From positions 434,001 to 498,000 of the forward strand of contig NZ_CABHWW010000011.1 in NCBI RefSeq assembly GCF_902170305.1: 64,000 bases of DNA. Reading direction: 5' to 3'. Position 1 is the first letter of the stretch, and every line of letters begins with the position of its first letter. Origin of the DNA: Yersinia alsatica. GTDB lineage: Bacteria > Pseudomonadota > Gammaproteobacteria > Enterobacterales > Enterobacteriaceae. A program made the position numbers and the translations under genes. Below the pieces are notes generated by a model, which had not been told where the DNA came from, made no database searches, and was given only the letters and a program-made list of their open reading frames with translations. Below are positions 1-64,000 of this stretch, piece by piece.

Positions 1-2
1 AT

Positions 3-251
3 TTCGAATGTAAACTGACCCAATGTATCCAGCTAAAAAATGCAGCAGGGGCAACGATTGATAACTGGCTAGTGCTAGGCGAAGTAATTGCGGTACATAT
101 TCATCGTGAATTAATTAATGCCGAGGGGATTTATCAAGCAATGGCGGCACAACCCATTTTACGTGGCGGCGGCCCCAGCACTTATTACCAAGTCTCCGAC
201 GATTTACGCTTTGACTTACTGCGGCCAGAGGGAACACAACCGCGGCAATAA
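3..251 (+). CDS. Flavin reductase-like domain protein, C-terminal part
   Basis: The reading frame is open from the left edge of the window and ends at the TAA at 249-251, so about 82 C-terminal residues are seen. The stretch VLGEVIAVHIH is typical of the C-terminal half of the flavin-reductase-like split-barrel (FMN-binding) family, and the following GGGPSTYY resembles the conserved Gly/Tyr segment near the end of such proteins. Members bind FMN and many act as small cytoplasmic flavoproteins or reductase partners. The start, the full length and the substrate cannot be seen. Family assignment is moderately sure; the specific function is unknown. Confidence 0.7.
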   Translation, partial: FECKLTQCIQLKNAAGATIDNWLVLGEVIAVHIHRELINAEGIYQAMAAQPILRGGGPSTYYQVSDDLRFDLLRPEGTQPRQ

Positions 252-374
252 ATATTCAAATATTTTGAATGATTTACTCAATTCTATCCGGTTTTTAAAT
301 TTCAACAAGGGCGTAACATAGCTTCTATCGAAAGGGAGCGCCCTTTCAACCTTAAAACCGAATAGGAATACATC

Positions 375-635
375 ATGAAAAACATCAAAAATTTCGTTGC
401 AGTTATCGCCCTCTCTACTCTGTCTTTCGGTAGCTTTGCCGCAGAATACGTTAACAGCCAAGATGCCGCTAAATTAGACCAAGTCGGTGTGATCTCTGTC
501 AGTGGTGTCACCAGCCTAAGCAGCTTGAAAGCGCAACTGGCAGAAAAAGCCGATGCTGCCGGTGCTAAAGCCTTCACCATCACTTCAGCAACAGGCAATA
601 ACTTGATGCACGGTACTGCGGTTATTTATAACTAA
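375..635 (+). CDS. ybiJ: YbiJ, DUF1471 (YhcN/BhsA family) periplasmic protein
   Basis: This 86-residue protein has a clear Sec signal peptide (MKNIKNF, a hydrophobic stretch, then cleavage after SFA before AEY). The mature part is a single DUF1471 domain with the typical VGVISVSG strand, the helix LKAQLAEKADAAGAKAF and the final strand GTAVIYN. Length and sequence match E. coli YbiJ closely. Family members (BhsA, McbA, YahO, YbiJ) are small periplasmic proteins linked to stress and biofilm responses; the exact role of YbiJ is not established. An AGGA ribosome-binding site lies just upstream of the ATG. A strong terminator follows at 713-762, so it is probably a single-gene unit. Confidence 0.9.
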   Translation: MKNIKNFVAVIALSTLSFGSFAAEYVNSQDAAKLDQVGVISVSGVTSLSSLKAQLAEKADAAGAKAFTITSATGNNLMHGTAVIYN

Positions 636-712
636 TCTACTGTTTATCTTTGAATTTACAGCAATGTTAGCGATATTCAAATTTCATCCCAACTAGCATT
701 ACTGCTAAAAAA

Positions 713-762
713 GAAAAAGCCCATCAGTACTGTGTTAATCAGTGCTGGATGGGCTTTTTTTT
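713..762 (+). terminator. Rho-independent terminator after ybiJ
   Basis: The arms AAAAGCCCATC and GATGGGCTTTT enclose a partly paired loop, and the right arm runs into a tract of eight T residues. It lies about 80 bp past the ybiJ stop. The left arm is preceded by an A-rich tract, so it may also act on the opposite strand for the M3 peptidase gene that ends at 787. Confidence 0.85.
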
Positions 763-786
763 GCTTACAAAATACCAAATTTACAC

Positions 787-2643
787 TTAATCAAGCAGGG
801 CATTTATTGCTTTGGCGAATGTGCGGCACATCATCTCATCCCCCTGCTGATTGTCGGCCAGCAGTTTATCGCCATCCACTATCCGCAGAGTGACATTTAA
901 ATCAAAATCTGCGGTGGGTTGCGGGCGCAAAGCGGCCTGTTCAATGGTTTGCTGTGCCAGCAGCCAAGCTTCTTCAACGGTTTGATTACACACATTTGCC
1001 AGATAATCTGGGTTAAAACCCTCTCCTGTCAGACTGCGCAGTGTCTCGTCATGGCTGACACTGTTGCCCGGCCGCCAATAATGTTGAGCCAGATCTGGGC
1101 CAACTGCCGGGTTATCCGTTAAATAGCCATCGCGTTTAAGGAAGAAAGCTCTGGTCTGCTCAACCGCCATCAGCGCCAGTAAATACCCTTGATAGGAGCA
1201 CGCAGACTCCATCGACAGTAAGTGAGGAATAGCCAATGTTGGCCGTGGGCTACCACTGACGTCTAGAATTTTTAACTCAATATCCCGGGCTAATTGAGTT
1301 ATGGCCTGTGGCGTGCGCTGTGCATCATCCCACTGATAAAGCTGCCATTCAAAATAAGGAACCAACAAGATATGTCGCTCATTAAAAGCACGCATAGGTT
1401 GCCGTGCCCGAATACTTTCTTGAATCAAGGCATCAGGAACGGGTTCGCCGGCACTGTTTTTGGCATAACGTTTTAACCAATCGGCATCATCGAGCAGGCT
1501 ATCGCAGAACATAGATTGGGTTTCGGCGTAGGCCATAGATGTGGGCGGAAACTCCTGCGAAAAACAGGGCGCATTTTGCACAATATTGGCGAAATGCGCC
1601 GCGTGTCCACCTTCATGAAATAAGGTATTCAGCCCTGAGGCACCACTTCCGACCTGATCTGGCTTGGCCAAACTGGTGAAGTTGATCCGCGCCGGTATCC
1701 ATTTCCCTTGGTCAACAAAAGGCGGAACCGGGCCATGCATAAAGCCATTTTCATATTTCCCCGGCCGAACCAGCAGATCCAAGTTCATCTGCGCGCCACG
1801 AAAACCAATATGCAACCGTTTAAAGCTATTGACCCAGCGGTCAAGGGAGTCGGCAAATGGGAAATAAGGGTCTAATTGGCGGGTAACATCACCACTGCTG
1901 GCATAGCGAATATTCCATGGCTCCAGTGTTTCCGCACCTTTTTCTGCGGCTAATTGCTGCAAGCTGCGCTGGTTAGCTACACGTGTCTGTTCTTCAAAGC
2001 GGTCCAAAATAGTGAACAGCTGTTCTGGCGTCATGCGCTCGGTTTTATTCACTTTGTAATCAAAGTAATTGCGATAGCCCATTTGCCGCGCAAACTTATT
2101 ACGTAAATTGATTAACTCCGGTAAACCATTATGCAGTAGCCATTGTTCCAGCTCACGCAATGCCAAATGTGAACTGTGGCGGCATTCGGCGTTTTCATTG
2201 GTGCCTTGGTTGGTCAACAGCTCGCCCAATGAAGCAGGCACCCGCTCACCCGCAGCATTAATATGTGTCAGAGTAAAAGCTTTACGCCGCTGATAAAGAT
2301 CTGATTCAGCAGAAATAATCTCATCAAGCAGTGCTTGCGTGTTGGGGTCTTCGATGGCATTACAGTCAAAAAAACGGTACCACCCCTGAAGCCCATGCAT
2401 CAGTGCATCGCGCTCTGCGCTAGCAGGCTGACTTTCCACCGAGGCCATTAAGTCTCGTAATTCTTTTAGACGATGGCTTTGGGCGATAAACCGCTTGTAG
2501 GCCGTTTCTGCCGCAGAAAATTGCTGTGCAATATCAGCACCACCCAGCCCCATATAGTTCTGCCAGAAGAGATCTTCTTTAGCCTGATGGACCGCCAGAT
2601 AATCGTGATTCAGAGCATTAAAGTAGTTCAAAGCCGGTTGCAT
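787..2643 (-). CDS. M3 family zinc metallopeptidase (oligopeptidase-like)
   Basis: The 618-residue product carries the zinc-peptidase motif HEGGH at residues 343-347, followed by HF, and a likely third ligand Glu374 in YAETQS. This is the gluzincin arrangement of the thimet oligopeptidase (M3) family. There is no signal peptide, so it should act in the cytoplasm on short peptides. I chose the ATG at 2643 because AAGGA sits 6 nt before it; an in-frame ATG at 2661 would add six residues (MLKRNA) without a ribosome-binding site. It is shorter than and distinct from PrlC and Dcp (about 680 residues). The gene stands alone, facing left. The substrate is unknown. Confidence 0.85.
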   Translation of the reverse strand: MQPALNYFNALNHDYLAVHQAKEDLFWQNYMGLGGADIAQQFSAAETAYKRFIAQSHRLKELRDLMASVESQPASAERDALMHGLQGWYRFFDCNAIEDPNTQALLDEIISAESDLYQRRKAFTLTHINAAGERVPASLGELLTNQGTNENAECRHSSHLALRELEQWLLHNGLPELINLRNKFARQMGYRNYFDYKVNKTERMTPEQLFTILDRFEEQTRVANQRSLQQLAAEKGAETLEPWNIRYASSGDVTRQLDPYFPFADSLDRWVNSFKRLHIGFRGAQMNLDLLVRPGKYENGFMHGPVPPFVDQGKWIPARINFTSLAKPDQVGSGASGLNTLFHEGGHAAHFANIVQNAPCFSQEFPPTSMAYAETQSMFCDSLLDDADWLKRYAKNSAGEPVPDALIQESIRARQPMRAFNERHILLVPYFEWQLYQWDDAQRTPQAITQLARDIELKILDVSGSPRPTLAIPHLLSMESACSYQGYLLALMAVEQTRAFFLKRDGYLTDNPAVGPDLAQHYWRPGNSVSHDETLRSLTGEGFNPDYLANVCNQTVEEAWLLAQQTIEQAALRPQPTADFDLNVTLRIVDGDKLLADNQQGDEMMCRTFAKAINALLD

Positions 2644-2979
2644 AGCGTTCCTTTTCAGCAATATTCGAGTAAGAAAATCAATAGCCTTTTCTCAGTCTAG
2701 CACTGTCACAACAGACAACAAATGGCGATTATCATGAGGTAAAAACATACAGAAATGAGGCAAAAAACCGACTTAATTGATAAAAAGAGCGATTACCCTT
2801 TTAATATTCAATTAACAGGTCAAAAAATATATTTATTGGTCATAAACGCTGATTAGCTGACCCTTCGTGCGAAGAAAATATTTTATCGCGGAAGACACAA
2901 TGGAAGAGATAAAAATAGAAAATCTCATACTGAAAAGTGGAATTTTGAAAAGTTTTCAGCACTTTTTAGCACGGTAAAA

Positions 2980-3025
2980 AATAGATAAATAACCCAATAT
3001 GATAATTACAGGTTATTTATCTATT
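2980..3025 (-). terminator. Inverted repeat / probable terminator after ybiB
   Basis: A perfect 15-bp inverted repeat (AATAGATAAATAACC at 2980-2994, its complement at 3011-3025) lies 30 bp past the ybiB stop and is followed on the minus strand by TTTTT. The stem is AT-rich, so termination may be weak. The rest of 2644-3054 is AT-rich non-coding DNA that should hold the promoter of the M3 peptidase gene; I see no further gene in it. Confidence 0.6.
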
Positions 3026-3054
3026 ATATTGCTCACCACAGCTGAGCCGATGAT

Positions 3055-4014
3055 TCAGCTGATTTTAATCTGTTGCAGCGCCTGCTCAACCGTCTCTGCC
3101 CGCCCAGTTGCCACCAAACAACATGCCAATTGCTTTTGGATAGCATCAGGGATTGGCAACTCACCCGCCAGACAGCTGGCAATCCAGCCTGCCGTTACTG
3201 CTGCATCTTTCGAATCTGGCAAGGCCAGCTCCGTCGGTTCGGGCTGGCGATCCAATAAAATTTGCTGCTCACCATGATTAATATAATGAATAGGCGGGCA
3301 GCGTAATGGATTGGCATAAACTTCCCCTTCAGTACCTTGCTGGAGCAGGGCTGGAGCATTGACTGACTGGAAGAAACCGCCCACTTTTTGCATATACTCA
3401 GGGTGAGAAACACTGGCCAGACGTAGCGCTTTGTCATGAATAAAGGGGGTTGCCAGTTTTGCCAGCGTATGACTGCTGTTTCTGACCCCCATACGCCAGC
3501 GTTGCTGTAACTGTTCATCTAATTGGGCTGATAATGCCGATACTGGGATAAACACAGGTAAACCTTGGTCCAGACGCTGTTGCGCGGCATTGGAGTCGAG
3601 TGACCATGGGATATTCAAGTGTTGGAAAATCTCGGCGCTGGTCACCCGGCTACTGTCTTCGGTTACCCCATGCACTACCACTGGCAGGCCAAGACGGGAA
3701 AGCAACAATGCCAGCAACGGGGTCAGATTAGCTTGTTTGCGCGCACCGTTATAGCTGGGGATCACCACCGGTAGTGGACGCCCCTGCGGCGCTCGCAGTG
3801 ACATAACCTGTTCTTGCATCGCTTGGTAGAAACCTAAGATTTCCTGCTCAGATTCACCTTTAATTCGAAAGGCAATCAGGATACCGCCCAACTCCAATGC
3901 CGGAACCTGCCCTGCCAACATGGCTTTATACAGTTCATAGGCCGTCGCCTGATCCAGATCGCGAGCATGATTCTTACCACGCCCAATCTCTTTGATAATT
4001 TTGCTGTAATCCAT
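3055..4014 (-). CDS. ybiB: YbiB, anthranilate phosphoribosyltransferase-like DNA-binding protein
   Basis: The 319-residue protein matches E. coli YbiB, a member of the glycosyltransferase family 3 / TrpD fold. The N-terminal helical domain (about residues 1-70, with the segment GGILIAFRIKGES) resembles that of TrpD and thymidine phosphorylase, and the rest forms the alpha/beta domain. Known work on the E. coli protein describes a dimeric nucleic-acid-binding protein without anthranilate phosphoribosyltransferase activity, in the SOS-linked dinG-ybiB region. Here dinG lies about 3.5 kb away, separated by a LysR gene, an MFS gene and aqpZ, so the E. coli-type neighbourhood has been opened up. 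The ATG at 4014 gives the usual family length. Confidence 0.88.
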   Translation of the reverse strand: MDYSKIIKEIGRGKNHARDLDQATAYELYKAMLAGQVPALELGGILIAFRIKGESEQEILGFYQAMQEQVMSLRAPQGRPLPVVIPSYNGARKQANLTPLLALLLSRLGLPVVVHGVTEDSSRVTSAEIFQHLNIPWSLDSNAAQQRLDQGLPVFIPVSALSAQLDEQLQQRWRMGVRNSSHTLAKLATPFIHDKALRLASVSHPEYMQKVGGFFQSVNAPALLQQGTEGEVYANPLRCPPIHYINHGEQQILLDRQPEPTELALPDSKDAAVTAGWIASCLAGELPIPDAIQKQLACCLVATGRAETVEQALQQIKIS

Positions 4015-4107
4015 GGTGCGGTGTTTCCCCTGTCGGTATGCGGTAAATATAAATCAGGCAAAATATTGCTTAAACTTTATCACTGATAGCAATAACTGTA
4101 AGAGGAT

Positions 4108-5022
4108 TTATTGCCAGGGAGCCTGTGGGACAAAAGCCTCAACCAAGGCATCAATAGCCACCCGCAATCTAGCTGGCATTACGCCGCCTTTTAGCCAGAC
4201 GGCATGGATAGGCAAACCCGGCCCTGTACTACCGGGCAGAATTTCCAATAACTGACCTGAGCGCAATGCTTCACCCACTAACCAACGGGGCAGCAAAGCC
4301 ACTCCCTGACCGGCAAGTGTTGCCGCCGCTACCGCGGCAATATTATCAAAGCGTAATCGACTGGCTGGTATTACCCACTGAATCTGCCCTTGGCTATCCC
4401 ATAACTGCCATGCTTCAAGATGACCGTTTTGTAATTTACTAATAGTGCGATGCCCAGCTAGCTCATGCCAATGTTGCGGATAACCATAGGAGGCGAAGTA
4501 CTCACGGCTGCCACACAACACTTGCTGCTGTTCACCTAACTTGCGAGCTACCAGCCCCGCAGCATCACCGGTCTCCCCAATGCGCACTGCTAAATCGATA
4601 CCCGACTCGGCAAAATCTACCCGCTGGTTGGAAAACAGCACTTCAATCTCTAGTGCGGGATAATTATCCGCCAGCGTGAGCAGTGTCGGCATCACCCATT
4701 GCTGACCAAATAATACCGGTAATGAAATTCTTAACCGGCCACTTGGCGCTGTCGCCCGCGCGGCTAAGTGTGCTTCTGCGGCATCAAGAGCAGTCAAGGC
4801 GCGGACACAATCGGCATAGAAAATTCGTCCCTCATCCGTCAGTGATAAGCTGCGAGTTGTCCGCTGGAATAAACGCACTGATAGCCGCTCTTCCAGACGA
4901 GCAACCGCTTTACCTACTGTTGAGCGAGACAGCCCAAGTTGCTCGGCCGCTCGGCTAAACCCTTCCGCCTGCACTGCCTGTACAAATGCCCGGATGCCAT
5001 TGAGGCGATCGCTGGAAATCAT
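4108..5022 (-). CDS. LysR-family transcriptional regulator
   Basis: The 304-residue product has an N-terminal winged helix-turn-helix (about residues 5-64, including GFSRAAEQLGLSRSTVGKAVARLE) and a LysR substrate-binding domain from about residue 90 (LRISLPVLFGQ...). The start at 5022 is set by AAGGAG 5-6 nt upstream; an upstream in-frame codon at 5103 would give an atypical 27-residue extension. It is transcribed divergently from the MFS exporter at 5174, the classic arrangement in which a LysR protein controls its neighbour. The inducer is unknown. Confidence 0.88.
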   Translation of the reverse strand: MISSDRLNGIRAFVQAVQAEGFSRAAEQLGLSRSTVGKAVARLEERLSVRLFQRTTRSLSLTDEGRIFYADCVRALTALDAAEAHLAARATAPSGRLRISLPVLFGQQWVMPTLLTLADNYPALEIEVLFSNQRVDFAESGIDLAVRIGETGDAAGLVARKLGEQQQVLCGSREYFASYGYPQHWHELAGHRTISKLQNGHLEAWQLWDSQGQIQWVIPASRLRFDNIAAVAAATLAGQGVALLPRWLVGEALRSGQLLEILPGSTGPGLPIHAVWLKGGVMPARLRVAIDALVEAFVPQAPWQ

Positions 5023-5055
5023 TGCGACTCCTTGATTACTGCTATTAACGAGCTT

Positions 5056-5087
5056 GTCTATTGGAGAAATATTATCGTCAATTAGAC
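5056..5087. promoter_or_regulatory. Possible LysR operator between the LysR and MFS genes
   Basis: An imperfect inverted repeat, GTCTATTG at 5056-5063 and CAATTAGAC at 5079-5087, lies in the 151-bp divergent intergenic region. Spacing and position suit a LysR-type recognition site. This is inference from position and symmetry only. Confidence 0.35.
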
Positions 5088-5173
5088 GCCAAACTAGCGC
5101 CACCGGCTATATGAATTCGCCAGTAAACTACAAAGTCTATCAGCTAGCTAACCGATGATGAGTCACTATCAGC

Positions 5174-6571
5174 ATGCATAAAATCGTACCTAACCTATCA
5201 GCCTCAACGAACACCGCCCCACATCTAATTAGGATGCTGATGGGTATCAGTATTGCCAGCTTTCTCGGCTGCATTGATTTTACAGTCGTTAACACCGCCA
5301 TCCCGGCGATTGCGCAGGATATGTCTGCCAGTATTCATCGTGTCCAATGGGTAGTTTCACTATTTCTAATGGCCCTATGTGCTTTTATGGTCACCGCTGG
5401 AAGACTGGCCGACTTATATGGCCGGCGGCGGGTGCTTTATTTGGCAATGATCGCCTTTGGCTTATCATCTCTGGGAGCGGGATTAGCCGAGAGCATCATG
5501 GTGTTGAATGGCTGGCGCTTTATTCAAGGTGCCGCCTGTGCCGTTTTGTATACCGTCACGGTGACTATTGTGGCAGATGCATTCCCCACTCATCAGCGGG
5601 GGCGCGCTGTTGGCATGTTACTGGGCGTGAATGGGTTAGGACTGGCATTAGGGCCAGTTCTCGGTGGCATCGTGGTTAGCACCTTGGGCTGGCGCTGGGT
5701 ATTTTTGTTAAACATCCCCTTAATTCTACTTAGTTTTGCCTTTTGTCTCGGCAATATACGGGAATCCCGCTTATCTGAAGGGCGTCCGGTATTAGATATT
5801 GCAGGAGTGGTTTTACTAGTCAGTGCGCTGGCAAGTTTACTGTTGGGCATCAATCAAGGCGCTGAATGGGGGTGGCTAAGCCATAAAACTCTCGCTGTTA
5901 TCGCCGTCGCAATATTGCTCTTGGTGGCCTTTTTCCATATTGAAAGCCGTGTCCCTGCCCCTTTGGTTAAATTGAGTCTATTTCGTATCCCCGCCTTTGC
6001 TATTGCTTGTCTGGCAAGTGCGTTATTGGCCTTTTTCTACTGTGCCGCTTTCTTCTTGATGCCGATATATCTGGAAGGTACTCGCCATTACAGTGGATTA
6101 ATCCTCGGCCTGCTCTTACTCCCTACCACCGCCATTATGGCACTGATTTCGCCACTGATTGGCCGTTGGGTTGATGCAGCTGGCGCGCGTCCTCCCTTGA
6201 TCCTTGGTTTTGTTGCACTGGCACTCTCTGCCGGTTTACAGGCGACATTCACTGCAAACAGTGCGCTATGGATAATTATTGTTGCCTTTAGTTTAATGGG
6301 CATTGGCTGGGGGGCAATTCTCAGCCCTGCGGCTGTTAGCGCGCTGAACGCGGTCTCTACTGAGCAAGGAGGAAGCGCGATGGGAGTAGCCTGGACCTTA
6401 CATAATCTTGGCGGGGCTATTGGCCTTGCGGTATCAAGCTTGATTTACACCACTTTCTATCAAGGATATCAAGCCGCTATGCTGTTCTTGGTGAGCATAT
6501 CGCTGGTAGGACTGTTAACTGTCAGTTGGCGCGGAAAACAGGCCACAACTGCGGAACAACCACAGCAGTGA
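5174..6571 (+). CDS. MFS transporter, DHA2-like (14-TM) drug exporter
   Basis: The 465-residue protein is strongly hydrophobic, with about 14 membrane segments. It shows the DHA2 hallmarks: an early D-F-T-V-V-N-T-A-I-P motif in TM1, GRLADLYGRRR (motif A) in the loop after TM2, and LGPVLGG (motif C) in TM5. These are proton-driven inner-membrane exporters of drugs or other hydrophobic compounds. The divergent LysR gene probably regulates it. The ATG at 5174 has no strong ribosome-binding site; the next in-frame ATG (MLMGIS, about 20 codons on) would still leave TM1 intact, so the start is uncertain. The substrate cannot be read from sequence. Confidence 0.88.
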   Translation: MHKIVPNLSASTNTAPHLIRMLMGISIASFLGCIDFTVVNTAIPAIAQDMSASIHRVQWVVSLFLMALCAFMVTAGRLADLYGRRRVLYLAMIAFGLSSLGAGLAESIMVLNGWRFIQGAACAVLYTVTVTIVADAFPTHQRGRAVGMLLGVNGLGLALGPVLGGIVVSTLGWRWVFLLNIPLILLSFAFCLGNIRESRLSEGRPVLDIAGVVLLVSALASLLLGINQGAEWGWLSHKTLAVIAVAILLLVAFFHIESRVPAPLVKLSLFRIPAFAIACLASALLAFFYCAAFFLMPIYLEGTRHYSGLILGLLLLPTTAIMALISPLIGRWVDAAGARPPLILGFVALALSAGLQATFTANSALWIIIVAFSLMGIGWGAILSPAAVSALNAVSTEQGGSAMGVAWTLHNLGGAIGLAVSSLIYTTFYQGYQAAMLFLVSISLVGLLTVSWRGKQATTAEQPQQ

Positions 6572-6582
6572 CCTGTATATCA

Positions 6583-7287
6583 CTATGGGTTGTTCAGCTC
6601 TTCCGGCGGGCTAAATAGCACACGGTAGATGGCACCGCCTAAAGCACCTCCGACTAGCGGTGCCAGCCAGAATACCCACAATTGCTGCAATGCAATACCA
6701 CCGGCAAAAATAGCCACACCGGTGCTGCGCGCCGGGTTTACCGAGGTATTATCCACTGGGATACTGATCAAGTGAATCAGTGTGAGACATAGCCCGATAG
6801 CGAGTGGCGCGGCGGCAGGGTGCGAACCTTTGTCCGTCGCGCCCATAATAACCATGACAAATCCCATGGTTAAAACCACCTCCGCAACTAATACGGCTTG
6901 TAAGCTATACCCCCCCGGTGAGCGCACACCAAAACCATTGCTGGCAAACCCGGCACTGACATCAAAACCGGCTTTACCACTGGCGATTAAGTACAAAATG
7001 GCGGCCCCGGCCAATCCCCCGAGGACCTGCGCCACAATATAGGGGACTAACTGTGCGCCGGAGAAACGACCACCGACCCATAAACCGAGCGATACCGCCG
7101 GGTTAAAATGCGCGCCCGAGATATGCCCCAAGGCATAAGCCATGGTGACGACAGTTAGCCCGAATGCCAACGCCACACCGAGAAACCCAATACCCGCCAC
7201 CGGGAACATTGCAGCCAATACCGCACTGCCACACCCGCCTAACACCAGCCAGAAAGTGCCAATAAACTCTGCCATTAGCTGTTTCAT
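6583..7287 (-). CDS. aqpZ: Aquaporin Z
   Basis: The 234-residue inner-membrane channel has both NPA boxes, at residues 62-64 (HFNPAVSLG) and 184-186 (VNPARSTG), and six membrane segments. The residues around the NPA boxes and the overall match to E. coli AqpZ indicate a water-selective aquaporin rather than a glycerol facilitator (GlpF has longer loops and an NPAR/D arrangement). It mediates rapid water movement during osmotic change. The stop lies 11 bp from the convergent MFS stop. Nothing in the upstream 210 bp is a clear operator. Confidence 0.93.
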
Positions 7288-7498
7288 TCTGCTTCACCCT
7301 ACCCGCTAAACATGTCGATAACAGTCAGCGTTACCGCTAACCAATAACCAGCAATTTACACCGGAGGTACTGTCTGGCTTGACTTGTTAGGTTCAGCTCA
7401 CCAGCGGCTTATATAATCTTAGTCACTGGATTTATGCCTATAGAGAAAGATTTCAGATCGAATACTTTTTTAACTGGATTATTCGTTAACAGCCGTTA

Positions 7499-9679
7499 TT
7501 AAACCGCCCGCTTGCGCCGCCCTTTTTTCACTCCGGTTTTAGCCGGTGTCTTGACGATTTTAGCCGGAGCTATCACGCCCTCTGGCATATCCGGCTGTTC
7601 AATAGGGAAAACCGGTAGCGCAGCTAGCAGGCGCGAACCATAACCCTTGGTCAATAAACGCCGGTCATAAATAACAATTTCACCATGACAGGCATTACTG
7701 CGAATCAAGCGCCCAACCTGCTGAATTAAGTTGAACGAAGCGCTTGGCAAGCTTTGCACTTCAAACGGGTAACGATTCAGAGACTTTAACCATTCACCTT
7801 CCGTCAGGATCACCGGGCTATCGATAGGCGGGAATGAAATCTTGTGAATATGAACCTGAGTCAACAATTCACCTTTCAGATCTAACCCTTCGGCAAAGGA
7901 TTGCAAACCAATCAAGACGCTGGCGGTACCACTGTTCACCCGCTTACGGTGCTCTTCGACCAGCCGATAGCGCGGTTGATCCCCTTGGACCAGTAGCATC
8001 AACCGCAGATCCGTGACATGGCTGAGAAATGTTTGCATCGCCCGATGGCTGCTAAATAGAATCAACATGCCTTTATGTCGCCCGCTGGCGTGTTGCGCGC
8101 GGAAGAATTGCGCCATCTCAGCCAAATGTTCAGCTTCATGCGCCATAGTCGGCTCGTGACGCATTTTGGGAATAATAAGCTTCCCTTGCTCAATATGATT
8201 AAATGGCGATGACAATGTTTCAAACCGGTCACCGGCTTTCTCACTTAAGCCACTAAGCTCCTGTAAACGCGCAAAACTATTGAGTGAGCGCAAGGTTGCT
8301 GAGGTCACAATCACATGGGGGACTTTGCGCCATAACATTTTATCGAGCTGATCACTGACCCGAATCCCCACGCAGTGAAAATAGAGATGCGTTTGGTTGT
8401 CGCGATAGTCCCGGGTCACCCACTTGGAAATTGGTGCATTTGAGGCTTTTGCCATTGCTGCCAACCGCCAGAGTTTACTCATGGCCTCCAGATAGCCCAA
8501 CGACCGGCTCATCTGCAAAATGGCCCGATGCAGCCGCACAATATCGTGCTTACCGGTTTGCTCACTCAAATCATTGAGCACAAACTCGGCTAAGCCGCGC
8601 AAAGCATCGGTCAATTTGAATAATTTTGCGCAATCTTCCGTCAAACTCCCCGGCAGTTCACCCATTTCAAAGCGGTACACCGCTGGGCTGCCATCTGTGG
8701 GGAGCAGTTGACTAACCTGTTGCTCGACACTCAGCATTAGCTCGCGCAATTGCTCACAATGGTCTTTCAAGCGCTCAGGATTTGATAAGCCCGGCGGATT
8801 TTTAGGCCGGTATTGCACCATGCATTGGTCCACCAGCCGCACAATCATGTCTAACTGCATGTTGGCAAAAACGGCGGTAATTTCACCTTCAATTTCCAAT
8901 GCATCGCGCGCGACATCCGGCAAATGGTGGCCTTCATCCAGCACTAACAGCAACTCTTTCGGATTGGGCAGTACCGACTCGGTTTCCAATGCCGCCATCA
9001 CTAATGCATGGTTGGCGACCACCACATCGGCACTTTCTATCTCTTTGCGAGCAATAAAAAACGGACATTCACGAAAATAGTGGCAATTACGCCCAAGGCA
9101 GTTGGCTTTATCCGTGCTCAATTTGGTCCATAAGCTGTCACTGAGTGATAACTTATGATGGTCACGCAGCCCGTCCCAAGAATGGTTATTCAACGACTTA
9201 GAAAGTGTCAGACAAGTTGCCTGTTCCTCACCATTCGCGGGGGCCAGTTCATCACCAAGAAATAGGGATAAATCCCCTTGGCCAGACACATCGGTGCACA
9301 TTGCCGCCAGATTACGCGGACAAACGTACCGCCCGCGCCCGAAGGCACCGGTGAATTTGAGGTCAGGAATAATTTTCTTCAACAGCGGCAAATCTTTACT
9401 GTAAATCTGATCCTGTAGCGCCACGTTCGCCGTGCTCACCACCAGCGGCTTGCTTTCTGCGCGACCCACGGCAATGCCGGGAATCAGATAAGACAGTGTT
9501 TTGCCCACACCCGTCGGAGCTTCAATAGCCAAATGACGGCCAGCATCGCCCGCCAGTGTTTTCGCCACTTCGGCGATCATCTGGCGCTGTGGCGCCCGAG
9601 GAATAAAATCCGGAATCTGCTGCGAAAGCGCCTTATACCACTGACTAATTTGTTCTTTTACTGCTGGGGACAACGCCAT
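7499..9679 (-). CDS. dinG: DinG, ATP-dependent 5'-3' DNA helicase (Fe-S, XPD-like)
   Basis: The 726-residue protein is a superfamily 2 helicase of the XPD/DinG group. It shows Walker A EAPTGVGKT at residues 53-61, the DEGH Walker B box (LVLDEGHHLPD), and cysteines for a 4Fe-4S cluster, one in GRYVCPRN and others in CLGRNCHYFRECPFF. Family members unwind D-loops, R-loops and G-quadruplexes and help at replication-transcription conflicts. I placed the start at 9679 (MALSPAVKEQ), which gives E. coli-like length; a longer frame reaches 9808 but its extra residues look non-native. E. coli dinG is LexA-controlled; I could not find a convincing SOS box here. Confidence 0.93.
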   Translation of the reverse strand: MALSPAVKEQISQWYKALSQQIPDFIPRAPQRQMIAEVAKTLAGDAGRHLAIEAPTGVGKTLSYLIPGIAVGRAESKPLVVSTANVALQDQIYSKDLPLLKKIIPDLKFTGAFGRGRYVCPRNLAAMCTDVSGQGDLSLFLGDELAPANGEEQATCLTLSKSLNNHSWDGLRDHHKLSLSDSLWTKLSTDKANCLGRNCHYFRECPFFIARKEIESADVVVANHALVMAALETESVLPNPKELLLVLDEGHHLPDVARDALEIEGEITAVFANMQLDMIVRLVDQCMVQYRPKNPPGLSNPERLKDHCEQLRELMLSVEQQVSQLLPTDGSPAVYRFEMGELPGSLTEDCAKLFKLTDALRGLAEFVLNDLSEQTGKHDIVRLHRAILQMSRSLGYLEAMSKLWRLAAMAKASNAPISKWVTRDYRDNQTHLYFHCVGIRVSDQLDKMLWRKVPHVIVTSATLRSLNSFARLQELSGLSEKAGDRFETLSSPFNHIEQGKLIIPKMRHEPTMAHEAEHLAEMAQFFRAQHASGRHKGMLILFSSHRAMQTFLSHVTDLRLMLLVQGDQPRYRLVEEHRKRVNSGTASVLIGLQSFAEGLDLKGELLTQVHIHKISFPPIDSPVILTEGEWLKSLNRYPFEVQSLPSASFNLIQQVGRLIRSNACHGEIVIYDRRLLTKGYGSRLLAALPVFPIEQPDMPEGVIAPAKIVKTPAKTGVKKGRRKRAV

Positions 9680-9951
9680 GCATATCTTATCTAAACTGAA
9701 TGTTGCCCTATTCTCCCACACCACAACGCTCACGTCAGCCCGAAAGCATAGATGCGGTAGCTGAAATCCCCTGCTTGCGCAAATGACAGTGAGATGAAAT
9801 TTACGCAATGTCGCAGTTATTTATGATTTGTCATAAATGTATCACACAGATGCGGTAAAAATTCTGCGCTGGATGAATTCAGATAGATATTGAATACAGC
9901 AAAAAATTCTACTACTCGCGTCTTTTTTAATAAGAGAAACAGGGCAAAAAT

Positions 9952-11067
9952 ATGAAACGTAATATTCTGGCAATCCTGGTACCTGCTTTATTAGTTGCCA
10001 CCACCTCACATGCAGCAGAAATCTATAATAAAGACGGTAACAAACTTGATTTATATGGAAAAGTAAAAGCATTGCATTACTTCTCTGATAATAATAAAAG
10101 TGATGGCGATAAATCTTACGTCCGTTTTGGTTTTAAAGGCGTAACCCAAATTACTGACCAATTGACCGGTTACGGTCAGTGGGAATATAACATTGCGGCT
10201 AACTATGCAGAAAGCCAAGAAACGAAAGATAATAAAACACGTTTAGCGTTTGCTGGTTTACGTTATGGGAAATTAGGTTCAATCGATTATGGTCGTAACT
10301 ACGGCGTGTTATATGATATCGCCGCTTGGACAGATATGTTGCCGGAATTCGGTAACGACAGCTACACCAGAACCGATAACTTTTTAACTGGCCGTACAAC
10401 TGGCGTTGCGACTTACCGCAACACCGATTTCTTCGGTTTAGTTGATGGATTGAAGTTCTCTCTGCAATACCAAGGCAAAAATGGCAGCGAGACTGACAGC
10501 ACCAATGGCCGTGCTGATGCCGCTAAGCAGAATGGCGATGGCTTCGGTTTGTCTTCCAGCTATGAGATTGGTGCCGGCGTGAGTGTGGGTGCGGCTTACT
10601 CCTCATCGAATCGTACTGCTGCTCAGAAAAACGGTGCCTTTGGTAAAGGCGATAAAGCCGATGCCTGGACTACCGGTCTGAAATATGATGATAACGGTGT
10701 TTATTTGGGCGCAACTTATGCTGAAACCCGTAATATGACCCCTATTTCCGGTACTGCGGTGATTAATAATGTATCAACCAGCGTAAGTGGTTTTGCTAAT
10801 AAAACCCAGAACGTTGAGTTAGTCGCACAATATCTGTTCGATTTCGGTTTGAAACCGTCTTTGGCTTATATTCAGTCTAAAGGCAAAGATATCGAAGGTA
10901 TTGGTGATGCAGATTTAGTTAAGTATGTTGATATTGGCGCTTACTATTACTTCAATAAAAATATGTCTACCTACGTTGATTATAAAATCAACCAACTGAA
11001 TGATGATAACAAGCTGAAATTAAATACAGACAACGTTGTTGCTGTCGGCTTGGTTTATCAGTTCTAA
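9952..11067 (+). CDS. General trimeric porin (OmpC/OmpF/PhoE family)
   Basis: The 371-residue precursor has a signal peptide cut after SHA, giving the mature start [17 protein letters not shown] that is typical of enterobacterial general porins. PEFGND marks constriction loop 3, the 16-strand barrel repeats continue throughout, and the protein ends in VYQF with the C-terminal Phe needed for outer-membrane assembly. AGGG precedes the ATG. It is probably osmoregulated through OmpR, but I could not define OmpR boxes. Upstream, at 9820-9837, is a perfect palindrome TTTATGATTTGTCATAAA that could be an operator. Assignment to OmpC, OmpF or OmpN is uncertain, so no symbol is given. A strong terminator follows. 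Confidence 0.93.
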
Positions 11068-11150
11068 GCGATACACATCGGTATTATCCTCATTGTTTGA
11101 ATGCTTCATCGTGACTTGTGAATTTTATTAGGCTTAGCCATTTTTATTTT

Positions 11151-11180
11151 GCCGGGAGTTATCTCCCGGCTTTATTTTTT
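11151..11180 (+). terminator. Rho-independent terminator after the porin
   Basis: A perfect 8-bp GC-rich stem (GCCGGGAG / CTCCCGGC) with a TTAT loop is followed by TTTATTTTTT. It lies about 85 bp past the porin stop and before the convergent lyase-like gene. Confidence 0.92.
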
Positions 11181-11194
11181 ATAAATAATGATAG

Positions 11195-12523
11195 TTATTT
11201 ATTAACAGGAACAGACAGTAACCCAATATCACGTAACACTTCTGCCACTGCGCCTTTGCGTTTGGCTGCTGTCTTACCCACTTTTTGCGAAAAATCAGCT
11301 TGCTGAATCCAATGTTGATAGCGATTTTCACCTAGCGCTTTATCGACCTGTACCATCAGCGGCACCAGCCGAACACCGATGTTATCAAGACTGTGATAGG
11401 GCCATTTTTTCTGCTCATCGGAAAAAGGAGCCATAAAATCAAGCGCTTTAATCAAACTACTGTTTTGAGGGGTTTGGTAGCGCCACAGGTCAATGTGGAC
11501 TTTATCGGCTAATTGGGCCATCAGTGTGGCCGCCTGCAAACTGAAATAGCTGTAATGGAAAGAGCGGGTTCGCGCCAGTTCTAAAGGTTGCGAACCATCC
11601 GCTGCTAATTGAGTATCCAGCTTAGTTTTCAGCAATTGCGCCATCTCAACCACCACATGCGGTTGTTGTAGATACCAAGCTATTCCAGCCACTTGCACCG
11701 CATACCAGTTACCATGATTATTCAGTGCTGCGGCCTCTTTTTTACCTGCCGGACTGTGACGCAACCATGCCAGATATTCTGTCATCCACTGCCGCATCTG
11801 CTTTTCATCTTGCGCTGTCCAGTGCTTATTCTGCTGTAACATAATCAGTGAATCGACAATGCGAGTAGCAAAATAGCGCCCATCCAAAACCCCGGTTCCT
11901 CGTCCAGCGGCAATTCCCGGCACACCTTGTGCAAAATTGAGATTCGGGTTCATCCGGGTTTGTGGGGCAATAAACCAGGTTCTGATCAGGCTGATGGCTT
12001 TATCGGCATACTTTTGTTGGCCGGAAAAATACCAAGCTAAAGTCAGTGTTTGTACCTGAGCCGTGAAATCAGCCAAACGCACACCATCGCTGTCAGCATT
12101 TTTACTGGCAGGATTAATCTGCCCATCTTTACGTATCCAAGGTAAACCATCGCTTTTTTGGCCGTCAGGCCACCAGTAGGCGCTCAAACTAAGATAATCA
12201 TGTTTAGAACCACTGGGGGGTACGTTATTTTTATCCATCACACTGAAATCGGGCCGTTTTAGCGCTTTATCTGCCTGCTGCAATAGCTGGTGATAAGCTT
12301 GCCAGGTTTCTGTGGGGATCTGCCCTTGCTCCGTCTGTTTTTCCTGCATAATGACTCGCTGATTATGCTGTAACGCACTGGCAGATAAGAAGGCATAGTC
12401 ACTCTGTGCGGCATTAGCCACTGCCCCACCACCGAGAAGCAGCAACATCGCCAGCACAAAATAAGAGAGTGAGAAATTCATTGTGCGAATATCCGGCTGG
12501 CTATCCATGCGTAAAACCCCCAT
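11195..12523 (-). CDS. Secreted alginate-lyase-family protein (PF05426-like)
   Basis: The 442-residue protein has a hydrophobic signal segment ending in VANA before AQSDY. The mature part is an alpha-helical toroid of the alginate_lyase family, with the motif NNHGNWY (a conserved Asn-His pair near the active site) and a later RTRSFHYS segment that places another His/Tyr pair, as in polysaccharide lyases of this fold. It should act in the periplasm or outside on a uronic-acid-containing polymer; alginate itself is not proven and a glucuronan-type substrate is equally possible. The first ATG at 12523 has AAGGTGG upstream; an ATG at 12481 would give a cleaner signal peptide. No transport or uronate genes adjoin it. 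Confidence 0.78.
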   Translation of the reverse strand: MGVLRMDSQPDIRTMNFSLSYFVLAMLLLLGGGAVANAAQSDYAFLSASALQHNQRVIMQEKQTEQGQIPTETWQAYHQLLQQADKALKRPDFSVMDKNNVPPSGSKHDYLSLSAYWWPDGQKSDGLPWIRKDGQINPASKNADSDGVRLADFTAQVQTLTLAWYFSGQQKYADKAISLIRTWFIAPQTRMNPNLNFAQGVPGIAAGRGTGVLDGRYFATRIVDSLIMLQQNKHWTAQDEKQMRQWMTEYLAWLRHSPAGKKEAAALNNHGNWYAVQVAGIAWYLQQPHVVVEMAQLLKTKLDTQLAADGSQPLELARTRSFHYSYFSLQAATLMAQLADKVHIDLWRYQTPQNSSLIKALDFMAPFSDEQKKWPYHSLDNIGVRLVPLMVQVDKALGENRYQHWIQQADFSQKVGKTAAKRKGAVAEVLRDIGLLSVPVNK

Positions 12524-12793
12524 AAATTATCCACCTTGTCTGATAACGAGTCATGTCTGCGTGGTCATTTTATGCATCATGCCTGAAGTATTTTTAGCTT
12601 TCCCAAGAAGTACAGATTTTGTCACTGTTTATTAACCTAACCATGGTCTCTGACAAGAATAACCCTCTGTTTTAGCGCAAATTTCAGTCAAAAAATTAAA
12701 ACGAAAAAAAATGATAAAAAGCTTTGCTAACGATCACTATTCTCATGTTTACTGGTGCATCCGTGTTTTCTGCTGCTTTCTTATTGAATAACT

Positions 12794-13684
12794 ATGCTGA
12801 AGCAAAATAGTCGTAACCTGTGGTTGCTGGTCGGTTCATTGTTCACCTTATACTTCGTCTGGGGTTCAACTTATCTGGTCATTCGTATCGGGGTCGAAAG
12901 CTGGCCCCCCTTGATGATGGCTGGACTACGCTACTTGATTGCCGGGATATTGCTGTTCAGCTACCTTGCCATTCGTGGTCATGCCCTGCCAACTTTGCGC
13001 CAATGGATGGGTGCCAGTGCTATCGGTATCTTATTATTGGCTATCGGTAATGGGCTGGTCACCATCGCGGAACACCAGCATGTCCCTTCTGGAATTGCCG
13101 CAGTGATGGTAGCCACTGTCCCACTGTTCACTTTGTGTTTCAGCATGTTATGGGGTATGCGTAACACAAAACTGGAATGGTCGGGGATTGCTCTCGGGTT
13201 AGTCGGTATCATATTACTTAATACTGGCAGTAACTTGTTAGGTAACCCGGTGGGGGCAATGTTGATATTGTTGGCTTCAGCCAGTTGGGCATTTGGCTCA
13301 GTCTGGAGTTCACGTCTGGCGCTACCCAGTGGGGCAATGTCCGGTGCGGCACAAATGCTGGTCGCTGGGGTGGTTCTGTTGCTTGCCAGCACCATCAGTG
13401 GTGAAGAGCTGAACCAGATGCCATCAATGGGCGGGATTCTCTCATTACTTTATCTGATTGTTTTCGGTTCAATGCTTGCCATCAGCGCCTATATGTTTTT
13501 GCTAAAAAATGTCCGCCCTGCAGTAGCCACCAGTTATGCCTATGTAAACCCGGTTGTTGCCGTATTACTGGGGATTGGCTTTGCCGGTGAGAGCCTATCA
13601 ACCACCGAGTGGTGTGCATTGGCAGTTATTGTTTCTGCTGTGGTATTGGTCACTCTGGGGAAATTTCTGTTTAAAACCCGTTAA
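12794..13684 (+). CDS. yedA: YedA, EamA-family (DMT) inner-membrane exporter
   Basis: The 296-residue protein has ten predicted membrane segments in two EamA repeats. WGSTYLVIRIGVESWPPLMM in the first repeat and ATSYAYVNPVVAVLLG in the second match E. coli YedA almost exactly. Family members export amino acids, metabolites or drugs; no firm substrate is known for YedA. The gene faces away from the lyase-like gene with 270 bp between them, an AT-rich stretch that should hold both promoters. The ATG at 12794 has no strong ribosome-binding site, but the length fits orthologues. Confidence 0.9.
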   Translation: MLKQNSRNLWLLVGSLFTLYFVWGSTYLVIRIGVESWPPLMMAGLRYLIAGILLFSYLAIRGHALPTLRQWMGASAIGILLLAIGNGLVTIAEHQHVPSGIAAVMVATVPLFTLCFSMLWGMRNTKLEWSGIALGLVGIILLNTGSNLLGNPVGAMLILLASASWAFGSVWSSRLALPSGAMSGAAQMLVAGVVLLLASTISGEELNQMPSMGGILSLLYLIVFGSMLAISAYMFLLKNVRPAVATSYAYVNPVVAVLLGIGFAGESLSTTEWCALAVIVSAVVLVTLGKFLFKTR

Positions 13685-13771
13685 TCTCTACATAGCAAGA
13701 ATGCAACATGGTTGTTTCATTTAGTGAACGGGCTATAATTCACGCTGTTTAGATAAAAAGTGAAAATAATT

Positions 13772-13960
13772 ATGCTGAGAAAGGCACTCATTATCCTGAT
13801 TGCGGTAATGGCTCTGAGTTCGTTAGGCGGCGTTTTTCTGGCTGGGCTGAACATTTATACTCGTTCAACCACCCCACATGAAACTGAAACCACTGAATCT
13901 AGCCCATTGTCTGATATTGGCCCTGCAGGTTTGTCCAACAACGGTCAGGAATCACCATAA
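13772..13960 (+). CDS. Small putative membrane-anchored protein, unknown function
   Basis: The reading frame encodes 62 residues from the ATG at 13772, or 66 from a GTG at 13760. The N-terminal half is hydrophobic (about residues 4-26, LRKALIILIAV...AGLNIY), suggesting one membrane anchor or an uncleaved signal. The C-terminal half is polar and rich in Ser, Thr, Glu and Pro. It lies 87 bp past yedA on the same strand. I do not recognise the family. The basic residues before a hydrophobic segment and then a polar tail look like a real small inner-membrane protein, but the ribosome-binding site is weak. Confidence 0.5.
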   Translation: MLRKALIILIAVMALSSLGGVFLAGLNIYTRSTTPHETETTESSPLSDIGPAGLSNNGQESP

Positions 13961-13985
13961 GCACGCATCCAACGCGGCAAGAGTG

Positions 13986-14033
13986 ATAAGCAAAAAGTGC
14001 ATAAGACCGAGCTTAACGGCTAACTTATGCACT
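13986..14033 (-). terminator. Terminator after adiA
   Basis: Perfect 10-bp arms (AGTGCATAAG at 13996-14005 and CTTATGCACT at 14024-14033) are followed on the minus strand by TTTTTGCTTATC, as expected for termination of adiA transcription 40 bp past its stop. Confidence 0.75.
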
Positions 14034-14072
14034 CATCGATTTCATAAATAACTATTTATATTCGGCCAAAAG

Positions 14073-16379
14073 CTATTGCTTCAGTACCCAGATATAATAC
14101 TGCCCATTCTTCTGTTCGGCCCCTTCCAAAATCTTCTCAAACCCAGGGAAATACTGGCCCCAACTCGCAAGGCTGCGAATGTAAAGTAGCCAAGGTTCAT
14201 CATCACGACCAAAGCTTTCACCGGGCATCACAATTGGAATACCCGGTGGATAGGGAATCACCCCAACCGCCGAAATACGCCCTGCCAAGCTATCCAGTGG
14301 CAACAGTTCACAACGCCCGGCCATATGATGTTGAAAAGCCAGACGGGGCAAGGTAACTGGAGTAGGTAAATGACCAAATGCCTCGGCCTGTAATTTATCC
14401 ATTTCACTGGTTTTCATATAAGCAAACATCTTGTCACACAGCTCACGTAAGCCCATATGTCCGTATTGTTGCGGGTAATTTGTTGCCAGTTCAGGTAAGC
14501 AAATAGAGATCGGCGTGTTGCTGTCGTAGTGCTGTTTAAACTCCAGTAACACATTGATTAATGTGCCCCACTTCCCCTTGGTCACCCCCACGGAGAACAG
14601 ACATAACACCATAAAGTCTGTGGTGCGTGACGGAACAATGCCCCGTTGCCCCAGAAATTCAGTCACTATCGCGGCGGGGATACCATTTTTCAGCAGAACA
14701 CCATCATCCCCCATCCCCGGCACCATGATCCCCGCTTTAATCGGATCTAGCATGCACCAGTCATCATCTAGCTGATCAAATCCATGCCACTGATCACCGG
14801 GTTTGAGAACCCAACATTCAGGATCTGTGGTTAATTGATCTCTTGAAGCCTGAGCAAACGGAATTTTTTGGCCACTCTCTTTATCTGTAATTTCAGGGAT
14901 GTTCCACGGCTTAAAGAACCACTCGCCTTGCTCGGCAAAGGCATCATGTGCGCGTGCTAAAGCTAAGCGAAAATCGACAGCTTCATTAATGACTTCTTGG
15001 GTTAACGCCAGCCCTTGCGAGCCATCCATCATTGCCGCACCAACCTCATTGGCGGCAATAATGGCATACAGCGGCGAAGTGGTGGATTGCAGCATATAAG
15101 ACTCATTAAAACGTGAGTGCTCGATAGGTTTTTTACCATTCCTTACATGGATATATGAAGCTTGGGACAGTGCTGCTAACAATTTATGTGTTGATTGCGT
15201 GGCAAAAACAGTCGGTCCTTCAGGATCATGGTCAACGGGAGAGCCACGCATGGCAAATCTATCTTGGTACAAGGGATTAAAACGGGCGTAAGCATACCAA
15301 GCTTCATCAAAATGAATCTGATCAACACTTTTTGCCAATAGATCCTGCGCCTGTCTGGCGTTGTAGCACATACCATCATAAGTACAATTGGTGACCACGG
15401 CATAAACAGGTTTGCTATCAGGAACTAATGCCAGAAGTGGATTCTGCGCAATGTTCTTAGCAATAACCGCGGGTTGGAATTGAGATTTGGGGATCGGGCC
15501 GATGATGCCATAGCGATTGCGTGTCGGAATAAAAAAAACCGGCAATGCACCCGATAACACCAGCCCCTGCTCAATCGACTTATGGCAATTACGATCACAT
15601 AGCGCGATCTGTTTATCGCCTACCACGGCGGTCATAATGGCGCGGTTAGAACCGGAAGTACCATTGAGCATCGAATAACTGATATGTGCCCCGAAAACCT
15701 GTGCTGCATAGGCCTCGGACTCTTTTATTGGCCCACTGTGATCGAGTAGCGATCCCAAAGACCCTCTCTCAATACCGGTATCTGACCGGAAAAGATTCTC
15801 ACCAAAGAAATCAAGAAATTCGCGACCTACTGCTGTTTTACTAAATGCGACGCCGCCCTGATGCCCAGGTGCAGCCCATGAATATTCGGGATTGTCTTGA
15901 GTATATTGAAACAGGGCTTTGGTGAAGGGAGGTAATAGCTGTTGATAATATTTGCTGATCAATGCATTTGCGCGGGCGGCTATAAACTCGGCAGTATCTT
16001 CATGCATCCAGACAAATTCATTCACCAGTTTCATCGTTTCTAGATTCAGGCTATTGATACAAGAATGTTCTGCCATCAATAACACTGGGATAGATTTATT
16101 ACGATGGCGAATTTCTTGCAACAAAGCAAAAGCCTGACTGTGGGATTCATCATCATTGCCACCGGAAGTCCAATCGACAAAAATACAACACAAAGAGGAG
16201 TCTGAAGCGACTGTCGCGCTGCCATCTTCGAATGTTGCAGCTGCAATAACATTAAAATTTATATCATCCAGTGCAATGATTAACTCATTGACCGCACGAC
16301 CATTAGCCGTATTAATATCGCGAATATTACTGTCTACGATTAGAACATTACGTTTCTTATGGCGACTTAAATCAATCAT
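14073..16379 (-). CDS. adiA: AdiA, acid-inducible arginine decarboxylase
   Basis: The 768-residue enzyme is a fold-I PLP decarboxylase of the Orn/Lys/Arg class. It has an N-terminal receiver-like wing domain (about 1-150), the PLP-binding large domain with SAAPGHQGG-like YSWAAPGHQGG and the Schiff-base lysine K399 in STHKL, and a C-terminal domain. Sequence identity to E. coli AdiA is high throughout (for example LLDHSGPIKES, NCTYDGMCYN, RTTDFM). It converts arginine to agmatine and CO2, consuming a proton, for survival at low pH. It lies 73 bp downstream of adiC on the same strand and is probably co-transcribed. The biosynthetic decarboxylase SpeA belongs to a different family. Confidence 0.94.
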   Translation of the reverse strand: MIDLSRHKKRNVLIVDSNIRDINTANGRAVNELIIALDDINFNVIAAATFEDGSATVASDSSLCCIFVDWTSGGNDDESHSQAFALLQEIRHRNKSIPVLLMAEHSCINSLNLETMKLVNEFVWMHEDTAEFIAARANALISKYYQQLLPPFTKALFQYTQDNPEYSWAAPGHQGGVAFSKTAVGREFLDFFGENLFRSDTGIERGSLGSLLDHSGPIKESEAYAAQVFGAHISYSMLNGTSGSNRAIMTAVVGDKQIALCDRNCHKSIEQGLVLSGALPVFFIPTRNRYGIIGPIPKSQFQPAVIAKNIAQNPLLALVPDSKPVYAVVTNCTYDGMCYNARQAQDLLAKSVDQIHFDEAWYAYARFNPLYQDRFAMRGSPVDHDPEGPTVFATQSTHKLLAALSQASYIHVRNGKKPIEHSRFNESYMLQSTTSPLYAIIAANEVGAAMMDGSQGLALTQEVINEAVDFRLALARAHDAFAEQGEWFFKPWNIPEITDKESGQKIPFAQASRDQLTTDPECWVLKPGDQWHGFDQLDDDWCMLDPIKAGIMVPGMGDDGVLLKNGIPAAIVTEFLGQRGIVPSRTTDFMVLCLFSVGVTKGKWGTLINVLLEFKQHYDSNTPISICLPELATNYPQQYGHMGLRELCDKMFAYMKTSEMDKLQAEAFGHLPTPVTLPRLAFQHHMAGRCELLPLDSLAGRISAVGVIPYPPGIPIVMPGESFGRDDEPWLLYIRSLASWGQYFPGFEKILEGAEQKNGQYYIWVLKQ

Positions 16380-16452
16380 TATATCTCTCCCTTTATATAT
16401 GACTCATAGCAAAGCATGAATAGTTCACCCGGTTATCAGACAAATTTCGATA

Positions 16453-17787
16453 TTACTGCGTGTTTTTAACTGGGGAATCGAGTGGGAACGGACTTTTATG
16501 AGTACGGTTATAATTGAAAGTATAGAGTGCGGTAATAACCATCAGAGTCACGAATGACCACATAACCTCTTCGGCACCTGAACCCACCACAGCCCAAATA
16601 CAATAAATAAAAGCAATAAGTGTAATACTAATATAAGTTCTAACTTGTGTTCCTAAATGACCATGCCCCACCAGTAGTAAAGCGGCGCAGGTATATAAAT
16701 AAGGAACCAAAGTAAAAATGACAGAAACAGAAGAAACTAAACCAAACTCTTTTGCTGCATTGGGTGAAATACTGCTTATTTGGAAAACAGTCATCAGAAC
16801 ACCCAGAATAAGTAGACCCGCGACAGGTGTACCCGCCTGGTTAACCTTACCAAAGATAGGAGGAAACAACCCATCGTCAGCCGCGGCTTTTGCCGTTTGC
16901 CCAGCAACCAATGTCCAGCCACCTAGTGATCCAAGACAGCCCGCGGCAGCACAGAGTGATACAATTGCGCCTGCAGTATCGCCCAATGCCAGTCGAGCTG
17001 CATCACCAAAGGGTGACGCTGACACGCGCAATTCTGCATTAGGGATCATGCCCATGATGGCAGTACTGGAAAGGACATAGCAGACAGCAGCAATTAATAC
17101 GCCCCCCACAGTGGCAATAGGCACATTACGTTTTGGATTTTTCACTACACCGGCGGCGACTGAGGCTGTTTCTACCCCGATAAATGACCATAACGTTACA
17201 TTCAAGGTACTTTGAATCGCACTCAATGTACCCAAGCCGCTGACATTCCAAGCCGCCATATAAGTCTCCCCTTTGAACCAGAACCAACCAAATAAAGCGA
17301 TTCCGACAATGGGTATGAGTGCCAATGACGTTGCCACTGCCTGTACTCGAGTAATCATTTTCGGCCCGATAATATTCAGCCCAACAAATATCCATAAAAA
17401 GACTACACACGTAATGGTTAATACCATGGGTTCTTTTAAAATCGGGAAGAAATAACTCAGATACCCCACGCCAATGACTACCATGGCGATATTTCCAATC
17501 CAACATGCCAACCAATAAAGAACGTTAGTTTGATAACCTAGAAATGGGCCAAAAGCTCGTCTGGCGTAAGCATAAGAACCTCCGGGGCTATCATCCAGTG
17601 ATGACATCTTGGCATAAACCATTGAAAGCGCTAAAGCGCCAATAATTGTCACCAACCATCCCCATATTGCGATTCCTCCTGTTGAGGCTAAATTAGCCGG
17701 TAATAAAAACACGCCAGATCCCATTATATTCCCTGCAACCATCAGGGTTACTGGAATAAGCCCGACCTTTTGATCATCTGTAGACAT
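16453..17787 (-). CDS. adiC: AdiC, arginine/agmatine antiporter
   Basis: The 444-residue APC-superfamily transporter has 12 membrane segments and is nearly identical to E. coli AdiC over long stretches. The substrate-binding motif GNIMGSGVF in TM1 is present, as are the WSFIGVE segment of TM6 (Trp for arginine stacking) and GGSYAYARR. It exchanges external arginine for internal agmatine and so completes the acid-resistance cycle with AdiA downstream. In E. coli the order is adiA-adiY-adiC with separate promoters; here adiC comes first and the AraC-type regulator AdiY is missing from the locus. The 236 bp upstream are AT-rich and should contain the operon promoter. Confidence 0.95.
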
Positions 17788-18023
17788 AGTTAATCCTTAC
17801 AATTCCCTATAAAAGGATAAAATCAACGATAAATATTTGCTGCACGTATAAAGGTAGTTGATATAAATTATAAATAAAGGCAAGTGCGAATATAAATCAT
17901 TATCGATAATGAATTGACGGGATTTTATTATCTATTTAATTAATATTGTTTTGAATTAATATATAGCTAATTCAGCAATTTTTAATATATTAGTTAATCA
18001 TTAATAAATAGAGATAATTAGTA

Positions 18024-18818
18024 TTAAAGAGTCATAACGCCGAGTGCAAAAGCCTTGTGTTGCATATGTTTAATTACGTCATAGGCCGACCAAGGCAACA
18101 CACTGAATCCTTTGATCAATAGCAGGTCTTTAGCTGAAATAGCCGTCGGAGAATTGATGGTGGCACTGATAGCCTGACGTATGAGGAGGAGCTGTTCCTT
18201 AGAAGTCGATAACGAGGTAATGAGTGGCAATCCAGGTGCAGCCTCTGTCTGCGCTATAATTTTTAACCCAGCAACCGCTGTGGGGTTAGCTCGTTGTAAC
18301 AATGCAAAGCTAACGCAATCTATTGCGGCGATGTCAGCATGATGCTGCTTAACCATGTCGATTGAACGATAATGCCCACCAGAGGCAATTCCATGAGAAA
18401 AGAAACGCCCATTGACCGCCAGTGGGGCAATTAAGGCACGTAATGCATTATAGCCAGATTGTGAGTCGGTACTGTTATAAGCAACTATCTTGCCGCGAAA
18501 GTCTGCCAGTTGCAGGCCTGCTTCATCCTCACGCACGACCACTAAGCTGCGATAATACTCTCCTGAACAATAAGGTGATTGATAGCTGAATGCTCCAACC
18601 AATTGTACTTGATGCTGTAATAACGTCACCAGAGGAAAACCACAAGTTTGGCTCAGTAGTACATTAGGATCTTGCCAGTGTTGCAGTAAATCCGAGGGCC
18701 AAGCTAGCTGCTCACTGACTCCGGCCACGCCATAGTTGTGCAGTTGTCGAGATAATAGCTGCCAAAAGGGCTGTACATCTTGCGGCTGGATACCATACAT
18801 CGGCAGTGAAATTAGCAT
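18024..18818 (-). CDS. Cytoplasmic PhnD-like (PF12974) substrate-binding-domain protein
   Basis: The 264-residue protein resembles the periplasmic binding domain of phosphate/phosphonate ABC importers: an early MYG segment, SQTCGFPL, SPYCSGEYYRSLVVV, DFRGKIVAYNSTDSQSGYNALR and HYRSIDMVKQHHADIAAIDC. Unlike true PhnD it has no signal peptide, so as it stands it should stay in the cytoplasm. It lies 66 bp downstream of yehW on the same strand and may be the last gene of the yehZYXW transcript, although E. coli has no counterpart there. The ligand is unknown. Such solo cytoplasmic domains may be sensors or ligand-handling enzymes (the fold is shared with thiamine-precursor proteins). Confidence 0.75.
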   Translation of the reverse strand: MLISLPMYGIQPQDVQPFWQLLSRQLHNYGVAGVSEQLAWPSDLLQHWQDPNVLLSQTCGFPLVTLLQHQVQLVGAFSYQSPYCSGEYYRSLVVVREDEAGLQLADFRGKIVAYNSTDSQSGYNALRALIAPLAVNGRFFSHGIASGGHYRSIDMVKQHHADIAAIDCVSFALLQRANPTAVAGLKIIAQTEAAPGLPLITSLSTSKEQLLLIRQAISATINSPTAISAKDLLLIKGFSVLPWSAYDVIKHMQHKAFALGVMTL

Positions 18819-18884
18819 AAATACCCACTATAAATAACGCCATAAACCCGAAGCATTAGTTGTTCCCAACTCAATTGTGTTTAC

Positions 18885-19715
18885 TTAATTATTCTTAACT
18901 ACCGGAAGAGACTGTAATTCTCGCCAACGCAATAGTCGTCTATTCCAGCGGGTAAAAATCATATCCGTGATAATCGCCAATAAGGCGACAACAACTGCAC
19001 CTTGAATAACATAAGCCGTATTGAAACCGCTGAGCCCGATGATAATTGGAGAGCCTAAGGTTTTTGTTCCCACCGTTGAAGCGATAGCCGCGGTACCGAT
19101 ATTAATGATGACTGAGGTTCGAATACCCGCAACAATCACCGGGGCTGCCAATGGCAATTCAACCCGCCACAAAATCTGCCTGGCGCTCATGCCGACTCCT
19201 TGGGCGACCTCACGGATATCTCGGGAAACTGACTCAATACCGGTGATCGCCCCTTGTAAAATAGGCAATAAACCATAGAGGACTAAAGCAATAATGGCCG
19301 GTTTTTCACTAAACCCCATGACCGGTACTGCAATAGCGAGTACTGCAACAGGCGGAAAAGTCTGCCCCATCGCAACAACCGTTTCCACAACTGAGCGAAA
19401 CTCTTTTCCTGCTGGGCGAGTCACCGCGATACCCGCACTTACACCAATAAAGATGGCGATAACACTGGAGATCAGCACCAATAAAACATGGGCGACAACC
19501 AGTGACCAAAAGGTATCTTGCACATAAATAGGCCGGTCGAGATCTGGAAACAATGCAGTAAAAAGACCTTGCAGCGAAGTCATGCCAAACACCAAACTAG
19601 CCAATAATAGCAATGCCCAAAAGAGGGGATCTTTTAAGCAAGATAATAGGCCTGACTTTACTCGCTCTGCATAGGTATTATTAAGATCTCTGGCTTTGGC
19701 AGCAGTCGGTTTCAC
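18885..19715 (-). CDS. yehW: YehW, ABC importer permease
   Basis: The 276-residue permease has about six membrane segments and a BPD_transp_1 domain with the EAA-type cytoplasmic loop ([23 protein letters not shown]). It is the last gene of the yehZYXW order known from E. coli, where the importer belongs to the glycine betaine/choline/proline (OpuC, OsmU) class. E. coli YehW is shorter, about 243 residues; here there is an extended basic N-terminus ([13 protein letters not shown]...). The start overlaps the yehX stop by 4 bp, indicating translational coupling. Confidence 0.9.
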
Positions 19716-20656
19716 ACTCCCCCCTTATCTGCATCCGCGATAAGATCGGCAAAATAGAGCACTCCTAATAATTGCCCATGCTCATCAGCAACAGGCAATT
19801 TATCTGTCTGGCGAGAGACAAACAGAGAAAGAGCCTCACGTAGACTAGTTGTAGCCAATATCGGCTGCCCTACCAGAGTCTCGCCGCGTCTGACTCGTTG
19901 CTCCGCCCAACCCAGTGATAATAATTTAATGCCTAGATCACTGCGACCAAAGAAGTCACGGACAAAGTCATTTGCTGGCTGGGTTAACATTTCAAGAGGT
20001 GTTCCTTGCTGGATAACTCTTCCCTCATCCATCAAAACTATACGATCTGCCAGACTTAAAGCCTCATCAATATCATGAGTAACCAGAACAATAGTTCGGC
20101 CAGACAGTTGGTGAATGCGCGTAATTTCAAATTGCAATGCCGAGCGCGTCACCGGATCTAATGCTCCAAATGGCTCATCCATCAATAATACTTCGGGATC
20201 TGCGGCTAAAGCGCGGGCAACACCAACCCGCTGTTGCTGCCCGCCAGAAAGTTGATGAGGATAACGATGCAGGAATTGTTCTGGATCCAGATGAAGCAGC
20301 TCTAGTAGCTCAATAACTCGCTGGCGAATGCGCTCAGGAGGCCATTTCAGCAACTGTGGCACGGTGGCAATATTGCGCTCAACTGTCCAGTGAGGGAATA
20401 GACCTATAGATTGAATGGCATAACCCATCCGCCGCCGTAGATCTTCTGGTTTATAATTACGGATTTCTTCACCAGCAAAATGGATCTTCCCTTCGTCATG
20501 CTCAATAAGCCGATTAATCATTTTTAGTGTGGTCGACTTTCCTGAGCCAGAAGTACCAATCAGCACAGTAAACTCCCCTTTCGCAATTTGTAGCGTGAGG
20601 TTATCTACAGCCCGTTTACCGGCAAAATATTTACTTACCTGATGGAAATGAATCAT
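19712..20656 (-). CDS. yehX: YehX, ABC importer ATPase with CBS domain
   Basis: The 314-residue protein has Walker [10 protein letters not shown] at about residues 34-42, the signature [15 protein letters not shown], Walker B VLLMDEP and the H-loop VTHD. A C-terminal CBS-type segment (about 255-310, with [17 protein letters not shown]) is typical of OpuA/OpuC/ProV-class ATPases, where it senses ionic strength or nucleotides. It powers the YehW/YehY permease pair. It overlaps both neighbours by 4 bp. Confidence 0.92.
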
Positions 20657-21807
20657 CGGTGTGAAGCATCCATAAAAATAACGATGAATTTAAACAGCGA
20701 ATCAACAACTACCGCCATCACAATCACGGGTATGACACCCAGCAGCACTAAATCCAAAGCACTGCTAAGCAAACCTTGAAACACTATCGCCCCTAACCCG
20801 CCAGCACCAATCAATGCAGCAACAACAGCCAGCCCCACTGTTTGCACCGCAATAATGCGGATACCGGATAAAATCAGTGGCATAGCAATGGGTATTTGCA
20901 CCTGAAAAAACAACTGGCTGCGGGTCATCCCCATACCTCGAGCCGACTCCACAACACTGTCAGGAACCGCTTCTAACCCGGCAACGACATTGCGCACTAG
21001 CGGTAATAGGGCATATAACACCAAGGCGACAATCGCCGGAGCCAACCCGATACCACTGACACCATGCTCAGCCAGCCATGGAATGGCCGCGGCTAAGCCC
21101 GCCAGAGGCGCAATTAGCAACCCAAATAAGGCAATTGAGGGAATGGTTTGAATAATATTCAATGTTGAGAAAATAGCGCCTTGAAAGCGTTGAGAACGAA
21201 AACAGAATAAACCGAGGGGAACGCCCAGAATGACGGCAGGGATTAGAGTTGTGAGTAGAATCTGTAAGTGTTGCCATAATGCATCGTCAAATACATCTTG
21301 CCGATTCACATACTCTTTCATCAACGATAATTGATCGAGTTGCCCAGTCACCAGCAATGCTACAACCGGTAGAACCAGTAAAACATTAGCCAAACTGCGC
21401 CAAACCGGGTTTACAACGGCACGAGACAAGCTATCGACAGCAATCAATATGCACATCCCACTCATCAGCCAGAATCCGCCACCAAGCGATGTGCGAGCAA
21501 GACTCTCTTCGCCCCCAGCAAGTTGTGTGGCTGTGGTGCCTGCCAGTAACAGTAGAGCGAATAACAATACTTCAGCCATTAATACCGTGGCCCAATACAG
21601 CACCGCACTTTGCTTACAAAAAGCAATGACCAATAGTATCAATATAGGGAATAACACCCACCAAACCGGCCCTGTTATTAGCGATAACAAGGAGATCCCC
21701 TGACCTGAGATCAACCGATTAGGCGCATGACTAACAAAAGAAAGCCCTATACCCGATAAAACCAGCAATATAACCAGTGCGAGCAGGACCCGGTTTTTTA
21801 CAGCCAT
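20653..21807 (-). CDS. yehY: YehY, ABC importer permease
   Basis: The 384-residue permease matches E. coli YehY in length. The N-terminal half has several extra membrane segments; the C-terminal half is the standard BPD_transp_1 domain with the EAA loop SARGMGMTRSQLFFQVQIPIAMP. It forms a heteromeric channel with YehW in the YehZYXW (OsmU-like) importer. It starts 106 bp after yehZ, and that gap contains a strong hairpin. The E. coli system is low affinity for betaine and is under stress control; the physiological solute is not certain. Confidence 0.91.
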   Translation of the reverse strand: MAVKNRVLLALVILLVLSGIGLSFVSHAPNRLISGQGISLLSLITGPVWWVLFPILILLVIAFCKQSAVLYWATVLMAEVLLFALLLLAGTTATQLAGGEESLARTSLGGGFWLMSGMCILIAVDSLSRAVVNPVWRSLANVLLVLPVVALLVTGQLDQLSLMKEYVNRQDVFDDALWQHLQILLTTLIPAVILGVPLGLFCFRSQRFQGAIFSTLNIIQTIPSIALFGLLIAPLAGLAAAIPWLAEHGVSGIGLAPAIVALVLYALLPLVRNVVAGLEAVPDSVVESARGMGMTRSQLFFQVQIPIAMPLILSGIRIIAVQTVGLAVVAALIGAGGLGAIVFQGLLSSALDLVLLGVIPVIVMAVVVDSLFKFIVIFMDASHR

Positions 21808-21867
21808 AAAAATCCATCTCCATGACAGATAATCTTTGTTGCCATAACCGATTACCTGTTTATTTGA

Positions 21868-21898
21868 TGGCGCTATAAAGCAAAACGTTATAGCGCCA
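21868..21898 (-). promoter_or_regulatory. Intercistronic hairpin between yehZ and yehY
   Basis: A perfect 11-bp inverted repeat (TGGCGCTATAA at 21868-21878, TTATAGCGCCA at 21888-21898) lies just after the yehZ stop. It has no T tract, so it looks like an mRNA-stabilising or partially terminating stem that would raise the level of the binding protein over its permeases. Confidence 0.7.
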
Positions 21899-21913
21899 CT
21901 CGAATACTCATCG

Positions 21914-22846
21914 TTATCCTTTAACGAACCCTTTTTCTTTCAGATAATTGGCTGCAACTTTTTTCGCATCCTGCCCCTCGACTGCGATGCGGGCATTCAG
22001 TTTTTGTAATGTTGGGCCATCAAGTGTGGCAAATACCGGATCAAGTAAAGCAGGTATGTTTGGGTGTGCTTTAAGCGTGGCCTCGCGGATGATTGGCGTT
22101 GGTGCATAAATAGGCTGCACGCCTTTGGTATCGTCCAGTGTCTGTAATCCCAAAGCAGCTACCGGGCCATCAGTACCATAAGCCATGGCGGCATTAACAC
22201 CGGAGGTTTGTTCTGCAGCAGCTTTAATTGTTACAGCGGTATCCCCCCCGGCCAACGATAACAGCTGGTCTTGATTCAATTTAAAACCGTATGCTTGTTG
22301 GAAAGCAGGTAAAGCATCAGGGCGTTCAATAAACTCCGCCGAGGCAGCTAATTTGAATTTACCACCGGCATTAATCCACTTACCTAAGTCATCCAATGTC
22401 TTCAAATTATTCGCTTTGGCTAAATCCTGACGAACCGCGATAGTCCAGGTATTATTTGCCGGAGCAGGTGAAAGCCACACTAGTTTATTCTTTTCATAAT
22501 CCAATGCTTTTACTTTTTCATAGCCTGCTTTGGCATTCTTCCAAGCAGGATCTTTTTCATCAGAGAAGAAAAAAGCACCATTACCGGTATATTCAGGGTA
22601 AATATCAATCTCCCCGGCAGTGATAGCGCCACGAACCACTTTGGTCGTCCCTAACTGTGATTTATTGGTTGTTTTAATCCCATTAGCATCAAGAACCTGC
22701 ACAATAATGTTGCCGAGTAATGAGCCTTCAGTATCAATTTTTGAGCCAACACGGACGGTATCAGCAGCTTGAGATACACCACCAGTTGCAGCCAGCATTA
22801 TTGCTGCCAGCGCAAAAGCTCGGCTACGGGTTAAGGTCTTTGCCAT
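21914..22846 (-). CDS. yehZ: YehZ/OsmF, periplasmic glycine-betaine-type binding protein
   Basis: The 310-residue precursor has a signal peptide ending SQAADTV. The mature protein carries the OpuAC fold with motifs VGSKIDTEG, NKSQLGTTKVVRGAITAGEIDIYPEYTGNGA and AAEQTSGVNAAMAYGTDGPVAALGLQTL. It is closely related to E. coli YehZ (OsmF), whose gene is RpoS- and osmotically induced. It delivers its solute to YehY/YehW. The gene opens the yehZYXW operon, and a non-coding stretch of about 350 bp precedes it. Confidence 0.94.
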   Translation of the reverse strand: MAKTLTRSRAFALAAIMLAATGGVSQAADTVRVGSKIDTEGSLLGNIIVQVLDANGIKTTNKSQLGTTKVVRGAITAGEIDIYPEYTGNGAFFFSDEKDPAWKNAKAGYEKVKALDYEKNKLVWLSPAPANNTWTIAVRQDLAKANNLKTLDDLGKWINAGGKFKLAASAEFIERPDALPAFQQAYGFKLNQDQLLSLAGGDTAVTIKAAAEQTSGVNAAMAYGTDGPVAALGLQTLDDTKGVQPIYAPTPIIREATLKAHPNIPALLDPVFATLDGPTLQKLNARIAVEGQDAKKVAANYLKEKGFVKG

Positions 22847-23203
22847 GTTTTACCTCTATGTGCCCAAGGGTTAGAAAAAGTTAAATCGCTAATGTCTGTA
22901 AAACATGAATCTCAGCAAGATGTGCAATTCTCAGTCATTAACAAATCAGTAACCATATTAGATTTAGTCCAAAACAAACCAAATAACCAATTGATATTAA
23001 ATATATTATTCACAACACACCAGCTTAACGAAATACTCAATTTTACATATAACTATATGATAGCTAAGTATTTAAAAAATCTATTTTCAACAAAATTTAC
23101 GGTTAAGATTACACAGATAGCTGTATATAACAACAGTAAATTGTAGGCAAATGAAAATAACTTATGGGTTTTGTCGTCAGAATGAGTGCTGCGTTTTATT
23201 ACC
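22847..23203. other. AT-rich intergenic region upstream of yehZ
   Basis: No credible gene is seen. The region is very AT-rich, which suits a stress-type promoter for yehZ reading left and the end of the desaturase transcription unit at the right. A plus-strand reading frame of 84 codons exists here but has AT-driven composition and no ribosome-binding site, so it is not called. Confidence 0.6.
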
Positions 23204-24295
23204 TTAACGGGCTATTTGAGAAGCGTCAGGCTGCCTATCAGCGCGACCAAGCCCCTCGTGTGGCTGTTCGCTTATCGAAGTTTTGTTTTCACTATCGTAA
23301 AAAGGATGAATTTCTATTTCCAAGGCAGTAAAAGCATATGTCTCAAACCATTGAGTATAGCCGTTTACTACAAATTGCTCGCTTCGATGCTGATATTGAA
23401 CGCGATTTTCCAGATAAATCTGGCGCAAACCATACCAAGGCAAAGTAGGTAAATCATGATGGACCAGATGGTAATTGAGGTTTAGAAATAGTAGACGCCA
23501 AGGCCATGCCGCTTCATTCAATGTTGAACGTGCCGCACTATTTTCTGCTGCACGATGTTCAAAAAAGGATCTTACTTTAGTCAGGCTAAGTGCCGGATAA
23601 CCAATCACTAAAATAGTGAAAATTGCAGAGATGCCATAACCTGCCATCCAATGCAGCAATAAGCTGAGGAGTCCAAAATGGGCTAACCACATGATGATGG
23701 CTGGACGATCACCCGTAATAAAGGCGCGGCTTGCACTGCGGATAGTATCAATGATATCCAGTGCTGGCCCCACAACTAATCGGCCAATAAAAGTATTGCT
23801 GATTCGCACGATTTTTTTGAACAGTGAGGGAAAATGCCGCCACTGCTTCGCAGTGTAGTAATAGCACTCAGGATCTTTTTCCGGATGCGTTAAGTCCTGA
23901 TCCCTATGATGTTGGATATGAGAGTCACGATAGAGGCCATAGGGATACCATATCGCTAGCGGCAAAGTTCCCAATAACTGATTTACCCACCGCCACCGAG
24001 TTGGGTGACCGTGAATCAACTCATGTTGTAGCGACATATACCACGTGCTCAACAAGATTAGTAACACGCTACCCAATACTGCACCCAATTGTTGCCAATA
24101 AATAACGCAAGCAAACCAGCCAGTGTAAATAACCCCAATCAGTGCCCAGGTCGGCAGTTCCAGACGCCACATCCAAGAACGAGATAGCTGTTTTACCCGC
24201 GCCCGCTGCTGTTCATTAACATAATAGGAAGCCCCCGCCACGCGGTGGTTAATTTTGGTATCAGCAGTAGGCATATTAAGACTCATACTTGGCAT
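23204..24295 (-). CDS. Membrane fatty acid desaturase
   Basis: The 363-residue protein is an integral-membrane di-iron desaturase/hydroxylase of the FA_desaturase family. It shows three histidine boxes: HELIH at residues 91-95, HIQHH at 126-130, and HLVHH near residue 278, with several hydrophobic segments between. These enzymes use O2 and electrons from a redox partner to introduce double bonds or hydroxyl groups into acyl chains or related lipids. No ferredoxin or reductase adjoins it. Enterobacteria normally make unsaturated fatty acids anaerobically (FabA/FabB), so this is an accessory activity. It lies 77 bp downstream of a Gfo/Idh/MocA gene on the same strand. The start among three closely spaced ATGs is uncertain. 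Confidence 0.85.
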   Translation of the reverse strand: MPSMSLNMPTADTKINHRVAGASYYVNEQQRARVKQLSRSWMWRLELPTWALIGVIYTGWFACVIYWQQLGAVLGSVLLILLSTWYMSLQHELIHGHPTRWRWVNQLLGTLPLAIWYPYGLYRDSHIQHHRDQDLTHPEKDPECYYYTAKQWRHFPSLFKKIVRISNTFIGRLVVGPALDIIDTIRSASRAFITGDRPAIIMWLAHFGLLSLLLHWMAGYGISAIFTILVIGYPALSLTKVRSFFEHRAAENSAARSTLNEAAWPWRLLFLNLNYHLVHHDLPTLPWYGLRQIYLENRVQYQHRSEQFVVNGYTQWFETYAFTALEIEIHPFYDSENKTSISEQPHEGLGRADRQPDASQIAR

Positions 24296-24372
24296 AATTC
24301 GGGCCAGTATCAGCTTAATAATATCTACTGCTAACTAACTTAAAGCGCTTTGTATATCTAAAAACTGTCTAT

Positions 24373-25494
24373 TTAAACCTTCACCCAGCGCAGCTCATGG
24401 GCTGAGACCGCAATAGCATCTAATACTTTAGAAACTTTCCAGCCCTCTTCGAAGTCCGGCCACATGCGATCTCCAGCTGCAATGCCGTTAATCAAATCGC
24501 GGATCTCAACGGTTTTTTGATCGTTAAATCCAATGCCATGCCCTGCACTGACACAGAAAGCGGCATAATCTGGGTGTTGCGGCCCGGTAAGTAATGTTTT
24601 AAACCCTTGCCTGGACTGAGGGTCATCATGGCGATAGAGCTGTAATTCCGCCATGCGTTCCTGAGAATAACTGATTGTGCCTTTCGTGCCTGTGACCACA
24701 TATGTCAGCCCCATTTTACGGCCACAGGCAATACGTGATGTTTCTATTGTTCCCATCGCACCATTAGCGAAACGTACCAGTGCACTGGCCTGATCTTCAT
24801 TTTCTACCGCTCGCAACAGTGAGGGATTTTGTGGGTCTGGGCGCTGCTTTATAACAGTCTGCATATCACCACATACGTTGAGAATATCGCCAACTAGATA
24901 ATGAGCCATATTGACAATGTGTGCGGCCAAATCCCCTAATGCCCCAAGTCCTGCCTGTGCTTTAGTACAGTGCCAATCTAACGGTGTCTGTGGATCAGCA
25001 AGATAATCTTCATTATGTGTACCGTAAAAATGTACAACATCACCAATCTCGCCATTTGCAATAATCTCGCGCGCCAATTGGCTGGTCGGGTTTTTCATAT
25101 AATTGAACCCTACCAGAGTTTTTACGCCTTTTGCTCTTGCTGCTTCAACCATCTCTTTGGCATCGGCGGCATTAAGAGCTAGCGGTTTCTCTGAATAAAC
25201 ATGTTTACCATGGCTAATAGCCGCTAATGCCATTTCTTTATGTAAGAAATTTGGCGCACAGATATCCACTACATCAATATCTGGGTCAGCAACCAGCTCG
25301 CGCCAATTAGCAGTAGAGCGAGCAAAACCAAATTCTGTAGCACGCTGTTGAGCCAATTCAGGTGTTACTTCAGCCAGCATTTCTAATACTGGCGACCCCT
25401 TTAAAGGAAAAACAGTCGCAACCTGTGCGTAAGCAATGGCATGACAACGACCGATATAACCGGTGCCGATGAGGCCAACTCGAACTTTTTGCAT
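24373..25494 (-). CDS. Gfo/Idh/MocA family oxidoreductase
   Basis: The 373-residue protein begins with a Rossmann NAD(P)-binding motif, GLIGTGYIGRCHAIAYAQV, then has EKPLALNAADAKEMV with the catalytic-region EKP lysine, and the C-terminal Gfo/Idh domain (DLAAHIVNMAHYLVG and others). Members oxidise or reduce sugars, cyclitols and related compounds. A good ribosome-binding site (AAGGGG) precedes the ATG. It probably shares a transcript with the desaturase downstream. Neighbouring genes do not identify a substrate. Confidence 0.88.
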   Translation of the reverse strand: MQKVRVGLIGTGYIGRCHAIAYAQVATVFPLKGSPVLEMLAEVTPELAQQRATEFGFARSTANWRELVADPDIDVVDICAPNFLHKEMALAAISHGKHVYSEKPLALNAADAKEMVEAARAKGVKTLVGFNYMKNPTSQLAREIIANGEIGDVVHFYGTHNEDYLADPQTPLDWHCTKAQAGLGALGDLAAHIVNMAHYLVGDILNVCGDMQTVIKQRPDPQNPSLLRAVENEDQASALVRFANGAMGTIETSRIACGRKMGLTYVVTGTKGTISYSQERMAELQLYRHDDPQSRQGFKTLLTGPQHPDYAAFCVSAGHGIGFNDQKTVEIRDLINGIAAGDRMWPDFEEGWKVSKVLDAIAVSAHELRWVKV

Positions 25495-25883
25495 TCTATT
25501 CCCCTTACCAATTTATGATGAAGTCCCGGCAATGGACTGTGCTTGTCAACGGTTATACGAAATTAAAATTTCATCATCAAGGCAATAGTGGAATGAAAAA
25601 CTCTTTTTGCGAGATGCTACGAAAATTATTGTTAGACCCATGAAAATTTGCATAAACAAAGCATAAATCTCGGCATTCAGTTCACATATCTAAGAATCAA
25701 AATTCATCTGATAGATTATTTATTTTCTTTATGTAACGTAATGAATAATAAATTTCAAAATTTGCGAAGCCTTGCGCATCGCTGATAACTCAAGGTTTCA
25801 ATACTGTAATTTCGTTATATAGTGAGTACCACGATGAAGCGCTCACTGAGTCGCTCCTTTATAATTTCGACAGGTAATTTGCT
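25495..25883. other. Divergent intergenic region without genes
   Basis: About 390 bp separate the divergent Gfo/Idh/MocA and sulfurtransferase genes. The sequence is AT-rich, with no open frame of note and no strong hairpin, and should contain both promoters. I recognise no specific operator. Confidence 0.6.
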
Positions 25884-26738
25884 ATGAACTCACCTTTCTT
25901 GGTAACACCACAGTGGCTGGCCGAAAATATTCATGATGACAAAATCATTATTCTGGATGCCAGAATGTCACCACCGGGATTGATACCCAAAAGAAATATT
26001 CGAGCTGAATTTGAACAGGGACATATTCCTGGGGCAGTTTACTTTGATATTGACGCAATAGCAGACCACAGCACCGACTTACCTCATATGTTGCCATCTC
26101 CTCAAGCATTCAGTGAAATGGTTGGTCAATTGGGGGTAAGTGAGCAACATACTTTGGTCATTTATGATGATGGCAACCTGTTTTCTGCACCACGGGTTTG
26201 GTGGACGTTTCGTACTTTTGGTGCAAAAAAAGTACTCATCTTGGCGAATGGCATCAGTGGGTGGCAGCAAGCAGGGTTTGCATTAGAGAGCGGGCCAGTG
26301 AGCCCGGTCTCACAAACATTCAATGCAACATTCAATGCCGCTGCGGTCAAAAATGTTAATCAGGTTTTAGCCGCTCTAGGAAATAAAGAAATACAGATTG
26401 TAGATGCGCGCCCTGCGGGACGATTTAAGGCACAAGAACCAGAGCCTCGCCCTGGCCTGCGTTTGGGACGTATCCCTGGCAGTATCAATATTCCATGGGG
26501 AAGCATGGTCGAAAATGGCAATCTGAAATCACCACAAGCATTGGCAAGCATTTTTGCAGCCCATGGTGTCGACTTAACCAAACCCATCATTACCAGTTGT
26601 GGTTCTGGAGTTACCGCCGCAGTGGTTGCTCTGGGGCTGACAGCAGCAGATGCATCGTCGGTATCATTGTATGATGGCTCTTGGGCTGAATGGGGCGCAT
26701 CAGATTCGCTGCCCATTGATAGCACTCAACTACCATAA
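25884..26738 (+). CDS. SseA-like 3-mercaptopyruvate sulfurtransferase
   Basis: The 284-residue protein has two rhodanese domains. The second carries the active-site loop CGSGVTA with Cys239, the form diagnostic of 3-mercaptopyruvate sulfurtransferases rather than thiosulfate rhodaneses. The first domain has the inactive structural copy (LVIYDDGNLFSAPRVWW). It transfers sulfur from mercaptopyruvate to thiols or cyanide in the cytoplasm. It closely resembles E. coli SseA, but sits here outside the usual sseA neighbourhood, so it may be a paralogue and no symbol is given. AGGT precedes the ATG. It converges on urtE. Confidence 0.88.
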   Translation: MNSPFLVTPQWLAENIHDDKIIILDARMSPPGLIPKRNIRAEFEQGHIPGAVYFDIDAIADHSTDLPHMLPSPQAFSEMVGQLGVSEQHTLVIYDDGNLFSAPRVWWTFRTFGAKKVLILANGISGWQQAGFALESGPVSPVSQTFNATFNAAAVKNVNQVLAALGNKEIQIVDARPAGRFKAQEPEPRPGLRLGRIPGSINIPWGSMVENGNLKSPQALASIFAAHGVDLTKPIITSCGSGVTAAVVALGLTAADASSVSLYDGSWAEWGASDSLPIDSTQLP

Positions 26739-26767
26739 AATAACTTGTATCTTCAATTGGTTATAGT

Positions 26768-27466
26768 TTAAATAGCGACCAGGGCACGGACGCCGTCAAG
26801 CTCCATATCGACGCCATGTCCTCGCTGGATAATTTTTCCGCGCGACATCACTAAATAGTTATCTGCCAGTTCCGCCGCAAAATCATAAAATTGCTCCACC
26901 AGCAAGATAGCCATATCCCCCTGCGCGGCCAGTTTTTTGATAACTAATCCAATCTCCTTAATAACTGAGGGTTGAATTCCCTCGGTGGGTTCATCAAGAA
27001 TTAATAAACGCGGTTGGCAAGCCAGAGCACGGCCAATCGCCAGTTGTTGCTGTTGTCCGCCAGATAAATCCCCACCACGGCGGTGCTTCATCTCCTGCAA
27101 CACGGGGAAGAGTTGATAGATATGCTCGGGTACGGCTTTACTTTGTGAACCGGGAAAGCGCGAAAGACCTAACAGGATATTCTCTTCTACTGTTAAACGA
27201 GGAAATATTTCCCGCCCTTGCGGCACATAGGCAATACCGCCTTTCACCCGCTGATGCGGCGACTGATTGCTAATATTTTTACCTTCCCAAGTAATACTGC
27301 CATTTTTAACTGGCACCAACCCCATCAAGCACTTGAGCAGCGTCGTTTTACCAACACCATTACGGCCCAATAAGCAGGTCACCTCACCGACCGCAGCCTC
27401 AAATGACAAGCCGCGCAAGATATGACTGCCACCATAATATTGGTCGAGTTCATTTACTTGAAGCAT
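26768..27466 (-). CDS. urtE: UrtE, urea ABC importer ATPase
   Basis: The 232-residue ATPase is LivF/UrtE-like: Walker A GRNGVGKTT at residues 34-42, Q-loop YVPQGREIF, signature LSGGQQQQLAIGRAL, Walker B LLILDEPTEGIQPSV and the H-loop LLVEQ. PTEGIQPS is characteristic of UrtE rather than LivF. It forms the ATPase pair with UrtD. It is separated from urtD by 124 bp, unlike the overlapping genes upstream, so it could have an extra promoter. Confidence 0.9.
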   Translation of the reverse strand: MLQVNELDQYYGGSHILRGLSFEAAVGEVTCLLGRNGVGKTTLLKCLMGLVPVKNGSITWEGKNISNQSPHQRVKGGIAYVPQGREIFPRLTVEENILLGLSRFPGSQSKAVPEHIYQLFPVLQEMKHRRGGDLSGGQQQQLAIGRALACQPRLLILDEPTEGIQPSVIKEIGLVIKKLAAQGDMAILLVEQFYDFAAELADNYLVMSRGKIIQRGHGVDMELDGVRALVAI

Positions 27467-27590
27467 ATATTGCCCTCAAATTATCCAGATAATTATTAGT
27501 CGCTAGAGCCATCTCGTTGATTGAGTCAGTCTACATCAAGCCATATTTCACCACAGTTTTGCCCCCCAAAATGAGGAGGGTTAGAATGAC

Positions 27591-28427
27591 TCAACGGCCT
27601 AAATAAACCTCGATAACTTGCTCATTAGCCTGCACTTCTGCCAATGAACCCTCGGCCAGCACCTGCCCTTGATGCAACACGGTCACATGGTCGGCAATCG
27701 TCTCGACAAACCCCATATCGTGCTCGACTACCATCAATGAATGTTTGCCAGCCAATTGATTAAACAGCTCCGCGGTATAAGCGGTTTCAGCATCGGTCAT
27801 ACCTGCGGCGGGTTCATCCAATAACAGTAGGTGTGGGTCTTGTACTAATAACATACCGATTTCAAGAAACTGTTTTTGACCATGAGATAGCAAACCCGCT
27901 GAACGCTGCCGCATATCACTTAAGCGCAACATAGCCAGTGTTTCATCAATTTGATCCCGCTGTTCACTGTTCAATTTGGCACGCAAACTTGCCCAAACGG
28001 TTTTGGTACTTTTCTGTGCCAGCTCAAGATTTTCAAAAACACTTAATGCTTCAAATACTGTAGGTTTTTGAAATTTCCGACCAATGCCAGCTTGAGCAAT
28101 TTCAATCGTATTCATCGTCGAGAGATCATGGTGCTGGTCGTACAGCATTTTGCCGCTCTGTGGACGAGTTTTACCGGTGATAACATCCATTAACGTCGTT
28201 TTACCCGCACCATTCGGGCCAATAACACAACGCAATTCCCCCACCCCAATTTGCAATGAAAGATTGCGCAGGGCATGAAAACCATCAAAACTGACATTGA
28301 TATCTTCCAGTGTCAGTACGGGATCTCGCTGTTGACGATACTTGTCCGCCGCATGCTGGATAACACCCGGCTCTTGATCAATGAATTCGGGATAAGTCAG
28401 TTGTTCAGTAATTTGAAATCGGCTCAT
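27591..28427 (-). CDS. urtD: UrtD, urea ABC importer ATPase
   Basis: The 278-residue LivG-like ATPase has an N-terminal extension typical of UrtD (about residues 1-38), Walker A GPNGAGKTT at 70-78, LSHGQKQFLEIGMLL in place of the LSGGQ signature (LSHGQ is usual for this subfamily), Walker B LLLLDEPAAGMT and the H-loop VVEHD. It pairs with UrtE to drive urea import. Its ATG overlaps the urtC stop by 4 bp. Confidence 0.91.
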   Translation of the reverse strand: MSRFQITEQLTYPEFIDQEPGVIQHAADKYRQQRDPVLTLEDINVSFDGFHALRNLSLQIGVGELRCVIGPNGAGKTTLMDVITGKTRPQSGKMLYDQHHDLSTMNTIEIAQAGIGRKFQKPTVFEALSVFENLELAQKSTKTVWASLRAKLNSEQRDQIDETLAMLRLSDMRQRSAGLLSHGQKQFLEIGMLLVQDPHLLLLDEPAAGMTDAETAYTAELFNQLAGKHSLMVVEHDMGFVETIADHVTVLHQGQVLAEGSLAEVQANEQVIEVYLGR

Positions 28428-29500
28428 TTATCTTTCCCCCGCCGCAATAACCCAATCACACCTTTAGGCAAGAACAAGGTAACCAGAATAAATATTAAGC
28501 CGAGGAAGAATTGCCAATATTCCGGCATTGCCATGGTGAACCAACTTTTTGCACCATTGACGATTCCCGCCCCCAATACTGGGCCAATCAGAGTGCCACG
28601 CCCACCCAGAGCAACCCAAATTGCAGCCTCAATAGAGTTAGTTGGCGACATTTCACTGGGATTGATAATGCCAACCTGCGGTACATATAACGCACCGGCT
28701 AAAGCGCAAAGTACGGCAGAGAGTGTCCAGACAAATAACTTAAAACCTTTAGGGTCATAACCACAGAATGTCAGTCGGTTTTCAGCATCGCGCACGGCAG
28801 TCAATACTCGGCCAAACTTGGTGCGCGCCAACGCAAATCCCAGCACTAAACTGGCAATTAACAGTGCTAGAGTGGCAAGAAATAAGGCAATACGAGTAGA
28901 TGTTGCCGATACAGGGAAACCCAGCAAGGTAGTAAAACCAGTGAAGCCATTGTTGCCACCAAAGCCGGTTTCGTTGCGAAAAAATAGCAACATTCCCGCA
29001 TAGGTTAGTGCCTGTGTCATGATAGAAAAATAGACACCTTTTATTTTTGAGCGAAAGGCAAAGTAGCCAAAAATAAAAGCCAGCAAACCGGGTACCAATA
29101 CAATCAGACATAACGCCCAGACGAAATATTGACTGCCACTCCAAAACCATGGCAGCTCGCTCCATGATAAGAAAGACATAAAAGCAGGCAAACCATCACC
29201 AGCCGCCTGACGCATCAAGTACATCCCCATGGCATAACCACCGAGCGCGAAAAACAAACCATGCCCCAGTGACAGCAACCCGGCGTATCCCCACACCAGA
29301 TCTAACGCAATTGCGACTACCGCATAACACAGAATCTTGCCCATAAGAGTTAAGGTATATGTCGAGATTGCCAACGGATTATCGGCTGGTAGTAATGCTA
29401 AAAAAGGCAAAATAATCAGAAAAATAACCACCAAGACACTCAGTAACAGGCTGAGAACAGGGGCTTTCTGCGTCAAGGTTATCGTCAAAGGTTGATTCAT
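28424..29500 (-). CDS. urtC: UrtC, urea ABC importer permease
   Basis: The 358-residue permease is LivM-like, with about nine membrane segments, DLVWGYAGLLSLGHGLFFALGGYAMGMYL near the N-terminus and AENRLTFCGYDP before the conserved C-terminal membrane hairpin. The phrases NGFTGFTTLLGFP and the ending ILVTLFLPKGVIGLL are usual for UrtC. It pairs with UrtB. Its start overlaps the urtB stop by one base. Confidence 0.92.
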   Translation of the reverse strand: MNQPLTITLTQKAPVLSLLLSVLVVIFLIILPFLALLPADNPLAISTYTLTLMGKILCYAVVAIALDLVWGYAGLLSLGHGLFFALGGYAMGMYLMRQAAGDGLPAFMSFLSWSELPWFWSGSQYFVWALCLIVLVPGLLAFIFGYFAFRSKIKGVYFSIMTQALTYAGMLLFFRNETGFGGNNGFTGFTTLLGFPVSATSTRIALFLATLALLIASLVLGFALARTKFGRVLTAVRDAENRLTFCGYDPKGFKLFVWTLSAVLCALAGALYVPQVGIINPSEMSPTNSIEAAIWVALGGRGTLIGPVLGAGIVNGAKSWFTMAMPEYWQFFLGLIFILVTLFLPKGVIGLLRRGKDK

Positions 29501-31113
29501 TAGTCACTCACCCTGCCCTTAAGGGCAAACAGACCCTGCGGGCGTTTTTGAATAAACAAAATGATCAGCACTAAAATCAATATCTTGCCTAGCACTGCGC
29601 CAATCTGCGGTTCCAGAATTTTATTCAACATCCCTAATCCCAGTGCGGCGACAACACTGCCCGCAAGTTGCCCAACGCCCCCCAAAACCACTACCAGGAA
29701 AGAGTCGATGATATATCCCTGGCCTAATTCCGGGCCGACATTTCCCAGTTGCGATAGAGCAACGCCCCCCAAACCGGCAATGCCAGAACCCAACCCAAAT
29801 GCCAACATATCGACCCTTCCTGTCGCCACCCCGCAACACGCCGCCATTGCACGGTTCTGTGTCACGGCGCGTACCTGTAATCCGAGACGAGTTTTATTCA
29901 GCAACAACCAAGTGAGTAGCAAAACAATAACGACGAAAGCAATAACCGCAATACGATTCCACGGTAAGACCAGATTCGGTAAAATCTGTACTCCGCCAGA
30001 CAACCATGCGGGGTTAGCAACTTCCAAATTTTGGGCACCAAAAATCATTCGCACACTCTGAATCAGCATTAGGCTGATACCCCAGGTTGCCAGCAATGTT
30101 TCTAGTGGCCGGCCATAGAGATGGCGAATCACTGTTCGCTCTAAAATCATGCCAATTCCGGCAGTAATAAAGAAAGCGACAGGTAAAGCAATCAAGGGAT
30201 AAAGAGCCAGCCAGTGTGGAGCAAAGTGTTGAAATAAGGATTGCACCAAATAAGCGGAGTAGGCACCCAGCATCAGCATTTCACCGTGTGCCATGTTAAT
30301 AACACCCAACAAACCATAAGTAATGGCTAGCCCCAATGCCGCCAACAATAAAATGGAGCCTAGTGATAGCCCACTGAATACCTGCCCAATAATATCCCCA
30401 ACCATCAGCCGGTTTTGTACCTGCTTTAAGCTACTAGCGGCAGCGGCACGCACATGCTCATCAGGCTCTACATGAATATCTGTTAGGCTTTGCAATCGTG
30501 ACTGAGTTTGGGGTGAACCCGATTGCCCCAGTAATTGCACCGCATTCAACCGCACCAGAGGATTGCTGTCAGTGAGTTGTAAATTAGCCAGCGCGATACT
30601 TAATGCCTCTTTAACTTTATTGTCAGTCTCCAATTTCAGGCGCTGATTCAGTAACGGCAATTGATCGCTTTGCGCCTGCTGCTGTAATTCCAGCGCCGCT
30701 TGCAAACGCACCGCTTCATCCTTACTGACTAGCCGCTGGGCCGCCAATGCATTAGCAATGAGAATACGTAACCGATTATTGAGCCAGATTTTTTTCGGTG
30801 TATCAGTGGGTTGTAGTTGTCCTTCCAAAGGTGTGAAAACTTGATTGTTTTGGACGAAAGCCCGCCCCGCACTATCAATAACCAACGTTTCTTGTTTTAG
30901 TGCTTGCAATAATGGCAGCCGGCTAACATCTGGCTCTGTTGCCCATTGCTGCAACATAATGGCTTGTTGCGAGCGGTTGGCTGCAACAAAATCATGGGCT
31001 GGCCCTGCGGTTGCCAGAGCCGATATGCCCATTAACAAACCGAGCATTAGCCGAAGTAGATAATGAGTTGTGCAACCCCAAACAGGAATTAATGATTTCA
31101 TAGGTTCACTCAT
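29500..31113 (-). CDS. urtB: UrtB, urea ABC importer permease with periplasmic N-domain
   Basis: The product is about 537 residues. A signal-like segment (SALATAG) is followed by an approximately 220-residue alpha-helical, HEAT-like periplasmic region, and then a LivH-type permease domain with about eight membrane segments (GLAITYGLLGVINMAHGEMLMLGAYSAY; GLQVRAVTQNRAMAACCGV). This extended form is standard for UrtB. The start is uncertain: ATGs at 31113 and 31101 are both possible, and the frame continues upstream only with a TTG at 31146. It partners UrtC. Confidence 0.9.
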   Translation of the reverse strand: MSEPMKSLIPVWGCTTHYLLRLMLGLLMGISALATAGPAHDFVAANRSQQAIMLQQWATEPDVSRLPLLQALKQETLVIDSAGRAFVQNNQVFTPLEGQLQPTDTPKKIWLNNRLRILIANALAAQRLVSKDEAVRLQAALELQQQAQSDQLPLLNQRLKLETDNKVKEALSIALANLQLTDSNPLVRLNAVQLLGQSGSPQTQSRLQSLTDIHVEPDEHVRAAAASSLKQVQNRLMVGDIIGQVFSGLSLGSILLLAALGLAITYGLLGVINMAHGEMLMLGAYSAYLVQSLFQHFAPHWLALYPLIALPVAFFITAGIGMILERTVIRHLYGRPLETLLATWGISLMLIQSVRMIFGAQNLEVANPAWLSGGVQILPNLVLPWNRIAVIAFVVIVLLLTWLLLNKTRLGLQVRAVTQNRAMAACCGVATGRVDMLAFGLGSGIAGLGGVALSQLGNVGPELGQGYIIDSFLVVVLGGVGQLAGSVVAALGLGMLNKILEPQIGAVLGKILILVLIILFIQKRPQGLFALKGRVSD

Positions 31114-31172
31114 CACGGATATTTGGCGAAAAGGCTCCGAAGCCAACTAGACCTAACTTCGGAGAATTACCA

Positions 31173-32441
31173 TTACTGAGTGCTTTTAACCGGGTGATCC
31201 GGCTTTTTGTCATTGCCTGCGATGAATGGGCTCCACGGCTGCGCTCGGATCGGGGCGTCGGTTTGCCACACTACATTAAACTGCCCATTAGCTTCAATTT
31301 CGCCAATCATCACCGGTTTGTGTAAGTGGTGATTGGTGTTATCCATGGTTAACGTAAAGCCAGATGGTGCCGGATATGTCTGACCGGCCATAGCCGCGCG
31401 AACTTTATCAACATCGGTTGATTTGGCTTTCTCAACTGCTTGAGCCCACATATGCATGCCGACCCAAGTCGCCTCCATTGGGTCATTGGTTACTGCGGTA
31501 TCAGCATTCGGCAAATTATGTGCTTTGGCATAAGCTTTCCATTGTTCAACAAATTTCTTATTCGTCGGGTTATCGACTGATTGGAAATAGTTCCAGGCGG
31601 CAAGGTTCCCGACCAATGGCTTGGTATCGATACCACGTAACTCCTCTTCACCGACAGAGAAAGCAATAACTGGCACATCGGTCGCTTTAATACCTTGGTT
31701 GGCTAATTCTTTATAGAAAGGAACATTCGAATCACCATTGATGGTAGAAATAACCGCTGTCTTCCCATCCGCAGAGAATTTCTTAATATTGCCAACGATA
31801 GTTTGGTAATCGCTATAACCAAATGGGGTATAAATTTCCTCAATATCTTTATCTTGAATACCCTTGGTATGCAGGAAGGCCCGCAGAATTTTATTAGTTG
31901 TACGCGGATAGACGTAGTCAGTGCCCAACAAAATAAAGCGTTTGGCTGCACCACCATCTTCACTTAATAAATATTCTACCGCCGGGATAGCTTGTTGATT
32001 TGGTGCCGCCCCGGTATAGAAGACATTCGGTGACATTTCTTCACCTTCATATTGCACCGGGTAGAACAGTAAGCCATTTAATTCTTCAAATACCGGCAAT
32101 ACTGATTTGCGTGAAACTGAAGTCCAGGCTCCAAATACAACAGCAACTTTATCTTGTGTTAATAATTGCCGCGCTTTTTCGGCAAATAACGGCCAGTTAG
32201 ATGCCGGATCAACAATAACCGGCTCCAGTTTTTTACCCAATACGCCACCATGAGCATTGATATCGTCAATGCTCATCAAAGCCATATCTTTCAATGGGGT
32301 TTCAGAAATAGCCATAGTGCCGGACAACGAGTGCAAAATACCCACTTTAATGGTATCTGCAGCCAATGTACCAAATGCCACCCCCATACTGATAATCGAA
32401 GCCGAAAGTGCAAAAACCTTAACCAAGTTACGATGTTGCAT
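31173..32441 (-). CDS. urtA: UrtA, periplasmic urea-binding protein
   Basis: The 422-residue precursor starts at the ATG at 32441, set by AGAGG 8 nt upstream; an upstream in-frame ATG at 32522 would put 27 residues before the signal peptide and would lie upstream of the predicted sigma-54 start site. The signal peptide ends GTLA before ADTIKVGILHSLSGTMAISE, the typical UrtA mature start. Later motifs (FGAWTSVSRKSVLPVFEE, LLFYPVQYEGEE, GTDYVYPRTTNK) are hallmarks of urea and short-amide binding proteins. It opens the urtABCDE operon and supplies urea to UrtBC. Regulation by nitrogen limitation is suggested by the sigma-54 and NtrC-type sites upstream. No urease genes lie in the window. Confidence 0.93.
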   Translation of the reverse strand: MQHRNLVKVFALSASIISMGVAFGTLAADTIKVGILHSLSGTMAISETPLKDMALMSIDDINAHGGVLGKKLEPVIVDPASNWPLFAEKARQLLTQDKVAVVFGAWTSVSRKSVLPVFEELNGLLFYPVQYEGEEMSPNVFYTGAAPNQQAIPAVEYLLSEDGGAAKRFILLGTDYVYPRTTNKILRAFLHTKGIQDKDIEEIYTPFGYSDYQTIVGNIKKFSADGKTAVISTINGDSNVPFYKELANQGIKATDVPVIAFSVGEEELRGIDTKPLVGNLAAWNYFQSVDNPTNKKFVEQWKAYAKAHNLPNADTAVTNDPMEATWVGMHMWAQAVEKAKSTDVDKVRAAMAGQTYPAPSGFTLTMDNTNHHLHKPVMIGEIEANGQFNVVWQTDAPIRAQPWSPFIAGNDKKPDHPVKSTQ

Positions 32442-32492
32442 AGCATTAACCTCTGGTCGTTGAGTAAAACACACAAGATTGGATTTACTCTG

Positions 32493-32508
32493 CGCAATCG
32501 CCGTGCCA
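32493..32508 (-). promoter_or_regulatory. Sigma-54 (RpoN) promoter for urtABCDE
   Basis: On the minus strand the sequence reads TGGCACGGCGATTGCG. It has the invariant GG of the -24 box and GC of the -12 box separated by exactly 10 nt, and fits the known consensus TGGCACG-N4-TTGC. The predicted start lies near 32482, giving a leader of about 40 nt before urtA. This is inferred from sequence only, but the match is nearly perfect. Confidence 0.82.
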
Positions 32509-32582
32509 GTTTTATATCTCAATAATTTAATTGAAGATTATAGATATCTTGGTTAAATAGCCTGATATATAGCCTAATTGTC

Positions 32583-32599
32583 TGCACCATTAATGCGCA
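32583..32599. promoter_or_regulatory. Candidate NtrC enhancer site upstream of urtA
   Basis: The 17-bp palindrome TGCACCATTAATGCGCA matches the NtrC consensus TGCACC-N5-GGTGCA at 10 of 12 defined positions. Its centre is about 109 bp upstream of the predicted sigma-54 start, much like the activator spacing at glnAp2 of E. coli. A weaker half-site-like sequence lies near 32606-32622. Confidence 0.7.
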
Positions 32600-32705
32600 A
32601 TATACGAGCATAGATAGTGCAACAGTGGGGGAAATAAGATACTACGATGAAAAAGCTGGAATGGGTTAATTCAGAAGTTAACAAAGAGTATGCGGCTAAT
32701 TAACA

Positions 32706-32742
32706 AAAAACAGGAATAGCTAATGGCCATTCCTGTTTTTAT
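32706..32742 (-). terminator. Rho-independent terminator after yehS
   Basis: The arms AACAGGAAT and ATTCCTGTT enclose a short loop, and on the minus strand the stem is followed by TTTTTTG. It lies about 90 bp past the yehS stop and insulates yehS from the urt promoter region. Confidence 0.85.
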
Positions 32743-32830
32743 ATTGCTCAGCTATGCCGAGACATCCCCAAAAGATTTCAACGGACAGCCAACACAGCTG
32801 TAATTTGAGAGATGACCGGTATATTTAATT

Positions 32831-33301
32831 CTATTTTTTAGGACCACGTATCCGCAATGTCAGACCTTTCAGGAAATAACGCAGCACCTGATCACCACAA
32901 GGGCGGAAGTTTTTACTCCCTTCTTTACGGAACAAAGCATTTAGCTCAGGTTTGGACACAGGGAACTCAACAGCATTAAAAACATCATGCATATCGGTAT
33001 CTTTCAACTCAAATGCGACACGCAGTTTTTTGAGCACGATATTGTTAGTAATGACAGGTTCTACCGCGGGTGCCGGGAACTTGTCATCTTTACCGCGGCG
33101 AAAGAAAATCAGGCCATTAAGGAAATGTGCCATCACCAGATCAGGGCAATCCTGATAACCAGCTTCGTCTTCTTTCTTAAGGAAATTAACGACATCCGCA
33201 TTGTTCACTTCAAAATCAGCCAGCTTAATGATTTCTGTTATCTTGGTATCGTTAACGTTAAGCATATAGCGAACACTACGGAGCACATCGTTGTTGATCA
33301 T
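32831..33301 (-). CDS. yehS: YehS, DUF1456 protein
   Basis: The 156-residue cytoplasmic protein consists of two repeats of the DUF1456 domain. Each repeat has the pattern N(D/I)VLR/KKLR near its start and a later FLNGL or FLKGL segment (residues about 60 and 145). It matches E. coli YehS over its full length. No biochemical function is established for the family. It stands alone between the urt and phn units; the 235 bp upstream are AT-rich. Confidence 0.9.
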   Translation of the reverse strand: MINNDVLRSVRYMLNVNDTKITEIIKLADFEVNNADVVNFLKKEDEAGYQDCPDLVMAHFLNGLIFFRRGKDDKFPAPAVEPVITNNIVLKKLRVAFELKDTDMHDVFNAVEFPVSKPELNALFRKEGSKNFRPCGDQVLRYFLKGLTLRIRGPKK

Positions 33302-33536
33302 ATTACTGCCCTATTCCTATTATGTAGATTAGACGTGTGCGAATATCGCAAGAAAAACAAAACGCTTCTTTAACGTCTAGCGGGCAGTATTGTATAGATC
33401 AACGCCGATCTTCTCAATGTAAATCTGGTTAGTGATAAAAACAGCTGACATACCAAAAATAAAACCCAAAAATAAAATAATAGTTAATATTATTATTTAT
33501 TGGATGCTATTTATAATATAAAAACCAATCTATACA

Positions 33537-34442
33537 TTAAGCTTTGGGATTAGTATTATTAGCTGGATGATAAAGCGCAATTTCTTCACCAAGAATATAC
33601 TTCCGCCGTAATGTTGCGGATATCTTATCCATGACCATCACAATAACTACCATTATTAATGTGATAAACATTACTACATCCCAGTTCCATAGCCGCATAT
33701 TTTCGGCATACACTAAACCAATCCCTCCGGCTCCGACAAAACCCAATACCGCAGCAGAGCGAGTATTAGATTCAATTTGATAAAGGCTTAGAGCCAAAAA
33801 GGTTGGAAAAGATTGAGTAAATATCCCAAAACGTTGCTTCTGCAAGGCATTGGCTCCCATGGCAGTCAGGCCACGATTGGGTGATTTGTCTACTGCCTCA
33901 TGCCCTTCGGCATAGAGTTTACCCAATAACCCCATATCTTGAATGATAATCGCCAGCACCCCGGCAAGTGGCCCCATCCCTACGGCTCGAACAAAAATCA
34001 GCCCCCAGATAGCCATATCTATACCACGGAAAATATCCAGAAAACGGCGCACGACAAATGAAATAATACGTAAACCCGGCGTTGACATCACGTTTCGTGC
34101 TGCCAGAAATGACAAGGGTAAAGCAATCAGTGTAGCGGTGAGTGTGCCAGCAAAAACAATTGCTAAGGTAATAAATATCTGACCGAAATAATACTTAAAT
34201 GGCCAATTCATAAAATCATGCCAAACAAACATACGTAAAAAATAACGGCTAATTTGTTGACTACCATTTGCAAATGTTTGCCAAGGAATCCCAAAGGTTT
34301 TGAAGAAAAATAGGTAATATAAAAAAATACCAACAGCTATCATTGTGATCCATCTGATATAACGTTTTTGCTGTAAGAAAATTTGTGGATTTTGCTGTTT
34401 TAGCATTGATAACTGACCTGCAGTCAGATGATGAGTCAACAT
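33537..34442 (-). CDS. phnE: PhnE-type ABC permease (second copy)
   Basis: The 301-residue permease has six membrane segments and a BPD_transp_1 domain with the conserved loop GHEAVDKSPNRGLTAMGANALQKQRFGIFTQSFP and the late GFVGAGGIGL motif. It belongs to the PhnE family of phosphonate/phosphite importers. Its start overlaps the stop of the first phnE copy by one base, so the two are translationally coupled and presumably form a heterodimeric channel. It is the last gene of the phnCDEE unit. Confidence 0.88.
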   Translation of the reverse strand: MLTHHLTAGQLSMLKQQNPQIFLQQKRYIRWITMIAVGIFLYYLFFFKTFGIPWQTFANGSQQISRYFLRMFVWHDFMNWPFKYYFGQIFITLAIVFAGTLTATLIALPLSFLAARNVMSTPGLRIISFVVRRFLDIFRGIDMAIWGLIFVRAVGMGPLAGVLAIIIQDMGLLGKLYAEGHEAVDKSPNRGLTAMGANALQKQRFGIFTQSFPTFLALSLYQIESNTRSAAVLGFVGAGGIGLVYAENMRLWNWDVVMFITLIMVVIVMVMDKISATLRRKYILGEEIALYHPANNTNPKA

Positions 34443-35305
34443 TATGAAGTTCCTTCCACGACTCGCTTGCGTAATTTACCGGATGTGTAATCCAACAATG
34501 AAACCACAATAATAATCAGCAGCAATGTCATGCTGACTTGATCATAGCGATCGAGTTTTATTGAGGTCATTAACTCTTGCCCAATTCCGCCGGCCCCCAC
34601 CAATCCTAAAATAGTTGATTGGCGAAAGTTAATTTCCAGGCGCATAAAGCTATAAGAGAGAAATATGGGTTTTACCTGTGGCCACAACGCAAAACGCATA
34701 CGCTGTAATTTTCCAGCCCCACAAGCCGCCAAACCGCGCACAGGTTTATCCGATGCGGTTTCCAGTGATTCATAAAATAACTTGGTTAAACTGCCAATAG
34801 TATGTAATGCCAAAGCTAAAAAACCGGGAATAGCCCCAATACCAAACGCCATGACAAACATCACCGCCCAGGCTAATTCCGGCATGGTACGTAAAAACGC
34901 AACAAATGTGCGGATCGATAATCGCAACCAAGGAGGGCTTTGGGTATTATTTGCAGCCAAAAAGGCAAGAATAATGGCAACGATAACTGACAAGATTGTC
35001 GAGGCTAATGCTAATTGCAGAGTTTCCCAAATCAGCGGTAACTGAATAGGTAAGCGGTAACCCCAATAAGCAAAAGAACCTTCCGTATGACCATCGGCAA
35101 ACAAATTATGCCAATGGAGCACAGGTATAGTTTCAGCTAGATAATCAAAAAAACTCGGAATAGAAACAAAAACAGTATGTAAATTAAACTCAGCAATACT
35201 GCCAGCGCCAAGATAGATAATTGCCAGCGTCAATGACCAAATCAACGTTTCACGTTTTTGCTTAGTGCGAATCCGCTGATAGTAATGGTTAAAGTCTGTA
35301 TTCAA
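34442..35305 (-). CDS. phnE: PhnE-type ABC permease (first copy)
   Basis: The 287-residue permease carries the PhnE loop YESLETASDKPVRGLAACGAGKLQRMRFALWPQVKP and the motif GLVGAGGIGQELM. It begins 95 bp after phnD, behind a strong hairpin, and is coupled to the second phnE gene. The pair with PhnC and PhnD should import a phosphonate, phosphite or a related oxyanion. Confidence 0.88.
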   Translation of the reverse strand: MNTDFNHYYQRIRTKQKRETLIWSLTLAIIYLGAGSIAEFNLHTVFVSIPSFFDYLAETIPVLHWHNLFADGHTEGSFAYWGYRLPIQLPLIWETLQLALASTILSVIVAIILAFLAANNTQSPPWLRLSIRTFVAFLRTMPELAWAVMFVMAFGIGAIPGFLALALHTIGSLTKLFYESLETASDKPVRGLAACGAGKLQRMRFALWPQVKPIFLSYSFMRLEINFRQSTILGLVGAGGIGQELMTSIKLDRYDQVSMTLLLIIIVVSLLDYTSGKLRKRVVEGTS

Positions 35306-35349
35306 AATTAGCTACCACCTCAAAGCAATCGCTCAAACAAGCCAGAGCT

Positions 35350-35379
35350 ATACCCTGCAACTTCGAATATGCAGGGTAT
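35350..35379 (-). promoter_or_regulatory. Intercistronic hairpin between phnD and phnE
   Basis: A perfect 10-bp inverted repeat (ATACCCTGCA at 35350-35359, TGCAGGGTAT at 35370-35379) lies just past the phnD stop. There is no T tract on the minus strand, so partial read-through or mRNA protection of the binding-protein gene is more likely than full termination. Confidence 0.7.
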
Positions 35380-35399
35380 ATTTTATCCGCAGAACCGAC

Positions 35400-36329
35400 T
35401 TAGCGGTCGCCTTTGGTTAATTCACGCTTCATATCAATAATATTCTGATACTCGCTCAGTGATGTTTCACCGATATGCTGTTTGCCACCCATCGCTTTAA
35501 TGAAACAACCGTGATCTTCTTTATCCAGTTTTTTAACTGCGGCCACTAACTGCGCTTTAAATTCAGCAGGCAATGCACTACGGACCAAAATAGGGCCATT
35601 CGGAATCAGCGGTGACTGCCAGATAATACGAATTTGTTTCATTAAATCCGGGTGATCCATACGAATCATGCGCGTGAATGCACCGCTGGTATAGCCTGTA
35701 TTATAATCGCCAATCATGGAGGCCCAAGTCACCGCGCCATCAAATTGGCCATTAATAACACCAAGAATATCTTGTTCATGGCCGCCAGAGAACGTCACGC
35801 TGGAGAAGAAATTGTTATATTTATTGTCTGGTGTTCCACCAAATTTCTGTTTAAAACTTTGGTTAGGAATCAAGAATCCTGAGGTTGAGTCCGGATCAGC
35901 AAAACCAAATGCTTTGCCTTTCAAGTCTTCAATTTTCTGATAAGGGCTATCGGCCTTTACCACTACAACTGAGTGATAACCGCGTGATTTATCTGTATCG
36001 TCAATCGCAATACCTACGATATCGACAGCTTTAGGGTCTTTAATATAGACAGAAGCAAAAGAAGAAGGCGACATACTTAATACTAAGTCAATCTTCCCAC
36101 CTAATAACCCTTGAATAACACCGGAGTAGTCAGAGGCATTATGCAGGTTTGTTTTTACGTTTAATTCTTTATCCAAGAATTCTTTGACACACATATTATC
36201 GCCAATTTGTTGTGTCGCATTTTGCCCGCCAAGAATACCCAGATTAATTTCTTTTGGTGCATCCGCTGCTGTGGCATTAAATACCATCATACTTGCCACT
36301 AATGAGGTAAGACAAAGTACTTTTTTCAT
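35400..36329 (-). CDS. phnD: PhnD, phosphonate-type periplasmic binding protein
   Basis: The 309-residue precursor has a signal peptide ending in ATAADAPK. The mature protein is a PhnD-family binding protein, with LGILGGQNATQQIGDN, YHSVVVVKADSPYQKIEDLKGKAFGFADPDSTSGFLIPNQ and VTFSGGHEQDILGVINGQFDGAVTW, the last being typical of phosphonate binders. It delivers its ligand to the two PhnE permeases. The lack of adjoining C-P lyase or phosphonatase genes leaves the exact ligand open. Confidence 0.9.
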   Translation of the reverse strand: MKKVLCLTSLVASMMVFNATAADAPKEINLGILGGQNATQQIGDNMCVKEFLDKELNVKTNLHNASDYSGVIQGLLGGKIDLVLSMSPSSFASVYIKDPKAVDIVGIAIDDTDKSRGYHSVVVVKADSPYQKIEDLKGKAFGFADPDSTSGFLIPNQSFKQKFGGTPDNKYNNFFSSVTFSGGHEQDILGVINGQFDGAVTWASMIGDYNTGYTSGAFTRMIRMDHPDLMKQIRIIWQSPLIPNGPILVRSALPAEFKAQLVAAVKKLDKEDHGCFIKAMGGKQHIGETSLSEYQNIIDMKRELTKGDR

Positions 36330-36365
36330 TAAATTAACCTATTCTGGTAAAGGGATAAATGGGAA

Positions 36366-37202
36366 TTAATGCAAAGTATCAGTTGATTCATCACTATAAA
36401 TATCTTGAATAATAGCGTCATTGAGCATAGATGGATGACCATCAAAAACAATTCTTCCATGAGCAATACCTATTACTCTCGTGCAATAATCTCTAACTAA
36501 TTCCACAGAATGTAAGTTAACGACCACAGCAATATCATTCTCGCTTATTTTCTGTAATGTATTCATTATTCGGGTGGTATTTTTTGGGTCCAAAGAAGCG
36601 ACCGGTTCATCAGCTAATAATATTTTAGGGTTTTGCATCATGGCACGACAAATAGCAACACGCTGCATTTGTCCACCAGAGAGATTCTCTGCACGCTGCA
36701 AGGCGTGAGGCAGCATATTGAGCCATTGTAATAACTCAATGGCTCTAGCTCTATCCTGCTCAGCAAATATTTTAAAAAATGATTTTAGTGTCGAGGTATA
36801 ACTGAGGCGGCCTAGTAAGACATTGGTAATAACATCAAGCCGTGGAACTAAGCAGAAATCCTGAAAAATCATGCCACATTTTGCTCGCCACTTTCTCATC
36901 TGCTTTGTCGTCAATTCAGCGATATTCTGTGTATCACCATTGTCATGGTAATTAATGATTTCACCGGCACTACTGGGAATGGTGCCATTTAAAACATGCA
37001 ACAATGTGGATTTCCCGGCACCAGAACGACCAATTATTGCTACAAATTCACCAGCATGAAGTTCAAAGTTGATATCATCCAGAACTCGGTGTTGTGATTT
37101 GTATGCTTTAACTAACCCTTTAACGGCAAGTACCTTTTTACGTGGTTCTTGCACCGCAGCTGGATAATCAGCCACAGTGAATTTACGCAATGCCTGGCCC
37201 AT
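36366..37202 (-). CDS. phnC: PhnC, phosphonate-type ABC importer ATPase
   Basis: The 278-residue ATPase has Walker [10 protein letters not shown] (about residues 57-65), signature [15 protein letters not shown], Walker [16 protein letters not shown] and the H-loop NLHS (His in VNLHSVELV). VASLDPKNT after Walker B is usual for PhnC. It is the first gene of phnCDEE. The 214 bp upstream contain an inverted repeat at 37281-37308; I see no convincing PhoB box. Confidence 0.92.
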
Positions 37203-37280
37203 GTCATGTCTCTCAGATTGCCTGTAGTCATGAGCTATTAACGAATATTTCTATTGCATATTGATGATGCTTTTATGAGA

Positions 37281-37308
37281 GAAAGGTGACAAAAAATAGC
37301 CACCTTTC
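37281..37308. repeat. Inverted repeat in the phnC upstream region
   Basis: Perfect 8-bp arms GAAAGGTG (37281-37288) and CACCTTTC (37301-37308) enclose a 12-nt A/T-rich loop. It is about 80 bp upstream of phnC and also downstream of the GlsB-like gene, so it could be an operator for phnC or a weak terminator for the gene at 37417. Confidence 0.5.
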
Positions 37309-37416
37309 TGATATTTTATGAGGACAGTATTTTGACGAGAAGACGTTTTCTTGATTAATGCTTATTGGCTTTACTGATGACGATTAAAATCATGGTCATA
37401 AGCATATCAATTGAGT

Positions 37417-37665
37417 CTAACTTCTTAATTTTCGATAGACAAACAGCACGACCAGCGAACCGATGACAGCTACGACAAAGCTACCGATGTTAAACCCATC
37501 AACTCTGCCCATACCAAAGAAGGTACTAATATAGCCCCCAACCAGAGCACCTACTACCCCAAGGATTACAGTCATAATAAAACCACCGCCATCCTCTCCA
37601 GGCATAATCCATTTAGCCAAAATACCGGCAATCAGGCCAAAAATAATCCAAGATAGTATGCCCAT
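37417..37665 (-). CDS. GlsB/YeaQ/YmgE family stress-response membrane protein
   Basis: The 82-residue protein has three hydrophobic segments and the family pattern: WIIFGLIAGILAKWIMPGEDGGGFIMTVILGVVGALVGGYISTFFG. Glycine-zipper-like spacing is evident. Members (YeaQ, YmgE, GlsB) are small inner-membrane proteins linked to general stress; molecular function is unknown. It is a single gene with AGG just upstream of the ATG. Confidence 0.88.
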   Translation of the reverse strand: MGILSWIIFGLIAGILAKWIMPGEDGGGFIMTVILGVVGALVGGYISTFFGMGRVDGFNIGSFVVAVIGSLVVLFVYRKLRS

Positions 37666-37838
37666 AAAACCTCCATAAAATTAATTTTCACTGACAGCTG
37701 ATTTGACTATACGGCAAATTACAGCATCTCAAGCGAACATTGTGGTTTCAAGTTTACTGGCTCAAAACCGCTATCATTATTAAGTTAAGACCCGAATAAC
37801 AAAATCTGCAAATCAGACCAGCAATGTTCAGCACAAAA

Positions 37839-38942
37839 TTAAATAATAGACTCGCGTGGTGTGAAAATATGGTTTACCCCATTCTTCTGTAGTTTTTTCA
37901 GCAAATCATACCCACCATTTGGCACCGCATGCGCAGCCTCTCTTTCACTGGCAAAAACCGGGCTAGCCCAATATATATTGACCGGGTCATCCTGCTGGTG
38001 AGGCAATATAAGACTGTCTGCATCAGCATAAAGCTCTGATGATAAAATATAGCCTTCATATCCCTGAGGAGCCACGGACGACTCTAACGTATGACCTTCC
38101 CCTAGCCAGGTTATTTTGCTCCAGGGAACATGGGCAAAACCAGCCAACGCACTCGCCATATGGATAGCGTTGTCCTCATTGACATATTGGCCGTCAATGG
38201 CGATAGCCATTTCAAAACGGCGGTATTTGGCCGCATCATCATTGAACAGTATTTCAACCCAAGGTTGCGGACGGATACTGACACCCAGTGTCAGAAAATA
38301 ATATATTCCGTCCTTTTCATGCTGCGATATAGCCATTGGCGGCCACGTTCCTTGGTCGATGGCATAATATTTCACCGATGGACCAAAGTGTTGTTCATAG
38401 CATTGAATATATTCAGCTTGGAGTGCAGGCCAAGGGTTACCGTCCTCTTGTTGCCAGGCACGCCAAAATTGACGTGTATTCTGTGCCTGAGCATATTGGA
38501 CATTGGTAGAGGCTGAGCCCAAAGGTAAAGTCAGCGGGTTATCTTTAATACAACTGGCCGAATAGCAAACCGAATGATCAATATACAAACTCCAACCAGG
38601 AATAATCGCCAGCAGTTGCCCTTGATACCATAATGCAGCGCCATCATCACTTTCTGACCAGACTATGGTAATAAATTGTGCATCAAGCTCGGCTTCACCA
38701 GCCACATTCCGGCAAAACTCTGCGGCTAATCGCGGAGCCAATCCTTGTTCAAGGGCCGTATTATCCGCCGACAAGGGGGCCGCAACCAAGTTTCTCACCC
38801 AGCACGCACGCACCGGAAAACGTTCTTCGAATGCCTCTTGTGGATAAATATAGAAGTACACCACCCGCTGGTCTTGTTGCACCACGGCGACTAATGTTTG
38901 GTTTTCATTACTGACTTCGGCCAGTACCTCAGATTCTTTCAT
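37839..38942 (-). CDS. Suppressor-of-fused (SUFU) domain protein
   Basis: The 367-residue cytoplasmic protein has an N-terminal region of unknown fold (about 1-180) and a C-terminal half resembling the bacterial SUFU domain. Visible SUFU-like features are YFLTLGVSIRPQ, PWVEILFND, a helix with YVNEDNAIHMASALAGFAHV, and WLGEGHTLES with the GHT that commonly marks the domain. In bacteria SUFU domains often serve as immunity or partner proteins near secreted toxins; no toxin gene is seen here. It is flanked by AT-rich non-coding DNA, with the yajD gene divergent at 39322. Family call moderately sure; function unknown. Confidence 0.7.
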   Translation of the reverse strand: MKESEVLAEVSNENQTLVAVVQQDQRVVYFYIYPQEAFEERFPVRACWVRNLVAAPLSADNTALEQGLAPRLAAEFCRNVAGEAELDAQFITIVWSESDDGAALWYQGQLLAIIPGWSLYIDHSVCYSASCIKDNPLTLPLGSASTNVQYAQAQNTRQFWRAWQQEDGNPWPALQAEYIQCYEQHFGPSVKYYAIDQGTWPPMAISQHEKDGIYYFLTLGVSIRPQPWVEILFNDDAAKYRRFEMAIAIDGQYVNEDNAIHMASALAGFAHVPWSKITWLGEGHTLESSVAPQGYEGYILSSELYADADSLILPHQQDDPVNIYWASPVFASEREAAHAVPNGGYDLLKKLQKNGVNHIFTPRESII

Positions 38943-39321
38943 ATCGCCTCAACTGTTTCGGCAAAGGGTTTCAGGCTAAACACGCTGTATTGCCTGCCGT
39001 AAAATAAGTCTATTAGCGGGTTACGTATAATCTCATGCTAATAACTGTCTGATGAATAATGTAAAACATGCTGATGCTAAAACATAACGATAGTGTAAAA
39101 CGACTTATCCCTTTAAATCATCAGCAAAAGTCTCAAAAATTCTTAGCATCACCATGAATAACTGAACTAGGTATTTCTATAATTGATTCAATATGTTCCT
39201 ACGAAGATTGCTTTAAATGATAAGGTATTATCTGAATATTAATAACAAACAGTTGATAGTCTAGCGCCTACTTTCACGCTAAAATAAGACCATTATTTAT
39301 GGCAGAATTGAAGGTTCACCT
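38943..39321. other. AT-rich divergent intergenic region
   Basis: About 380 bp lie between the SUFU-domain gene and yajD. No reading frame of note and no strong hairpin is seen. It should contain both promoters. Confidence 0.6.
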
Positions 39322-39663
39322 ATGGCATATATCCCGAAGAATTACGCCCGTCTGGAAAGTGGTTATAGAGAGAAAGCTCTGAAGATTTTTCCGTGGGTTT
39401 GCGGTAAATGTTCACGCGAATTTGTATATTCTAATCTTCGAGAGTTAACCGTTCACCATATTGACCACGATCACAGCAATAATCCCGAAGATGGCAGCAA
39501 TTGGGAGATGTTATGCCTTTTTTGCCATGATCACGAACACTCCAAATATACCGAGGCAGACCTTTATGGCTCGACGGTGATTGCGGGTGATGATGCGCAG
39601 AATGATCAAGGGGTTGCAACTCATAACCCATTTGCCAATTTGAAATCTTTGATGAAGAAGTAA
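39322..39663 (+). CDS. yajD: YajD, HNH nuclease-fold protein
   Basis: The 113-residue protein has a compact HNH zinc-finger domain: CGKC at about residues 33-36, HHIDHDHSNNPEDGSNWEMLC with the central His/Asn residues, and CLFCHDHEHS. It matches E. coli YajD. Cellular substrate and role are unknown; the fold suggests nicking or structural DNA binding. AAGG lies 7 nt before the ATG. Confidence 0.92.
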   Translation: MAYIPKNYARLESGYREKALKIFPWVCGKCSREFVYSNLRELTVHHIDHDHSNNPEDGSNWEMLCLFCHDHEHSKYTEADLYGSTVIAGDDAQNDQGVATHNPFANLKSLMKK

Positions 39664-39670
39664 ATCTGTA

Positions 39671-39694
39671 TGGCCGTGGGATATATCACGGCCA
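39671..39694. terminator. Stem-loop between yajD and cyaB
   Basis: Perfect 8-bp arms TGGCCGTG and CACGGCCA lie in the 48 bp between the convergent yajD and cyaB stops. T tracts are short on both sides, so it may act as a weak bidirectional terminator. Confidence 0.6.
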
Positions 39695-39711
39695 ATACTG
39701 CACCATCAACG

Positions 39712-40251
39712 CTAAAAACCGAGTAGCTGACGGTATGAGCGGCTTTCTTGTTGTGCTGGCAATAATCCGAGTTTATTAGCTAAATCCCAACATTCGGTCT
39801 TTAGGTTATCAAGGATAGTGGCATCATCAGTCATGATGGCTATTTCAGCAAAATCCCCGAGCCCTACCAGGTTATCAATCGTCACGTGAAACTTCCCGAC
39901 AAAATAAATACTGCGCTGTTTTTCCAGTATAAATGCGGGCTGATATCCTAATGTTGCTAGCATACTTTGTACTTTGCCAATATCTTCAATTTTACTGGCT
40001 TCACATCGTTCCGTTCCCGGCCCTTTGACTATCCATAAACGAATACCAGAGGGGTGCATTTCCCGCAAAACCATACTGATCTGTTTCGCAGCTAGATCAC
40101 CACAATTAGCTTCCAGATAGATATCTTTTTCATGATTATTGATAGTAAAGGCTGTTGCTTGATGAAGGGCTAACTGCGCATGCAATTGGGCGATGTTCGA
40201 TACATGGAACTTCAGCTCCACCTCATATTTGCCAACAAAATGTTCACTCAT
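39712..40251 (-). CDS. cyaB: CyaB, class IV adenylate cyclase (CYTH domain)
   Basis: The 179-residue protein is a single CYTH domain. It begins with the ExExK signature (E10, E12, K14 in KYEVELKF), followed by basic and acidic strands such as [20 protein letters not shown] and later EIAIMTDD. Length and sequence are very close to the structurally studied class IV adenylate cyclase of Yersinia pestis as I recall it, which makes cAMP from ATP with Mg2+ or Mn2+. Its physiological role beside the main class I CyaA is unclear; CYTH proteins can also be triphosphatases. It is divergent from dld, with a perfect CRP-type palindrome between them. Confidence 0.92.
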
Positions 40252-40442
40252 GAAATGCCTTATTAATCAGCGCAATTATTACCCTTGATCCTATACCTCA
40301 TAATGCAATGAGCAAAATTATTATCTATCCATTGAAGAAGATATCTATCCCGTGATCTGAGTGTCTTTTTGTTTAATCATTAGTGTTAGTAATGTTTAAA
40401 CCACATGATTACGAAAGCCAAATGCGATTTAGATGGCAATAG

Positions 40443-40458
40443 TGTGAGGTTTTTCACA
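40443..40458. promoter_or_regulatory. CRP (cAMP receptor protein) binding site, cyaB-dld intergenic region
   Basis: TGTGAGGTTTTTCACA has perfect half-sites TGTGA and TCACA separated by 6 bp. It lies about 143 bp before the dld ATG and about 200 bp before the cyaB ATG, within a 342-bp intergenic region that otherwise shows no gene. It could serve either promoter. Confidence 0.75.
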
Positions 40459-40593
40459 AAACAAAGGATTTATCAAGAAAGCCAGCCGCCCCTCATGGTT
40501 ACATCATTGCACCATAATAGCTATGTCATAGAGCCCTGAACTTAGCTGTAACCAGCGCTATAAAAGTCAATGCAATGAAAGGGAGCTGCACGA

Positions 40594-42306
40594 ATGAATC
40601 AATACAGTGATGAAAAAACACAAACCTTACTGACCCAGTTGCGGCATATCGTGGGCGCTCGTTACTTGCTAACCGGTGAACGGCAAACTGAACGTTACCG
40701 CACCGGTTTCCGCTCAGGAGCAGGTTCTGCCCTTGCGGTAGTCTTCCCCTCGACGTTATTACAGCAATGGCAATTACTACAAGCCTGCGTAGCCGCCGAC
40801 ACCATTGTTATCATGCAAGCGGCGAATACCGGGCTGACAGAGGGCTCTACCCCTAGTGGGGATGATTATGACCGACCCATTGTCATATTGAATACTTTGC
40901 GGCTAAATCAAATCCAATTACTGAATGATGGCAAGCAAGTGATTGGTTTCCCCGGCAGTACTCTGAACCAACTGGAAAAACGTTTAAAACCTTATGACCG
41001 CGAGCCACACTCAGTGATTGGCTCTTCGTGTATTGGTGCTTCCGTTGTTGGCGGTATTTGTAATAACTCGGGGGGCTCATTGGTTCAAAGAGGGCCGGCA
41101 TACACCGAGATGGCATTATTCGCGCAAATTGACGCTCAAGGAGAGTTGCAACTCATCAATCATTTGGGAATCAATCTCGGCAATACTCCAGAAGAGATTT
41201 TACAACGCCTGGAGCGCGGTAAATATCGTGCTAGTGATATTGACCAAGGTATGCAGCAAGCTTCTGACCATGAATATGCTACACGCGTGAGGGATATTGA
41301 TGCCTCTACTCCCTCCCGTTTTAATGCCGACCCAAGACGCTTATTTGAAGCCTCAGGATGTGCCGGTAAATTAGCCGTCTTTGCAGTTCGGCTGGATACT
41401 TTTCCCAGTGAGAAACAGCAGCAAGTCTTTTATATCGGAACCAATCAAACTCAGGTATTAACCCAATTACGCCGGGCTATTTTACGTGACTTCAAACATT
41501 TGCCTGTGGCGGGTGAATATATGCATCGCGATATTTTTGATATCGCCGAAGTGTATGGCAAAGATACCTTTGTGATGATCAACAGTATGGGCACCAATAA
41601 CATGCCTCGCTTCTTTACTTTAAAAGGCAAGATTGATGCTCGTCTTAGTAAAGTCCCTTTTCTTATCGACCATTTAACAGATCGGATAATGCAAGGCTTC
41701 AGCCAGGTGCTACCCAATCATTTACCGAAACGTCTTAAGGCTTACCGCAGTAAATATGAGCATCATTTGATGCTAAAAATGTCTGGTGGAGGCATTCCTG
41801 AAGCACAGCAATTTCTGAAAGATTTTTTTGCTACTGCGGAAGGCAACTTTATTACTTGTACGGCTGACGAAGGTAAAAAAGCATTTTTACACCGCTTTGC
41901 CGCCGCTGGTGCGGCAGTACGCTATCACGCCGTTCATGCTGATAAAGTAGAAGATATATTGGCGTTAGATATTGCCCTGCGTCGCAATGAAGATCAGTGG
42001 TTTGAGACCTTACCGCCAGAAATAGACCAATGCATGGTTGCCAAACTCTACTATGGTCATTTCCTATGCCACGTCTTCCATCAAGATTATATCGTGAAGA
42101 AAGGTGTCGATACGCACGCACTAAAAGAAAAGATGCTGGCACTGCTGAGTGATAAAGGGGCGGAATACCCAGCTGAGCATAATGTCGGGCATCTCTATAT
42201 TGCAAAACCTGCATTGAAAACGTTCTATCGGCAGATAGACCCAACCAACAGCTTTAATCCCGGAATTGGCAAAACCTCAAAACTGAAAAATTGGCAGCAA
42301 AAATAA
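40594..42306 (+). CDS. dld: Dld, quinone-dependent D-lactate dehydrogenase
   Basis: The 570-residue FAD enzyme matches E. coli Dld. The FAD_binding_4 domain comes first (about 40-230, with NTGLTEGSTPSGDDYDRPIVILNT and SVIGSSCIGASVVGGICNNSGGS), followed by the membrane-binding and cap regions. HHLMLKMSGGG and YYGHFLCHVFHQDYIVKKG are typical of the late part, and the protein ends in NSFNPGIGKTSKLKNW. It oxidises D-lactate to pyruvate at the inner face of the inner membrane and passes electrons to quinone. GGGAG precedes the ATG. The upstream CRP site suggests carbon-source control. Confidence 0.95.
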   Translation: MNQYSDEKTQTLLTQLRHIVGARYLLTGERQTERYRTGFRSGAGSALAVVFPSTLLQQWQLLQACVAADTIVIMQAANTGLTEGSTPSGDDYDRPIVILNTLRLNQIQLLNDGKQVIGFPGSTLNQLEKRLKPYDREPHSVIGSSCIGASVVGGICNNSGGSLVQRGPAYTEMALFAQIDAQGELQLINHLGINLGNTPEEILQRLERGKYRASDIDQGMQQASDHEYATRVRDIDASTPSRFNADPRRLFEASGCAGKLAVFAVRLDTFPSEKQQQVFYIGTNQTQVLTQLRRAILRDFKHLPVAGEYMHRDIFDIAEVYGKDTFVMINSMGTNNMPRFFTLKGKIDARLSKVPFLIDHLTDRIMQGFSQVLPNHLPKRLKAYRSKYEHHLMLKMSGGGIPEAQQFLKDFFATAEGNFITCTADEGKKAFLHRFAAAGAAVRYHAVHADKVEDILALDIALRRNEDQWFETLPPEIDQCMVAKLYYGHFLCHVFHQDYIVKKGVDTHALKEKMLALLSDKGAEYPAEHNVGHLYIAKPALKTFYRQIDPTNSFNPGIGKTSKLKNWQQK

Positions 42307-42384
42307 CCATGGTGGACAGTGAATTACTCATACTGCACTCATCTAGGTATTATCCGAATTCCGGCGGCAAGTCCCCTGAATCCA

Positions 42385-42428
42385 GTCAGACAAACTATAG
42401 TCATAGTCTGACACCAACCAAGGTTGGT
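42385..42428 (+). promoter_or_regulatory. Two adjacent hairpins between dld and yohP
   Basis: GTCAGAC (42385-42391) pairs with GTCTGAC (42406-42412), and immediately after it ACCAACC (42413-42419) pairs with GGTTGGT (42422-42428). Neither is followed by a T tract. They lie 46-89 nt before the yohP ATG and could be dld 3' processing signals or a structured yohP leader. Confidence 0.6.
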
Positions 42429-42473
42429 ACCACTGACAAATATCGATGTCTGATATGGGATCTAGGAGATAAC

Positions 42474-42557
42474 ATGAAAATAATACTGTGGATTATTGCG
42501 ATCATTTTTATTGTCGGGCTACTGACCATTACTGGCGTGTTTAAATTGATTTTTTAG
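42474..42557 (+). CDS. yohP: YohP, 27-residue inner-membrane protein
   Basis: The product is a single hydrophobic helix, MKIILWIIAIIFIVGLL then TITGVFKLIF, and differs at only a few positions from E. coli YohP as I remember it (27 residues). TAGGAG lies 5 nt before the ATG. The E. coli gene also sits in the dld-pbpG-dusC neighbourhood. YohP is known as a tiny membrane protein whose mRNA can be membrane-targeted; its physiological function is not established. The reading frame is shorter than most gene callers report, so it is easily missed. Confidence 0.88.
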   Translation: MKIILWIIAIIFIVGLLTITGVFKLIF

Positions 42558-42651
42558 CAAAATAAAAAACTGCCAATCCAGCACTAATAAGCAGAACTTA
42601 CAGATTATCTGCAAATTCTGCCACTTAGTTACCTATAGACCCAAAGAACCT

Positions 42652-42732
42652 GGAGTTGCAGGCAGCAGCCTCGAAGAGGCGAGGCCCAAGGATCGGCCGA
42701 GGAATAGAACGCAGCTAGCCCCCTGCAACTTC
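42652..42732. repeat. GC-rich inverted-repeat intergenic element before pbpG end
   Basis: The terminal arms GAGTTGCAGG-like (42652-42662) and CCTGCAACTTC (42722-42732) are inverted, and an inner stem GCCTC-gaa-GAGGC lies at about 42668-42682. The element is much richer in GC than its surroundings. It looks like a dispersed Yersinia-type palindromic element and may also stop transcription of pbpG, which ends at 42750 on the minus strand. Family is not certain. Confidence 0.55.
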
Positions 42733-42749
42733 AAAAGCAAAGGGTAAAT

Positions 42750-43685
42750 TTATTCTGAGAGCTGAGCCAAACGTCCCTGAGAATCCTTTTGCTGACGATA
42801 ACTTTTCGCTGCACCAGGAATTGGCGCTGCCTTGCCAGTTTCTATCCAGCTACGCAGGCGGTTTGCATCGGCAAAATGGGTATATTTGCCAAATGCATCC
42901 AAAACGACCAATGCTACTGGGCGATTACCAATAACAGTACGCATTGCCAGACAGTGCCCAGCTTGATTGGTAAAGCCGGTTTTAGTTAATTGGATGTTCC
43001 ATTTATCGTTATAAACCAAATGGTTAGTATTACGGAATGGCAGAGTGTAGTTAGGCTCACGGAAAGTAGCCATTTTCTCTGTAGTGGTACTCAACTGCCC
43101 AATCAAGGGATATTGTTTGGTGGCGACCAGTAATTTGGTCAGATCACGGGCCGTCGAGACATTATCAATCGACAAACCCGTTGGCTCTACATAGCGAGTT
43201 TTAGTCATTCCCAATGATTTGGCTTTCGCATTCATTGCTTTAATAAATGCGTTATAGCCACCGGGATAGTGATGAGCCAAGCTCGCCGCAGCACGGTTTT
43301 CCGACGACATAAGAGCCAGCAGCAGCATGTCTTTGCGGCTGATTTCACTGTTTACCCGCACTCGGGAAAAGACCCCTTTCATCTCTTTAGTTTGATGAAT
43401 ATCGACTGAAATAATCTCATCAAGAGGCAATTTGGCATCCAATACCACCATTGCGGTCATCAATTTGGTGATTGATGCGATCGGCACCACTTCATCTGCA
43501 TTGTTGGAATAAATGACTTTATTTGTTTGTAAATCAATCACCATCGCACTACCCGACGCCAACTCTAGGGGAGCTTTCCCTTTAACTTCACCGGATGTAC
43601 CACTGGCCGAGGCTAAAGGAACGACACTGATACTGGTAGACAAAAGCAAGAAACTTAATAGTGCAAATCGAATTTTTACATTCAT
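42750..43685 (-). CDS. pbpG: PbpG (PBP7), D-alanyl-D-alanine endopeptidase
   Basis: The 311-residue precursor has a signal peptide ending in ASA. The three active-site motifs of a serine D,D-peptidase are present: SITK with Ser71 and Lys74, SEN at 128-130, and KTG at 235-237. Sequence and length match E. coli PBP7, a periplasmic endopeptidase that cuts cross-links in peptidoglycan. I chose the ATG at 43685; the frame extends to a TTG at 43718 but this adds an unlikely 11 residues. It runs opposite to dld and yohP. Confidence 0.93.
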
Positions 43686-43918
43686 GTTCGTCAGCTTAAA
43701 TAGGTTGTCGAGAGCCAATGGGGTCGATCCGGCGCATTATAAATTACAGTAATACACTACGCACCATTCATTCTTAAAATGATTGTTACAAAGATTAAAG
43801 CTGCCTAATTGCTGCTCAGCGGTAAACATTTATCAAAGAAAGAAAAGCCACCGATTAAATATTATCCTATAATTGCCAACATAAATTTTTTAGATAAAAC
43901 TAATTTACAGGTGTTTAT

Positions 43919-44095
43919 ATGGGAACAACAATTTTTGGTATTCTCTTCGGAGTATTTTTAATCGCCGCCGGTTTAGCTGATATTCATGATGAAAATCTAG
44001 CCTCACTGACCTTCTGGGTCGATGCATTATTGATTCTGGTAGGAGCAATCTTCCTATTGGGTATCGCCAAATTTATTGGCCGCAAGAGAAAATAA
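43919..44095 (+). CDS. 58-residue two-helix membrane protein, unknown
   Basis: The frame encodes MGTTIFGILFGVFLIAAGLA, a short polar link (DIHDENLAS), a second hydrophobic helix (TFWVDALLILVGAIFLLGIA) and a basic tail KFIGRKRK. AGGTG precedes the ATG at about 7 nt and a terminator follows 20 bp past the stop, so it looks like a genuine single-gene unit. The basic tail suggests the C-terminus stays in the cytoplasm. I do not recognise the family. Confidence 0.7.
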   Translation: MGTTIFGILFGVFLIAAGLADIHDENLASLTFWVDALLILVGAIFLLGIAKFIGRKRK

Positions 44096-44110
44096 TCGGT
44101 TAGATAGCTA

Positions 44111-44142
44111 TTAAAAAAGGCGCTTAAAGCGCCTTATTATTA
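44111..44142. terminator. Bidirectional terminator between the 58-residue protein gene and mgtE
   Basis: The palindrome AAGGCGCTT-A-AAGCGCCTT is preceded by six A residues and followed by TATTATT. On the minus strand it is followed by TTTTTT, so it terminates mgtE well and the small gene moderately. Confidence 0.85.
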
Positions 44143-44148
44143 TCGACA

Positions 44149-45180
44149 TTATGCTAAATCAGTCATCACCAACTGAGCTATTTCAAAGTAAATAATCAGA
44201 CCGGTACCATCAATAAAAGTGGCAATGAAAGGGGCTGAAACCACCGCAGGGTCTATAGATAACCGCTTTAATACCATCGGAATAATGGAAGAGACAATGG
44301 CGCTCCACACCGTGATTGCGACCACCGTCAAGCTCACCACGATAGTCACTTCCATCCCCACGCCCAAGAACCAGGCACGGATCCAGGCCGCCAAACCAAT
44401 GGTCGTTGCCACCATTAGAGAAGTGGAAACTTCTTTGCGCAATACTGCACCGACATTACGTAGACTGACTTCCCCGAGTGCCATAGCCCGCACTAGGGTC
44501 GAGGTAATTTGCGTACCACTGTTACCGCCAGTACCAATTAATAGTGGAATAAAGAATGCCAAGGCGATTGCCGCTTCCAGTTGCTCCTCAAACGCTTTTA
44601 ATACTGTGCCGGTATAAGCTTCCGCGACAAACAGCAGTAATAGCCAAACAACTCGCTTGCGCCATAATGTCACTGGGCTGGTTTGTAAATAAGGCTCGTC
44701 GAGCGGCATACTTGCCCCCTGCCGCTGAGCATCTTCCGTGTTTTCATCTTCAATCAATTCAGCAATATCTTGCGCCCGTAATACTCCCATTAATTTACCG
44801 TGACTTAATACTGGAACGATATCTAAACCACATTTTGCCAATAAGCTTACTGCCTCGTGACGATCTTGATCTGGCGATACAGAGAAATAACTCTGGTTAA
44901 TAATCTGAAAAAGTTTTATATCTTGTTGCTCTTCCGTTAGTAAATTCTTAACCGAGAGTAACCCGAGTAAATGCCGATTATTATTCGTCACCAATAATTG
45001 TGTTGGTATTTCATTATCGGAAATATTTTGCAAGAAATAGGCTTTAGCCTCAGCGACTGACATATCAGCCGATACCGTAATATAGGCATCGCTCATATAA
45101 GCGCCTAAGGTAGATTCTTTATCTTCACCTGGATTGAATGGATGCTGCTTTTGCAATGCTAAGTCGAAATGTGAACTCAT
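44149..45180 (-). CDS. MgtE-type magnesium transporter
   Basis: The 343-residue protein has two CBS domains (about residues 25-145) followed by a five-helix MgtE membrane domain with PLLIGTGGNSGTQ and a late DGTGLIIYF segment. It lacks the N-terminal superhelical domain of full-length MgtE (about 450 residues). MgtE proteins are Mg2+-selective channels gated by Mg2+ binding to the CBS region. AGGG lies 6 nt before the ATG. The M-box riboswitch upstream supports Mg2+ as the substrate and predicts expression under Mg2+ limitation. It is a single-gene unit. Confidence 0.9.
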   Translation of the reverse strand: MSSHFDLALQKQHPFNPGEDKESTLGAYMSDAYITVSADMSVAEAKAYFLQNISDNEIPTQLLVTNNNRHLLGLLSVKNLLTEEQQDIKLFQIINQSYFSVSPDQDRHEAVSLLAKCGLDIVPVLSHGKLMGVLRAQDIAELIEDENTEDAQRQGASMPLDEPYLQTSPVTLWRKRVVWLLLLFVAEAYTGTVLKAFEEQLEAAIALAFFIPLLIGTGGNSGTQITSTLVRAMALGEVSLRNVGAVLRKEVSTSLMVATTIGLAAWIRAWFLGVGMEVTIVVSLTVVAITVWSAIVSSIIPMVLKRLSIDPAVVSAPFIATFIDGTGLIIYFEIAQLVMTDLA

Positions 45181-45261
45181 AAATGACCCTATTACTGTTA
45201 TTATTTAACTAAACAGTCCTCACATAGGGGCGTAACCAGATTAGAGAGTGCTCTATGGCTA

Positions 45262-45421
45262 TCTCCGTGTCTAAGTTTTAGCACTATACAACGTATCTGA
45301 TTTCTCAGAAGTTACTTTGGGTTATACCTTAATCCGATATAGCCTGTCCTAACCTTGGGCGTCTCTGGACGTCGTCAGATCAGTAACCTGTGTTTGTATA
45401 GGAGCCTCGCCTAACGAGATA
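45262..45421 (-). ncRNA. M-box (ykoK leader) magnesium riboswitch
   Basis: Read on the minus strand, the leader begins CTCGTTAGGCGAGGCTCCTA and ends TATAGTGCTAAAACTTAGAC-ACGGAG. These match the well-conserved ends of the Bacillus ykoK leader (GUUAGGUGAGGCUCCU and AUACAGUGCUAAAGCUCUACGA), and the middle contains CCAGAGACGCC and TAAGG as in the M-box core. It lies 82 nt before the transporter ATG. How it switches is not clear: no strong intrinsic terminator follows, so control of translation or of Rho access is possible. This region, with the promoter at 45422-45544, explains the 364-bp gap. Confidence 0.9.
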
Positions 45422-45544
45422 CTGCATTTAAAATGCGAGCACACTATAAACGCGATACTTAAATCAAATCAAAAGAATAACCATTCTTGTTTAAGGTATA
45501 TTTAGGCTTGGGATTTTTATGGCTCGCTATAAAACATAGCTAAT

Positions 45545-46477
45545 TCACACTCGTAAAATAGCCACCGCAATATCTTTCGAGGTTTTTAATGCACGGATTT
45601 CACTAAATAAGTCAGTTGCTTCGGCATATTCTTTACGTAAATAACCTAGCCACTGCTTGATGCGGGCAACATGATATAAACCGGTATCGCCCTGTTTCTC
45701 TAACTGCACATATTTTTGTAGCAGTTTGACCACTTCCGGCCACGGCATCCGTGGTTCGTTATACTTCACGACTCGACTTAGATTCGGCACATTGAGTGCC
45801 CCCCGCCCAAGCATAACTGCATCGCAGCCAGTCACTTTCATGCACTCCTGCGCGCTGCGGTAATCCCAAATCTCACCATTGGCGATCACCGGTATCGTCA
45901 GGCGCTGGCGGATCTCACCGATTGCCTGCCAATTGATGCATTCGGCCTGATAACCCTCTTCTTTAGTGCGGCCATGTACCGCCAGCTCAGTGGCACCGGC
46001 TTGCTGCACCGCATCGGCAATTTCAAATTGCCGATCACCAGAATCCCAACCTAAGCGAATTTTTACTGTGACGGGCAGATGAGCCGGTACCGCTTCGCGC
46101 ATGGCTTTAGCACCTTGATAAATCAATTCAGGATCTTTGAGCAAGGTTGCGCCACCCCCACTGCCGTTAACCAACTTTGACGGACAGCCGCAGTTTAAAT
46201 CTACACCGTAAGATCCAAGCTCAACAGCACGAGCCGCATTTTCTGCCAGCCATTGTGGATACTGGCCTAACAACTGGATACGCACCAGAGTACCAGATGA
46301 CGTCCGGCTCTGTTGGTGAAGCTCCGGGCATAGCCGATAGAAGGATTTTGCTGGCAATAGCTGATCGACCACCCGTAGAAATTCGGTGATGCAAAGATCA
46401 TAATCATTAACTTCACTGAGAAGTTCACGCACCAGTGAGTCTAATACACCTTCCATCGGTGCTAGTATTACCCGCAT
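45545..46477 (-). CDS. dusC: DusC, tRNA-dihydrouridine(16) synthase
   Basis: The 310-residue FMN enzyme matches E. coli DusC throughout: [15 protein letters not shown] at the start, the catalytic Cys in [19 protein letters not shown], and [19 protein letters not shown] and [10 protein letters not shown] around the flavin site. It reduces U16 of tRNA D-loops. The order dld-yohP-pbpG-(mgtE insertion)-dusC partly preserves the E. coli neighbourhood. Confidence 0.95.
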
Positions 46478-46624
46478 GCTAATTACCCTGACCTCTTATC
46501 CGCGCCATAACATCCCGCCAAGTGACGATAAATTCCATACAATATAATGCTAAAAAAGACCGGCAATGATACGGGTGAAGCGAGGTTTAAAACAAGGGAT
46601 AACCCTGTAATCTGGGGATTCAGA

Positions 46625-46655
46625 TGAAAAAAAACCGCTTCCAAAGAAGCGGTTT
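46625..46655 (-). terminator. Rho-independent terminator after rhlE
   Basis: Perfect 10-bp arms AAACCGCTTC and GAAGCGGTTT with a CAAA loop are followed on the minus strand by a run of eight T residues. It lies about 20 bp past the rhlE stop. Confidence 0.93.
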
Positions 46656-46676
46656 CATCAGCGAATACTTTATGAC

Positions 46677-48032
46677 TTATTCGCCGGGATTACGGCTACG
46701 ACCACGTGAAGATGGGCCTGCCGGGCGACGTTGACCATCAGCCTGGCTGCGTGGGCGGCTGTTACGGCTATCACCGCGACCTGCTGCGCCACCACCATTT
46801 TGCGGACGACCGGCGTTGCTGCCACGGCCCATTCCTGGACGTTGCGCGCCACGGCCCTGACGGCCATTTTGAATCGGATCCGCTTTAATGCTTGGGTCCG
46901 GCTCATAGCCATCCAGTGCGATACGTGGAATTTCACGTTTGAGCAAACGCTCGATATCACGCAGCAGTTTGTGTTCATCAACACAAACCAATGAAATCGC
47001 CTCACCGGTACGTTCCGCGCGGCCAGTACGACCAATACGGTGCACGTAATCTTCCGGTACGTTTGGCAACTCATAGTTAACCACATGAGGTAACTGGTCG
47101 ATGTCCAAACCACGGGCGGCGATATCAGTTGCTACCAATACGCGAATTTTGCCGTCTTTAAAATCAGCCAGTGCACGAGTACGCGCCCCTTGGCTCTTAT
47201 TACCATGAATAGCTGCGGCAGTAATGCCGTCTTTATTCAGCTGCTCAGCTAAATGGTTAGCGCCGTGCTTGGTGCGGTTGAACACCAATACTTGCTGCCA
47301 ATTACCTTCGCCAATCATCTGAGACAATAATTCACGTTTGCGGTTTTTATCCACAAAATGAACACTTTGTGCAATTTGCTCAGAAGCGGTGTTACGACGA
47401 GCCACTTCAACTGAAGCAGGGTTGTGCAGCAATTTGCTGGCCAAGCCTTTAATTTCATCAGAGAAAGTCGCGGAGAACAGCAGATTCTGGCGTTTAGCAG
47501 GCAGTTTTGCCAATACACGACGGATATCGTGAATAAAGCCCATATCCAGCATGCGGTCGGCTTCGTCCAATACCAAAATCTCAATCTTGGACAGATCAAC
47601 TGCATTCTGGTGTTCCAGATCCAGCAGACGGCCAGGTGTTGCGACCAAGATATCAACACCACCACGCAATTTCATCATCTGTGGGTTAATGCTAACGCCA
47701 CCAAATACCACCAGCGAACGCAGCTTCAGGTATTTGCTGTAACTCTGTACGTTTTCGTCAATCTGCGCAGCCAGCTCGCGGGTTGGCGTCAAAATCAACG
47801 CACGTACCGGACGACGGCCTTTAATGGGTTGTTGGTTCTGGCTCAGCAGTTGCAACAGCGGCAAGGTGAAACCAGCAGTTTTACCGGTACCGGTTTGCGC
47901 ACTGGCCATTAAATCACGGCCTTCCAGTACCACAGGGATTGCCTGACGCTGAATTGGCGTCGGCACAAGGTAGCCCTGCTCTTCAACAGCACGCAGGATG
48001 TCGGCGTTTAAGCCGAGAGAATCAAATGACAT
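46677..48032 (-). CDS. rhlE: RhlE, DEAD-box RNA helicase
   Basis: The 451-residue protein has all DEAD-box motifs: the Q motif [10 protein letters not shown], Walker [31 protein letters not shown], and in the second RecA domain [11 protein letters not shown] and HRIGRTGR. A Gly/Arg-rich tail from about residue 385 matches RhlE. It remodels RNA during ribosome assembly and mRNA decay. The start at 48032 (MSFDSLGL) gives the family length; a longer frame reaches 48188 without support. In E. coli rhlE is divergent from cecR and controlled by CecR, and the same layout is seen here. Confidence 0.94.
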
Positions 48033-48411
48033 ATTACGAAAAGCTCCAGATCTTCCCAATCCCGACGATATCGCCAGGTGCAGTTTCAAGGGAAGATTAT
48101 CAGACGAGGTATGAATTGAGGCATTACCACGAGGATTGGCACAAACTGCAGTGCACCATTGCGGCTGATTATAACAGATGTTTAGCAAGAAAAGGGATAT
48201 TTACGCGTTTCTTAAGATTTTTATTAGCGTAAACATCAGGAAAATTGATTTATTACTGGCAATTACCCTGCTTCTGATCACAAAAAAAGGGCTTCTACCC
48301 ACCATAACTTTACTTAGTCGTAGGGGTGGCCTAAAGTTAATCATATGATTGATTTATTATTTAGCTATCTATTAATATTAGCGAAAATGATCTTCATTGG
48401 GTATGGAGCCT
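48033..48411. other. rhlE-cecR divergent regulatory region
   Basis: About 380 bp without a gene. It holds the promoters of rhlE and cecR, and a TetR-type palindrome described separately. The right half is strongly AT-rich. Confidence 0.65.
48333..48356. promoter_or_regulatory. Candidate CecR operator
   Basis: AATCATATGATT is a perfect 12-bp palindrome at 48339-48350, and the wider 24 bp around it pair at 9 of 12 positions. It lies about 60 bp before cecR in the shared rhlE-cecR promoter region, where a TetR-type repressor of both genes would bind. The true CecR motif was not compared. Confidence 0.45.
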
Positions 48412-49110
48412 ATGTCTCACTCTTCAACACCATCAATACCAACCACGCCCCGTGGTGAACAAGCCCGTCAGCAGTTGATTCAGGCCGCAACCGAACTGTT
48501 CGGCGAGCAGGGTCTGAAAGGAGCGACCACCCGGGAAATTGCCCAGCGGGCAGACCAGAATATTGCCGCAATTACCTACTATTTCAATTCCAAAGAAGGT
48601 TTATATCTGGCAGTCGCGCAACAAATTGCCAACTTTATTAAGCAGGCCTTCGCGCCGCTGGCACAGGAAATTGATCAGTTTCTTCAACTCCCATCTCAGG
48701 AGCAAAGTCCAGAGCAACAGCTACACTATATCCGCCGCGGATTACTGGAATTCAGCCATTTAATGACACAACCAGAAACGCTGAATATCAGCAAAATAAT
48801 GGCTCGTGAACAGCTATCTCCCAGTGATGCATACCTTCTGATACATACCCAGATTATTGCACCACTGCACCAAAAGCTGAATCAGTTGCTGGCTGCATTT
48901 ATTGGTGCTGATGCTCGCGCCACTAAAACCATTATTCATACCCATGCATTAATCGGCGAAGTTCTGGCTTTTCGTATGGGTCGCGAGACAATCCGCCGAC
49001 AAGCAGGATGGCTAGATATTGGTGAAGCTGAAAGTGAAATGATTAATCAAGTGCTTATCGAACATATTGACCTGCTTCTCTACGGACTGCGGGCCAAAAC
49101 ATTAGGGTGA
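48412..49110 (+). CDS. cecR: CecR (YbiH), TetR-family regulator
   Basis: The approximately 232-residue protein has an N-terminal TetR helix-turn-helix (GATTREIAQRADQNIAAITYYFNSKEGLYLA) and a C-terminal ligand-binding domain of the DUF1956/CecR kind. In E. coli CecR controls rhlE and the downstream ybhGFSR genes and affects sensitivity to cefoperazone and chloramphenicol. Start choice is between ATGs at 48403 and 48412; GGAG lies close before the second. It is the first gene of a cecR-ybhGFSR operon (34 bp to ybhG). Confidence 0.92.
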   Translation: MSHSSTPSIPTTPRGEQARQQLIQAATELFGEQGLKGATTREIAQRADQNIAAITYYFNSKEGLYLAVAQQIANFIKQAFAPLAQEIDQFLQLPSQEQSPEQQLHYIRRGLLEFSHLMTQPETLNISKIMAREQLSPSDAYLLIHTQIIAPLHQKLNQLLAAFIGADARATKTIIHTHALIGEVLAFRMGRETIRRQAGWLDIGEAESEMINQVLIEHIDLLLYGLRAKTLG

Positions 49111-49143
49111 TGTAATCAATATCAGTAACAGATAGGGAGCATT

Positions 49144-50130
49144 ATGAATCGCAAGAAGATTATAGTGGCCGTCGTTATTGTCGCGTTATTGGCGGCGATA
49201 GGTTACGGATGGAGTTATTATCGTCAACAACATGATGCCTCATTGACGTTATATGGCAATGTCGACATCCGTACCGTAAATCTGGGCTTCCGAGTGGCTG
49301 GCCGCCTGGCATCTCTATCTGTTGATGAAGGGGATAAAATTCAGCCGGGACAAGAACTGGGTAAACTGGATGATGGCCCTTATCTCAACGCCCTCAAACA
49401 AGCGCAAGCTAATGTGCAAAGTGCGCAAGCGCAGCTGGCTTTACTGAAAGCCGGGTATCGGGAAGAAGAGATTGCTCAAGTCAAATCCGAAGTTTCTCAG
49501 CGTGAAGCCGCATTCAGTTATGCGGATAGCTTCCTTAAACGCCAGCAAGGGTTATGGGCGAGTAAAGCGACCTCTGCCAACGAGTTAGAGAATGCCCGAA
49601 CCGCACGTAATCAGGCGCAGGCAAATCTACAGGCATCAAAAGATAAACTTGCACAATATTTAAGTGGTAATCGCCCGCAGGAAATTGCTCAGGCCGAGGC
49701 TAATCTGGCTCAGAGCGAAGCCGAGCTGGCGCAAGCCCAACTGAATCTACAAGACACCACCCTGCTCTCGCCATCCTCAGGTACCGTGCTCACTCGCGCC
49801 GTTGAACCGGGCACAATTTTGTCTGCCAGCAATACCGTCTTTACCCTTTCGCTGACTGACCCAGTCTGGGTGCGGGCTTATGTGAGTGAACCTCATCTCA
49901 ACCAGGCCATTCCAGGCACGGAAGTTGAGGTCTTTACTGATGGCCGCCCAAACAAGCCTTATCACGGCAAAATAGGTTTCGTGTCGCCGACGGCTGAATT
50001 TACCCCGAAAAGTGTGGAAACTCCGGACTTACGTACTGACCTGGTTTATCGCTTGCGCATTATCATCACCGATGCTGATGAATCACTGCGGCAAGGTATG
50101 CCTGTCACCGTCCGTTTTGTACAACCTTAA
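49144..50130 (+). CDS. ybhG: YbhG, HlyD-family periplasmic adaptor
   Basis: The 328-residue protein has one N-terminal membrane anchor ([17 protein letters not shown]), a biotinyl-lipoyl-like domain ([21 protein letters not shown]), a long coiled-coil hairpin (about residues 75-205, rich in Ala/Gln/Glu heptads), and a beta-barrel domain. It is the membrane-fusion part of the YbhGFSR efflux system, linking the ABC transporter to an outer-membrane channel. AGGGAG lies just before the ATG. E. coli YbhG is the close match. Confidence 0.92.
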
Positions 50131-50143
50131 GGCGGCATGAGTT

Positions 50144-51895
50144 ATGAATGGAATCCAGCATCTTATTACTTTGGAAGGAGTCGAAAAATCCTTCCCCGGA
50201 CTGGAGAGTCCTGCCGTTGCTAGCCTGACAACCGAAATCCGCAGTGGTGCGGTCACAGGGTTGGTCGGGCCGGATGGTGCCGGTAAAACCACATTATTAC
50301 GCATGTTGGCAGGCTTGCTAAAACCCAGCCAAGGCAAGATGACCGTCGTCGGTCTGGACCCACTGGAAAATGATCGTCAGTTACATTCAATTCTTGGATA
50401 CATGCCGCAAAAATTTGGTTTATATGAAGATTTGACGGTAATAGAGAATCTGACGCTGTATGCTGACCTACGTGGTGTGACGGGTGAAGAGCGCCGCCAA
50501 ACCTTTGAACGGCTGCTGACATTTACGGATTTGACCCGCTTTACCGAACGGCTGGCGGGCAAGCTCTCTGGTGGGATGAAACAGAAGCTGGGATTGGCCT
50601 GTACCTTGGTTGGCCAGCCAAAAGTGTTACTGTTGGATGAGCCGGGTGTGGGGGTTGACCCCATCTCACGCCGTGAGTTATGGCGCATGGTGCATGAGTT
50701 GGCCAGTGACGGCATGCTTATCTTGTGGAGCACATCCTATCTTGATGAAGCAGAGCAGTGCCGTGAAGTATTGCTGCTCAACGAAGGTAAATTGCTGTAT
50801 AGCGGTGCGCCGCAAAGCCTGACACAGCGTATGAGTGGCCGGACGATTTTGGTTGCAGCCCAAACAGGAACCAACCGCAAACTGTTGCAGCATGCTCTGA
50901 CCCTACCTGAGGTGAGTGATGGGGTGATTCAAGGGAAATATGTGCGGCTGATCCTCAAGCCAGATGTGGATCACCGTCAAATTCCCTCCCTGTTAAATCA
51001 ACCGAACACCGATGTGATGGAGGCAGAACCGCGCTTCGAGGATGCCTTTATTGACCTGTTGGGCGGTGGCCCAGCCAGTGAATCGGCCCTGGCAAAAATA
51101 ATGCCTAAAGTTGAAGGCAGCCACGATGAGACAGTAATTGAAGCGCAAGAATTAACCAAGAAATTTGGTGATTTTGCTGCCACTGATCATGTCAATTTTC
51201 AGGTAAAACGCGGTGAAATATTTGGCTTACTCGGGCCGAATGGCGCGGGTAAATCAACCACATTTAAAATGATGTGCGGCTTGCTGGTCCCTAGCTCTGG
51301 CAAAGCATTGGTGCTGGATATGGATCTGAAGACCAGCTCAGGTAAAGCACGGCAACATTTGGGTTATATGGCGCAGAAATTCTCGCTGTATGGCAACCTG
51401 ACCGTTGAGCAGAATCTGAAATTTTTCTCCGGTGTTTATGGCCTGCAAGGTAAAACCCAGCGCGACAAAATAGCCGATATGACGTCGGCCTTTAATTTCA
51501 GCCCCATTCTCAAACAAACTCCGGACTCTCTACCGCTGGGTTTTAAACAGCGACTGGCGCTGGCCTGCGCTTTAATGCATGAGCCAGACATCCTGTTTCT
51601 TGATGAGCCCACCTCGGGTGTTGACCCCCTCACTCGCCGTGAATTCTGGTTACATATCAATGGGATGGTAGATAAAGGTGTGACTGTTATGGTCACCACC
51701 CACTTTATGGATGAGGCCGAATACTGTGACCGTATCGGGCTGGTTTACCGAGGTAAGATTATTGCTGCCGGCACGCCAGATGAGCTAAAGCAGCAAGTCG
51801 CCACTGATGAAAATCTTAACCCATCGATGGAAGAAGCATTTATCGGGTTGGTCCAGCGCTACGACCAGCAGAGTGATAAGGAGCAACAGCCATGA
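50144..51895 (+). CDS. ybhF: YbhF, tandem ABC ATPase of the YbhFSR exporter
   Basis: The 583-residue protein has two fused ABC ATPase domains. The first has Walker [10 protein letters not shown], signature [12 protein letters not shown] and Walker [13 protein letters not shown]; the second has GPNGAGKST, a degenerate signature [12 protein letters not shown] and [11 protein letters not shown] with the H-loop TTHFMDEAE. The first H-loop is STSYLDEAE, with Ser/Tyr where His is usual, so only one full composite site may be active. It energises YbhS and YbhR. Its stop overlaps ybhS by 4 bp. Confidence 0.93.
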
Positions 51896-53097
51896 CCGAG
51901 CCATCGCTATTAGCTACAGATAAATTGCCGGTCAATAAACTACCGGAAAGTGAGGGCGAGACTTATCAGGACACCGGCTTTTCCTGGCGTCGCCTGCGTG
52001 CCTTATGCCGCAAAGAGACTCGGCAGATTTTGCGTGACCCCAGCAGTGGGTTGATCGCTTTTGTTATCCCATTGTTATTACTATTTATTTTTGGCTATGG
52101 TATCAATCTGGATTCCAGCAAACTGCATGTCGGCATTTTAATGGAACAACAGAGCAAGCCGGCACAAGACTTGGCTAATGCATTTGCCAGCTCGCCTTAT
52201 ATCTCCCCGCAAATCAGTGATAATCGCCAAGCTCTGATTCAGGCAATGCAAGCCGGTAAAATTCGCGGATTAATTGTGATCCCCAATGATTTTGCCGAGC
52301 AACTCGCACGACCAGAGAGCAAAGCACCGATTCAGGTGATTACTGACGGCAGTGAGCCTAATACCGCTAACTTTGTACAGGGTTATGCGCAAGGAGTATG
52401 GCAAATCTGGCAACAGCAACAGGCGCAAAACTTGGGGCAAACCAATGACCCACTGATTGAAATTCAGGTCCGTTATTGGTTTAACCCTGCCGCCATCAGC
52501 CGCCACTTTATCATTCCGGGGGCCATAACCATTATTATGACGGTGATTGGGGCTATCCTGACATCACTGGTGATTGCCCGTGAATGGGAGCGCGGCACCA
52601 TGGAAGCGCTGCTATCAACTCAGGTCACACGCAGTGAATTGCTATTATCAAAGCTAATCCCCTATTACGTCCTTGGTATGGTTGCCATGACACTCTGTAT
52701 GGTGGTGTCGGTGTTTATCCTCGGCGTACCTTATCGAGGGTCATTGTGGATATTATTTGTTATCACCAGCTTGTTCTTAGCCAGCACTCTGGGGATGGGG
52801 CTGCTGATTTCCACGATCACGCGTAACCAGTTCAATGCCGCCATGATAGCGCTGAATGCAGCATTCCTACCGGCAGTCATGCTCTCGGGCTTTATTTTTG
52901 AAATTGATAGCATGCCCGCCATTGTGCGTGCCGTGACTTATATCATTCCTGCCCGCTATTTTGTCAGTAGTCTACAAAGTCTGTTCCTGGCAGGCAATAT
53001 CGGTACCGTTCTGGTGATTAACTTGCTGTTCCTAATCGCATCTGCCGCAGTATTTATTGGTCTGACAGCATGGAAAACACATCGCAGGCTAGATTAA
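51892..53097 (+). CDS. ybhS: YbhS, ABC-2 type permease
   Basis: The 401-residue protein has an ABC-2 layout: an early cytoplasmic segment ending in the first membrane helix ([17 protein letters not shown]), a large periplasmic domain (about 80-200), and five C-terminal membrane helices with [30 protein letters not shown] in the connecting loop. It is longer at the N-terminus than E. coli YbhS by about 24 residues (a polar stretch before [10 protein letters not shown]), and translational coupling to ybhF supports the upstream ATG. It pairs with YbhR for export. Confidence 0.92.
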
Positions 53098-53113
53098 AGG
53101 AAGAGAGTAAAAT

Positions 53114-54220
53114 ATGTTTCATCGCCTTTATACATTGATTATTAAAGAGTTGCAGTCGCTATTACGCGAACCGCAGACCCGTGCGATATTAATCATGCCA
53201 GTGATAATGCAGGTGATCTTATTCCCATTCGCCGCCACGTTGGAAGTGACCAATGCCACCATCGCTATTTACAGCGAAGACAGCGGCAAAGCCTCGGTAG
53301 AACTCACCCAACGTTTTGCCAAAGCCGAAGCATTTTCTCATGTACTGTTGCTGCACAGTCCGCAAGAGATCCGGCCCGTTATTGATAACCAGAAAGCGCT
53401 GTTGTTGATCCGCTTCCCTGAGCAGTTCAGTGCTGATTTGGCCAACGGCAAAACCACCCAATTACAGCTTGTGCTAGATGGGCGCAATTCTAACAGTGCC
53501 CAGATAGCCGCAAATTATATTCAACAGATTGTACAAGATTACCAACTGGAACTGACCAGTGGCCAAATCAAGCCCAATAACAGTGAGTTAGTTATCCGCA
53601 ATTGGTATAACCCAAATTTGGACTACAAATGGTTTGTGGTGCCATCATTAATTGCGATGATTACGACGATTGGCGTACTGATAGTGACGTCACTATCAGT
53701 GGCGCGTGAGCGGGAACAAGGTACGCTAGAACAGTTACTCGTTTCTCCGTTAACGACCTGGCAAATCTTTATCGGCAAGGCGGTGCCAGCACTGATTGTC
53801 GCTACCTTCCAGGCGACTATCGTGTTGTTTATCGGTATATTTTTCTATCAAATCCCCTTTGCAGGCTCGCTGGCGCTATTTTATGGCACCATGCTGCTCT
53901 ATGGCCTCTCTTTAGTCGGTTTTGGATTGTTGATTTCCTCGCTATGTTCAACTCAGCAGCAAGCATTTATCGGCGTGTTTGTCTTTATGATGCCGGCTAT
54001 TCTGCTCTCGGGTTATGTCTCGCCAGTGGAGAACATGCCAATCTGGCTGCAAAATATCACGTGGATCAATCCTATCCGCCATTTTACTGACATCACCAAA
54101 CAGATTTACCTCAAGGATGCCAGCTTCGATATTATCTGGCACAGCTTGTGGCCGCTGCTGGTTATTACCGTCACCACGGGAAGTGTTGCGTATGGGATGT
54201 TCCGGCGGAAAATAGCCTAA
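53114..54220 (+). CDS. ybhR: YbhR, ABC-2 type permease
   Basis: The 368-residue permease matches E. coli YbhR: TM1 after [21 protein letters not shown], a periplasmic domain, and five C-terminal helices with [29 protein letters not shown] in the loop. Together with YbhS it forms the membrane channel of a tripartite efflux system; reported E. coli roles include drug and sodium/lithium tolerance. It is the last gene of the operon, 16 bp after ybhS. Confidence 0.93.
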
Positions 54221-54246
54221 GGTTTATCGCCAGTTTGATTGGGTGC

Positions 54247-54264
54247 AGGAGGCTCAGCCCTCCT
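54247..54264 (+). terminator. Stem-loop just after ybhR
   Basis: AGGAGG and CCTCCT form a short stem around CTCAGC, 26 bp past the ybhR stop. No real T tract follows, so it is at best a weak terminator or a 3' protective stem. Confidence 0.4.
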
Positions 54265-54363
54265 ATTCGGTTTAGATATTAGGTAGTCAGCTATATCAAT
54301 ATCAGCCGAACCTGATCACTAACTCTATTCCAGCCAAAACCAGCCTCCAATTTCAAAAAACAA

Positions 54364-54388
54364 AAAGGACACCAAGTTGGTGTCCTTT
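54364..54388. terminator. Bidirectional terminator between ybhR and ybhL
   Basis: AAAGGACACCAA and TTGGTGTCCTTT form a near-continuous palindrome, flanked by A-rich and T-rich ends (TTTATTATTTC to the right, TTTTTG on the other strand). It lies between the convergent ybhR and ybhL genes. Confidence 0.85.
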
Positions 54389-54469
54389 ATTATTTCAAAC
54401 TACATAACTGAATTTAAGCAGCGTACGGTGGGCAAACTTGCCTTGTCGTAACCCTTTTTATCAAGGTGA

Positions 54470-55180
54470 TTAACGGCGGTTGCCGAAAATCCGCAGCAGC
54501 ATCAGGAACAAGTTGATGAAATCAAGATACAGGGTCAATGCGCCCACGATGGAGTATTTACGGAACCCATCTTTATCATTGGCATCTAACTGCGCGCCCA
54601 TATTTTTCAGCTTCTGGGTATCGTAAGCAGTCAAACCGACAAACACCAACACACCGATGTAGGTCACAGCCCACATCAACGCGGTGCTCTTCAGCCAGAT
54701 GTTAACAATAGAAGCTAACACGATACCAATCAGGCCCATAAACAGCATGCTGCCCATGCCACTTAAATCACGTTTGGTGGTATAGCCGTAGAAACTCATG
54801 GCACCGAACATACCAGCCGCAATCAGGAATGTGCTGGCGATAGAAGAGCTGGTATACATGATGAAAATACTAGAGATAGTCAGCCCGGTTAATGCTGAAT
54901 ACAGCATAAACAAGCTGGTTGCCATCGTACCGCTGAGGCGATTAACCATCCCGGAAATAACAAACACCAGACCTAACTGAACAATAATCAGCCCAAAAAA
55001 GGTGATCTGGCTGGAGAAGATAAAGTTAAGGACCGCAGGAGTATTCGCTGCGTACCAGGCGACAACCGCCGTTAATAACAGACCACAGGTCATCCAGCCG
55101 TATACCTGCGCCATATATGCCTGAATGCCAGAGTTGGCACGTTCGACAATTGAACCATTAGAGCGTGGATAGCGATCCAT
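54470..55180 (-). CDS. ybhL: YbhL, BAX inhibitor-1 family membrane protein
   Basis: The 236-residue protein has seven membrane segments and the Bax1-I (TMBIM) signature: FMLYSALTGLTISSIF, GAMSFYGYTTKRDLSGMG, and GLTAYDTQKLKNM with the conserved Asp, then a C-terminal LYLDFINLFLMLLRIFGNRR. It is nearly identical to E. coli YbhL in length. Homologues are pH-sensitive Ca2+ leak channels; function in enterobacteria is unproven. AAGGT lies 8 nt before the ATG at 55180, so the extra six residues up to 55198 are not used. Confidence 0.93.
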   Translation of the reverse strand: MDRYPRSNGSIVERANSGIQAYMAQVYGWMTCGLLLTAVVAWYAANTPAVLNFIFSSQITFFGLIIVQLGLVFVISGMVNRLSGTMATSLFMLYSALTGLTISSIFIMYTSSSIASTFLIAAGMFGAMSFYGYTTKRDLSGMGSMLFMGLIGIVLASIVNIWLKSTALMWAVTYIGVLVFVGLTAYDTQKLKNMGAQLDANDKDGFRKYSIVGALTLYLDFINLFLMLLRIFGNRR

Positions 55181-55322
55181 GGTAGTTACCTTATGCATAA
55201 AATAATGAAACAGGCTATCAACTGACAGCCCACCGACTCTTTAAGGGTACCACAGAAATACAGTAAACAAGGGAGTAAAAATAGGCATTTAGGAGCAATC
55301 TTTACACGGGTTTACGTACAGT

Positions 55323-55778
55323 TCACCAGCGCTTGGCAGCAGCATGGTCGCTGTCCCGTGATTCGACCCAGCGCTCACCCTCAGCAGTGGCTTCCCGCTT
55401 CCAGAATGGTGCCCGCGTTTTCAGATAGTCCATAATAAATTCTGCTGACTCAAACGCCATGCTGCGATGTGCACTGGTCACACCGACAAAGACAATCTCA
55501 TCTCCGGGGAACAGCGGCCCCACTCGATGAATAACGGAAACGCGCTGTAATGGCCAACGGCTGCGTGCTTCGCTAATAATTTCACCCAGTGCTTTTTCTG
55601 TCATTCCCGGGTAATGCTCCAGTGTCAGAGCACTGACATTCGCACCCAGATTATGGTTACGAACCTTGCCGGTGAAGGTCACTACCGCACCATCTTCATC
55701 ACATTGCGACAACCAGTTATATTCATCACCAACATTGAATGCCTCTGGTCCAACACGAATACGGGTATTCTCCATCAT
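55323..55778 (-). CDS. moaE: MoaE, molybdopterin synthase large subunit
   Basis: The 151-residue protein matches MoaE: DEDGAVVTFTGKVRNHN, LTLEHYPGMTEKAL, VIHRVGPLFPGDEIVFVGVTSAHR and KTRAPFWKRE with the catalytic lysines. With MoaD it inserts two sulfurs into precursor Z (cPMP) to form molybdopterin. Its ATG overlaps the moaD stop. Confidence 0.95.
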   Translation of the reverse strand: MMENTRIRVGPEAFNVGDEYNWLSQCDEDGAVVTFTGKVRNHNLGANVSALTLEHYPGMTEKALGEIISEARSRWPLQRVSVIHRVGPLFPGDEIVFVGVTSAHRSMAFESAEFIMDYLKTRAPFWKREATAEGERWVESRDSDHAAAKRW

Positions 55779-56023
55779 CAGCCCCCAGTGACTGGCGGGA
55801 AGAAAGCCACTTCGTCGCCCGCAACCAGTGGGTGCTGAGCATTAACTAGCGATTGATTCACTGCGGTGAGCAATTTGCCCTCTTCTAGCGCCAACTGCCA
55901 GCGCTCCCCTCGTTGACACAGGGACTGTCGCAGAGCATCGACTGTGGGAAATTCCGCAGCCAATTGTAGACGGTCAGTTCCTACCAGCTCACGAACCTGA
56001 GCAAAAAATAGAATCTCAATCAT
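55778..56023 (-). CDS. moaD: MoaD, molybdopterin synthase sulfur carrier
   Basis: The 81-residue ubiquitin-like protein starts [15 protein letters not shown] and ends [10 protein letters not shown], with the C-terminal Gly-Gly that is adenylated by MoeB and thiocarboxylated. It inserts its tail into MoaE. It overlaps moaC by 4 bp and moaE by one base pair. Confidence 0.95.
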
Positions 56024-56499
56024 GAATTCACCTTAAAATCACCGGATTTCCCGCCACTTTTTGCCAACAGGCGAACCGGGCCAATTATCATGTCTTTCTG
56101 TACCGCTTTGCACATATCATAAATTGTCAGCGCCGCGACAGACGCCGCCGTCAGGGCTTCCATCTCTACCCCAGTTTTACCGGTTAGGCGGCAGCAGGAT
56201 TCAATACGAACTCGGTTATGCTCCGGTTGGGCTTCCAGTTGCACTTCCACTTTAGTCAGCAGTAGCGGATGGCATAATGGGATTAATTCCCAAGTTCGTT
56301 TGGCCGCCTGAATCCCGGCAATTCGGGCAGTGGCAAAGACATCACCTTTATGATGGCTACCGTCAATAATCATCGCCAGTGTCGCGGCGTGCATTTCAAC
56401 AAAAGCTTCCGCACGCGCTTCGCGTACGGTTTCAGCTTTGGCTGAAACATCCACCATATGGGCTTCGCCAGCGGCATTGATGTGCGTTAGTTGGGTCAT
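56020..56499 (-). CDS. moaC: MoaC, cyclic pyranopterin monophosphate synthase
   Basis: The 159-residue protein shows the MoaC fold motifs: [22 protein letters not shown], then [29 protein letters not shown] near the end. It converts the MoaA product to cPMP. AGGAA lies just before the ATG. The 326 bp upstream, where moaB sits in E. coli, contain only repeats; moaB is absent from the locus. Confidence 0.95.
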
Positions 56500-56511
56500 A
56501 AAATTCCTATT

Positions 56512-56825
56512 CCCTTCGTTCTTGACGTTGCAGGGGTGTTAGCTGCCCTCATGCACCCGAATCACTTACTGATGTAAGCTCATCGGGATTTATTCGCTTG
56601 CTGCCTACCTGTAACGCCAATAACTTTGGGAATTTCCCTTCGCTCCTGACATTGTAGAGGTTAGCTGCCCTCATGCACTCGAATCACTTACCGATGTAAG
56701 CTCATCGGGATTTATTCGCTTGCTGCCTACCTGTAGCGCCAATAACTTTGGGAATTTCCCTTCATTCCTGACGTTGTAGAGGTTAGCTGCCCTCATGCAC
56801 CCGAATCACTTACTTATATAAGCTA
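56512..56825. repeat. Tandem ERIC-type repeats in the usual moaB position
   Basis: Three direct copies of an about 123-bp unit start near 56512, 56636 and 56758; the first two are complete and about 95 percent alike, the third stops at the moaA stop codon. On the minus strand each reads GATGAGCTTACATCAGTAAG...GGGTGCATGAGGGCAGC..., resembling the ERIC consensus (AGCTTACATAAGTAAGTGACTGGGGTGAG). The repeats replace the moaB position and lie inside the presumed moaACDE transcript, where they would form strong RNA stems. Confidence 0.8.
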
Positions 56826-57806
56826 TCAGCCACCAATAAATGATAAGTTCTGCGTAATGCCGCTATTACCCTGATGCAAGAAATGGGTTTGTTTCTTGGT
56901 TTGCAATGCGCTCTGAATTCGCGCCATCAGCTCATATTGCTGGTCATCACTGCTTAACAGGTCGCGCAATGTAATGCCTTGCTCGCCAAATAGGCATAAA
57001 TGCAGATTTCCCAATGCTGAAACACGCAGACGGTTACAACTGGCGCAGAAGTCTTTCTCATAAGGCATGATCAGCCCCACTTCCCCCAGATAGTCTGGAT
57101 GATGGAATACTTGAGCCGGGCCATCGCTACGTGCGCGCTCTTGCTGTTGCCAACCTTGCTGGAGTAATTGCTGGCGAATGATGTCACCGGAAACATGGTG
57201 TTTACGAAATAGATTGCCACCTTCGCCGGTTTCCATCAGTTCGATAAACCGCAGTTGAATTGGTCTGGATTTTATCCAGTTAAGGAAGGCACTCAGATTG
57301 CGATCATTGACATCCCGCATCAGCACAGCATTGATTTTGACTTTCTCAAAACCAGCATCAAAAGCAGCATCAATACCTTGCATAACCTGATGAAATTTAT
57401 CTTGCCCGGTGATGGCATGAAACTGCCGAGGGTCAAGGCTATCAACACTGACATTAATTGCCGTCAGTCCCGCCTCACGCCATTGGGCCGCATCACGCGC
57501 TAAACGGTAGCCATTAGTGGTCACTGCCAAGGTGCGGATCGCGGGATTTTGCCGGATAGTGGCAATAATATCGGTGAAGTCGCGCCGCATAGAGGGTTCA
57601 CCACCAGTCAGACGGATCTTCTCTGTACCCAACAACGCAAAAGCGCGGCTGACGCGACTTATCTCGTCAAGGCTCAGAAAACTTTTTAATCCGTCCGGGC
57701 GATAGCCATCGGGCAGGCAATAGGTGCAACGAAAATTGCACACATCGGTAATTGATAGGCGTAAATAATAGAATTTGCGCGCAAATGCGTCAGTCAGTTG
57801 TACCAT
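56826..57806 (-). CDS. moaA: MoaA, GTP 3',8-cyclase (radical SAM)
   Basis: The 326-residue enzyme has the radical-SAM motif C23-x3-C27-x2-C30 ([14 protein letters not shown]) and a second C-terminal 4Fe-4S site ([19 protein letters not shown]), and ends FIGG with the Gly-Gly tail needed for activity. It makes 3',8-cyclo-GTP, the first step of molybdenum cofactor synthesis. AAGGTG lies 5 nt before the ATG at 57806; a frame reaching 57851 runs into the riboswitch and is not used. Confidence 0.95.
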
Positions 57807-57811
57807 AACAC

Positions 57812-57920
57812 CTTTCCAAATACGGGAGATGCAGGCATTTCTACCTCGCACCCTGGTGGCTTAAAGCCACGGCCAGAGCATCATATTGTGTTAAACAACG
57901 TAGACACTAAGGCTAGGAGT
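57812..57920 (-). ncRNA. Moco (molybdenum cofactor) riboswitch of moaA
   Basis: On the minus strand the leader runs from CTAGCCTTAG through TGGCCGTGGCTTTAAGCCACCAGGG and AGAAATG to CATCTCCCGTATTTGGAAAG, just before the moaA start. E. coli moaA carries the same elements (CUAGCCUC, UUGGCCGUGAC, GCCACCAGGGCGAAGG, CUCCCGUAUCUGGAAAGGUG). The Shine-Dalgarno AAGGTG is at the very 3' end, consistent with translational control by the cofactor. Confidence 0.92.
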
Positions 57921-58060
57921 TTATGTTCAGTAACTGTCTTTCCAACAGCTTACTGAACCATGGTTAAAAAAGTAAAACTCATTGCGACACTTAATCGCTA
58001 AAAACCTCACTTTTCCTACAGATTCTAACGCTAAAACCACTGGATAGCCAATCGCTGTTT

Positions 58061-58088
58061 TTCGCTATATATTTTTATATACAACGAC
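58061..58088. promoter_or_regulatory. ModE-like molybdate-regulator site upstream of moaA
   Basis: TTCGCTATATA-N6-TATACAACGAC matches, as I recall it, the ModE palindrome ATCGCTATATA-N6-TATATAACGAT at 10 of 11 and 9 of 11 positions. It lies 140 bp upstream of the riboswitch and about 180 bp before ybhK, and in E. coli ModE activates moaA. The exact consensus should be compared against a curated matrix. Confidence 0.6.
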
Positions 58089-58265
58089 TTATATAACAAA
58101 ACATACTGTTATTGAGCTTATTTCAATCCGCGCCTAATACTTTGTTTAAAATCACGAAAATAATGGCTTTTATCGCGTTTTAACAACAAATCCGTTAACT
58201 TATGCAGCAATTTCACCATTAGCTACGCTATTAGAGCCAGGCGATACTATTTAGGCAGGAAAAAT

Positions 58266-59198
58266 ATGCGAAATCGCACATTAGCGGATCTCGATCGAGT
58301 GGTTGCATTAGGCGGGGGCCATGGTCTGGGAAGGGTAATGTCTGCTCTTTCTCCTTTAGGTTCACGTCTGACCGGTATTGTTACCACCACCGATAATGGC
58401 GGTTCGACTGGCCGTATACGCCGCTCAGAGGGTGGAATTGCCTGGGGAGATACTCGCAACTGCTTGAATCAATTGATAACAGAACCCAGCGTAGCCTCTG
58501 CCATGTTTGAATACCGTTTTACCGGTAATGGCGAATTAGCCGGTCATAATCTGGGCAATTTAATGCTCAAAGCACTGGACCATCTTAGCATTCGACCTAT
58601 TGAAGCAATCAATCTGGTGCGCAGCTTGCTGAAAGTGGATGCTTGGTTGATCCCGATGTCAGAGCAGCCGGTGGACTTACTGGCAATCGATCATGAAGGG
58701 CACCCGGTTTACGGTGAAGTGAATATTGACCAACTGGCGCAAATGCCACAAGAAATGCTGCTGTCGCCTCATGTTCATGCAACCAAGGAAGCGGTTGAAG
58801 CTATCAGTCAGGCCGATGTGATTTTAATTGGGCCGGGCAGTTTTTTAACCAGTCTGATGCCTCTGTTACTACTGGATGATTTAACCCAAGCTTTGCGGCG
58901 CAGCTCTGCCAGCATGATTTATATTGGTAATCTGGGACGTGAGCTCAGTGTGGCGGCAGCCGAACTGTCGTTACACGAAAAATTGGCAATCATGGAAAGT
59001 AAGATTGGCCGAAAAATTATTGATGCAGCAATCGTAAGCCCACGTATTGATATCAGCGGTGTCACAGACAGAATTATTGTCCAGCAACCGTTGGAAGCTA
59101 AAGATATTCCTTACCGCCATGACCGCGAATTGCTGCGCCAAGCTTTGGAGACGACGCTGCAACAATTAGGTGGTGCAAGCACAGCATCGGTGAGCTAA
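58266..59198 (+). CDS. ybhK: YbhK, YvcK/CofD-family protein
   Basis: The 310-residue protein begins [16 protein letters not shown], a glycine-rich nucleotide-binding loop, followed by [32 protein letters not shown] and the late [18 protein letters not shown], all typical of the YvcK/CofD family. Bacillus YvcK is needed for growth on gluconeogenic carbon and binds UDP-sugars; E. coli YbhK is less studied. AGGA precedes the ATG. It is divergent from moaA. Confidence 0.92.
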
Positions 59199-59203
59199 AA
59201 GGG

Positions 59204-59452
59204 TTACTTTTTAGCTTGTTCTTGCAAAGCAGCGTTGTTATTCATGTGGATGTAAAGCGCTTCTACTTTAGCCCGCGCCCATGGCGTACGGCGTAAAAAC
59301 TTCAGGCTAGATTTAATGCTGGGATCACTAATGAAACAGTTGATCTGGATGCGGTACGCCAGTTCTTCCCAACCATAGTGCTCCACCAGCTTGGTCAGTA
59401 ACTGTTCCAATGTAATACCGTGCAATGGATCTTTGGATAAGTGGTCGCTCAT
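59204..59452 (-). CDS. VF530 family (DUF2132) DNA-binding protein
   Basis: The 82-residue protein has the VF530 pattern: [60 protein letters not shown]. The family is known for a small helical fold with DNA-binding properties; the role is unknown. It converges on ybhK with only five bases between stops. Confidence 0.9.
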
Positions 59453-59586
59453 TATTTATCTCGCGCATTATTCGATGACGATTTTATCAGCCGCACACCT
59501 TAATCAGGTTCGGCCGATGCGACAAGCAGAAATTCCCAATTTTTCATACCCATCATTCTGCGGCCCACCAAGTGAGCCGCTGACTA

Positions 59587-61599
59587 TCAAGATATTGCAA
59601 TAAATTGCTGGCGCAGTTGGTGGACTTGATCACGCAATTCAGCTGCTTGTTCGAATTCAAGGTTCTGTGCGTGGGTATACATCTTCGCTTCAAGCTCGCG
59701 GATTTTCTGATCAAGCGCTTTAGGTGGCAGTGATTGGTAGTTATTGGTGTCGGCCACTTTGCCGCCGCGCCCTTTCCCTTTACCCCGAGTAGAAGGCTGG
59801 CCCAATTGCAGAATATCGCCAATCTTCTTGTTGAGCCCCTGTGGAATGATACCGCGCTCTTCATTGTAAGCTTGCTGCTTCGCCCGACGCCGCTCGGTTT
59901 CGCCAATCGCTTTTTCCATCGAGGCGGTGATTCTGTCGCCGTAGAGAATAGCTTTACCATTGAGGTTACGTGCCGCGCGGCCAATGGTCTGAATGAGGGA
60001 ACGTTCAGAGCGCAGGAAACCTTCTTTATCGGCATCCAAAATGGCAACCAGTGAAACCTCTGGCATATCCAGCCCTTCTCGCAGCAAGTTGATGCCCACC
60101 AGCACATCAAATTCACCCAAGCGCAGGTCACGAATAATCTCTACCCGCTCAACAGTATCAATATCGGAATGCAGATAACGGACACGAGCACCATGCTCCC
60201 CCAGATACTCCGTCAAATCTTCGGCCATACGTTTGGTCAGCGTGGTGACCAATACCCGCTCATTGATCGCGGCGCGAATACGGATTTCAGATAGCAAGTC
60301 ATCCACCTGTGTTGCAACAGGACGCACTTCAATCAGTGGATCAAGCAAGCCTGTCGGGCGCACCACTTGATCAACAACCTCGCCACCGGATTTCTCTAAC
60401 TCGTACTTGCCCGGAGTCGCTGAGACATAAATAGTCTGAGGTGCCAATGCTTCAAATTCTTCAAAGCGCATTGGGCGGTTGTCCAGCGCTGATGGCAGCC
60501 GGAAGCCATATTCCACCAAGGTTTCTTTACGCGAGCGGTCACCTTTGTACATCCCGCCGATTTGCGGAATAGTCACGTGGGACTCATCAACAATCAGCAA
60601 ACCGTCGGCGGGTAGATAGTCGAATAATGTTGGTGGCGCTTCACCCGGCCCACGGCCAGACAGATAGCGCGAATAGTTTTCAATACCGGAGCAGTAGCCC
60701 AGCTCATTCATCATTTCAAGGTCAAACTGGGTGCGCTGTGTAAGACGCTGTTCTTCCAATAACTTATTATTAGCAAGCAGCACCTTGCGCCGCTCCGCCA
60801 GTTCAACTTTGATCTCTTCCATCGCCTGCAAGATACGCTCTCGCGGGGTAACGTAGTGAGTTTTAGGATAAACAGTAAAACGTGGAACTTCGTGCTGTAA
60901 TTGGCCCGTTAACGGATCAAATATTGAGAGCCGCTCGACCTCTTCATCAAACAATTCAACCCGCAGCGCCCACTCATCGGACTCTGCGGGGAAGATATCA
61001 ATAACTTCACCGCGCACACGGAAAGTACCGCGCTGAAACACTTGGTCATTACGGCTGTATTGCAGCTCTGATAAGCGGCGTAAAATTGAGCGTTGGTCAA
61101 TAATCATCCCCTTAGTCAGATGCAGCATCATTTTCAGGTATAAATCAGGGTCACCCAAGCCATAGATAGCCGAGACCGAGGCCACTACCACCACATCCCG
61201 CCGCTCCAGTAATGCTTTGGTCGCAGATAGCCGCATTTGCTCGATATGCTCGTTTACAGAGGCGTCCTTCTCGATGAAGGTATCAGAACTTGGGACATAG
61301 GCTTCGGGCTGATAGTAATCATAGTAGGAGACAAAATATTCCACCGCATTCTCGGGAAAGAACTCTTTCATCTCGCCATAAAGCTGGGCCGCCAATGTTT
61401 TATTCGGCGCTAATACCATCGTTGGGCGGTTCAAATCGGCAATCACATTCGCCACCGTAAAGGTTTTGCCCGACCCCGTAACCCCCAACAGTGTCTGGTG
61501 GGCCAAACCATTTTCTAGCCCTTCTTCCAGTTTACGGATGGCCTCAGGCTGATCGCCTGCTGGTTTAAACTCAGAATGTAGTTTGAATGGTTTACTCAT
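59587..61599 (-). CDS. uvrB: UvrB, excinuclease ABC subunit B
   Basis: The 670-residue protein has the helicase motifs of UvrB: Walker A GVTGSGKT at residues 39-46, the beta-hairpin region [36 protein letters not shown], and in the second half [45 protein letters not shown]-terminal UVR domain (about 630-665) binds UvrC. It verifies DNA damage and loads UvrC in nucleotide excision repair. The start at 61599 ([10 protein letters not shown]) is the standard one; a longer frame reaches 61710. A LexA box lies 80 bp upstream. Confidence 0.96.
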
Positions 61600-61679
61600 G
61601 AATTTGCTACCCGCCGGAGAAATGCACACTGTCAGGAGGCTAATTATGAAAGCCCCATAGATTTTTGCCACTGCTATGA

Positions 61680-61699
61680 TACTGGATATAAAACCAGCT
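61680..61699. promoter_or_regulatory. LexA (SOS) box upstream of uvrB
   Basis: TACTGGATATAAAACCAGCT contains CTG-N10-CAG with an A/T-rich core and fits the enterobacterial LexA consensus TACTGTATATATATACAGTA. Its centre is about 90 bp before the uvrB start. Confidence 0.8.
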
Positions 61700-61975
61700 T
61701 CAAACACCAAAATGTCTTAATTTGCTCAACAGCAACATTGCATGCATCGTTACAGTGACATGACGTTCACATTTGCACTCTAAAAGCGTTTTTATCCCCA
61801 AGCATTAACATAAACACATTATTGATGGTTAATTGATTAAAGATCATCCATCCATCAAGGCTATAATTTTTGAGTGCTTGATTTTAATTAACTCACTGAT
61901 AATAAACAATATTTCTAAAAAGTCGAGAATCCAGACAACAGGAGCCGAAGCCGCGTCTGCTCTCGCTTGCCATTA

Positions 61976-62112
61976 GTTTTCTATCGCTAATGCACAAGGT
62001 TATCCACAGGAATGGTGGATAACTCCTGCAACCCCATAGAGGCCGCGTGTTGGCGAAAAGCAAAGCTTAGCGATGAAATAGAAACAAACTGGCTTTTTTA
62101 GTGTTTTTTTTA
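61976..62112 (+). ncRNA. Candidate structured RNA with T-rich 3' end
   Basis: Outer arms GTTTTCTATCGCTAA (61976-61990) and TTAGCGATGAAATAGAAAC (62067-62085) can pair with a small bulge, and enclose a second perfect hairpin at 61999-62023. The outer stem is followed by CTGGCTTTTTTAGTGTTTTTTTT, resembling a terminator. No homologue is known to me; it could equally be a remnant of a repeat element. Confidence 0.35.
61999..62023. repeat. Perfect inverted repeat made of two DnaA-box-like sequences
   Basis: GTTATCCAC and GTGGATAAC flank AGGAATG. The left half, TTATCCACA at 62000-62008, is an exact match to the strong DnaA-box consensus; the right half on the other strand, TTATCCACC, differs at the last base. 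Confidence 0.6.
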
Positions 62113-62134
62113 CATTTTTATTTCACCGCATATT

Positions 62135-62305
62135 TCAATAAGTGCTAAGCATACTATTTGCTAATTCTATAATGTTAGTCTCCAAGTTCTCACACTCAAC
62201 CACTTTTGACGGCGCTATTTCTGCTGCACCATTATTTTCGTTATGGCACTGCTTAAGTGCAACGAAGTACCGCTCACCGCTGTTTCCTGCCATCACCCTT
62301 GCCAT
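62135..62305 (-). CDS. Possible small hypothetical protein
   Basis: The frame encodes about 56 residues from the ATG at 62305 (60 from a GTG at 62317): MARVMAGNSGERYFVALKQC at the start, and a C-terminal amphipathic helix ENLETNIIELANSML. Composition is protein-like rather than AT-driven, unlike the surrounding DNA, and GTGAG lies about 7 nt before the ATG. No family is recognised. It may be a real small gene or a remnant. Confidence 0.3.
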   Translation of the reverse strand: MARVMAGNSGERYFVALKQCHNENNGAAEIAPSKVVECENLETNIIELANSMLSTY

Positions 62306-62697
62306 TTTATGACTCACTATTGCATTAAAACCATTTACAGTCCGTTAACATGCGAATTTTGACCGGCACCAAGGCAACTTGGCCCAAGAGTTGCTTTATA
62401 TCTCTGGGAAACAGAGTAATGAAAGGGGAAATGCGCTAAAGCAGTGCAGAACGTTAATTGGCTGATAATCACCCGTAAGTGGGATGATAAAGGGTAAAAA
62501 TAGCCCGTTGAAGCCATTTTGTGCCGCTATTAGCCAACTTTACCTCAATTTACACTAACAACCGCCCGCTAGAGACGTGGTGTTTTATGCTGTGCTGCCG
62601 CTATCAAGTATGCAGATTTGCTGGTTAATCCTTCACTAGCCGTTACAGAACACCGGGATACCTGTGAACTACTGAGATCGACTGAGGAGAAGCACTG

Positions 62698-63408
62698 ATG
62701 CTGAGTTTAACCGCTGTAAATCAATACTATGGTCAGAATCATATCTTATGGGATATCAATCTGGAGCTTCCCCGTGGCCAATGTACTTGCCTGATTGGCC
62801 GCAACGGCGTAGGCAAAACCACGTTAATTAATTGCATCATGGGGCATCTACCAATTAAGAGTGGCACCATGACCTGGCAGCCTAACCATGAGCCGCCACA
62901 GAACTTGCTTCAACAGCCCGTGGAGGGGCGCAATGCGCTGGGAATTGGCTATGTGCCACAAGGGCAGCAAATTTTCTCTCAATTGAGTGTTGAGGAAAAT
63001 ATGTTGATCGCCGTGTTAGCCGGTCGGCATAAGTCGCGTCATATTCCGGGTTGGGTGTTTGACTTATTCCCCCTGTTATATGACAAACGCAGCCAGCGTG
63101 GCGGAGAACTCACCCGCAATCAGCAGCAGCAGTTGGCTATCGCCAGAGCACTGGTTGCCGAGCCGGAGTTGCTAATCCTTGATGAACCGGGAAGCGGCAC
63201 ATTGCCGCCGCTAAGTGAAGATATCGGCAATATCTTGCACCAACTCAGCCGAAGCTTGGGTATGACAATATTGCTGGTTGAGCACCGTTTACCTTTTATT
63301 CAACACGTTGCCGACAGATTCTGTTTAATGGCCGGAGGAAGGAATGTGGCACAAGGGACATTAGATCAATTGGATGAGAATATGATTATTGAGCATTTGG
63401 CCAGTTGA
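62698..63408 (+). CDS. Orphan UrtE/LivF-like ABC ATPase with degenerate signature
   Basis: The 236-residue protein closely resembles UrtE: Walker A GRNGVGKTT at 34-42, Q-loop YVPQGQQIF at 85-93, Walker B LLILDEP and the H-loop LLVEH ending at His196. The signature motif, LSGGQ in UrtE, reads LTRNQ (138-142), and the D-loop region is GSGTLPPL instead of TEGIQPSV. It also has an insert around residues 60-80. No permease, binding protein or second ATPase adjoins it. GAGGAG lies 8 nt before the ATG, so it appears to be expressed. It could bind ATP but probably cannot complete a normal composite site; its partner is unknown. Confidence 0.85.
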   Translation: MLSLTAVNQYYGQNHILWDINLELPRGQCTCLIGRNGVGKTTLINCIMGHLPIKSGTMTWQPNHEPPQNLLQQPVEGRNALGIGYVPQGQQIFSQLSVEENMLIAVLAGRHKSRHIPGWVFDLFPLLYDKRSQRGGELTRNQQQQLAIARALVAEPELLILDEPGSGTLPPLSEDIGNILHQLSRSLGMTILLVEHRLPFIQHVADRFCLMAGGRNVAQGTLDQLDENMIIEHLAS

Positions 63409-63457
63409 TATGGCTCAACGCGCTCTTCGCACTGGCGAGTCAGTTACGGCATTAACC

Positions 63458-63487
63458 GGGCTAATCATTTCAATTAGCCCTTAATTT
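63458..63487. terminator. Terminator between the orphan ATPase gene and bioD
   Basis: GGGCTAAT (63458-63465) and ATTAGCCC (63473-63480) form a perfect 8-bp stem followed by TTAATTT. It lies between the convergent genes. Confidence 0.75.
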
Positions 63488-63496
63488 ATATTGCCT

Positions 63497-64000
63497 TTAA
63501 TTCACCGGATTTTTCTTTGTGTTCACTAATAAACTTAAATCCAAATAATTCCCGAGGTCACGGCGCTCCGTTGCGGGAGATGTCGCAAGGTCAGCCAGAT
63601 GAGGGATTACCCCCAGTAATGGCGCGTTTATCATCCGTATCAATGTTGCCATATATTCAGGTTGCCGTACTCCTGCCGGGATAACCTCATTTGCCACCCA
63701 CCCTGCCAGCGTCAATCCGGCCTGCTGGATAGCCAAAGCCGTCAGTAATGCATGATTGATGCACCCCAACTTTACCCCAACAACCATAATGACCGGTAAT
63801 TGCTCCTGCTGTACCCAATCGGCAAAAGTCGCTTGTGGCGAAAGCGGAGTAAACCAGCCCCCGGCTCCTTCAACCAGCACCCAATCCGCTACTTGCTCAA
63901 GTTGCCGCAAACCTTGCGATAAGGTAGGCAAATGAATCTCGCACCCTTCACTTAGGCTGGCAATATGTGGCGAGGTAGCCTCTAACATTGTCAGCGGATT
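63497..64000 (-). CDS. bioD: BioD, dethiobiotin synthetase, C-terminal part
   Basis: The minus-strand frame is open to the right edge of the window, so the N-terminal part with the P-loop is missing; about 167 residues are seen. Motifs WVLVEGAGGWFTPLSPQATFADWVQQEQLPV, VVGVKLGCINHALLTALAI and LAGWVANEV are diagnostic of BioD. It forms the ureido ring of dethiobiotin from DAPA, CO2 and ATP. Sequence outside the window presumably carries the rest of the bio operon. Confidence 0.93.
   Translation of the reverse strand, partial: NPLTMLEATSPHIASLSEGCEIHLPTLSQGLRQLEQVADWVLVEGAGGWFTPLSPQATFADWVQQEQLPVIMVVGVKLGCINHALLTALAIQQAGLTLAGWVANEVIPAGVRQPEYMATLIRMINAPLLGVIPHLADLATSPATERRDLGNYLDLSLLVNTKKNPVN

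Follow-up and report, generated by a model that had tools for sequence, protein, structure and literature searches.

The M-box (ykoK leader, Rfam RF00380) is an already known riboswitch class, and its members studied elsewhere repress at high Mg2+, according to the available portions of PMC4072509 and PMC12810186. The Bacillus subtilis M-box shares the aptamer family with the locus described here and likewise stands before an mgtE gene; the Bacillus-type element controls an intrinsic terminator (excerpts of PMC4072509), whereas the leader studied here has no terminator-like site. The Magnesium-II leader (RF01056) of mgtA in Escherichia coli and Salmonella is also a Mg2+-responsive transporter leader but belongs to a different RNA family; it was found in none of 25 Yersinia genomes, with the E. 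coli control matching. For Mycobacterium tuberculosis, a 2026 study describes a translational M-box, the first of which its authors are aware (PMC12810186, in the part available). It is the only such case that we found in print, in excerpts of mainly open-licence literature, and an earlier description may exist. For riboswitches generally, translation attenuation is predicted to be most common outside Firmicutes (PMC2258182, in the sections available), a paper from which the terms ykoK and magnesium are absent. The available parts of PMC9495176, PMC2211319, PMC3766115, PMC7657543, PMC2258182, PMC12810186, PMC4072509, PMC9276622, PMC9943018 and PMC3435302 contain no description of an enterobacterial M-box platform.

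The aptamer and its transporter gene

The window is the whole stretch of 64,000 nucleotides of Yersinia alsatica DNA that was analysed. A cmscan search of it returned two matches above the gathering score, an M-box and a molybdenum-cofactor riboswitch. The M-box aptamer lies at 45425-45256 on the minus strand, scores 142.8 bits against a gathering score of 44 (E 2.9e-32) and spans model positions 1-169 of 169 with no truncation; the strands of its helix P1, mapped from the pairs of the model match, are 45421-45416 and 45265-45260 (-). A sequence-only reading had proposed an M-box at 45262-45421 of this strand in an enterobacterial host, to be checked with the RF00380 covariance model; the significant full-length match on the minus strand confirms the element, and the host assignment stands. 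No second M-box was detected in the 5.0-Mb, 40-contig genome at E <= 0.001. The molybdenum-cofactor riboswitch (RF01055, 57931-57793 (-), 111.2 bits, E 6.5e-27), usual for the host group, precedes an ORF at 56826-57851 that presumably resembles moaA.

The next gene on the aptamer's strand is mgtE (44149-45180 (-), 343 aa), whose start codon at 45180 lies 82 nt from the end point of the earlier reading, as that reading had counted. The product is an MgtE transporter, the target that had been suggested, as judged by its MgtE channel domain (PF01769, E 1.1e-30) together with CBS domains (PF00571). The MgtE_N domain (PF03448) was not detected in the 343-aa protein at E <= 0.001, so that it does not qualify as the long form, and TIGR00400 aligns to it from model position 130 (231.9 bits, cut-off 232.75), which indicates that the front part of the family is lacking. 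Among named proteins, the nearest is from Yersinia frederiksenii ATCC 33641 (98%), which places the source of the window in Yersinia, near that species. The same genome encodes a second MgtE of 504 aa (L150, 899-2413 (-)); one genome thus holds two forms, a short one with an M-box and without MgtE_N, and a longer one with MgtE_N and without an M-box. Given a covariance score above the curated cut-off and a position as same-strand leader of a Mg2+ transporter gene, the M-box aptamer and its mgtE target are certain for practical purposes.

Upstream of the unit lies dusC (45545-46477), and downstream a D-alanyl-D-alanine endopeptidase gene that we take to be pbpG. A promoter-like site, TTGATT-18-TATAGT (45443-45472 (-)), stands 17 nt before the aptamer; the scan returned four such sites against 3.5 expected, that is, at chance level. 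The TATAGT is unchanged in all 11 aligned Yersinia leaders, and this identity makes it probable that the M-box-mgtE unit has its own promoter. Directly 5' of the aptamer is a palindrome, GCATTTTAAATGC (45426-45440 (-)), which is identical in 10 of the 11 leaders and differs by one base in L117. Terminator-like sites numbered three in 44100-45600, against 1.3 expected: two at 44117-44135 (-) after mgtE, where an 8-bp stem is followed by TTTTAA, and one at 44299-44311 inside the gene. None lies between the aptamer (45256) and the gene (45180), in agreement with the earlier remark that no strong terminator follows the aptamer, and the leader is therefore not of the Bacillus type, in which an intrinsic terminator occupies this interval.

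Distribution, gain and loss

M-boxes are fairly common in the GTDB family of the window, being present in 80 of 392 sampled genomes and 34 of 154 genera, and the presence of one here is hence unsurprising. In a class-wide sample, matches were found in 2 of 369 genomes, namely that of the window and one with a match below the gathering score. E. coli, among the 14 control genomes of the family-wide RF00380 scan, gave no M-box match, and blastn of window 44149-45440 against 20,395 E. coli records gave no match either. A DNA profile of the aptamer (E <= 0.01, not cmscan) was applied to 80 of the 86 relatives found: it matched upstream of the gene at 50 of 50 loci from named species (L031-L080, enterobacterial plus one Iodobacter MAG) and at 5 of 30 more distant loci (L081-L110), which this profile fits poorly. 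The Providencia stuartii locus (L077) has an aptamer match, and the relative of the window's MgtE was matched there in two pieces. The first MgtE to be cloned, by Townsend in 1995, is said to be the P. stuartii protein, reportedly of the short form.

Of 25 Yersinia genomes, 14 have both the M-box and the short MgtE, and the remaining 11 have neither; a second, longer MgtE-like gene (26-28% identity) is present in all 25. The short proteins of the 14 genomes are 67-100% identical to that of the window. Eleven of the 14 carry the unit between dusC and pbpG; the remaining three, of the Y. ruckeri type (67% identity), have it no closer than 34 kb to that site. The dusC-pbpG spacer was compared in 10 of the 11 genomes that lack the unit, G392 being excluded because its two genes are on different contigs. 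In nine of these empty spacers, neither the aptamer nor mgtE was matched (blastn at E <= 1e-3, tblastn at E <= 1). The tenth (L159) retains 78 nt with 78% identity to mgtE (window 44852-44775, E 2e-11), together with two short tblastn pieces, and this remnant indicates at least one loss of the M-box-mgtE unit. In 6 of the 10 empty sites (L151-L156) there is another ORF, 210-226 aa long, on the strand opposite dusC.

Other arrangements were also seen among the relatives. In two genomes (G017 and G163, loci L129 and L134), two M-boxes lie ~1.4 kb apart, with MgtE matches flanking the fetched one on both sides, and these are apparently tandem M-box-mgtE units. Four well-scoring M-boxes (L008, L029, L123, L124) have no MgtE match within the fetched flank; in these cases the riboswitch seems to have outlived a lost or broken gene. 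At L005, an M-box of 148.2 bits without an MgtE match, the longest downstream frame is a 369-aa ORF, 227 nt on.

The expression platform and its conservation

The sequence-only reading had suspected an expression platform unusual for this class, and the suspicion can now be made specific: the leader carries a conserved hairpin, H2, that would sequester the Shine-Dalgarno sequence. On the minus strand of the window, the P1 3' strand would be drawn into a candidate anti-P1 hairpin, H1 (45234-45277), whose arms are 45277-45258 and 45251-45234. H1 is followed by the anti-Shine-Dalgarno CCCUAU (45224-45229), which is the 5' strand of H2, by the inner stem of H2, CUGUU (45216-45212) with AACAG (45199-45195), and by the Shine-Dalgarno strand AUAGGG (45187-45192), the 3' strand of H2, 7 nt before the AUG. 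As in leaders of the translational type, an upstream anti-Shine-Dalgarno pairs with the Shine-Dalgarno (CCCUAU/AUAGGG), and the pairing is conserved in relatives. A candidate short upstream ORF, AUGUGA after the anti-Shine-Dalgarno, was rejected, since inspection by eye found the AUG missing in relatives such as L015 and L058.

How far is this arrangement kept beyond the window? Aptamer and MgtE lay in range of each other at 115 loci; L014 and L084 (no start assigned) and L079, L083, L086 and L090 (distant) were left out, which gave 109 loci with 86 distinct leaders. The distance rule kept out L092, L129 and L134, the last two of which have an MgtE-like ORF 51 nt downstream, and the five loci with an M-box and no MgtE match (L005, L008, L029, L123, L124) entered no count. 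L131 and L133 lacked the anchor motif; the 73 distinct segments comprised 59 in the long alignment and 14 compact ones, and 12 of the latter form the compact alignment (L076 and L147 left out).

The aligned leaders have a common order of elements: P1 3' strand, H1, C-rich anti-Shine-Dalgarno, Shine-Dalgarno strand and start codon, with an additional small inner stem between anti-Shine-Dalgarno and Shine-Dalgarno strand in the long group. H1 would share part of the P1 3' strand and hence compete with the aptamer helix P1. H2 was found across Yersinia, Serratia, Providencia, Proteus, Photorhabdus and further relatives with a few compensatory variants, those that keep the helix being CCUCG/CGAGG (L007), CCCC/GGGG (L002, L121) and CCCA/UGGG (L072).

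RNAalifold recovered H1 and H2 unaided in the 12 compact leaders; in the 59 long leaders it recovered only parts of both (nine pairs, one with both-sided change, covariation term -0.03). Counted on the 59 long leaders, pairing in the full structure reached 93.5% of cells, compared with 36-45% for slid versions, a share that leans towards the structure because the latter was drawn by hand with the alignment in view. Both-sided changes amounted to 10 cells against a shuffled mean of 1.7 and against 12, 15 and 10 in the slid controls, and the inner stem of H2 was paired in 96.6% of cells with zero both-sided changes. The 12 compact leaders (99.0% of cells paired, zero both-sided changes) thus add conservation, not covariation.

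In a further test, the Shine-Dalgarno was held fixed and the platform was shuffled, with 75 distinct platforms grouped into 19 clusters. For 9 of the 19, H2-type pairing was better than in the shuffles at p<0.05 (median over all clusters 0.058, Fisher 5e-9), and for 4 of the 19 this held for anti-P1 (H1) pairing (Fisher 7.5e-5); these combined p-values overstate, since the clusters are related to each other. The window's own cluster gave p = 0.068 for H2 and p = 0.218 for H1. In 19 of the 75 platforms, a segment other than the C-rich anti-Shine-Dalgarno is the better partner of the Shine-Dalgarno by contiguous-helix score, and six of these are Providencia-like, with an extra base before UAGGG. 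The aptamer 5' core strand GGCGAGG was tried as a Shine-Dalgarno-freeing strand and rejected (Fisher 0.54, with a single cluster of the 19 at p<0.05). With its well-conserved Shine-Dalgarno hairpin, the platform is a probable translational variant of the M-box.

Possible modes of control and known counterparts

The conserved sequestering hairpin points to translational control, and we infer an OFF switch. On balance we favour the reading that the M-box represses the MgtE-type Mg2+ transporter at high cell Mg2+ by acting on translation. With Mg2+ bound, helix P1 would be closed, H2 would form and ribosomes would be unable to start; without Mg2+, the freed P1 3' strand would rearrange into H1 or onto the anti-Shine-Dalgarno, which would favour an open ribosome-binding site. 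The translational OFF switch is perhaps coupled to Rho, which may also terminate the untranslated leader early.

Is the P1 3' strand suited to such a role? It resembles a Shine-Dalgarno sequence in the compact group and, more weakly, in the Serratia-like group. Against the anti-Shine-Dalgarno, its best energy averages -9.7 kcal/mol in the compact leaders, where 3% of leader windows do better, -5.3 kcal/mol in the GAUAGG (Serratia-like) group (5% better) and a weak -3.6 kcal/mol in the Yersinia group (21% better). Judged by these complementarities, the strand is a plausible competitor for the anti-Shine-Dalgarno in the compact and Serratia-like groups.

Folding was modelled in two states. Across the 86 distinct leaders, pairing between Shine-Dalgarno and platform averaged 0.90 with the aptamer pairs enforced and 0.57 with the core pairs forbidden, and on aptamer opening it dropped by more than 0.3 in 39 of 86 leaders. 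In a control, 19 real leaders went from 0.92 to 0.53 and 228 shuffled leaders from 0.79 to 0.38, and the unpaired Shine-Dalgarno share of the real leaders rose only from 0.067 to 0.102. The same difference in the shuffled leaders means that two-state folding gives no support for a switch.

The absence of an intrinsic terminator-like site from the leader also fits a Rho-based transcription switch, in which closing of P1 would free the pyrimidine-rich stretch of H1 3' arm and anti-Shine-Dalgarno for Rho to load on, with H2 secondary; with P1 open, H1 would hide the pyrimidine-rich stretch. Rho-dependent termination occurs at the M. tuberculosis M-box, whose anti-Shine-Dalgarno is regarded by the authors of that study as a possible Rho site (PMC12810186, in the part available). 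However, the stretch from aptamer to start in the window's leader is not C-rich overall (C 15 and G 16 of 79), and the kept pairing with the Shine-Dalgarno would be left unexplained, so that we regard this alternative as rather improbable.

We give still less credence to a real M-box whose H2 is a constant, non-switching damper of translation, control being exerted by another mechanism such as mRNA decay. Such a damper would agree with the nearly full formation of H2 in several compact leaders (L130, L137), whichever of the two states is modelled, and with a between-state difference equal to that of shuffles, but the aptamer, its spacing and H2 are conserved jointly over many genera, and H1 would link P1 to the platform (Fisher 7.5e-5). 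A relic, or a switch of reversed logic (an ON switch, or one for another metal), is highly improbable: in a single modelled leader (L006), Shine-Dalgarno pairing fell when the aptamer was closed, but the window's copy scores 142.8 bits across the entire RF00380 model, all 14 Yersinia copies score 142.8-146.2 bits, each beside an open short MgtE frame, none of the 86 leaders gained more than 0.3 in Shine-Dalgarno pairing on opening (trimmed fold), and the M-boxes tested elsewhere repress with Mg2+ (excerpts of PMC4072509).

Tentatively, and with considerable doubt, we suggest a family-wide translational M-box with long and compact platforms, in which the P1 3' strand would mimic the Shine-Dalgarno and compete with it for the anti-Shine-Dalgarno, the target would be MgtE without MgtE_N, and Mg2+ feedback would depend more on the RNA than it does for ordinary MgtE. 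If confirmed, translational control in these leaders would make a second translational M-box, far more widespread than the first, in genera that have tractable laboratory strains and offer natural variants of the sequestering helix for testing, and would show a Mg2+ switch working without the intrinsic terminator used by most described M-boxes. If the platform reading fails, what remains is an ordinary M-box, of a riboswitch class that is well known.

Proteobacterial M-boxes before mgtE, as in the window, are given for Vibrio cholerae and Chromobacterium violaceum in the available part of PMC9276622, a likeness by listing, not by sequence. The comparison with the M. tuberculosis pe20 M-box, drawn from the available part of PMC12810186, concerns the platform itself: an anti-Shine-Dalgarno is present there as in the window, and the purine stretch at the 3' end of the aptamer is the proposed competitor, a part that the P1 3' strand may play here. 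The target in M. tuberculosis is a small upstream ORF before pe20, whereas in the window H2 stands directly before mgtE.
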